35,358 nucleotides of DNA, from contig JALRGZ010000252.1 in NCBI GenBank assembly GCA_023253295.1, forward strand, positions 1 to 35,358, in the 5' to 3' direction. This stretch comes from Flavobacterium sp. Its GTDB lineage: Bacteria; Bacteroidota; Bacteroidia; Flavobacteriales; Flavobacteriaceae. The translations under genes and the position numbers were made by a program. A model generated the notes under the pieces. It saw only the letters and a program-made list of their open reading frames with translations, ran no database searches and was not told where the DNA came from. This document shows, in pieces, positions 1 to 35,358 of the stretch (position 1 is the first letter of the stretch; each line of letters starts with the position of its first letter).

Positions 1-2655
1 ACGAATCAGTTCGCCAGAATTTCCTGTTACTACTTTAAAATCATCAACAAAAGGATTTGGATAAAAATTAATCTCAATAGTAGAATCATCTTCAATTACA
101 ACTTTTTCATCACTAAGCATTTTTGCAGAAGATGAGCCAGACACAGTTGTCACTTCCCATAATTGTGGATCTCCTGTACTTGAACTATATTGACCTAAAT
201 CAGAATTTGAACCTCTCCACATACCATCAAGGTACAATCCTGTATTACGGTTTCTAAATTTAGTATAAGTTCCTACTGTTTCTTTTGACCATTGTAAATT
301 CCAATTGCTACTGTTGCTTGACTGATAAGCCGCAGCCCCAGGGGTAGTTTGACCATTTCCGTCAATATACAAACCCGAAGCCACATTCTTTAGTCTGACA
401 TAATTTCCATCTACTTCCTGTACCCATTGTTGTGCAGGATTACCACTATAAGTCCATTGCCCTACAATAGAACCACTATTGTACCTGTACATTCCGTCAA
501 TTGCCATCCCTGTAGCTTTATTTTTCATCGTAATAATAGTTGAAGCAGGACTATCCCAATAAATTACACCACCACCGCCAGTATAAACTCTTCCGACGAT
601 ATTTGGATCACCTACCAGAAATTCAAAACCTCCAAATTGATGTGCATCATCATTCATTCTTACCCAATTTACCCCCTTGTCAATAGATCGGAAAAGCCCC
701 GTAACTCCAGATACGGTACCCCAGATAAAGATAGTAGGAAATTGAGATCCTATTGCTGTCTTACCGAAGGCGATGGATTTACAATAAGTCACATTTGAGA
801 CCGTTGTATAAGTCACTCCGTGGTTCGTTGAGTATTTCAGTCCATTGGCTATTTCCGGAACCCATATATTTCCTTCCAGACCTGGCACTGCACGCGGTAG
901 CGATGTTGACCATGGAGCAGATGAACTTCCTGCATTTCCGGCAACCGAAAAGCTCACACCCTTGTTAGAACTTACCCACATATTACCATCACTCGGATTA
1001 TACATATAAACGTAATTACTGTTTACTGCGTCAGCCACCGGAATTCCTCCCCAAAAATTGATCCCTGATGATTGTGTCCATGAAGAGCCATTATTAGTAC
1101 TGTAATACAGTAAGTTTGATGGATAGTGAAATATTGTTCCTCCATCGGCACTTAAGGCTGCCCTTCCACCTGACCCCATGGAAGTAGGACATGCTGTCCA
1201 AGTTGTACCCATATTGGTAGAATAATATATATGTGCATCTGCATCACTTGTTCTCACTACCTTATTAACATTGGCACTGGCATAAGCAACACTTCGGTTA
1301 GTACCTGTACCTGGTCTAAGAAACTGTGACGGATAAGCCGTCAAGTCGGTAAATAAGAAACCTGTCATATCACCCATTGCGCAAATAAAAGGTCCACCGG
1401 GTATACTCACACCATCCAAAAATGCAGTTTCTTCGATACCGATGACATCGTAAAACCATGTAGGGTTAGTGGCTGTAATATCGGAAGTAGTAAATATTCC
1501 ACCACCGCCAACTACTCGAACCTTATTACTGTTTAATGGATCAAAAACAGCACATTCAGCCCAATTGCACTGCCCCGAAGCAACACCTATACCATTATTA
1601 TTAAAAGTAGTATTACTTCCGTTCTTTACAGTCCAACTAGCTCCTCCATCGGTTGAATAGTAAACAAAATCACCTCCGGTTGTACCATATTGATTGTTAT
1701 TATAATTTCCTGTAGTAGAAACCACTACCCGGTTAACATTTGAAGGATCAATATCAACACCGCCATATGCTAATGAATAAATTCCCCATGTTAATGGTGT
1801 AACATTCGTCCACGAATTTGTAGTGGTGTTTAATTTATAGACTCTACCTTCATTGTTAGTTGTAGCTGGTCCTTCATTATCAGCGTAAGTAACATATCCG
1901 GTTGTGCCCTGAAGCGCAAACCTGTGAGGAAAATAAGCCGTAGTAGCCGACATAGGTGTAAATGTAACTCCCCCATCAGTACTTTTATAAAAATTATCGC
2001 TACCTGTGCGTGAAATTCCGATATAAATAGTATTTGTTTTTCCTCCTGAAGCTGTAGCGGGGTCAAAAACAACGAAACAAATCCCATTCCCGTTGGGAGT
2101 AGTCGTAACTCCGCTCCAGGCCAGATTCCAGGTAGCACCGGCATCAGTACTTTTCCACAAACCATTGTCTCTGGTTCCACAAAAAAGGATATTGCTGTTG
2201 TTTGGGTCAACGGCAAGACGCTCACCATTACCACGCCCATATCCATTGCCATGAGCTTTGAACTTGGAAGTAACATCTACATAAGTAAATGTATTTCCTT
2301 TATTAGTTGATTTCAGAATGGCAGTTCTACCACTACTCACATAAGAAGTTCCACACAACATATAAATATTGTTTGGATTTTGCTTATCAATAGCCAATGC
2401 TTCTACACCATAGAAACCACTTTCTGATCCAGAAACCCAATCTAACAACTGAACCCATTTATTATTCGCTGCATCCCATCGATAAGCACCACCTACATCG
2501 GTACGACAATAAATATCTCCAGTTGTTTTATGGCTAATAACACCTGTAACAAAACCTCCTCCTCCAATTGGTATATGTTTGAATGTCGACTGGGCGAATG
2601 AGGAAATGTATGTTACCAATAAAACAACCCAGAAAAGTATTTTTTTATTCATCAT
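1..2655 (-). CDS. GH74-type xyloglucanase, C-terminus cut by window edge; signal peptide, repeated BNR-like propeller motifs, ricin-type beta-trefoil, T9SS type A sorting domain
   Basis: Open frame on the minus strand from ATG at 2655 (MMNKKILFWVVLLVTYISSFAQSTFKHIP...) to the window edge, frame checked at several places. Motifs: CRTDVGGAYRWDAANNKWVQLLDWVSGSESGFYGVE, AECAVFDPLNSNKVRVVGGG, repeated STDGG/STNNGSSW, trefoil repeats ATGMAIDGMYRYN / ASGLYIDGNG / NTGLYLDGMWRG, and INFYPNPFVDDFKVVTGNSGE at the edge. The ORF track omits it because no stop lies in the window. Confidence 0.88.
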   Translation of the reverse strand, partial: MMNKKILFWVVLLVTYISSFAQSTFKHIPIGGGGFVTGVISHKTTGDIYCRTDVGGAYRWDAANNKWVQLLDWVSGSESGFYGVEALAIDKQNPNNIYMLCGTSYVSSGRTAILKSTNKGNTFTYVDVTSKFKAHGNGYGRGNGERLAVDPNNSNILFCGTRDNGLWKSTDAGATWNLAWSGVTTTPNGNGICFVVFDPATASGGKTNTIYIGISRTGSDNFYKSTDGGVTFTPMSATTAYFPHRFALQGTTGYVTYADNEGPATTNNEGRVYKLNTTTNSWTNVTPLTWGIYSLAYGGVDIDPSNVNRVVVSTTGNYNNNQYGTTGGDFVYYSTDGGASWTVKNGSNTTFNNNGIGVASGQCNWAECAVFDPLNSNKVRVVGGGGIFTTSDITATNPTWFYDVIGIEETAFLDGVSIPGGPFICAMGDMTGFLFTDLTAYPSQFLRPGTGTNRSVAYASANVNKVVRTSDADAHIYYSTNMGTTWTACPTSMGSGGRAALSADGGTIFHYPSNLLYYSTNNGSSWTQSSGINFWGGIPVADAVNSNYVYMYNPSDGNMWVSSNKGVSFSVAGNAGSSSAPWSTSLPRAVPGLEGNIWVPEIANGLKYSTNHGVTYTTVSNVTYCKSIAFGKTAIGSQFPTIFIWGTVSGVTGLFRSIDKGVNWVRMNDDAHQFGGFEFLVGDPNIVGRVYTGGGGVIYWDSPASTIITMKNKATGMAIDGMYRYNSGSIVGQWTYSGNPAQQWVQEVDGNYVRLKNVASGLYIDGNGQTTPGAAAYQSSNSSNWNLQWSKETVGTYTKFRNRNTGLYLDGMWRGSNSDLGQYSSSTGDPQLWEVTTVSGSSSAKMLSDEKVVIEDDSTIEINFYPNPFVDDFKVVTGNSGELIR

Positions 2656-2723
2656 ATTTTTTAAATTAGTTAATTCAATAGCATTTATAATTAAGACAAA
2701 AGTGGTTAGTTCTTTATCGTCTA

Positions 2724-2747
2724 TTCATCTTCAACAGTGAAGATGAA
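2724..2747. repeat. Perfect 10-bp inverted repeat, 4-nt loop
   Basis: TTCATCTTCA-ACAG-TGAAGATGAA. Confidence 0.85.
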
Positions 2748-2793
2748 GTAATGTTGTTGTTTTCCATCGTAGAGTAAAACAAAATAGTAGATT

Positions 2794-2851
2794 AACTTCC
2801 TGACTACTTAAAGTTCTTAATTGTTTTAACATTTTAGGTAGTCAAGAAGTT
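2794..2851. repeat. 18-bp inverted repeat (16 Watson-Crick, one G-U, one mismatch on minus RNA), 22-nt loop
   Basis: AACTTCCTGACTACTTAA / TTAGGTAGTCAAGAAGTT. Confidence 0.85.
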
Positions 2852-2861
2852 TCAGAAGTCC

Positions 2862-2904
2862 AATAATTTAAAGTAATAAATCCAATTTATTACTTTAAAT
2901 TATT
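2862..2904. repeat. Perfect 19-bp inverted repeat, 5-nt loop
   Basis: AATAATTTAAAGTAATAAA-TCCAA-TTTATTACTTTAAATTATT, starting 21 bp past the GH5 stop. Confidence 0.9.
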
Positions 2905-2924
2905 TCCTTTACTTACCTTTACTA

Positions 2925-4187
2925 TTATTGACCACCCGCAACAATAGCATTAATGGTACGTTGATCTCTAACTGTATAATTACTTCTATCTAAAATACCT
3001 CCTGTATCCCAGAAAAAAGGTAATATACCATTCGCCAATGCTCTTTGAGTTGTGAAGGTTAACCAATAATCTACAGAATCATTATGTTTTGCTAAATCCA
3101 AAGGAACATTAGAACTATTGCCTCTTCGGTACGCAGCATATTCTCCCATGATTACAGGAATACCATTATCAACAAATTTTGTTTTCATTTTCTGAAACTC
3201 AGCTTCAACATAACTTTCTTCTCCCCATGTTGCATTACGTTCAGGTTCTATTGTTGAGTGGTAACCTGATCCCCAATAATAAAACATATTTCCCCAAGAG
3301 GCATCACTATTCATAAGTGTAAACTGATAAGGAGTATAGTTATGTATTTCTATCATAAAACGATCTGTAACCGTATCTGTAGGAAGGGTATTCATCAAAT
3401 TGTAAGTGTGCTCCGTACTGGTTGACGGTCCTTGCAAAACTAAAACACGATAGGCATTTTTACCGCCTGTAGATCTAACGGCATTAACAAAAGTCTGGTG
3501 ATAGGACAATAAAACTGACATTTGAGTTGCATCTGACGCATTCGGTTCATTGGCACTGGCAAACATCAAATGCTCGTCAAAATCACGCATGGTTGTTGCA
3601 ATTTGCTCCCATAAAGCTTTTTGTTTTGCATTAACAGATGCTTGTGCAGTAGTTGTAACATTATTTTCTAACCATCCACCGTCCCAGTGGATATTTAATA
3701 AAACATACATATCATTTCTAACACAGTATCCTATTACCTCTTTTACTCTATTGAGCCAATTGGGATCTATCTGTGCAGTAGCTTCATTACTTAAATGATA
3801 CCAGTTCCAGGCACATGGAATACGGATTGCTGTAAATCCTTGTTGTTTTACAAATTTTATATAATCCTCTGTAATTACAGGACTTCCCCATCCTGTTTCT
3901 CCTCCCGGAGCCTCAAAAGTATTCCCTAAATTCCAGCCAAGTCTAAATTTACTTGCTAATTGAACAGCAGTACTACTCATCCCTGTTGCATCGGCGGGTA
4001 ATGGTGATGTATTATAAGAAGGATAGCTGGCAGGTTTAACCGGTTTGCCTCGTAATGTCATAGTACTTGATTGCCCATTGTCTGAGGCAACAATAAGGTC
4101 TTGAATCTCATCATTACCGGAGCATGAGAAAAAAACAACGTTAACAACAAGTACTACTAATACTTTGTAAAAAAGTTTGAAATTCAT
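2925..4187 (-). CDS. GH5 (probably subfamily 4) endo-glucanase/xyloglucanase lipoprotein
   Basis: Lipobox-like VVFFSCSGND; FRLGWNLGNTFEAPGGETGWGSP, IRIPCAW, NIHWDGGW, FASANEPNAS (acid/base), EIHNYTPY, IPVIMGEYAAY (nucleophile). Confidence 0.88.
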   Translation of the reverse strand: MNFKLFYKVLVVLVVNVVFFSCSGNDEIQDLIVASDNGQSSTMTLRGKPVKPASYPSYNTSPLPADATGMSSTAVQLASKFRLGWNLGNTFEAPGGETGWGSPVITEDYIKFVKQQGFTAIRIPCAWNWYHLSNEATAQIDPNWLNRVKEVIGYCVRNDMYVLLNIHWDGGWLENNVTTTAQASVNAKQKALWEQIATTMRDFDEHLMFASANEPNASDATQMSVLLSYHQTFVNAVRSTGGKNAYRVLVLQGPSTSTEHTYNLMNTLPTDTVTDRFMIEIHNYTPYQFTLMNSDASWGNMFYYWGSGYHSTIEPERNATWGEESYVEAEFQKMKTKFVDNGIPVIMGEYAAYRRGNSSNVPLDLAKHNDSVDYWLTFTTQRALANGILPFFWDTGGILDRSNYTVRDQRTINAIVAGGQ

Positions 4188-4523
4188 AATTTAAAGGGTT
4201 TTTGGTAGTTAATAAAAAGACATTATGATTAGTTCTCAAAATTTGACTAACCACAATTAAAAAATTATACCTAAAAGAAATTAGAGAATTTTAAATTATA
4301 GAATAGTTATGACTACTTAAAAAAGAACTCTTTTAGTTAAAGATATGGGGCTGTATAATGATATTATTACTTTATATTTCTAAAAATTATGTTAAACAAA
4401 CAGCCTTATTATTTTCATTATAGCATTCATCTTTAGGCAAAGTAATCATTTAATAATCTGACTTATATCAGTAAAAGAATCAGAATATTAACCTAATATT
4501 CTGACCAGTTATTTAAATAAAAA

Positions 4524-4562
4524 AACCCGTCGAATAATAACATTAATATTATCCAACGGGTT
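4524..4562 (-). terminator. Intrinsic terminator downstream of the BACON-GH5 gene
   Basis: Minus-strand RNA AACCCGTTGGATAATA-loop-TATTATTCGACGGGTT pairs over 16 bp with two G-U wobbles, followed by a TTTTTTTAT tract. Confidence 0.8.
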
Positions 4563-4571
4563 AAATTAATC

Positions 4572-6062
4572 TTAATTAAGCCCCGCTTTTATAGCATCAT
4601 AAGCTCTTTGATCTTTAATAACATTTGTGGCTCTGTTATAAAGACCTCCTGTCTCCCAAAGACAAGGTACACTTCCTGTAGCTTTACTGTGTTTCACCTG
4701 GAAAGTGTACCAGTCATCAACTGATTTATTATGTTTATCTAAATCTTCTGGTTGAAATTTACTTGTGGCAGTCCATCTGTTTGAACTGAATTCTCCCATA
4801 AGACAAGGTATTCCTTTATCAACCCATTTAGTTTTGATTGCGTTGTAATGTGCTATCAATTCATCTTCTTCTCCATAACTACAATTTCTGTCTATACCCT
4901 TTTCAAGACCGGCAACATGATTTCCTGCTCCCCAATAAAAACGAACATTATCCCATCCTCCGTCTGCTCTGTCACTACCTAAGATAGTCATACTACTTGG
5001 TGTATAATTATGCCATTCATATGCCAAACGGTTAGGTGTTGGATCATTCAATGCTGCAAAGTCAGCAGGAGAAATGTAATCTTCATGTCCTTGTAATACT
5101 AAGGTACGATAGGTGTTACGTCCTCCAGTTGAACGAACAGCAGTTATAAAACTCTTGTGATAAGAAAGTAATACCTTCATTTCATCAGCAGTCTCGGCAT
5201 TTGGTTCGTTAGAACTGGCAAAAAATAAATGTTCATCAAAATCACGCAATTTAGTAGCGATTTGTTCCCACAATGCTTTTTGTTTAGCATTAACGATCTC
5301 TTTTCGGGAAGAGTTTGGATTATAATTATTTGTATCTACATCATCAATTTTTTTACTTTCTAACCAGCCACCATCCCAATGGATGTTAACCATTACATAC
5401 ATATCATTCTCCACACACCATTGTACAATTTGTTTTACTTTATCCAAGTAATCATCACTAATTTTTGAAGTAGGAGAATCTTTGGCTCCACCTCTATAGT
5501 TAAAGGAACATGGTAGTCGAACCATATTAAATCCTAATTGTTTAAGAAACTTAACATTAGCTTCAGTAGGATCAGGCATAATTCCAGTTAATTCCATGGT
5601 ATTACCAAAATTTACTCCTAAAATCATTTTAGCAAAAAGCTCTGTAGCTGTACTGGACATCCCTGTCATATCAGCTGGTTTTGGAGTCAAATTAAAAGAA
5701 GGGTATAAATTACCAGTCTGAGTAACGGTTATCCTTCTTGCTTTGCCGTTTTTAGTCTCCAGATTAATTACAACCTTACGGCTAAATCCGGTAGGATTAT
5801 CATCAGCAGTCAATGTAATTGTATTCTCTCCGGCTTCACCAGTTCCCTGACTTAAATGCAACCAAGTAGCTCCATTTAAAAGAGTCCAGCTATCATTAGT
5901 CGTAAATGATAAATCAGAAGAACCTCCCTCGGGAAGAAAGGAAATATCTGTTGTAGGAACGGTTAATTGTGCTATTTCAGCATCATCTTTTGAACAAGAG
6001 AAAAAAGCCAACATAACGACAACTAACATAGTTAGTATTATGTTTAAAGATTTGAATTTCAT
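4572..6062 (-). CDS. BACON-domain GH5 endo-glucanase/xyloglucanase lipoprotein
   Basis: Lipobox AFFSCSKDD; BACON-like LTVPTTDISFLPEGGSSDLSFTTNDSWTLLNGATWLHLSQGTGEAGENTITLTADDNPTGFSRKVVINLETKNGKARRITVTQTG; GH5 motifs NIHWDGGW, FASSNEPNAE, YEWHNYTP, IPCLMGEFSSNRW. Confidence 0.87.
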   Translation of the reverse strand: MKFKSLNIILTMLVVVMLAFFSCSKDDAEIAQLTVPTTDISFLPEGGSSDLSFTTNDSWTLLNGATWLHLSQGTGEAGENTITLTADDNPTGFSRKVVINLETKNGKARRITVTQTGNLYPSFNLTPKPADMTGMSSTATELFAKMILGVNFGNTMELTGIMPDPTEANVKFLKQLGFNMVRLPCSFNYRGGAKDSPTSKISDDYLDKVKQIVQWCVENDMYVMVNIHWDGGWLESKKIDDVDTNNYNPNSSRKEIVNAKQKALWEQIATKLRDFDEHLFFASSNEPNAETADEMKVLLSYHKSFITAVRSTGGRNTYRTLVLQGHEDYISPADFAALNDPTPNRLAYEWHNYTPSSMTILGSDRADGGWDNVRFYWGAGNHVAGLEKGIDRNCSYGEEDELIAHYNAIKTKWVDKGIPCLMGEFSSNRWTATSKFQPEDLDKHNKSVDDWYTFQVKHSKATGSVPCLWETGGLYNRATNVIKDQRAYDAIKAGLN

Positions 6063-6160
6063 ATCATTTAATTTAAAGGTTATATTTTTTTAGAACCTGC
6101 GGAAATACCAAAATTTTCTAGTTCCGCAGGTTTATTTATTAAGAAGGCAAAAACTATTAA

Positions 6161-7693
6161 TTATTTTAATTTTACCACTCTTATATTATCAATAGCACCA
6201 TGGAAACCAGTTTTTGTTGGAGCATCTGAGAAATTTTTAAGAGTAAGATCATAACCTGTAGCACCTTGATTCCCAACTAAAGAAGTTAAAAGAGTAGCTG
6301 AATCTCCTAAACCTAATTCACCAGCACTATTTTTTTTCTTGAATGCAGTAAGAGGAAGAGTCACTGTTTGCCAGCCCTCTGTTTCATAATCAACTGTTTT
6401 TGCAGCAGAAATTTTCCATGGTTCATAACGTGCAGCATATGTATCACCTGCAAATGAAGTTTTAAAATAAAGCGTACCTCCATTCCAAGGGGAAGCTACA
6501 CTAATGTCAAATTGAATCCCCCAGTTTTCAATAGGATCTGAAACGTTGGCTGCAGGTATCCAATGATTACCTGCATCAGAATTACCCAATGGACAATATT
6601 TACTGGCGCCAGCAGCTAAAACTCCTGTGTTAAAAGATAAAAACATACTGTTATTTACTCCCATTGTTCCATCAAAATCCGGATCAGTTTTCATCCAACC
6701 TCCATTTTTATTCACAGTAAGAGAAACATCTCCATACCATCCCCAGCCAAAATAGGATCCCCACTCTACATTAGCTAAAAGCCCAACATTATCACCATTT
6801 TGACCATTTACATTATAAGTAGTCGAAGTTGTACCATATTTACCGCTAATGGATACAAATCCAGGATCGTAATTCCACTGGTTAGGTGCTATAAACTCGA
6901 CATAAAAGCCATCTGGATCTTCTGTGTAATTTGCAATAGTAGCTCCTCCAAATTTTACGTTGGTTATACCATTTAAGTTTTTTCCGTACACTCTTACCAA
7001 ATCACCATTATTAGGATTCACATTAGAAACAGCCGAAATTTCAGGTTCAATTGAAATATTAAAAGTATAGATCCCTGATGCGGCAACAATAACTGCTTCC
7101 CAAGGCTGAGGTGCATCTATATCAGGAAATATAAACCCGATAGAACTTCCGTCACTTACTGTTTTAAGAGGTTTTATTTCTACACCTGCTATCGTCAAAC
7201 TTTCTATCAAATATAAATTAGTACCGTACACAAAAACAGAATCTACAGCTGGTTTGCTACTTGCAAGCAATGAATTACCTGTGATAGTAGCTGGTGGCGG
7301 ATTAACATTAAATTTGAACGTAGTTGATCCTCCTGAAGTCACATAAGTTATTGTATTCAATACCTCTGGATCAATATTATTAAATGGTACCATATCAGGA
7401 ACTTTCACTACAGCACTGTTGTCATCAAATAATCCTACTTTAATTTGAATAGGAGTACCATTTATGCTTACACTAACAGCTTCCTTTAGATTTCGCCCAT
7501 GGATTACAATCCATTGTCCAGGATTCATACTTGTTACTAAAGTATCATTAGGAGCTGCAGCATAATTCCTTATTTCTGTTATCACAGGAGCTGCATCATC
7601 AAAATTTTCACAAGAAGTAAATATTGTGATAAAAAACACCACACTTAAAAACAGTATAGCATTTAAGCGCTTGAGTATTACATTCTTTTTCAT
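6161..7693 (-). CDS. IPT/TIG-domain surface glycan-binding lipoprotein (SGBP-like)
   Basis: TSCEN lipobox, successive Ig-like/TIG segments (PGQWIVIHGRNLKEAVSVSINGTPIQI, NNGDLVRVYGKNLNGITNVKFGG), C-terminal jelly-roll-like region, position directly after SusD. Confidence 0.75.
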   Translation of the reverse strand: MKKNVILKRLNAILFLSVVFFITIFTSCENFDDAAPVITEIRNYAAAPNDTLVTSMNPGQWIVIHGRNLKEAVSVSINGTPIQIKVGLFDDNSAVVKVPDMVPFNNIDPEVLNTITYVTSGGSTTFKFNVNPPPATITGNSLLASSKPAVDSVFVYGTNLYLIESLTIAGVEIKPLKTVSDGSSIGFIFPDIDAPQPWEAVIVAASGIYTFNISIEPEISAVSNVNPNNGDLVRVYGKNLNGITNVKFGGATIANYTEDPDGFYVEFIAPNQWNYDPGFVSISGKYGTTSTTYNVNGQNGDNVGLLANVEWGSYFGWGWYGDVSLTVNKNGGWMKTDPDFDGTMGVNNSMFLSFNTGVLAAGASKYCPLGNSDAGNHWIPAANVSDPIENWGIQFDISVASPWNGGTLYFKTSFAGDTYAARYEPWKISAAKTVDYETEGWQTVTLPLTAFKKKNSAGELGLGDSATLLTSLVGNQGATGYDLTLKNFSDAPTKTGFHGAIDNIRVVKLK

Positions 7694-7708
7694 TGTTTTT
7701 ATTTTTTA

Positions 7709-9292
7709 TTAGTTAAAATAAGGTACTGCCGGTTCGGTCAATTTAGGATTTGACGTTAACTCTGCAGAAGGCAATTGTAAAGTAAAAGTTGACACTGTAG
7801 CAGGAGAAATAGCTCCAATAGGATCCTGTGGTTTAGCAATACCAGTATCCTTGTCATAAGAAAACATTACTCTTTGCTGATTGCTCACAGTATTTATAGC
7901 TTTTTGAGGATCATAATAAGAAAGTCTTACCAAATCAAACCAAAATTGTCCTTCAAAAGCAAATTCAACTCTTCTTTCTTTAAAAATAATATCAGCACTA
8001 AGTGATGTAACAGATGGAAGTCCCGCACGCGTCCTTACTTTATTAAAATACAATAAGGCGTTAGGATCAGATGTAATAGGATTGTTTCCTAATACCGCAT
8101 CAGCATATATCAAATAAATATCAGCTAACCTTAATAATGCATTGTGTTCTATAGAACCTAAATAATGCATATTAGGAGTGTTATTATCTGCCCCATTACC
8201 TATAATGTGTTTTTTCATCGCTACTCCGGTTGCTGTATAACCACCACCAGCGGCATTCAACTCAGGATAATGATCACCAGGTAACATAATTGTAGGTTTA
8301 CGTCTCAAATCTTGTGAATTATAAGCTAAATACAAATCATAACTTGGATTCATAGCTCCCCAGGCTCCGTCTTTTAATGGATTGATTTCAGAACTTGGAG
8401 AAAGTGTCAATAATTGATTTCCTTGTAACCATCCTGTTGTAGCAGCCCATTGTAATGAAAATAATGATTCCTGATTATCATTAAACTGAGTTTTGAAAAG
8501 ATCGGCATAGTTTGGAAGTAACTCTAAACCACTGTTTTCAATTACATCCAAAGCAGTAGCTTTTGCTAAATCCAAATAGTTTTGGTCACGATTACCACCA
8601 CTTAATTGATTAAAGGCAGCTAATGTTAAATATACTTTGCTTAGCATTCCCTTAGCTGACCATTTTGTAACTCTACCTTTTTCATCAATTAAAGGCAAAT
8701 TCTCAGCAGCAAAAGTCAAATCATTAACAATAAACTGAAAAACATCTTTCTGTAAATGTTTGTTTACTAACGGTTTTGACAAAAAGATGGAATTATCTTC
8801 AATAATAGGCACTTCTCCCCACAACATAGTCAAATGATAATAAGCCATAGCACGAATAAATCTGGCCTCTGCAAGTCCTGCATTTTTATCTTCTTCAGCT
8901 ACCGTCGCAGGTGTATTTTCCTGAATCCCGATAATTGTCAAGTTAGCATTTGCAACAATATTGAATAAGGAAGACCATCCGGTAACCAGATTTGAATTTA
9001 TTCCAGAAAGTGTAAATGTATTCAACTGTACTAAATCAGCACCTTGATATTGCATAACACTATTTCCGGCTAAAATATCTCCAAGAGGAAGATAACCCGC
9101 ATTATTCCATGGAGCCCATACCTCACCGCCATAAAGTGCAGCGGTAGCCAGCCTGATTTCTTCTTTTGTTTTATAAAAATTCTTAGTGCTTATCTGTGAT
9201 TTAGAAGGACGATCCAAAAAGTCATCCTGACAAGCCGTCATAGTTAGCATCCCAAATACGGCTAACATTATGTTTTTATATGTGGATTTCAT
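7709..9292 (-). CDS. susD: SusD/RagB-family nutrient-binding outer membrane lipoprotein
   Basis: MTACQDDFLDRPSKSQIS lipobox, EARFIRAMAYYHLTMLWGEVPII, RLADIYLIYADAVLG, RRVEFAFEGQFWFDLVRL; paired with SusC. Confidence 0.95.
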   Translation of the reverse strand: MKSTYKNIMLAVFGMLTMTACQDDFLDRPSKSQISTKNFYKTKEEIRLATAALYGGEVWAPWNNAGYLPLGDILAGNSVMQYQGADLVQLNTFTLSGINSNLVTGWSSLFNIVANANLTIIGIQENTPATVAEEDKNAGLAEARFIRAMAYYHLTMLWGEVPIIEDNSIFLSKPLVNKHLQKDVFQFIVNDLTFAAENLPLIDEKGRVTKWSAKGMLSKVYLTLAAFNQLSGGNRDQNYLDLAKATALDVIENSGLELLPNYADLFKTQFNDNQESLFSLQWAATTGWLQGNQLLTLSPSSEINPLKDGAWGAMNPSYDLYLAYNSQDLRRKPTIMLPGDHYPELNAAGGGYTATGVAMKKHIIGNGADNNTPNMHYLGSIEHNALLRLADIYLIYADAVLGNNPITSDPNALLYFNKVRTRAGLPSVTSLSADIIFKERRVEFAFEGQFWFDLVRLSYYDPQKAINTVSNQQRVMFSYDKDTGIAKPQDPIGAISPATVSTFTLQLPSAELTSNPKLTEPAVPYFN

Positions 9293-9301
9293 AATTTATT
9301 T

Positions 9302-12300
9302 TTATTTAGTTAAACCTACGTTAATTCCAAATGTAAAAGTTCTGGATTGTGGATAATAACCACTATCGATACCTGCCTGCATTGGATTCCATGCACCTAC
9401 TTCCGGATCCAATCCTTTGTATTTTGTTATCAGGAATGCATTAGTAACCGTAGCATAAACTCTTAATGATCCTAAATGTATTTTTTCCAATAACTTGTCT
9501 GAAAGTTTATAACCTAACGTAATATTTTTACATCTGATAAAAGATCCGTCTTCAATATATCTGTCAGAAATACGGTTATTTCTATTACTGTCTCTGTTTC
9601 TAACACCTACAATAGTAGCATCCGGATTAGAAACATATACATTATTTGGTTCTGAGGCCGGGTCTGTGGTTGGGTCATCGTCTAAGCCGTCAGGATTTCT
9701 CAAAGCTAAAACAGCAAAATCTTTTAATGATTTTAAATAACCTTGGTTTGTCAAAGGATTATCTCCACTAATTCTCATTCCATTTAACACTTTATTCCCT
9801 ACATTGGCACTAAAGAAAATATTGAAATCAAAATTCTTATAGTTGAAGTTATTACCAAAACCTAACTGAACTTTAGGAATAGGAGATCCCAAGAAAGTCT
9901 GATCTTTTTCGGTAATTACTCCATCACCATTAAGGTCTTTAAATCTACGGTCTCCTACCCATACCCCTCCTGAATTTGGAGTAAACGGTAAAACAGAACC
10001 ATCTGAATTAGTTGGCATACCATAAGAAAGCGTATTTCCATTTGAACCTAATGTACTAGGATTGAAAAACTGAGTCCCGTCTGTAAACAAGCCATCTACT
10101 TTATAGCCATAAAACTCTCCTATAGATCCGCCTACAACTGTTTTAGAAGCTACATCAGCTCCAACATATCCATATAAAGCAGCTCCGTCAGTATTTAGCT
10201 TCAACACTTTGTTTTTGTTATGAGACAGGGTAAAATCAGTTCTCCAAGTAAAATCTTTGGCTTGTATATTGGTAATATTCAAATGCAAATCATATCCTTT
10301 ATTTGAGATTGAACCGATATTTACAGAAGGAGCCGCAATTGATCCCGGATTGTATCCAGCTGAGATTCCTGTATAAAGTGCTAATGAAGGTGCCAGCAAC
10401 AATCCGTCTGTTCTACGATCATAATAATCTACCGAAAAACTCAAACGATGCTTAAAAAAGCTTGCATCAAGTCCCACATTCTTATATTTTGTTTGTTCCC
10501 ATTCTAATTTATCATTCCCCAAACTACTTATCTTTTGTGAAATACCCGATAAGCCTGTTTGCATTGACCCCAACAATGTCAAAAAGGTACCTGTTACATT
10601 TTGATTATTAGTCAAACCGTATCCAAGTCTCAGTTTCAATTCGTCAATATTTTTAACTCCTTTCAAAAAGGCTTCATTATGTAACTTCCAAGCAACTGCA
10701 GCAGAAGAACTCGTTACCCATCGGTTATTGGCTGGGAATTTTGAAGACCCATCTCTACGCACATTGTATGTAAACAAATATTTATCTGAAAAACCAAGAT
10801 TTATACGTCCGAAATAAGATTCCTGCGCTCCTTCTCCAATACCACCTGAATTACGTGCTGTTTGGATATCTCCACTACTAATATTATGTATACTATTAGA
10901 AATAAAACCTGTTCTGTAAGCAGAAACATCCTCATTTGTATACAACTGTGCCTCATGCCCTAGCAAAACATTAAGGTTATATTTATTATTAAATGATTTA
11001 TCATAAGTTATAAAATTTCTTAAGGTCGTACTATAATTTTGACTGTATGAATAGTTAGCAGTATTAATTGGTCTTATTGCATCTCCAAAATCATAAGTAG
11101 GTGAAAATGTACTTTGTGTACGGAATGAATAACTTCCTGAAAGTTCGTTTCTTAAAACCAACCCCTTCATAAAAGTTACCTCTGCATATAAATTAGCGTA
11201 TAACTGATTTCTCTTTTGATCGTTTTCGTTTAACAAAGCCAAAGCATAAGGATTTAAAAACGTATTAATCCAAGGAGCAGTTTTAGTTCCACTTCCAAAA
11301 GTACCATCAGGATTTCTAACTGGATTATCAGGAGTTTGTCTCAACGCCATACTAATAACACCTGTACTTGTTGAATTTAGATTTTCTTCAGTATGAGCTA
11401 ATTGTAAACTCGTTCCTGTTTTTAACCAGCTAGTGGTTTTGTTATCTAAATTAACTCTAAAAGACATTCTGTTAAAATCTGACCCCAAAGCAATACCTTC
11501 TTGCTTAAAATAAGAAGCCGACATTAAGTACTGTGTTTTATCACTACCACCACTTACAGTTAGTACATGGTTACTTGTTGGAGCTCTTCTGAACAATTCA
11601 TCTTGCCAGTTTGTACCTTTACCTAAATATTGAGGATTTGCAAACTCAATTCTATCATCAAATCCCCATCCAATACCTGCATTCCTGTTATTTATAAAAG
11701 TGGCATATTCCTGCAAATTCATCGTAGGGTACTGCTTAATCAGTTCCTGAAAACCAGTCGAGAATTCATAAGAAACTCTGGCCGTCCCCTCTTTACCTCT
11801 TTTGGTTGTAATTACGATTACACCATTAGTAGCTTGCGAACCGTAAATAGCAGTTGCAGATGCATCTTTTAATATATCAATAGATTCAATATCTGCGGGA
11901 TTAATTGTTGCTAAAGGATTAGATCCATCAGCTCCTCCATAACTCTGACCAATAAAAACACCGTCTATTATATACAAAGGAGAGCTAGATCCAAATGATG
12001 ACAAACCACGAATCTGAATATTTACACCACCACCCGGTTGTCCGGAAGTTTGTTGCACCACAACCCCTGCTACTTTTCCCTGCAAAGCCTGATCAATAGT
12101 GGTTGATTGTGTTTTACGAAGTTCATCTCCACTAATCGATGAAATAGCACCTGTAAGATCTTTTCTTTTAGATGTACCATAACCAACAACTACCACTTCA
12201 TCTAATGAATTATAATCATCCTTTAAACTAACAGATAATTTATTAGTAGTTATTTTTACATCCTGAGAAACAAAACTCACATAACTTACCGTAAGGATTT

Positions 12301-12553
12301 GGCCAATTTTAGCCTTAATATAAAATTTACCATCAAAATCTGTTACTGTTCTTGTATTAGTCCCTTTTACCAAAACGTTAACACCGGGAAGCGGTTGACC
12401 AGTCCTTTCCTCTTTTACAATACCAGTAATATTTTCTTCCTGATTTTGCGCTGAAAGCACTCCAAAAGAACAAAGCATAACCAGAATCGCATACTTGTTA
12501 AAAAGGTTTCTAGCAACCTTAGTAACACATTTAATCACATGTTTTTCATTCAT
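9302..12553 (-). CDS. susC: SusC/RagA-family TonB-linked outer membrane transporter
   Basis: CarboxypepD_reg-like N-terminus (ITGIVKEERTGQPLPGVNVLVKGTNTRTVTDFDGKF), plug motifs DEVVVVGYGTSKRKDLTGAISSISGDEL and VIVITTKRGKEG, C-terminal barrel. Confidence 0.96.
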   Translation of the reverse strand: MNEKHVIKCVTKVARNLFNKYAILVMLCSFGVLSAQNQEENITGIVKEERTGQPLPGVNVLVKGTNTRTVTDFDGKFYIKAKIGQILTVSYVSFVSQDVKITTNKLSVSLKDDYNSLDEVVVVGYGTSKRKDLTGAISSISGDELRKTQSTTIDQALQGKVAGVVVQQTSGQPGGGVNIQIRGLSSFGSSSPLYIIDGVFIGQSYGGADGSNPLATINPADIESIDILKDASATAIYGSQATNGVIVITTKRGKEGTARVSYEFSTGFQELIKQYPTMNLQEYATFINNRNAGIGWGFDDRIEFANPQYLGKGTNWQDELFRRAPTSNHVLTVSGGSDKTQYLMSASYFKQEGIALGSDFNRMSFRVNLDNKTTSWLKTGTSLQLAHTEENLNSTSTGVISMALRQTPDNPVRNPDGTFGSGTKTAPWINTFLNPYALALLNENDQKRNQLYANLYAEVTFMKGLVLRNELSGSYSFRTQSTFSPTYDFGDAIRPINTANYSYSQNYSTTLRNFITYDKSFNNKYNLNVLLGHEAQLYTNEDVSAYRTGFISNSIHNISSGDIQTARNSGGIGEGAQESYFGRINLGFSDKYLFTYNVRRDGSSKFPANNRWVTSSSAAVAWKLHNEAFLKGVKNIDELKLRLGYGLTNNQNVTGTFLTLLGSMQTGLSGISQKISSLGNDKLEWEQTKYKNVGLDASFFKHRLSFSVDYYDRRTDGLLLAPSLALYTGISAGYNPGSIAAPSVNIGSISNKGYDLHLNITNIQAKDFTWRTDFTLSHNKNKVLKLNTDGAALYGYVGADVASKTVVGGSIGEFYGYKVDGLFTDGTQFFNPSTLGSNGNTLSYGMPTNSDGSVLPFTPNSGGVWVGDRRFKDLNGDGVITEKDQTFLGSPIPKVQLGFGNNFNYKNFDFNIFFSANVGNKVLNGMRISGDNPLTNQGYLKSLKDFAVLALRNPDGLDDDPTTDPASEPNNVYVSNPDATIVGVRNRDSNRNNRISDRYIEDGSFIRCKNITLGYKLSDKLLEKIHLGSLRVYATVTNAFLITKYKGLDPEVGAWNPMQAGIDSGYYPQSRTFTFGINVGLTK

Positions 12554-12646
12554 TTTTAAAATTAATTTAAGTTAGTTAATGTAATTAATGCCCATAAAAA
12601 ACAATATTTTTCAATCCTAGGAATCACTCAAATATTTATCCCAACA

Positions 12647-12680
12647 AAAACATAATCCTTCATGTTACATTAAGAACAAA
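12647..12680 (-). promoter_or_regulatory. Predicted Bacteroidota promoter for susC (TTTG, 22 nt, TATGTTTT)
   Basis: Minus strand: TTTG at 12680-12677 and TATGTTTT at 12654-12647, near the -33 TTTG / -7 TAnnTTTG consensus; positioned like the GH39 promoter relative to the shared upstream element. Confidence 0.5.
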
Positions 12681-12712
12681 TTAACAATAAATAAACGCTG
12701 GAGAACGGTACT

Positions 12713-12744
12713 TTTTGTATCTAATAACTACCTCATTTGTTGCA
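12713..12744 (-). promoter_or_regulatory. Candidate HTCS operator, copy 1 (susC)
   Basis: Plus strand TTTTGTATCTAATAACTACCTCATTTGTTGCA; 27/32 identical to 31431-31462; 33 bp from the TTTG box. Confidence 0.65.
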
Positions 12745-13087
12745 TTTAATACGATTAACACAATAAAATGACTGTATTTATTTTATACCTGTATTTATTC
12801 GTACAAAAAAAAACAGTTTTATCAATAAATCTTGTTTTATTAGTTAGAATCATTAAAGCTTGTTTCACACTTCCAAAGAGGTCAGTTTTTACTTAAAAAA
12901 GTTTTTTTAAGTAAATATTAACAACAATATTTCGTAAAAAAACAACTACATAATAGAAAGATTCTCGAAGATTAATTAATAAACGAACAATATCTGAATA
13001 AATCCTTTTTAATGGTATAACTGTTTGTTTCTTTATAACAACAGAAATAACCATTATTTTCACAATTACATTTAGTTTTAAACAAAA

Positions 13088-13119
13088 AAACAGCAGTAAG
13101 TATTACCTCACTACTGTTT
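13088..13119 (-). terminator. Intrinsic terminator downstream of the HTCS gene
   Basis: Minus-strand RNA AAACAGTAGTGAG-loop-CTTACTGCTGTTT, 13 bp with two G-U wobbles, followed by a T tract; 69 bp past the HTCS stop. Confidence 0.75.
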
Positions 13120-13188
13120 TAAAATGGTATTTGTATTTTTTAAACCTCTATAATTTTTTACAAGATTTGGATTTTTAAAATAGATAGT

Positions 13189-16100
13189 TTATTGTTGCTT
13201 ATAAATACGTAAATATTCCGAAGGCGAAAGACCAAATTCATCTTTAAAATACTTCGCAAATCTTTTAGGAGAATTAAACCCTACCTCATACGATATTTCT
13301 GAAATTTGCATTTGACTTTTTTCCAGCATTTGACGGCCACGTTTTAAGCGGATAGTTCTAATAAATTCGGTAGGACCTTTTCCTGTGATCGCTATCAACT
13401 TTTTGTATAAATGACCGCGACTTAAACCTAAAGCTACACTTAAATTTTCAACTGAAAAATCAGCATCATTTATATTTTCTTCCACTATTTTAACAGCTCG
13501 ATCTATAAGGTTCTCGTCTAGAGAAGTAATAGTAATTTCAGATGGAGAGACATCTAATTTTTGACTAAATGAGTTATGACTTTTCTCAGTCCAATCTATA
13601 AATTTTTGAATACGTAGCTTTAGGAAGTCAAAATTAAAAGGTTTGGTTATATAATCATCAGCACCTAATTCCAACCCCTCCAAAACATATTCTTCAGCAG
13701 TACGCGCAGTTAATAAAATGACCGGAATATGAGACCATTCAATTGTTGTTTTTACCTGTTTACAAAGATCTGTCCCATTCATTATAGGCATCATCACATC
13801 ACTAACAATAATCGTTACATCAAACATATGTAACAATTCTATAGCCTCTAATCCATTATTAGCAGTTATTACATCATACTCATCCCCAAGATTATCTTTA
13901 ATAAACTCACAAAAATCACGATTATCATCTACAAATAGTACTGTTTTTTTATTACAAGCAATATTAGCTGTTTCCGTTTCTTCAATTTCAAATTCGCTTA
14001 AATCATTTTCAGCCAAATATTTTTCTTCGACATCAGAATTAACGGTATTAATTGGAATTTCAAAAGTAAAAACACTACCATGTGGTACATTATCTATAAC
14101 ATTTATAGTTCCACCGTGAAGATTAACATATTCATATACAATATGCAATCCTAAACCGGTTCCTGTTTTCTCCTGTTCTTGTTTGGCTTGATAAAAACGT
14201 TCAAAAATATGTTCTTTTTCTGTATTGCTAATACCCGAACCTGAATCAGAGACACTAACCGAAACTTTGTTATCATCTTTTTTAATATGAACACTTATAC
14301 TACCACCATCTAATGTATATTTAAATGCATTTGATAATATATTAGTCAATATTTTTCGTATTTTATCATGATCAAACTGCATGGACAAACTTTCAACATC
14401 ATTGATTAAGATAAAATTAATATTCCGTTCTTCTGCATAAACGCAAAAAGAGGTGTAAATTTCACTGATAAAATTAATAAAATCGCCAGATTTTAAATTC
14501 AATCTTTCAACTCCCACATCCAATTTATGAAAATCAAGTAATGAATTGATTAATGTCATTAATTGCTGTGCATTTTTATACATTGTACTCAACTTTTTTC
14601 TCATACTTTCATCAGTCACTTCTTTCAATAAAATTTGCAAAGGTGTAATAATCAATGTTAGAGGAGTACGCAAATCATGACTAATATTAGTAAAGAATCT
14701 TAATTTTATTTCATTAATCTGCATTTTTTTCTCGTGATCCATCTGGATACGATGCTGTTCTAACTTTATAATTTGTCGTTCTCTTGTTTTACGTGCAAAA
14801 AATGTAAGGCCTGCAATAATTAAAATTGTATAAACCATGAAAGCCCAGATTGAAAAATAGAAAGGAGGCATAACAGTTATAAATAATTCTGTAGGTACAT
14901 TATTCCAAACGCCGTCACTATTTGCTGCCTTTATTAAAAGTCTGTAATCGCCCGAAGGAAGTGAAGATATTACTATTTTATTGCCTTGGGTTGGCACCCA
15001 TTGATTATTAAAACCTTCTATTCGATAAACATATTTCACTTTATCAGCATTCAATAAATCTCCGGTGGTAAACTGCAAAGAAATTAGTTTATCATCATGT
15101 TTAAAAGTTAAATTGGAGGTTAATTGCATGGGATGATCAAGTAACTTTCGTCCATCATAAAATGAATCTACCTTAATAGTGCTATTCCCTACTGTTAATT
15201 CAGTAAAAATAACTTTGGCCAGAGACTGTTCTTTTTCAGACATTTTATTGGGATTTAAAACCGTATATCCTTTTAAATTGCCTAATAATATATCCCCATT
15301 TTGTAATTTACAAATAGCATGGCTATTAAAATAATTATCCATAAGACCATCCTTAATGGAATAATTTTTACTCGAAAAGGAAAATTTTCCATTTGGCTCT
15401 GATTTAACGGTCAGTATTGATAACCCATTACTTGTAGTTACCCAAATTTTATTAAGGTTATCTTCTGTTAAACCTCTTATGGAATTATCACATAAACCAT
15501 TATCTTTATTAAAATAATAAAGAGTATCCTTTTTTTGATCCCAAATGGTTAGCCCGCTATTATTTGCAACCCATAAAATTCCTCGTTTATCTTTTAAAAC
15601 ATTAGTAACTTGATTTTGGTTAAAATGTTGACTCCCTTTCTTATTTCCATAATACCAAATCTTTTTATCATTTGTAATATCAATTTCTAAAAGACCATAA
15701 CTGGTTCCGAAATACATTTTATCTCCTCCATCATAAAACATATCCATCACATAAACGATATCATCAAATGGTGTCATCACAGCATTAAAATTCTCCGCAT
15801 CTGATTCTAATACCTGAACTTTTCCTCCTAATGCCCCTATCCATACATTCCCATATCGGTCTTCTTTTAATCCCCAAATATTATTACTGCTCAGTTTACT
15901 ATTCTTTGTGGTAAACTGAATCATTTTTCCATTTTCATAACAAAAAAGACCATTCTGATAAGTACCAATCCAAATGCGTTTTTTCCTGTCTTCCAAAATA
16001 GAAACAATCGCAATATTAGGCACAGAAAGTTTACTAACAGCTTCTAAGTTTTTTCTTTTTAAATACAATCCATTTCCATCAGTTCCAAGCCAAATATCTC

Positions 16101-17214
16101 CATTAGAATCCTGCATTATAGTACTGATATCAGAACATTCCGGGTCTTGGAAATTAGTAAAAATACGAAAACTTTCATGGTAAAATGAGAGTCCTTTTTT
16201 TCCGTGTCCAATCCAGACGGTTTCATTATTATCCCTGTATAAAACCTCTACATCATTTGTAGGCAAAGCAGTAGGTACCCATGGATTATAAACTACATTT
16301 TTTAATATTTTTTTTCCTGTATCGTAAATAAACAACCCCTTATGATCAGTTCCTATCCAAATTTGCCCTGATTGTTTTTCGATAATACTTGTAATTTTAT
16401 TACTCTCCGTTTTTAGCCCTGAAGTCAATTCTAATCTTTTCCAATCTTCAACAAAGTTCTTTTTATAAAAAACAACATCACCACTACTGGAATACATCCA
16501 TAATCCATTATTACTATCAGCATAAATTCTTACAATATCAGTTCGATTAATGGCTTTTTGTTTAATACTTTCAGGAAACTCTATTGTAGTGAAATTCCCT
16601 GTTATTTTATCCAACTTCCAGCTAACACCAGAATCTTGGATAGCATACATAAATTCTTTGCTGTCCGCTATCTCAGTTGCTCTGGCATCTTTTAAGGCTC
16701 TTTTTAATTTGAACGCAACTGCACTTTTTTTCTTAATATTATAAAAGAAAACATTCTGCTTATTAAACACCCATAAATCCCGATTTTTATCAACATAAAT
16801 TTTACTGTTACTATCTGACTCAATACCCAGACTACGCAACAACTGTTTTGTATCTGATAAAAAGTAATCTTTATCTCTTTTATAAACCATGTAAGTATAC
16901 CCTAAATCAACCCAGATATTGCCCAAACCATCTTCCTGTAATCCATACAGATCATTAGATACTAATGATTTAGTGTCACCTGTGCGCATTGTATAAACCT
17001 TAAAGCTATAACCATCATATCTATTTAATCCAGACTCGGTACCCACCCAAAGAAAACCATAACTATCTCTTAGAATTGCTCTTACATTATTATTTGAAAG
17101 CCCTTCACTTGTTTCTAAATGATGAAAAACATAGGGAGACTGTCCTATAATACTTTGAAACGAAACAATCCAAAATAAAATACTCAAGTATAAACATCTT
17201 TTATTCATTTTCAT
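13189..17214 (-). CDS. Hybrid two-component system sensor/regulator (HTCS)
   Basis: Reg_prop propeller repeats (LRDSYGFLWVGTESGLNRYDGYSF), Y_Y_Y domain, HisKA (FFTNISHDLRTPLTLIITPL), HATPase (GTGLGLHIVYEYV), receiver (VLFVDDNRDF...VSDVMMPIMNG), AraC HTH (GFNSPKRFAKYFKDEFGLSPSEYLR). Confidence 0.96.
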   Translation of the reverse strand: MKMNKRCLYLSILFWIVSFQSIIGQSPYVFHHLETSEGLSNNNVRAILRDSYGFLWVGTESGLNRYDGYSFKVYTMRTGDTKSLVSNDLYGLQEDGLGNIWVDLGYTYMVYKRDKDYFLSDTKQLLRSLGIESDSNSKIYVDKNRDLWVFNKQNVFFYNIKKKSAVAFKLKRALKDARATEIADSKEFMYAIQDSGVSWKLDKITGNFTTIEFPESIKQKAINRTDIVRIYADSNNGLWMYSSSGDVVFYKKNFVEDWKRLELTSGLKTESNKITSIIEKQSGQIWIGTDHKGLFIYDTGKKILKNVVYNPWVPTALPTNDVEVLYRDNNETVWIGHGKKGLSFYHESFRIFTNFQDPECSDISTIMQDSNGDIWLGTDGNGLYLKRKNLEAVSKLSVPNIAIVSILEDRKKRIWIGTYQNGLFCYENGKMIQFTTKNSKLSSNNIWGLKEDRYGNVWIGALGGKVQVLESDAENFNAVMTPFDDIVYVMDMFYDGGDKMYFGTSYGLLEIDITNDKKIWYYGNKKGSQHFNQNQVTNVLKDKRGILWVANNSGLTIWDQKKDTLYYFNKDNGLCDNSIRGLTEDNLNKIWVTTSNGLSILTVKSEPNGKFSFSSKNYSIKDGLMDNYFNSHAICKLQNGDILLGNLKGYTVLNPNKMSEKEQSLAKVIFTELTVGNSTIKVDSFYDGRKLLDHPMQLTSNLTFKHDDKLISLQFTTGDLLNADKVKYVYRIEGFNNQWVPTQGNKIVISSLPSGDYRLLIKAANSDGVWNNVPTELFITVMPPFYFSIWAFMVYTILIIAGLTFFARKTRERQIIKLEQHRIQMDHEKKMQINEIKLRFFTNISHDLRTPLTLIITPLQILLKEVTDESMRKKLSTMYKNAQQLMTLINSLLDFHKLDVGVERLNLKSGDFINFISEIYTSFCVYAEERNINFILINDVESLSMQFDHDKIRKILTNILSNAFKYTLDGGSISVHIKKDDNKVSVSVSDSGSGISNTEKEHIFERFYQAKQEQEKTGTGLGLHIVYEYVNLHGGTINVIDNVPHGSVFTFEIPINTVNSDVEEKYLAENDLSEFEIEETETANIACNKKTVLFVDDNRDFCEFIKDNLGDEYDVITANNGLEAIELLHMFDVTIIVSDVMMPIMNGTDLCKQVKTTIEWSHIPVILLTARTAEEYVLEGLELGADDYITKPFNFDFLKLRIQKFIDWTEKSHNSFSQKLDVSPSEITITSLDENLIDRAVKIVEENINDADFSVENLSVALGLSRGHLYKKLIAITGKGPTEFIRTIRLKRGRQMLEKSQMQISEISYEVGFNSPKRFAKYFKDEFGLSPSEYLRIYKQQ

Positions 17215-17356
17215 AAATTGCTATTTATTGCTTTTAATCGGTCATATATAAATTGTATGCTTTTTGGGTCTTATTAACTTACAACCCGCCATACTTATTT
17301 TATATAAATTATTTTCCAACCTTTTAAACTGTCGTAATTATTATTTTAAAAATTTA

Positions 17357-17404
17357 TTCAATAAAAAAAGTACAAATAAATTGAATTTGTACTTTTTTAT
17401 TGAA
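17357..17404 (-). terminator. Intrinsic terminator (possibly bidirectional) between the GH42 and HTCS genes
   Basis: TTCAATAAAAAAAGTACAAAT / ATTTGTACTTTTTTATTGAA inverted repeat, about 19-20 bp with one bulge and T-rich flanks, 75 bp past the GH42 stop. Confidence 0.72.
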
Positions 17405-17478
17405 TTATTGTAATAATAAATATACTGAAGTTATTTCATATTTTACTATATATATTGTATTATAATCAACATCTTAAA

Positions 17479-19536
17479 TTACTTGATTTCTACAAACTCA
17501 GGTTCATATGGAGCAATAGTAAAATTGCCTTTATAATCTTTATCAAAAAGGACACTTCTGGATACTCCTTTCATCGGTATTTCTTTTGGTTCACCACTTA
17601 CATTTAGATAAAGATAATGGTTTTTATCAATTTGACGAGCCATTACACCCGAAGGTACATTAGGTCCTTTCTTCATTTCTAATTCATCAATTAATTCATC
17701 CAGCAAAGGATTAAGTACACTTCCATCTGCTGGTAAACCAACATATATAGCCCTTCCTTTGCCATATTTGTTTGAAGTCATAATTGGATAATCCTTATCC
17801 AAACTGGTAATTTTTCCAATGATCTCAGCTCCTTTAGTTTCAATTACATCAAATCGTGTCGACTCGGTGTCAACTGCTTTTCCTTTATAAGTGAATTCAA
17901 GTTTTTTGCCCTTGTAACCTTTACGGGATATTTCGTTAAATGGCTCTATTTCTTCATAACTTGCAACACGTATTCCAAACACATCGCTTAAACGTCCCGG
18001 GCGAGTTGATGCAAATACTTTTCCCGTCTCGTCTAGTAAGGCTGAATTACTCGTCATTATTACTGTTCCGCCATTTTTTACAAAATCACGAATTTTAGAA
18101 GCAGTAACTTCGTCCATAACTGTAACTCCGGGAACTAATAATAACTTATAATTTAAATCACTTTTACTAATCTCAACTACTCTAGCATCCATATTTCTAT
18201 GATAAAACAAGTTCCAACAAGCTTGTAACTGTCCGTCTTGTTGCTCTGGAAAAGAGCTACTCGCTATAAGACTAGGAAAAGAGAATGCCATTGCAACTTC
18301 GGCATGATCTTTATATGGAAAATATTTTTCTATTTTTTTAAACTCAGTTGCAATTTTTTTGTATTCATCATATTTACGGTTTGGAACTCCATCCCAATCC
18401 AGCATTCCTTGCAAATACTGCTCTTCTCCAGCCCACATACTTTGCCATGTCCAACCACACACCATCTGGTTTCCATACATAAGAGTAGCATAAGCTGATT
18501 TACGAATAGAATTAGGAACAGCCGTCATAGTAGTAAACTCACTACACCAAAAAGGATTTTTACTTTCAAATTGAATACGGGAAATTCCAAATAATGAATT
18601 CATAACACCCCAATTAGTTGTTAATGAATTTCCAGGATAAAAGCCTGCTCCATGACGGGTCATTTTTCCTGAATAAGCCATCTCTGAATAGTCAAAATAC
18701 TTCAATGGGCTATAAAACCATGCATTAGTATTGGTAAGTACATTCGGGGCATTACTATTTACTCTGTCAATCACTTTCAAAAGAAATTCATTAATCTCAT
18801 CTGAAATAAATTGTCTAAAATCAAGCATTCTCTCCGGCACATCATTAGGATAAGCGGCTACTGGAAGACCTATTTCCTCAAACTGGTTAAATCTTCTGGA
18901 CCAACGGTGAGTAGCCCAAACCCTGTTTAAAGTATCCAGATTGGAATATTTATTCTTCACCCATTCAATAAATCTTTGTTTAACTGTTTCTGAATAAGAA
19001 ATTGGTCCGTCCCCTGATTCATTATCAATTCCGAAAGCCAATAATGCCGGATGTTTTGCATATCGTTTTGATATAACATCGGTATATTTTAAAGCATATT
19101 TTTGATAATTTGGATCACCTATATCGTCCATATAACGATGATTTGCATATTGCACATCACCATTTTTATCAACAACATCTATTGATGGAAATTTGTGATG
19201 CAACCACATTGGTGCCGGACGTACGGCAATATCTAATATTACTTTAATTCCTGCCTCATTCATTAAATCCATTACCTTATCAAACCATTCAAAATCAAAT
19301 TGCCCTTCGGCAGGTTCATAACTGTCCCAGGCCAAATGTCCCATACGTACAGCGGTAAATCCGGCAGACTTCATTAACTTGATATCGCTTTTAATTTTAT
19401 CTATATTTTTATCATCATGTGGGTGATAATTTGCTCCGACAAATAATGACTGAGAATTTGCATTTAGTACCGTAAGGACAAAAAGCCCAATAGTGATTAG
19501 TATATGACTGATTTTTTGATTAACTCCTGTTTTCAT
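17479..19536 (-). CDS. GH42 beta-galactosidase
   Basis: Signal peptide; LFVGANYHPHDD, MKSAGFTAVRMGHLAWDSYEPAEGQFDFEWFD, LLAFGIDNESG, NPFWCSEFTTMTA, trimerization-like domain (LLLVPGVTVMDEVTASKIRDFVKNGGTVIMTSNSALLDETGKVF). Confidence 0.85.
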   Translation of the reverse strand: MKTGVNQKISHILITIGLFVLTVLNANSQSLFVGANYHPHDDKNIDKIKSDIKLMKSAGFTAVRMGHLAWDSYEPAEGQFDFEWFDKVMDLMNEAGIKVILDIAVRPAPMWLHHKFPSIDVVDKNGDVQYANHRYMDDIGDPNYQKYALKYTDVISKRYAKHPALLAFGIDNESGDGPISYSETVKQRFIEWVKNKYSNLDTLNRVWATHRWSRRFNQFEEIGLPVAAYPNDVPERMLDFRQFISDEINEFLLKVIDRVNSNAPNVLTNTNAWFYSPLKYFDYSEMAYSGKMTRHGAGFYPGNSLTTNWGVMNSLFGISRIQFESKNPFWCSEFTTMTAVPNSIRKSAYATLMYGNQMVCGWTWQSMWAGEEQYLQGMLDWDGVPNRKYDEYKKIATEFKKIEKYFPYKDHAEVAMAFSFPSLIASSSFPEQQDGQLQACWNLFYHRNMDARVVEISKSDLNYKLLLVPGVTVMDEVTASKIRDFVKNGGTVIMTSNSALLDETGKVFASTRPGRLSDVFGIRVASYEEIEPFNEISRKGYKGKKLEFTYKGKAVDTESTRFDVIETKGAEIIGKITSLDKDYPIMTSNKYGKGRAIYVGLPADGSVLNPLLDELIDELEMKKGPNVPSGVMARQIDKNHYLYLNVSGEPKEIPMKGVSRSVLFDKDYKGNFTIAPYEPEFVEIK

Positions 19537-19545
19537 TAGTAAATA

Positions 19546-21498
19546 CTATTTATTAATAATATATTTTGCTTCTTTTGTTATTGTACTCCAATCATCTGTT
19601 CTGAAAGGTGATGCTGGAAATTTTTCAATATTATAAAGATTGATTTCTGTATCATCATCTGCCCAACCGTAGCGAACAGCAACTGGATTTTGCACCTCTT
19701 CACAATAAACAAAAACTTTATTATTATTTATATAAGCTTTAGCATAATGAAACACTTTATCAGCCCCTGCTATCTCAAAACCTTCAACGTAACCATATTT
19801 ATTAGGTGTCATTAATCCGGCACCCATATTTTCAAATGTTAAAATCACTGTTTTATCTTTTATTTCCATTGACTTATAGGTTGGTCCACTAAAAGCAACA
19901 TTCTTACTGTAAACTTTATTTAAAGCAATTGCAGCTAATCTTTTACCTACATCCTGTTTGTTTGTAGGATGAATATCTTTAGCATTACCTATATCAGTAG
20001 TTACGGCCATAGCTGTATTAGTAACGGAATTTAAAGTATAGCTTTGAGCCTCTCTTAATTCGGCCCATCTACTTCCTCTTTGGCTGTTTCCGCCAAACTC
20101 ATCAAAAGTGGATAACTGTACAAAATAAAAAGGAAAATCTCCCTGATTCCATTTTGTTCTCCAATCTTTTATCATCAATGGAAATGCCTTTTTGTATTGT
20201 TCCGCTCTGTTTACATTAGCTTCACCCTGATACCATAAAACACCTTGAAAAGCATAAGGAACTAATGGATTTATCATAGCATTGTACAATAATGAGGGAT
20301 AATCATTTGGAGATACTGCGCTTTTTACATCAACAACCTGAAATCGCCATTCTCCAGCTAATGACAGAACTGAATTCTGTAAAGTTAATTTCAAATCGGT
20401 CTTTTCTCCCCAAATACCTCCACCTCCGGAATAATCAACAATTCTAACTGCTATAGTATTAACACCTTCTTTTAGAACACCTGCGGGTATTTTATAAATT
20501 CTCTTTTGATTATATTGATTTTTAGTCCCTACTTCTACTCCATTGATATAAGTAATATCTTCATCATCAATTTTTGACAGCTCTAAAAGAGCTTCTTTAT
20601 TAGCATCCTCTCCTGAAACCACAACGGATTTACGCATCCAAACAATTCCATCAAAATTTGATAGTTGCTGATTTTCCCATAAACCCGGAACCAACATCTT
20701 AGGCCAGTTAGAATCATCAAAATTGTAATCTTTAAATTTAGATTCTGAATGAATATCGATTTTTGAACCTTGAATTTTCTCTATTCTGCCTACAATGGAT
20801 TTTCTTTGATTTTCAACTAACGAATCCATATCAATTTTTGGAACTCTTGTAATCATTGCTTTATACTCATCACTATCTTCAAAAGCTTTGCGACTAGTCC
20901 AGGTTTCAGAACAAGTTCCTCCCCAGGAAGAATGAATAATTCCAATTGGAATTTTTAATTCATTATATAACTTTCTGGCAAAAAAGTAACCTACTGCTGT
21001 AAAATTACCTACTGTACCTGGATTACATTCTTCCCATCTTGTAGGCTTTAAGTCTTCTTTAGGTATGGAACTCATGTCTTTTTCAACAAAAAAATGACGA
21101 ATTAATGGAAAATTAGCACTGTTAATCTCTTGATCTGAATTCATTGCCTGTTTAACCATAAATTCCATATTTGATTGTCCACTACATATCCAAACTTCAC
21201 CCACCAAAACATTTTTCAAAGTAATGGTATTATTGCCTTTAACAATCAATTCAAAGGGACCTCCTGCTTTTTCTGCTTTCAAATTAACTGTCCACTTTCC
21301 GTTTTTATCGGCTTTAGTTTTTACAATTTGTTTATTAAAATGAACCTCAATTTTTTCATTAACATTAGCCCAGCCCCAAACCGGAATTGATTTATTACGT
21401 TGTAAAACCATACCGTCATTAAACAATACAGGTAATTTTACATTTGCGTTTGCTAAAATACTAAAGCACAAAAACAGAAATGCGATATTTTTTTTCAT
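19546..21498 (-). CDS. Sialate O-acetylesterase (SASA)-like carbohydrate acetylesterase, possibly CE20-related
   Basis: GEVWICSGQSNMEFM, IIHSSWGGTCSETWTS, GVLWYQGEANVNRAEQYKKAFPLMIKDWR, DIHPTNKQDVGKRLA. The ORF track starts at 21543, but MKKNIAFLFLCFSILANA from 21498 is a better signal-peptide start. Confidence 0.85.
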   Translation of the reverse strand: MKKNIAFLFLCFSILANANVKLPVLFNDGMVLQRNKSIPVWGWANVNEKIEVHFNKQIVKTKADKNGKWTVNLKAEKAGGPFELIVKGNNTITLKNVLVGEVWICSGQSNMEFMVKQAMNSDQEINSANFPLIRHFFVEKDMSSIPKEDLKPTRWEECNPGTVGNFTAVGYFFARKLYNELKIPIGIIHSSWGGTCSETWTSRKAFEDSDEYKAMITRVPKIDMDSLVENQRKSIVGRIEKIQGSKIDIHSESKFKDYNFDDSNWPKMLVPGLWENQQLSNFDGIVWMRKSVVVSGEDANKEALLELSKIDDEDITYINGVEVGTKNQYNQKRIYKIPAGVLKEGVNTIAVRIVDYSGGGGIWGEKTDLKLTLQNSVLSLAGEWRFQVVDVKSAVSPNDYPSLLYNAMINPLVPYAFQGVLWYQGEANVNRAEQYKKAFPLMIKDWRTKWNQGDFPFYFVQLSTFDEFGGNSQRGSRWAELREAQSYTLNSVTNTAMAVTTDIGNAKDIHPTNKQDVGKRLAAIALNKVYSKNVAFSGPTYKSMEIKDKTVILTFENMGAGLMTPNKYGYVEGFEIAGADKVFHYAKAYINNNKVFVYCEEVQNPVAVRYGWADDDTEINLYNIEKFPASPFRTDDWSTITKEAKYIINK

Positions 21499-21621
21499 TT
21501 TATATATATTATAAGGGAACAATTCCTTATTACATTTTAACATTTAGTTCATTAAATTCTATAGAACAATTTTCCGGAATCTGGTTAATAATTCATTTTA
21601 TGGATAAAAAACGATTCATAT

Positions 21622-24033
21622 TTACCAGTTTATTTCCTGTTTCTGTCCTTTTTTCAAAATGACTGATTTCTTAGTATCACCACAAATAAGAGTTGTTTTC
21701 CCACCTTTTTTAGAAAAAATTGTAACTTTTTTTAGTTTTTTATTATTCCATTCCATCCCAATTTCAAATCCTCCTCTGGCACAAATTCCATTTACAGAAC
21801 CACTTTCCCAAGCGTCCGGCAAAGCAGCTAACAATCTGATTTCATTTACTTCAGACTGAACTAACATCTCAGCAACAGCGGCTGCTCCACCAAAATTTCC
21901 GTCTATTTGAAATGGTGGATGCGCATCGAAAAGATTAGGATAAGTTCCACCTCCTCGTCTTGGTGTTTCAGTTTTCTTTCCGTCAGGATCAACATAACGA
22001 AGAAGTTCACGATACATCTTGTAAGCTCGGTTACCATCCAAAAGTCTTGCCCAAAGATTGATACGCCAGCCTTTAGACCAGCCAGTGGTTTCATCTCCTT
22101 TTATCTCTAAAGTTTTTCTGGCGGCATTGGCTAATGCAGCAGTTTTTAATGGTGTAATATGATGTCCCGGGAAAAGTCCAAACAAATGTGATTGATGACG
22201 GTGTTTAGGATCAATATCATCCCAATCAAAATACCATTCCTGCAAATTTCCCTTTTTCCCAATTTGGTAGGGATGTAATTTTGAAAGTGCAGTTTCTAAT
22301 TGCGTTCTAAATTCAACATCAACATTCAAAACCTTTGAAGCTTGAATAGTTTTGTCAAAACATTCACGAATCATTGCCAAATCAGCCGTTCCTCCATACA
22401 AAGTGGCACCAACAAAACCATCGGGAGTTAAATATTGATTTTCCGGAGAGGTCGAAGGAGAGGTAATTAAATTACCATTTTTATCTTCAACCAACCATTT
22501 AAGACAAAATAGCGAAGCACCTTTCATAAGTTCGTACCCCTCATTTTTGAGATATTTTTTATCCTGAGTAAAAGTATAGTGTTCCCATATATGCGTACTT
22601 AACCAGGCTCCTCCCATATTCCAACAAGCCCACATTGGTGCTTCTTTTCCAAACTGCCCAACAGGGTTTGTCATTGCCCAAATATCTGAATTATGTGCTA
22701 CTGACCAACCTTCATTAACTCCATAAAAAGTCTGAGCTGATATTTTACCTGTCTTTGAAAGGTTTTTTATAAATGTCAAAAGCGGGGCATGCATTTCCGA
22801 AAGATTAGTATTTTCTGCAAGCCAATAATTTTCCTCCAAATTAATGTTTGTTGTATAATTACTGCGCCATGGTGCATGTAGATATGGATTCCATAATCCT
22901 TGTAAATTAGCAGGAACACCTAATGTTCTGGAAGAACTAATTAATAAATAACGTCCAAAATTAAAATACAGAATTTCTAAATTTTTATCCTCTTTCCCAT
23001 CAGAATAACGTAACAAGCGCTCATCTGTAGGTAAATCCGGTGCCGAAGTTTTTCCTAAATTTAAACTTATTCGGTTATAAAAACTTTGATAATCAGCTAT
23101 ATGAGTGTTTTTTAATCTATCAAATGATTTTGAATAAGCTTTCTTTAAATGCTTTGCTGCAATTGCTTTATCATTCAATCCATTGCTTGCAGGATTCTTA
23201 TCAAAACCATTAAAACTAGTTGCAATAGATACATAAATTACGGCTTCTGTACCATTTTTAAGCCCTAAACTTGTGTCGGAACTTACCACTGTTCCATCAG
23301 TATTTTTAATTTTCATTAAGGTGGTAAATCGTGTTCCTCTTTCTTTTTCCAAAAGCGAAGAAGGCAAAACATGATAACCGCTTTGTTCATAAACTGGTGC
23401 AACACCATGCATCACAAGCATATTATCATTTATTTCCGTTTTGAATTTCAACAAACTAGTGGAATTAATGTCAAAATTCAAAGCTCCTTTTTGACTAGTT
23501 GTCAATTTTATTACCATAATTTGATCTGGTGCAGAGACAAAGTATTCACGCGTAAATTTAACACCATCAATTTCATAGGTTATTTTAGAAACAGCAGTAG
23601 AAATATCTAATTTTCTATGATAATTTAGAACTTTTCCTAAATTATGGTTGGTAATTTCCAAAGTACCAAGTGGCTGAAATGACTCTGAATTTTTACCCTG
23701 AATTTTTTTATTCAACTCTTCCGCCAATTTGTAATTTTCATTTTTCAATGCTTCGCGAACAGCAGCTAAGTTTTTATACGCATCCGGATACATATTGGCA
23801 TTAACAGGTTCACCTGACCAAAGCGTGATGTCATTTAAATAAATTTTATCCCTATCGACACCACCAAAAACAGTTATTCCCATTTTCCCATTTCCCAAAA
23901 CAAGACATTCCTCGAAATAATCGGCAGGTTGTTTGTATGATAAAATATGGTCTGATTGAGCTGAAACTATTGGATTGAAAGAGAATGAAATAAAAACTAA
24001 AAACAGTAATTTAATAAAACGGTTTGATTGCAT
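21622..24033 (-). CDS. GH95 alpha-L-fucosidase
   Basis: LSYKQPADYFEECLVLGNGKMGITVFGG, LGVPANLQGLWNPYLHAPWRSNYTTNINLEENYWLAE, DPKHRHQSHLFGLFPGHHITP, TTGWSKGWRINLWARLLDGNRAYKM, FQIDGNFGGAAAVAEMLVQS. Confidence 0.93.
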   Translation of the reverse strand: MQSNRFIKLLFLVFISFSFNPIVSAQSDHILSYKQPADYFEECLVLGNGKMGITVFGGVDRDKIYLNDITLWSGEPVNANMYPDAYKNLAAVREALKNENYKLAEELNKKIQGKNSESFQPLGTLEITNHNLGKVLNYHRKLDISTAVSKITYEIDGVKFTREYFVSAPDQIMVIKLTTSQKGALNFDINSTSLLKFKTEINDNMLVMHGVAPVYEQSGYHVLPSSLLEKERGTRFTTLMKIKNTDGTVVSSDTSLGLKNGTEAVIYVSIATSFNGFDKNPASNGLNDKAIAAKHLKKAYSKSFDRLKNTHIADYQSFYNRISLNLGKTSAPDLPTDERLLRYSDGKEDKNLEILYFNFGRYLLISSSRTLGVPANLQGLWNPYLHAPWRSNYTTNINLEENYWLAENTNLSEMHAPLLTFIKNLSKTGKISAQTFYGVNEGWSVAHNSDIWAMTNPVGQFGKEAPMWACWNMGGAWLSTHIWEHYTFTQDKKYLKNEGYELMKGASLFCLKWLVEDKNGNLITSPSTSPENQYLTPDGFVGATLYGGTADLAMIRECFDKTIQASKVLNVDVEFRTQLETALSKLHPYQIGKKGNLQEWYFDWDDIDPKHRHQSHLFGLFPGHHITPLKTAALANAARKTLEIKGDETTGWSKGWRINLWARLLDGNRAYKMYRELLRYVDPDGKKTETPRRGGGTYPNLFDAHPPFQIDGNFGGAAAVAEMLVQSEVNEIRLLAALPDAWESGSVNGICARGGFEIGMEWNNKKLKKVTIFSKKGGKTTLICGDTKKSVILKKGQKQEINW

Positions 24034-24131
24034 AAGATTAATTCTTTTTTTTTTATTATTTATAATAAATTGACTCTAGCAAAACCAGAGTCAATTTAAA
24101 TAAAAGCCTTAACTAATTATTTATTTAATTC

Positions 24132-26375
24132 TTACTTAATATTTATCTGAACCTCTTTTTTAATATCTCTCGATGAACTTCCTAATTTCAGAGTATAATT
24201 TCCAGGTTCTACTGTCCATTTTTTAGCATCTACATTGTAATAAGCCAATTCTTTTACAGGAACCTGAATTGTTACCGTTTCAGAACTTCCGGCTTTAACC
24301 CATACTTTTTGGAAACCTTTCAATTCTTGTGCTGCACGGCTAATCTTTGAATCTGATTTAGAAGCGTACAATTGCACTACTTCTTTTCCATCAACTTTTC
24401 CTGTGTTTTTAACAGTTACAGAAACAATAATTGTTTCATCGTTTTTATATTCTTTCTTATCAGTTTTAGCATTATCGAAAGCAAAAGTAGTATAAGACAA
24501 TCCGTAACCAAAAGGATAAAGAGGCTCTATTTTCTTTGTATCAAACCAGCGGTATCCTACCAAAATCCCTTCTTTATAAGTAACTATTTTATCTCCCGGA
24601 AAACTCTTAGTAGCATGTGCCGGAGAATCTTCAATCTTTTTAGGCATTGTCCAAGGCAATTTACCTGATGGATTTACTTTTCCTAACAACACATCGGCTA
24701 AAGCATTTCCTCCTTCAGAACCATTGAACCAACTCCAAACCAATGCTGATGTTTTATTTTTTACTGCTTCAATATCAAAAGGAGCACCTGCAATCATAAC
24801 AACGATTGTGTTAGGGTTTGCTTCTCTAACTTTATTGATTAATTCTTCTTGTCCAAAAGGTAATTTTAAGCTTCTACGATCTGATGCTTCAGTTTCATAA
24901 TCGCGGTTAGAACCAGCAAAAACAATAGCAATATCAGATTTCTTAGCAGCTTCAATAGCTTCCTGTAATTTAGCCGGATCTAATTGGTCAATGGTTACAG
25001 GACCATCCAAGGTAATATCGCCTAATTTCCCAGTCTTCTTTTCTTCATAACGCTCTAAATAACCTTCTGCATAATTAATTTTAATTGCACTAGGTAATCT
25101 ATTTTGTAAACCTTCTAAAGGAGTGATTTCTCTTTTGGTTTTTACTCCTGCTCCAAAACCTCCCAAAGCATTTTTCTTAGTAGCATTGTTTCCAATTACA
25201 GCAATAGATTTTATTCCATTCAGCTGCAAAGGCAATACATTTTTATCATTTTTTAATAAAACAATATTTTCTGATGCAATTTTATAAGTATCTTGATAGT
25301 GTGCTTCGGTTGAAATACTTCCCTTAACACGATCCTGATCTCCCATTGCTTTAACTTGGAATAAAACACTTAAAATACGTTTTACGTGTTTGTTAATCTC
25401 GTCTTCGGAAATTTCACCTTTTTTTACAGCTGCAATTAATTTGTCAGCCAATAAAAATTCGTTAAACTTTGTTGTTGGAGTTCCCATTTCGATATCCAAA
25501 CCATTTTTTAAAGTTTTCACAGTAGAATGCACTGCAGCCCAATCAGAAACGACAACACCTTTAAAGCCCCATTCGTCACGCAAAACTTTATTAAGCATAT
25601 AATCATTCTCACATAAATATTCGCCTCTAAATTTATTGTAAGCTCCCATAATAGCATAAGCATTACCTTCTTTTACAGCTGCTTTGAATGCCGGTAAATA
25701 AATTTCACGTAGCGTACGTTCGTCCATTTGGACATCATAAAAATCCCTGTTGGTTTCTTGATTATTGGCTGCAAAATGTTTTACACAAGCCATAACATCA
25801 TTATCCTGAAGTCCAATAACCAACGGCACTGCAATTTTTTTATTCAAAAAAGGATCTTCAGTCATGTATTCATAAGTTCTTCCTCCTAACGGAGTTCTTA
25901 CAATATTGATTGCAGGAGACAATAACATATCTTTCCCTCTTGCTCTCAATTCTTGTCCAACACTGTTTCCAAAAGTATAGGCCATATCAGTATTCCAAGT
26001 GGCTGCCAAAGCTCCACTGGCAGGATAATAGGTTGCAAAATCATTTGTCCATCCAGCCGCAGCCCAAGAATCACGAGAAATTTCTTCACGAACCCCTAAA
26101 GGACCATCTGCCATTTTTAATTCCGGGATCCCCAATCGTTCTACGCCTCCATTAGCAAACATACTATTACCATGCAACATGCCAATTTTTTCTTCAAGAG
26201 TCATTTGAGAAAGTAAAGCATTAATCTTTTCTTCATATTTTGAAGGGTCAAATTCTTTGACTTGATGAGCTGTTTCAGCTATTGTTTTTCTATTTGTATT
26301 TTGAAATCCATTTTTACACGAAACAGTTAATAATGTAATGAATGTCATTGATAAAATGATACTTTTATTTTTCAT
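24132..26375 (-). CDS. GH3 beta-glucosidase lipoprotein
   Basis: LLSQMTLEEKIGMLHG, ACVKHFAANNQETNRDFYDVQMDERTLREIYLPAFKAAVKEG, VVSDWAAVHS (nucleophile), C-terminal fibronectin III-like domain; SCKNG lipobox. Confidence 0.95.
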   Translation of the reverse strand: MKNKSIILSMTFITLLTVSCKNGFQNTNRKTIAETAHQVKEFDPSKYEEKINALLSQMTLEEKIGMLHGNSMFANGGVERLGIPELKMADGPLGVREEISRDSWAAAGWTNDFATYYPASGALAATWNTDMAYTFGNSVGQELRARGKDMLLSPAINIVRTPLGGRTYEYMTEDPFLNKKIAVPLVIGLQDNDVMACVKHFAANNQETNRDFYDVQMDERTLREIYLPAFKAAVKEGNAYAIMGAYNKFRGEYLCENDYMLNKVLRDEWGFKGVVVSDWAAVHSTVKTLKNGLDIEMGTPTTKFNEFLLADKLIAAVKKGEISEDEINKHVKRILSVLFQVKAMGDQDRVKGSISTEAHYQDTYKIASENIVLLKNDKNVLPLQLNGIKSIAVIGNNATKKNALGGFGAGVKTKREITPLEGLQNRLPSAIKINYAEGYLERYEEKKTGKLGDITLDGPVTIDQLDPAKLQEAIEAAKKSDIAIVFAGSNRDYETEASDRRSLKLPFGQEELINKVREANPNTIVVMIAGAPFDIEAVKNKTSALVWSWFNGSEGGNALADVLLGKVNPSGKLPWTMPKKIEDSPAHATKSFPGDKIVTYKEGILVGYRWFDTKKIEPLYPFGYGLSYTTFAFDNAKTDKKEYKNDETIIVSVTVKNTGKVDGKEVVQLYASKSDSKISRAAQELKGFQKVWVKAGSSETVTIQVPVKELAYYNVDAKKWTVEPGNYTLKLGSSSRDIKKEVQINIK

Positions 26376-26408
26376 CTAACTAGTGATATTTACTTTATAA
26401 TTATTTGG

Positions 26409-29276
26409 TTATTTTAATGTAATAGTTTGTAGATGCCCGTCATAATTGACTACCTGACCTTGAGCATCAAATACAAATGCTTTAGGGTTTTCTTTACTCA
26501 CCGGAACAATAACAAATTTTCGATTTTTTAACATTCCTTTAAATTCTCCTCTTCTTTCGCCAATAGTTAAAGCACCATTAGCTTCATTATAACTAAACGG
26601 AATACTGGAATGGGATCCTTTTTCATAATTATAATTTACTCCTTCATCTTCATATAACTCAAAGCTTCCGTTTTTCCCTTTATACACATAAAGAACAATA
26701 GTATCTGCTGGTTTTTCATCCGTATATTGTATTTCCGGACCTACAGGAATAATAGCGCCTTCCGGAATAAATAATGGGATACGCCCGTATGGAGCATCAA
26801 CTGATAAAGTTTGTCCACCTTGAATATATTTAGCTGTATTAAAATCATACCAGTTAGTTCCGGCAGGAAAATAGACTTCTTTTTTGCGGGCTCCATATTT
26901 ATAAACAGGACAAACCATAAAATCCGGACCAAACATAAATTGATCATTTATGTTTGTAACATTTTCATCGTCAGAAAAATCCATTACTAAAGGACGCATA
27001 ATGGTATAATCATCAAAATGTGTTTTTCCAGCCATAGTATAGATATAAGGCATTAATCGATAACGTAAATTATCATAAAACAAAATGGACTCATAAGCAG
27101 GATGTCCTTTAGGAGCTATATTCCATGGTTCACGATAAGGAAATTGTCCATGTGATCTGTATAAAGGTGCAAAAACACCAAATTGATGCCAACGTGTATT
27201 TAATTCTCTCCATTCTTTATTGTCGGCATTTTCTATTCCATCTTTGTCAAATTTCGTTTGAGCATCAACATAACGATCTTCAACGCAGAATCCACCAATA
27301 TCCATAGTCCAATAAGGAATACCACTTATTGCAAAGTTTAAACCTGCCGAAATTTGTGCTTTCAAATCTTCCCAACGCGTAGCTATGTCTCCACTCCATG
27401 TTGCTGTAGAATAGCGTTGTAATCCTGCAAAACCAGATCTGGTCAATAAAAACACACGTTTGTTTGGTGCTACATCACGTTGCCCATCATAAATGGCTTC
27501 GGCATTCATCAAAGCATATGTGTTGAAATATTCTGCTGCCGGCCCTAAAGCTGTTGGTCCTTGCAATTCTTTACGATAGTCCATATCTGTACAATCCAGT
27601 ACATTTGGTTCACTGGCATCCATCCACCAAGCGTCAACTCCTGTTGGATATAAATTATCATAAATTTGTTTCCAAAATAATTTTCTGGCACCACCTGAAT
27701 AAGCATCGTAAAAAGAACCTACATAACCCGGACCAACCCAGTCACGAACATTATCTTTTATGGCTTGTTGATACATCCATCCTTTTTGGTCAAATTCTTT
27801 AAAATGTTCTGTTGTTTTATAAAACTTAGGCCATACTGAAATCATCATTTTACCATTCATCGCGTGGATAGAATCGACCATCCCTTTTGGATCAGGAAAA
27901 CGCTCTGGATCAAATTGATGACTTCCCCAAGAATCTTCTACCCAATAATTCCAATCCAATACGATATTATCTATAGGAATCTTACGTTCTCTAAATTCTT
28001 TTAAATTACTTAAAATTTGGTCTTGTGTTTTATAACGCTCACGACTTTGCCAGTAGCCCATTGCCCATTTTGGCATAATTTGAGCTTTCCCGGTAAGAGT
28101 ACGGTACCCTTTAACAACTTCATCCATAGAATTACCATGAACAAAATAATAATCTAATTTTTTGTTCATTTCACTCCACCATACCTGATTGCTTTTTTCT
28201 TCTGTTAATTGAGGTGTTCTCACTCTTAACCCGCAATAGGATGTTCCTCCATTTGGTTTCCATTCTATTCGTAAAGGAACGCGTTTACCTGCTTCCAAAT
28301 TCATTGAGAATTTGAAGCTATTGGGATTCCAAGCTGTTCTCCAACGTTCTGGAACCACTAATTGATTGTTCAAATACACTTTAACATAACCGGAATAATA
28401 TAAAGTAAATTTATATTCTCCGTTTTGTGGTGCTTCAATATATCCTTCATAGGTTACGTTAGCATTTTTTAAAGGAAAGTTTGCAGGTAAGTTTTTAAAA
28501 CTTTTAACATCTTCAAAGAAAATAGAGGCTTCTTTACGAACTATTTCTATTTTTCCATTATCTGGCGTAACATAAGTACCTGTTAAATTATCAGGTTCGC
28601 CATTTTTATCATATAATTTAAAAACAGCATTCAATTGTTCGTATGGGCGACTGTCTCCAAAACGGCTTAATGAATAACTATCCCACAAAAGACCATAATT
28701 TTTATTTGAAACAATAAATGGTATGGAAACTTTAGTGTTGTATTGATATAATTCTTCACTTTTATCTTTGTAATTAAACTCATCAGATTGATGCTGACCT
28801 AAACCGTAAAATGCTTCCTCTTTTGGAGATTCAAAAATTTGACGAACGGAATACCCCTTAGTACCTTCGACTTCTATTGGGCTGAATTTTTTTCCTCCAC
28901 CAGCACTTTCAGCCAAAATTATTTTACCTTTCTTATCTTTAAACTTAATTCCTCCGTCTTTTGACGAAATCATAACATTTAAAGTTTCGGTAGCTAATTT
29001 AATAGAATCCCTTTCTTCAGTAACTTTAAAGGGGACTGTCCCAATGTTAGGTACAATAATTAAGCTGGAATCTTTTGGAAATACTTTATCAGGTGTAGCA
29101 GAGACATGTATTAAATCATTTCCTAAAACTTGCAATCGCAATTTATTTAATGCTGCATCTTTAGCATGACTTATGCTTACAATAATGCCATCATTTGTTT
29201 TTTCATAATGTTTAGTGGCACAGGATACTAATACTAATCCTGCAATTAGATTTAAATATATTTTATTTTTATTCAT
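26409..29276 (-). CDS. GH31 alpha-xylosidase with PA14 insert
   Basis: DAWWMDASEPN nucleophile motif, RYSTATWSGDIATRW, FAISGIPYWTMDIGGF, SHGQFPYREPW; PA14-like VTYEGYIEAPQNGEYKFTLYYSGYVKVYLNNQLVVPERWR; lipobox VSCATKH. Confidence 0.93.
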   Translation of the reverse strand: MNKNKIYLNLIAGLVLVSCATKHYEKTNDGIIVSISHAKDAALNKLRLQVLGNDLIHVSATPDKVFPKDSSLIIVPNIGTVPFKVTEERDSIKLATETLNVMISSKDGGIKFKDKKGKIILAESAGGGKKFSPIEVEGTKGYSVRQIFESPKEEAFYGLGQHQSDEFNYKDKSEELYQYNTKVSIPFIVSNKNYGLLWDSYSLSRFGDSRPYEQLNAVFKLYDKNGEPDNLTGTYVTPDNGKIEIVRKEASIFFEDVKSFKNLPANFPLKNANVTYEGYIEAPQNGEYKFTLYYSGYVKVYLNNQLVVPERWRTAWNPNSFKFSMNLEAGKRVPLRIEWKPNGGTSYCGLRVRTPQLTEEKSNQVWWSEMNKKLDYYFVHGNSMDEVVKGYRTLTGKAQIMPKWAMGYWQSRERYKTQDQILSNLKEFRERKIPIDNIVLDWNYWVEDSWGSHQFDPERFPDPKGMVDSIHAMNGKMMISVWPKFYKTTEHFKEFDQKGWMYQQAIKDNVRDWVGPGYVGSFYDAYSGGARKLFWKQIYDNLYPTGVDAWWMDASEPNVLDCTDMDYRKELQGPTALGPAAEYFNTYALMNAEAIYDGQRDVAPNKRVFLLTRSGFAGLQRYSTATWSGDIATRWEDLKAQISAGLNFAISGIPYWTMDIGGFCVEDRYVDAQTKFDKDGIENADNKEWRELNTRWHQFGVFAPLYRSHGQFPYREPWNIAPKGHPAYESILFYDNLRYRLMPYIYTMAGKTHFDDYTIMRPLVMDFSDDENVTNINDQFMFGPDFMVCPVYKYGARKKEVYFPAGTNWYDFNTAKYIQGGQTLSVDAPYGRIPLFIPEGAIIPVGPEIQYTDEKPADTIVLYVYKGKNGSFELYEDEGVNYNYEKGSHSSIPFSYNEANGALTIGERRGEFKGMLKNRKFVIVPVSKENPKAFVFDAQGQVVNYDGHLQTITLK

Positions 29277-29365
29277 ATAAGTTAGTTAAATAATTTACAT
29301 CAGTAATTGAATTACTTTTGCAAGTTTTATATATAGAAATATTTACTATTCGGGTTATTATTTTA

Positions 29366-30958
29366 TTACATTCTAACAAGGTTCATCAATACCACATCAT
29401 TTTCATTAATGTCAAAATCCTTGTTATAACTTCCATCTGAACCAATTGTTATTATTTCTGTGGCAATAGGATTACCGTTATTTTTTTCTTTAAGCGCATT
29501 TACTTGTTGTTTTGTTAACTGGCGTGGTTTTCCCATTGCTAAATAATCCGTATAGGCATCATTAACTTTGTAACCTACTTTGTATATCTCTAAATGATAA
29601 TTCCCTTTTTCAAGTCCTGCCAATTGAACTTTCACACTACCTTTAGGTTTCGAGGGTAAATCTTTTATATAATACTGTTGATTATTAGTAGATTCTGGTA
29701 AAGTATACGTAAAATCCCAAAATAAGAGCTGCATATTTCCATTTGCGCTTTTGGTAGCCCAAGAAGAGTCATCTGTATTTTTAAGTTCAGTTTTTCCCAA
29801 TTTATTCAAATAATCATATGCGAAATAAGCTGCTTTTTTTATTCCTTGGGTATTCATCAAGCCAAATCCTCCATGAAAAGGGGTAAATCTTGGTCCCGGT
29901 TCTTCAAAAATATCGGTAAATACCCAATAGGACATTGAGTTAGCAGCATTCCCCACTTGTTTTAATTTTTGAAGAATATAAGCTGCCGAATGGTAACTAT
30001 CATGAAAAGGGTCGGCTGGAGTGTAAGACGAACTCCATTCGGTATAATGCAATTCTAAATTAGGTTTTGTTGATGTTGCAATTTCTTTTCTTGATTGCAA
30101 TACATCACCACTTACCGCACCATTATTTTTGCTTAATGCAGTTCCTCCTTGTCCAAACTCATCTAAAAATCCTTGTGTAACTCCGTAAGAATGTGTGCTG
30201 ATAAAATCAATCGGCACCTTGTTTTTTTCGCAAAAATCAATCATCTCACTTTCCCAAGCAGCACCTGCTGTACCTGGTCCACCTACTTTGTAAGATGGAT
30301 TTACACTTTTTACAGCTCTGGCTGTGTATTCATAAAGTTTAAAATAGTCAGCTTGCGTGCCTGTCCAGAAACCTGGAGACAAATTAGGTTCGTTCCACAC
30401 TTCAAAATACCAGGTTTTCACTTCTTCTTCACCGTAACGCGCTGTAAAATGTTGAATTAGATTACGAATTAAATCTTCCCATTTTTTATAATCTTTTGGT
30501 GGAGTTACATTCCCTTTCCACCAAAAAACAGTCTTGCTGCCACTTGCTAATCTGGATGGCATAAATCCTAATTCTACAAATGGTTTCACATTAATACTTA
30601 ACAAAAAATCATACAATGCATCAATATATTGGTAGTTGTATTCCGGATTTCCTTTATTATCTTCAGTATAAACAGCCATATCATCAGTCAACAAACCATG
30701 CATCCTAATATATTTAAAATCACAGTCTTTTTTTGTCTGAGTTAATTGTTGTTGCCAATCAGCACGTAAACCTTCATTAGCTCTACCCGCTCCCACACAC
30801 TCTTTGAACATTGTATTAATCCCTCCTATAGAATTATTATAATCGACTTTAATAATCCTTTCACTATACATGCTAATTTTACCTTTCTTGGTTTGTCCAA
30901 AAGTTAGACTACCAGAAAGTATTGCCATGCTTACTATTAATAAAAATTTTATCTTCAT
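29366..30958 (-). CDS. GH39 glycosidase (beta-xylosidase-like)
   Basis: Signal peptide; RYGEEEVKTWYFEVWNEPNLSPGFWTGTQADYFKLYEYTARAVKSVNPSYKVGGPGTAGAAW, FISTHSYG, LHYTEWSSSYTPADPFHDSYHSAAYILQ. Confidence 0.88.
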   Translation of the reverse strand: MKIKFLLIVSMAILSGSLTFGQTKKGKISMYSERIIKVDYNNSIGGINTMFKECVGAGRANEGLRADWQQQLTQTKKDCDFKYIRMHGLLTDDMAVYTEDNKGNPEYNYQYIDALYDFLLSINVKPFVELGFMPSRLASGSKTVFWWKGNVTPPKDYKKWEDLIRNLIQHFTARYGEEEVKTWYFEVWNEPNLSPGFWTGTQADYFKLYEYTARAVKSVNPSYKVGGPGTAGAAWESEMIDFCEKNKVPIDFISTHSYGVTQGFLDEFGQGGTALSKNNGAVSGDVLQSRKEIATSTKPNLELHYTEWSSSYTPADPFHDSYHSAAYILQKLKQVGNAANSMSYWVFTDIFEEPGPRFTPFHGGFGLMNTQGIKKAAYFAYDYLNKLGKTELKNTDDSSWATKSANGNMQLLFWDFTYTLPESTNNQQYYIKDLPSKPKGSVKVQLAGLEKGNYHLEIYKVGYKVNDAYTDYLAMGKPRQLTKQQVNALKEKNNGNPIATEIITIGSDGSYNKDFDINENDVVLMNLVRM

Positions 30959-31038
30959 ATTTTATTTATTTAAATAAAATTTGAGAAAAGATTGTTTCTT
31001 TCTCTCCTATTAATTCTAACAAACTAATATTTATAGCT

Positions 31039-31079
31039 AAAAAAATTAAACCAGGGAGACCATTAAAACTCCCCAGTTT
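31039..31079 (-). terminator. Intrinsic terminator-like hairpin within the predicted leader upstream of the GH39 operon
   Basis: Minus-strand RNA AAACTGGGGAG-TTTTAATGGT-CTCCCTGGTTT, 11 bp with two G-U wobbles, then AATTTTTTT. Confidence 0.65.
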
Positions 31080-31370
31080 AAAAACTAACCACAAGTTTGT
31101 ATTTTTATTCTTTTGAATATCTTATCTATCTTCAGATATTAATCTATATTATGTTTCAAACATTAAACGCAAACACAATAAAGTCAAGAAGACCAATCAA
31201 TTTTATTCAGTTTACAAATATTTTATTGTTTTATACCATTGATTACTTACTTCATTTCTAAATATGTTTATGAAATTTTCTCAAAAACACTTATAATTAA
31301 TAATTTCACATATAATCACGCTATTAATTATATTAAATATTTTAAAGAATGCTTTATTTTTAATTATCAT

Positions 31371-31398
31371 TATTAATACATGTATTAACTATGACAAA
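31371..31398 (-). promoter_or_regulatory. Predicted promoter elements (TTTG at -33, weak TA-starting -7) for the GH39-led transcript
   Basis: ATTTGT-N10-ACATG-N6-TA on the minus strand, identical spacing to the susC promoter (ATTTGT-N10-ACATG-N6-TA); the -7 box otherwise matches consensus poorly. Confidence 0.45.
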
Positions 31399-31430
31399 TA
31401 TCTATAAAACATCAATACTTGAAGGTGTCC

Positions 31431-31462
31431 TTTTGTATCAAAACACTATCTCATATGTTGCA
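31431..31462 (-). promoter_or_regulatory. Candidate HTCS operator, copy 2 (GH39 operon)
   Basis: TTTTGTATCAAAACACTATCTCATATGTTGCA, 27/32 identical to 12713-12744, 33 bp from the TTTG box. Confidence 0.65.
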
Positions 31463-31835
31463 ATTTTAGTCCTAAAACAGTTTTACCTTATATTTTCCCG
31501 GAAGAAATGAAAATTATAGATGTGCTAATTCAATATACAGTTGAGACAAGAATATTCACAATGAAATGAATACTTAATCTAACTTTTAGCATATACTGTT
31601 GGTATAAAAATTACAAAAAAAAATAGTGAAGGAATTAAAATATTTACGACTATTACACATTTATTAAATCATCAAACACATACCATATTATCAATTTCCC
31701 TCATTTAAATATTTTATTTATCCTAAATTTAAAATAACAATCAATTGTTCTTTTTTATATATTTTGGGTGCAATATTATTTCATCGACAGAAAAGAATTT
31801 TCAAGTAATTCCTAAATAAAAAGAGTTGTCTACAC

Positions 31836-31853
31836 TATACCCGAAAGAGCATA
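31836..31853 (+). promoter_or_regulatory. HipB operator-like repeat 1
   Basis: TATACCCGAAAGAGCATA; half-site TATACC matches the perfect copy at 31917. Confidence 0.6.
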
Positions 31854-31875
31854 ATTAAATCCAAATTATTATTTT

Positions 31876-31893
31876 TATACCCGAAATAGCATT
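31876..31893 (+). promoter_or_regulatory. HipB operator-like repeat 2
   Basis: TATACCCGAAATAGCATT; 40 bp after repeat 1. Confidence 0.6.
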
Positions 31894-31916
31894 GTTTTGT
31901 TTTTTTTTATTATATT

Positions 31917-31934
31917 TATACCAGAAAAGGTATA
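31917..31934 (+). promoter_or_regulatory. HipB operator-like repeat 3 (perfect dyad)
   Basis: TATACC-AGAAAA-GGTATA, perfect inverted repeat 41 bp after repeat 2 and ending 3 bp before the hipB ATG. Confidence 0.68.
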
Positions 31935-31937
31935 ACC

Positions 31938-32141
31938 ATGGATTCATTACGATTATTTGTAAAACAAAAGCGCAAAGAATTAAAACTGACACAGGAAGAG
32001 TTAGCATCAAATGCTGGTGTAGGTCTGCGTTTTGTTCGTGATTTGGAACAAGGAAAAAAAACACTTCGTTTAGACAAAGTAAATGATGTTTTAGCATTAT
32101 TTGGAAAAGAAGTTGGTGTAATTGATAAAATCCATGAATAA
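31938..32141 (+). CDS. hipB: HipB-like XRE-family antitoxin/repressor
   Basis: 67-aa HTH protein VKQKRKELKLTQEELASNAGVGLRFVRDLEQGKKTLRLDKVNDVLALFGKEVGV. Confidence 0.87.
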   Translation: MDSLRLFVKQKRKELKLTQEELASNAGVGLRFVRDLEQGKKTLRLDKVNDVLALFGKEVGVIDKIHE

Positions 32142-32476
32142 TGGCACGTCAGGCAAAAATATATTTTCAGGATAAATTAGCAGGATATCTAGTCGAAGGA
32201 GATAATGGGTATTTATTTAATTATGACCCAGTATATCTTGAAAGTAACAATCCAAAACCCATTAGTTTAACGATACCAATTTCAAAACATATTTATCACA
32301 GTAAGGTGTTATTTCCATTTTTTGATGGTTTAATTCCTGAAGGCTGGTTGCTGAATATTGGCGAAAAACATTGGAAGCTAAATCCACGTGATCGATTTGA
32401 ACTATTACTTAATTTATGCAGAGACACTATAGGAGCGGTTTCTGTTTATCCAATGGAGGAGAAGAATCATGGCTAA
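32141..32476 (+). CDS. hipS: HipS-like protein (HipA N-subdomain 1 as a separate protein)
   Basis: 111 aa similar to the HipA N-terminal domain: AGYLVEGDNGYLFNYDPVYLESNNPKPISLTIPISKHIYHSKVLFPFFDGLIPEGWLLNI...DTIGAVSVYP; start overlaps the hipB stop (TAATG). Confidence 0.85.
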   Translation: MARQAKIYFQDKLAGYLVEGDNGYLFNYDPVYLESNNPKPISLTIPISKHIYHSKVLFPFFDGLIPEGWLLNIGEKHWKLNPRDRFELLLNLCRDTIGAVSVYPMEEKNHG

Positions 32477-33395
32477 TTGTTTGTTTTGCTATCAAGCCCT
32501 TGAAACAGGGGAATATCACACTAATTGTTCAAAGATTTTTTTTGGAACATCCCAAGTACCAATTCTTGAATTAGATAAAGAGGAGTTAAATAAATTAGCT
32601 CAAATTACTGTAAATGAACGATTGGCATTAACTGGTGTACAACCCAAAATATCATTAAGCTTAAACGGAGAAAAAGGAAATAAACGATTAACATTAGTTG
32701 GTTTATGGGGCGATTATATTCTGAAACCGCAGTCTCCTGATTTTTCTTTTATACCAGAAACAGAAGATCTAACAATGCATTTAGCAAAACTATTTAAAAT
32801 CGAAACCGCTGCACATGCTTTAATTAGAACTTCAACCGGCGAATTGGCATATATTACGAAACGTTTTGACCGTTTAAAAAAAAATAAAATTCACGTAGAA
32901 GATTTATGCCAACTATCTGAGTTATTGACGGAACAGAAATACAAAAGCTCCTACGAACGTGCAGGTAAAATTATCAGTCAATATGCAACCAATTCAGGTT
33001 TAGATGTAATCAAATATTTTAGATTAGTATTATTTTCTTTTTTAACAGGCAATAACGATATGCATTTGAAAAATTTCTCATTAATGCATACAGATAAAGG
33101 TATTTTGTTTTCACCGGCTTACGACCTTTTGAATGTAAACCTTATTTATCCCGAAGACAAAGAAGACCTTGCTTTAACTTTGGGAGGTCGTAAACGAAAA
33201 ATAAAGCACTCCGATTTTGACCGATTTGCTGAAAGTTTAGGAATTTCCAAGATTGTTCGTAATAATATCAATAAAGACTTTTTAAAACAGATTGACAAAG
33301 TCCCCGATTTTATAAACAGAAGTTTTTTACCAAAAGAATACAAAGAAGAATACATTAAAATTTTCAACCATAAAATAAAACAGATTGAATTGTAA
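32469..33395 (+). CDS. hipT: HipT-like serine/threonine kinase toxin (HipA C-terminal core)
   Basis: TGVQPKISLSLN loop, YILKPQSPDF, YITKRFDRL, FLTGNNDMHLKNFSL (catalytic loop), FSPAYDLLNV (metal-binding); 8-bp overlap with hipS. Confidence 0.87.
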   Translation: MANCLFCYQALETGEYHTNCSKIFFGTSQVPILELDKEELNKLAQITVNERLALTGVQPKISLSLNGEKGNKRLTLVGLWGDYILKPQSPDFSFIPETEDLTMHLAKLFKIETAAHALIRTSTGELAYITKRFDRLKKNKIHVEDLCQLSELLTEQKYKSSYERAGKIISQYATNSGLDVIKYFRLVLFSFLTGNNDMHLKNFSLMHTDKGILFSPAYDLLNVNLIYPEDKEDLALTLGGRKRKIKHSDFDRFAESLGISKIVRNNINKDFLKQIDKVPDFINRSFLPKEYKEEYIKIFNHKIKQIEL

Positions 33396-33420
33396 TTAAA
33401 TTTTTGTTTCTATATTTTTA

Positions 33421-34719
33421 CACTAGTGTCCACTTAAAATAAGTTGAAAACCAGCTGGTTAATATTATGTTCATTGACATTATTGTAATCTGATTTCATA
33501 AGTAATTCATTTATAGATGTTTTATCGAGTAATGATGCGGATAAAATTTGTAAAATTTCGTAAGTAGAACGATTGATTTTTAAATCTTTTGAGATTATAG
33601 AAACTAAACAGTAAGTTATAATTGCTACATTAATTTGGATCCGAACAGCATTTTCTGTTGTCCCCCAAAAGGTCTTAACTTTTAGGTGTTGTTTTATCCA
33701 TTTAAAGAACAATTCAACTTGCCATCTTTGTTTGTAAAGTAATGCGATATCCTCAGCGGATAATTCAAAATTATTTGTCAAAAAGACCAACGTCTTTTTA
33801 TTTTCACAATCGAAAAATTTCACTTTTCGCATCTTTTCTGGATAATCTTTCGAAGTATAAAAACCTTCTATTTTTCCAATTTGGTCATATTTAATCCCCG
33901 TTGTTTTGTCAACTTTTTGAGAATACATTCTTTTGAATTTTACATTAGATTTTGCTCTAACTACAAAGTAAGCATTAGCTTTTGTAATGCGAAAAAGTCG
34001 TTCATAATCAACATACGCTCGGTCAAAAATGTAATAGGCAAATGGCTCATAATCTATAACATCCATTGCGTTAACATCGTGCACATTTGCCTCTGTAATA
34101 TGGATAAATACAGGGATCTGTGTGTTAATATCAAAAAGAGTGTGCAACTTTATTCCAGCTTTGGTTTTCGGAAATGAGCCCAACAAAACACGCTCAAACA
34201 TAGGTCTATTGTTGAAGAGTCAAAGGCATAAATATTACCTTTAATTTCAAAAGTATCATTGCTGTTTTTATCTTGAGCAATTAATATTAAGTGATTAGCA
34301 AACTCCTCAAATATTTTAAAATTGCGATTTTCATTAGCCTTGGATAAATTGCTACGAGTTACGTTTTTGCCAAATCCTAAATGATATGATTTTGATTGAT
34401 GTGCTTCTATAACAATTATCAAATCTCTTAAACTTTCTCTAGCCGAAAGTTGACCAAAAATCATACATAATAATTGATTCCAACAAGTAAAATGTTTGAC
34501 CGATTTATTGCCTAAATATTTAGCTGCTAACCTATCAAAAACACGCTGTGGCAGAAATTCAACCAATTGAGAGAAAACATATTTACCCTGATTCATATTC
34601 GTAATGTTGAATTACGAACATAATAATCATTTCAAATCGTCACGCTCAAAAATGACTCTTAAAATACAGATTTACAATAATTTCAAAGAACTTATTTTAT
34701 TTTTTAGTGGACACTAGTG
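33421..34719 (-). mobile_element. IS4-family-like insertion sequence with terminal inverted repeats
   Basis: Left end CACTAGTGTCCACTTAAAATAAG, right end TTATTTTTTAGTGGACACTAGTG; outer 14 bp CACTAGTGTCCACT perfectly inverted; encloses both transposase ORFs. Exact tip is ambiguous because CACTAGTG is itself palindromic. Confidence 0.85.
33434..34596 (-). pseudogene. IS4-type transposase (DUF4372 N-terminus + DDE domain), split by a frameshift near 34165-34168
   Basis: ORF 34596-34150 (FSQLVEFLPQRVFDRLAAKYLGNKSVKHFTCWNQLLCMIFGQLSARESLRDL...YAFDSSTIDLCLSVFCWAHFRKP) continues in another frame as KTKAGIKLHTLFDINTQIPVFIHITEANVHDVNAMD...YKQRWQVELFFKWIKQHLKVKTFWG (ORF 34201-33434). One extra A in CGAAAACC restores FRKTKAGIKLHT. 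Confidence 0.85.
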
Positions 34720-34756
34720 CTGTTTTTTATTAAAAAAAATAACTTTTCATAAAATA

Positions 34757-34789
34757 TTGACTATTAAAGTGTTAAATTTAATATCTTTT
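34757..34789 (+). promoter_or_regulatory. Predicted promoter (TTG-N22-TATCTTTT)
   Basis: TTG at 34757-34759 and TATCTTTT at 34782-34789, 31 bp before the ATG at 34820. Confidence 0.4.
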
Positions 34790-34819
34790 AAAAATTAACC
34801 CTTAAATACAAAATTTATT

Positions 34820-35358
34820 ATGAAACAGAACAGAATTTTAGTATTTGGATCGTTAATAATTTTAACCCTCCTGATGAGCTTAAATATTCAGGCTCAAGAA
34901 GAACCTCAAACTGTCTACATTACTCTGACAACCATGCATCGAAATTTAGATGCTGACAGGAAAGAATGGATGAAAGTAGAACAGGAATTTTTTGACAAAG
35001 TAACAAGCAAAAATGATCTTATCATTGGTTCAGATGTACTGACACATTATTTCACAGAAAACAGCTCGGACATTTTACACGTTTCAGCTTACAAAACATG
35101 GGAAGATATTGAAAAATCAGAAAAAACAACAGATGATTTAATCAAACAAGGCTGGCCTGACGAAAAAGAGAGAAAAGCATTTTTTGAAAAGTACAGAAGT
35201 TTTTACACTCCCATGCACTCTGACGAGATTTACATTTCAGTACTGGAACCTAAAATGCTTGAAAACCCATCCAAAGAGCCTATGGTAGTTTATGTACGAA
35301 AATCGCAAATGGCATCTAGAAAATTAAATGATGAACTCAAAGTGTACAATGACAAAAT
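34820..35358 (+). CDS. Secreted protein of unknown function, C-terminus cut by window edge
   Basis: ATG at 34820: MKQNRILVFGSLIILTLLMSLNIQAQEEPQTVYITLTTMHRNLDADRKEWMKVEQEFFDKVTSKNDLIIGSDVLTHYFTENSSDILHVSAYKTWEDIEKSEKT...; open to the window end; signal peptide ending AQA. Confidence 0.8.
   Translation, partial: MKQNRILVFGSLIILTLLMSLNIQAQEEPQTVYITLTTMHRNLDADRKEWMKVEQEFFDKVTSKNDLIIGSDVLTHYFTENSSDILHVSAYKTWEDIEKSEKTTDDLIKQGWPDEKERKAFFEKYRSFYTPMHSDEIYISVLEPKMLENPSKEPMVVYVRKSQMASRKLNDELKVYNDK

Follow-up and report, generated by a model that had tools for sequence, protein, structure and literature searches.

The three operators of the Legionella hipBST array, each 18 bp long and evenly spaced, are bound by HipB in EMSA, and the gaps between them measure 53 bp (PMC10653801). 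HipB bound the asymmetric and the symmetric sites of this array to a similar extent, no difference in affinity between the sites was observed, and an intermediate occupancy was proposed and contrasted with cooperativity (PMC10653801). Cooperative binding has been described for the operators of Escherichia coli K-12 hipBA (PMC3920265). In the E. coli hipBST system HipB alone represses the hipBST promoter, but only when highly expressed, and hipBST or hipBT suffices at low expression (PMC10627512); the Legionella operator motifs are reported to be absent from the hipBST locus of E. coli O127 (PMC10653801). Related HipBST systems have been noted in the FCB superphylum (PMC10653801), and our search of the open-access literature found no description of HipBST operators from the Bacteroidota.

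The locus analyzed here comes from Flavobacterium sp. (contig JALRGZ010000252.1, 35,358 nucleotides, of which the entire length is referred to as the window), and judged from its sequence the window carries an apparently intact hipB–hipS–hipT operon of the HipBST type on the plus strand. The first gene, hipB (31938–32141), encodes a helix-turn-helix (HTH) repressor of 67 aa that scores above the cut-off of TIGR03070; hipS (32141–32476) encodes a predicted antitoxin of 111 aa with a Couple_hipA domain (TIGR03071/PF13657), which equals HipA N-subdomain 1; and hipT (32469–33395) encodes a putative toxin of 308 aa, a Ser/Thr kinase with a HipA_C domain (PF07804). This is the gene order of HipBST, with the HTH protein first, HipS second and a short HipA_C protein third, encoded by three overlapping or adjacent genes: The hipB stop and the hipS start overlap at 32141, and hipS and hipT overlap at 32469–32476. 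The best solved relative of the window's HipT is HipT(Lp) of Legionella (8ezr, E 8e-54), with E. coli HipA (3tpd) at E 9.5e-4, placing it with the HipT rather than the HipA proteins. The translation of hipT retains GNNDMHLKN and SPAYDLLN, which we take to be motifs of the HipA type for catalysis and metal binding. An insertion sequence with the inverted ends CACTAGTGTCCACT and AGTGGACACTAGTG lies immediately 3' of hipT (33410–34720); its transposase is spread over two overlapping frames on the minus strand (33434–34201, DDE_Tnp_1, and 34150–34596), and is either frameshifted or programmed.

Three copies of an 18-bp site with the pattern TATACC-N6-GGTATA precede hipB, all read on the plus strand. 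The distal site 1, TATACCCGAAAGAGCATA (31836–31853), matches this pattern in 10 of 12 positions, with a perfect left half and four of six bases in the right half; the middle site 2, TATACCCGAAATAGCATT (31876–31893), matches in 9 of 12, with a perfect left half and three of six bases in the right half; and the proximal site 3, TATACCAGAAAAGGTATA (31917–31934), is a perfect 6-bp dyad (12/12) and the only one of the three with both halves intact. The steps from start to start are 40 bp between sites 1 and 2 and 41 bp between sites 2 and 3, and 3 bp separate the end of site 3 from the hipB ATG at 31938. An earlier note on this DNA had described the three as repeats resembling HipB operators, and its sequences and start positions (31836, 31876, and 31917) proved exact, as did the spacing, the perfect third dyad and the short distance to the ATG. 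A dyad of 15 bp that looks like a truncated operator, TATACTGTTGGTATA (31590–31604), lies ∼247 bp upstream of site 1, or about six 41-bp steps, and probably reflects chance in AT-rich DNA.

To assess how often such an array arises by chance, the region 31700–31937 was shuffled 5,000 times with its dinucleotides preserved, counting as a site any sequence with at least 9 of 12 matches. Three or more sites occurred in 6 of the 5,000 shuffles, and three sites spaced at 39–42 bp occurred in none. The exact dyad TATACC-N6-GGTATA is found once in the 2.99-Mb genome assembly, at site 3, a count that is a lower bound given an assembly completeness of ∼75%. A match at 32750 inside hipT, with one mismatch to the loose pattern, was judged to be due to chance.

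To follow the array through other genomes, we collected the DNA upstream of hipB in relatives from two genome collections and from plasmid records; the relatives with named records belong to the Flavobacteriaceae and other Bacteroidota. The main count comprises 105 distinct Bacteroidota hipBST loci encoding an arginine at HipB position 31 (Arg31). Three sites resembling TATACC-N6-GGTATA were found in 72 of these, four in 18, two in 14 and none in a single locus, so that at least two sites are present in 104 of the 105 loci and at least three in 90. The earlier note had named the absence of the repeats from homologous operons as the observation that would speak against it; the comparison did not refute it. 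Neighboring sites are separated by 40 bp in 116 and by 41 bp in 84 of 212 intervals (200/212), whereas shuffled control sequences yielded no interval of either length; a lag analysis that makes no use of the motif gave a single peak, also at 40–41 bp. Among 61 homologues with a well-called array, both the step from site 1 to site 2 and that from site 2 to site 3 are 40 or 41 bp in 56, and four-site arrays keep these steps too (e.g., L060, L073, and L104). Two loci illustrate the wider distribution of the module: A HipBST module with TATACC-type sites is encoded on the conjugative Runella plasmid pRUNSL02 (L119), indicating that module and operators travel together, and a record titled Candidatus Caenarcaniphilales bacterium (L090) contains a hipBST operon of the Bacteroidota type whose four sites are spaced 41/40/41 bp apart, which represents either horizontal transfer or a contamination of the assembly.

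Regular spacing in very AT-rich DNA might also stem from a 40-bp unit without regulatory role that was recently duplicated in tandem, or from chance matches. The DNA between the sites is however no more similar than shuffled sequence (36.8% compared with 37.3% identity), the array never appeared in the shuffles, and it is conserved across families of the Bacteroidota; chance and recent tandem duplication were both rejected on the shuffles and the comparison of the spacers, and we regard this explanation as extremely improbable. As the steps of 40 or 41 bp are kept while the sequence between the sites drifts, the spacing appears to be held by selection, with no trace of recent duplication.

The identity of the ligand is suggested by a covariation between repressor and operator. 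According to the HTH_3 alignment, the putative recognition helix of the window's HipB reads GVGL-R31-FVR. Cytosine occupies position 5 of the half-site (scored as present when found in 50% or more of the halves) in 98 of 100 tree rows with Arg31, and the two exceptions (L062 and L067) are register slips, in which mis-set hipB starts cut off the proximal site. In the rows without Arg31, cytosine is found at this position in 1 of 25, and the translation of that HipB reads His31. Four Asn31 loci (L051, L099, L105, and L109) have the half-site TAYATC, with the Asn-type locus L145 being less clear; Cys31 or Phe31 is mostly accompanied by TATAT and a variable base, and Thr31, in another subclade, by TATATG or TATATC. 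It should be noted that for some of the non-Arg loci the caller itself sought arrays at 39–42 bp, and their spacing is thus no independent observation. The closest comparison is provided by Pedobacter soli (L051, Asn31), which falls inside the window's clade in the HipT tree and has a HipB 83% identical to that of the window: Its array is TATATCC/GGATATA at 41/41, the change from Arg31 to Asn accompanying that from TATACC to TATATC with the spacing unchanged. On independent, well-supported branches, four of four informative pairs change in the expected direction (sign test p = 0.125), in a HipT tree that was built rapidly and has several forks without support.

Residue 31 thus tracks position 5, Arg being paired with C, whereas T mostly accompanies Asn, Cys, Phe and Thr, which makes HipB the likely ligand of the sites. 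A regulator other than HipB, such as a global Bacteroidota repressor using TATACC-N6-GGTATA, could in principle own the repeats; with the exact dyad occurring once in the assembly, adjoining hipB in the relatives, and with its half-site following HipB residue 31, such an owner is very improbable. Every comparative analysis thus agrees with the proposal of the earlier note that the sites are HipB operators: The array is conserved, the recognition helix covaries with it, and the equivalent in Legionella is proven. On a tentative note, it is possible, if somewhat doubtful, that the HipBST repressors of the Bacteroidota have switched their DNA specificity several times through residue 31 (Arg, Asn, Cys, Thr and others) while the geometry of 18-bp dyads at steps of 40–41 bp remained fixed, in which case the array would act as a scaffold on which HipB–HipS–HipT assembles along the DNA and the switches would insulate hip modules residing in the same cell.

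Scans for sigma-70 promoters and for terminators gave matches no more frequent than in shuffles, and for the promoter we therefore used the Bacteroidota consensus. In Bacteroidota, the housekeeping sigma factor has a −7 box with the consensus TAHHTTTG at −12 to −5 (PMC6847099), and TAnnTTTG has also been given as the Bacteroidota box (PMC9723704). A candidate box, TATATTTA, lies at 31911–31918 on the plus strand and shares its last two bases with the first two of site 3. In 54 of the 61 homologues, TAhhTTTR is matched by the octamer whose last two bases open site 3, compared with 0.93% of positions in the same regions. In 11 of the 61 relatives TGTACC replaces TATACC at site 3, creating a perfect TAnnTTTG box, as if one base were serving both promoter and operator. 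Transcription is predicted to start near 31923, inside site 3, which would leave a leader of ∼15 nt; relative to this predicted start, site 3 extends from −6 to +12, site 2 from −47 to −30, thereby covering the −33 promoter region, and site 1 from −87 to −70.

The earlier note had pointed out that site 3 covers the ribosome-binding region, which is probably beside the point here: Shine-Dalgarno sequences are absent from Bacteroidota (PMC6847099), and the elements that site 3 overlaps are the −7 box and the predicted start, making occlusion of the promoter, and not of a ribosome-binding site, the natural reading. An action of the sites in RNA, with a hairpin of site 3 in the hipB leader controlling translation, would fit the symmetry of this site and its distance of 3 bp from the start codon, yet the predicted start inside site 3 would leave its left half untranscribed, and the other two sites precede the promoter; we consider a role of this kind barely credible.

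Taken together, the three sites are very probably operators of the operon's own HipB, through which the promoter would be blocked by cooperative binding on one face of the DNA and the operon kept at a low level. Each 18-bp site would be occupied by a dimer of HipB, which probably carries HipT and HipS; the complex at site 3 would block the −7 box and the transcription start, that at site 2 the −33 region, and site 1 would contribute affinity. The step of 40–41 bp would place neighboring complexes on nearly one face of the DNA, allowing contact and cooperative binding. Expression of the operon would thereby remain low, with release once HipB, or HipB–HipT, falls. HipT (with HipS) probably strengthens repression, as suggested by the result that E. 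coli hipBST or hipBT suffices at low expression and by the supershift of HipB–DNA by HipT in Legionella (PMC10653801). We found no binding or expression data on the HipBST of this organism or of any other member of the Bacteroidota.

The near alignment on one face, which the earlier note had described as close to four helical turns, is borne out by the strict spacing, with 40 and 41 bp corresponding to 3.8 and 3.9 turns (at 10.5 bp per turn), short of exactly four. HipB could also bind each site independently, without contacts between dimers, the spacing then reflecting the geometry of the promoter only and the additional sites raising the local concentration of the repressor. The Legionella data are in line with this, as HipB bound isolated 50-bp fragments to a comparable extent whichever single operator they contained and the stepwise pattern of the shifts suggested intermediate occupancy (PMC10653801), and so is the position of sites 2 and 3, which flank the core promoter. 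However, the interval between the two distal sites, which precedes the core promoter, is equally strict at 40/41, four-site arrays included, and we consider independent binding unlikely, though it is the alternative to be taken most seriously. That the step from site 1 to site 2 is as fixed as the step from site 2 to site 3, in spite of lying upstream of the core promoter, points to contacts between the bound proteins, which would allow cooperative binding.

The earlier note had also read graded or cooperative binding from the degeneracy in the right halves of the first two sites, a suggestion that fared less well. The degeneracy is private to this genome, and relatives often have full dyads (site 1 in 28 and site 2 in 25 of 61); graded affinity may be a local feature of this genome. 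The two right halves (31848–31853 and 31888–31893) carry the same two substitutions, AGCAT for GGTAT, found at no other locus examined: the scored sites include a single AGCATA and a single AGCATT, compared with 228 occurrences of GGTATA. Parallel drift, conversion between the sites or local adaptation may lie behind these shared substitutions.

Among the known systems, the E. coli K-12 hipBA operon resembles the window in its dimeric HTH repressor of the HipB family, in 18-bp dyads starting with TAT and in multiple sites over the promoter, and differs in having four sites at 28/39/28 bp, a one-piece HipA toxin and a HipB that is itself the antitoxin. The window's sites read TATACC-N6-GGTATA rather than the E. 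coli consensus TATCC-N8-GGATA. The earlier note had regarded the half-site cores as similar and the spacing within the sites as different; the 18-bp footprint is the same, only the CC lies one base further out in E. coli, and the overall geometry is alike. The E. coli O127 hipBST operon shares the gene order hipB–hipS–hipT and the role of HipB as repressor (PMC10627512).

The arrangement is most readily compared with O1–O3 of Legionella hipBST (PMC10653801), which likewise combine a tripartite operon with three evenly spaced 18-bp sites with inverted 6-bp half-sites; in both, the proximal site is symmetric and overlaps the promoter, and the two distal sites are asymmetric. The half-sites and the step differ: At the hipBST promoter of Legionella adelaidensis we measured TTACTG-N6-CAGTAA sites at 72 and 71 bp, in contrast to TATACC/GGTATA at 40–41 bp in the window, and site 3 ends 3 bp before the ATG as opposed to 24 nt in Legionella. 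Six loci of the window's genus (L020–L025) encode a Legionella-like helix (GVGKT or GIGKT) and have TTACTG-N6-CAGTAA operators. In the two of these that were measured (L022 and L025) the sites are 70–72 bp apart, and the length of the step thus differs between HipBST lineages, being 70–72 bp for the TTACTG type and 40–41 bp for that of the window.

The array described here extends the proven operator arrangement of Legionella to the Bacteroidota and yields a testable specificity code, linking HipB residue 31 to position 5 of the half-site; its strict spacing rule predicts contacts between neighboring HipBST complexes on the DNA. This bears on the repression and release of tripartite hip modules, and on possible cross-talk where several of them share a cell. 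Legionella already provides a published example of a HipBST operon with three operators at even intervals, two of which are asymmetric (PMC10653801); the TATACC half-site, the step of 40–41 bp, the merging of operator and −7 box and the code of residue 31 appear to be new.
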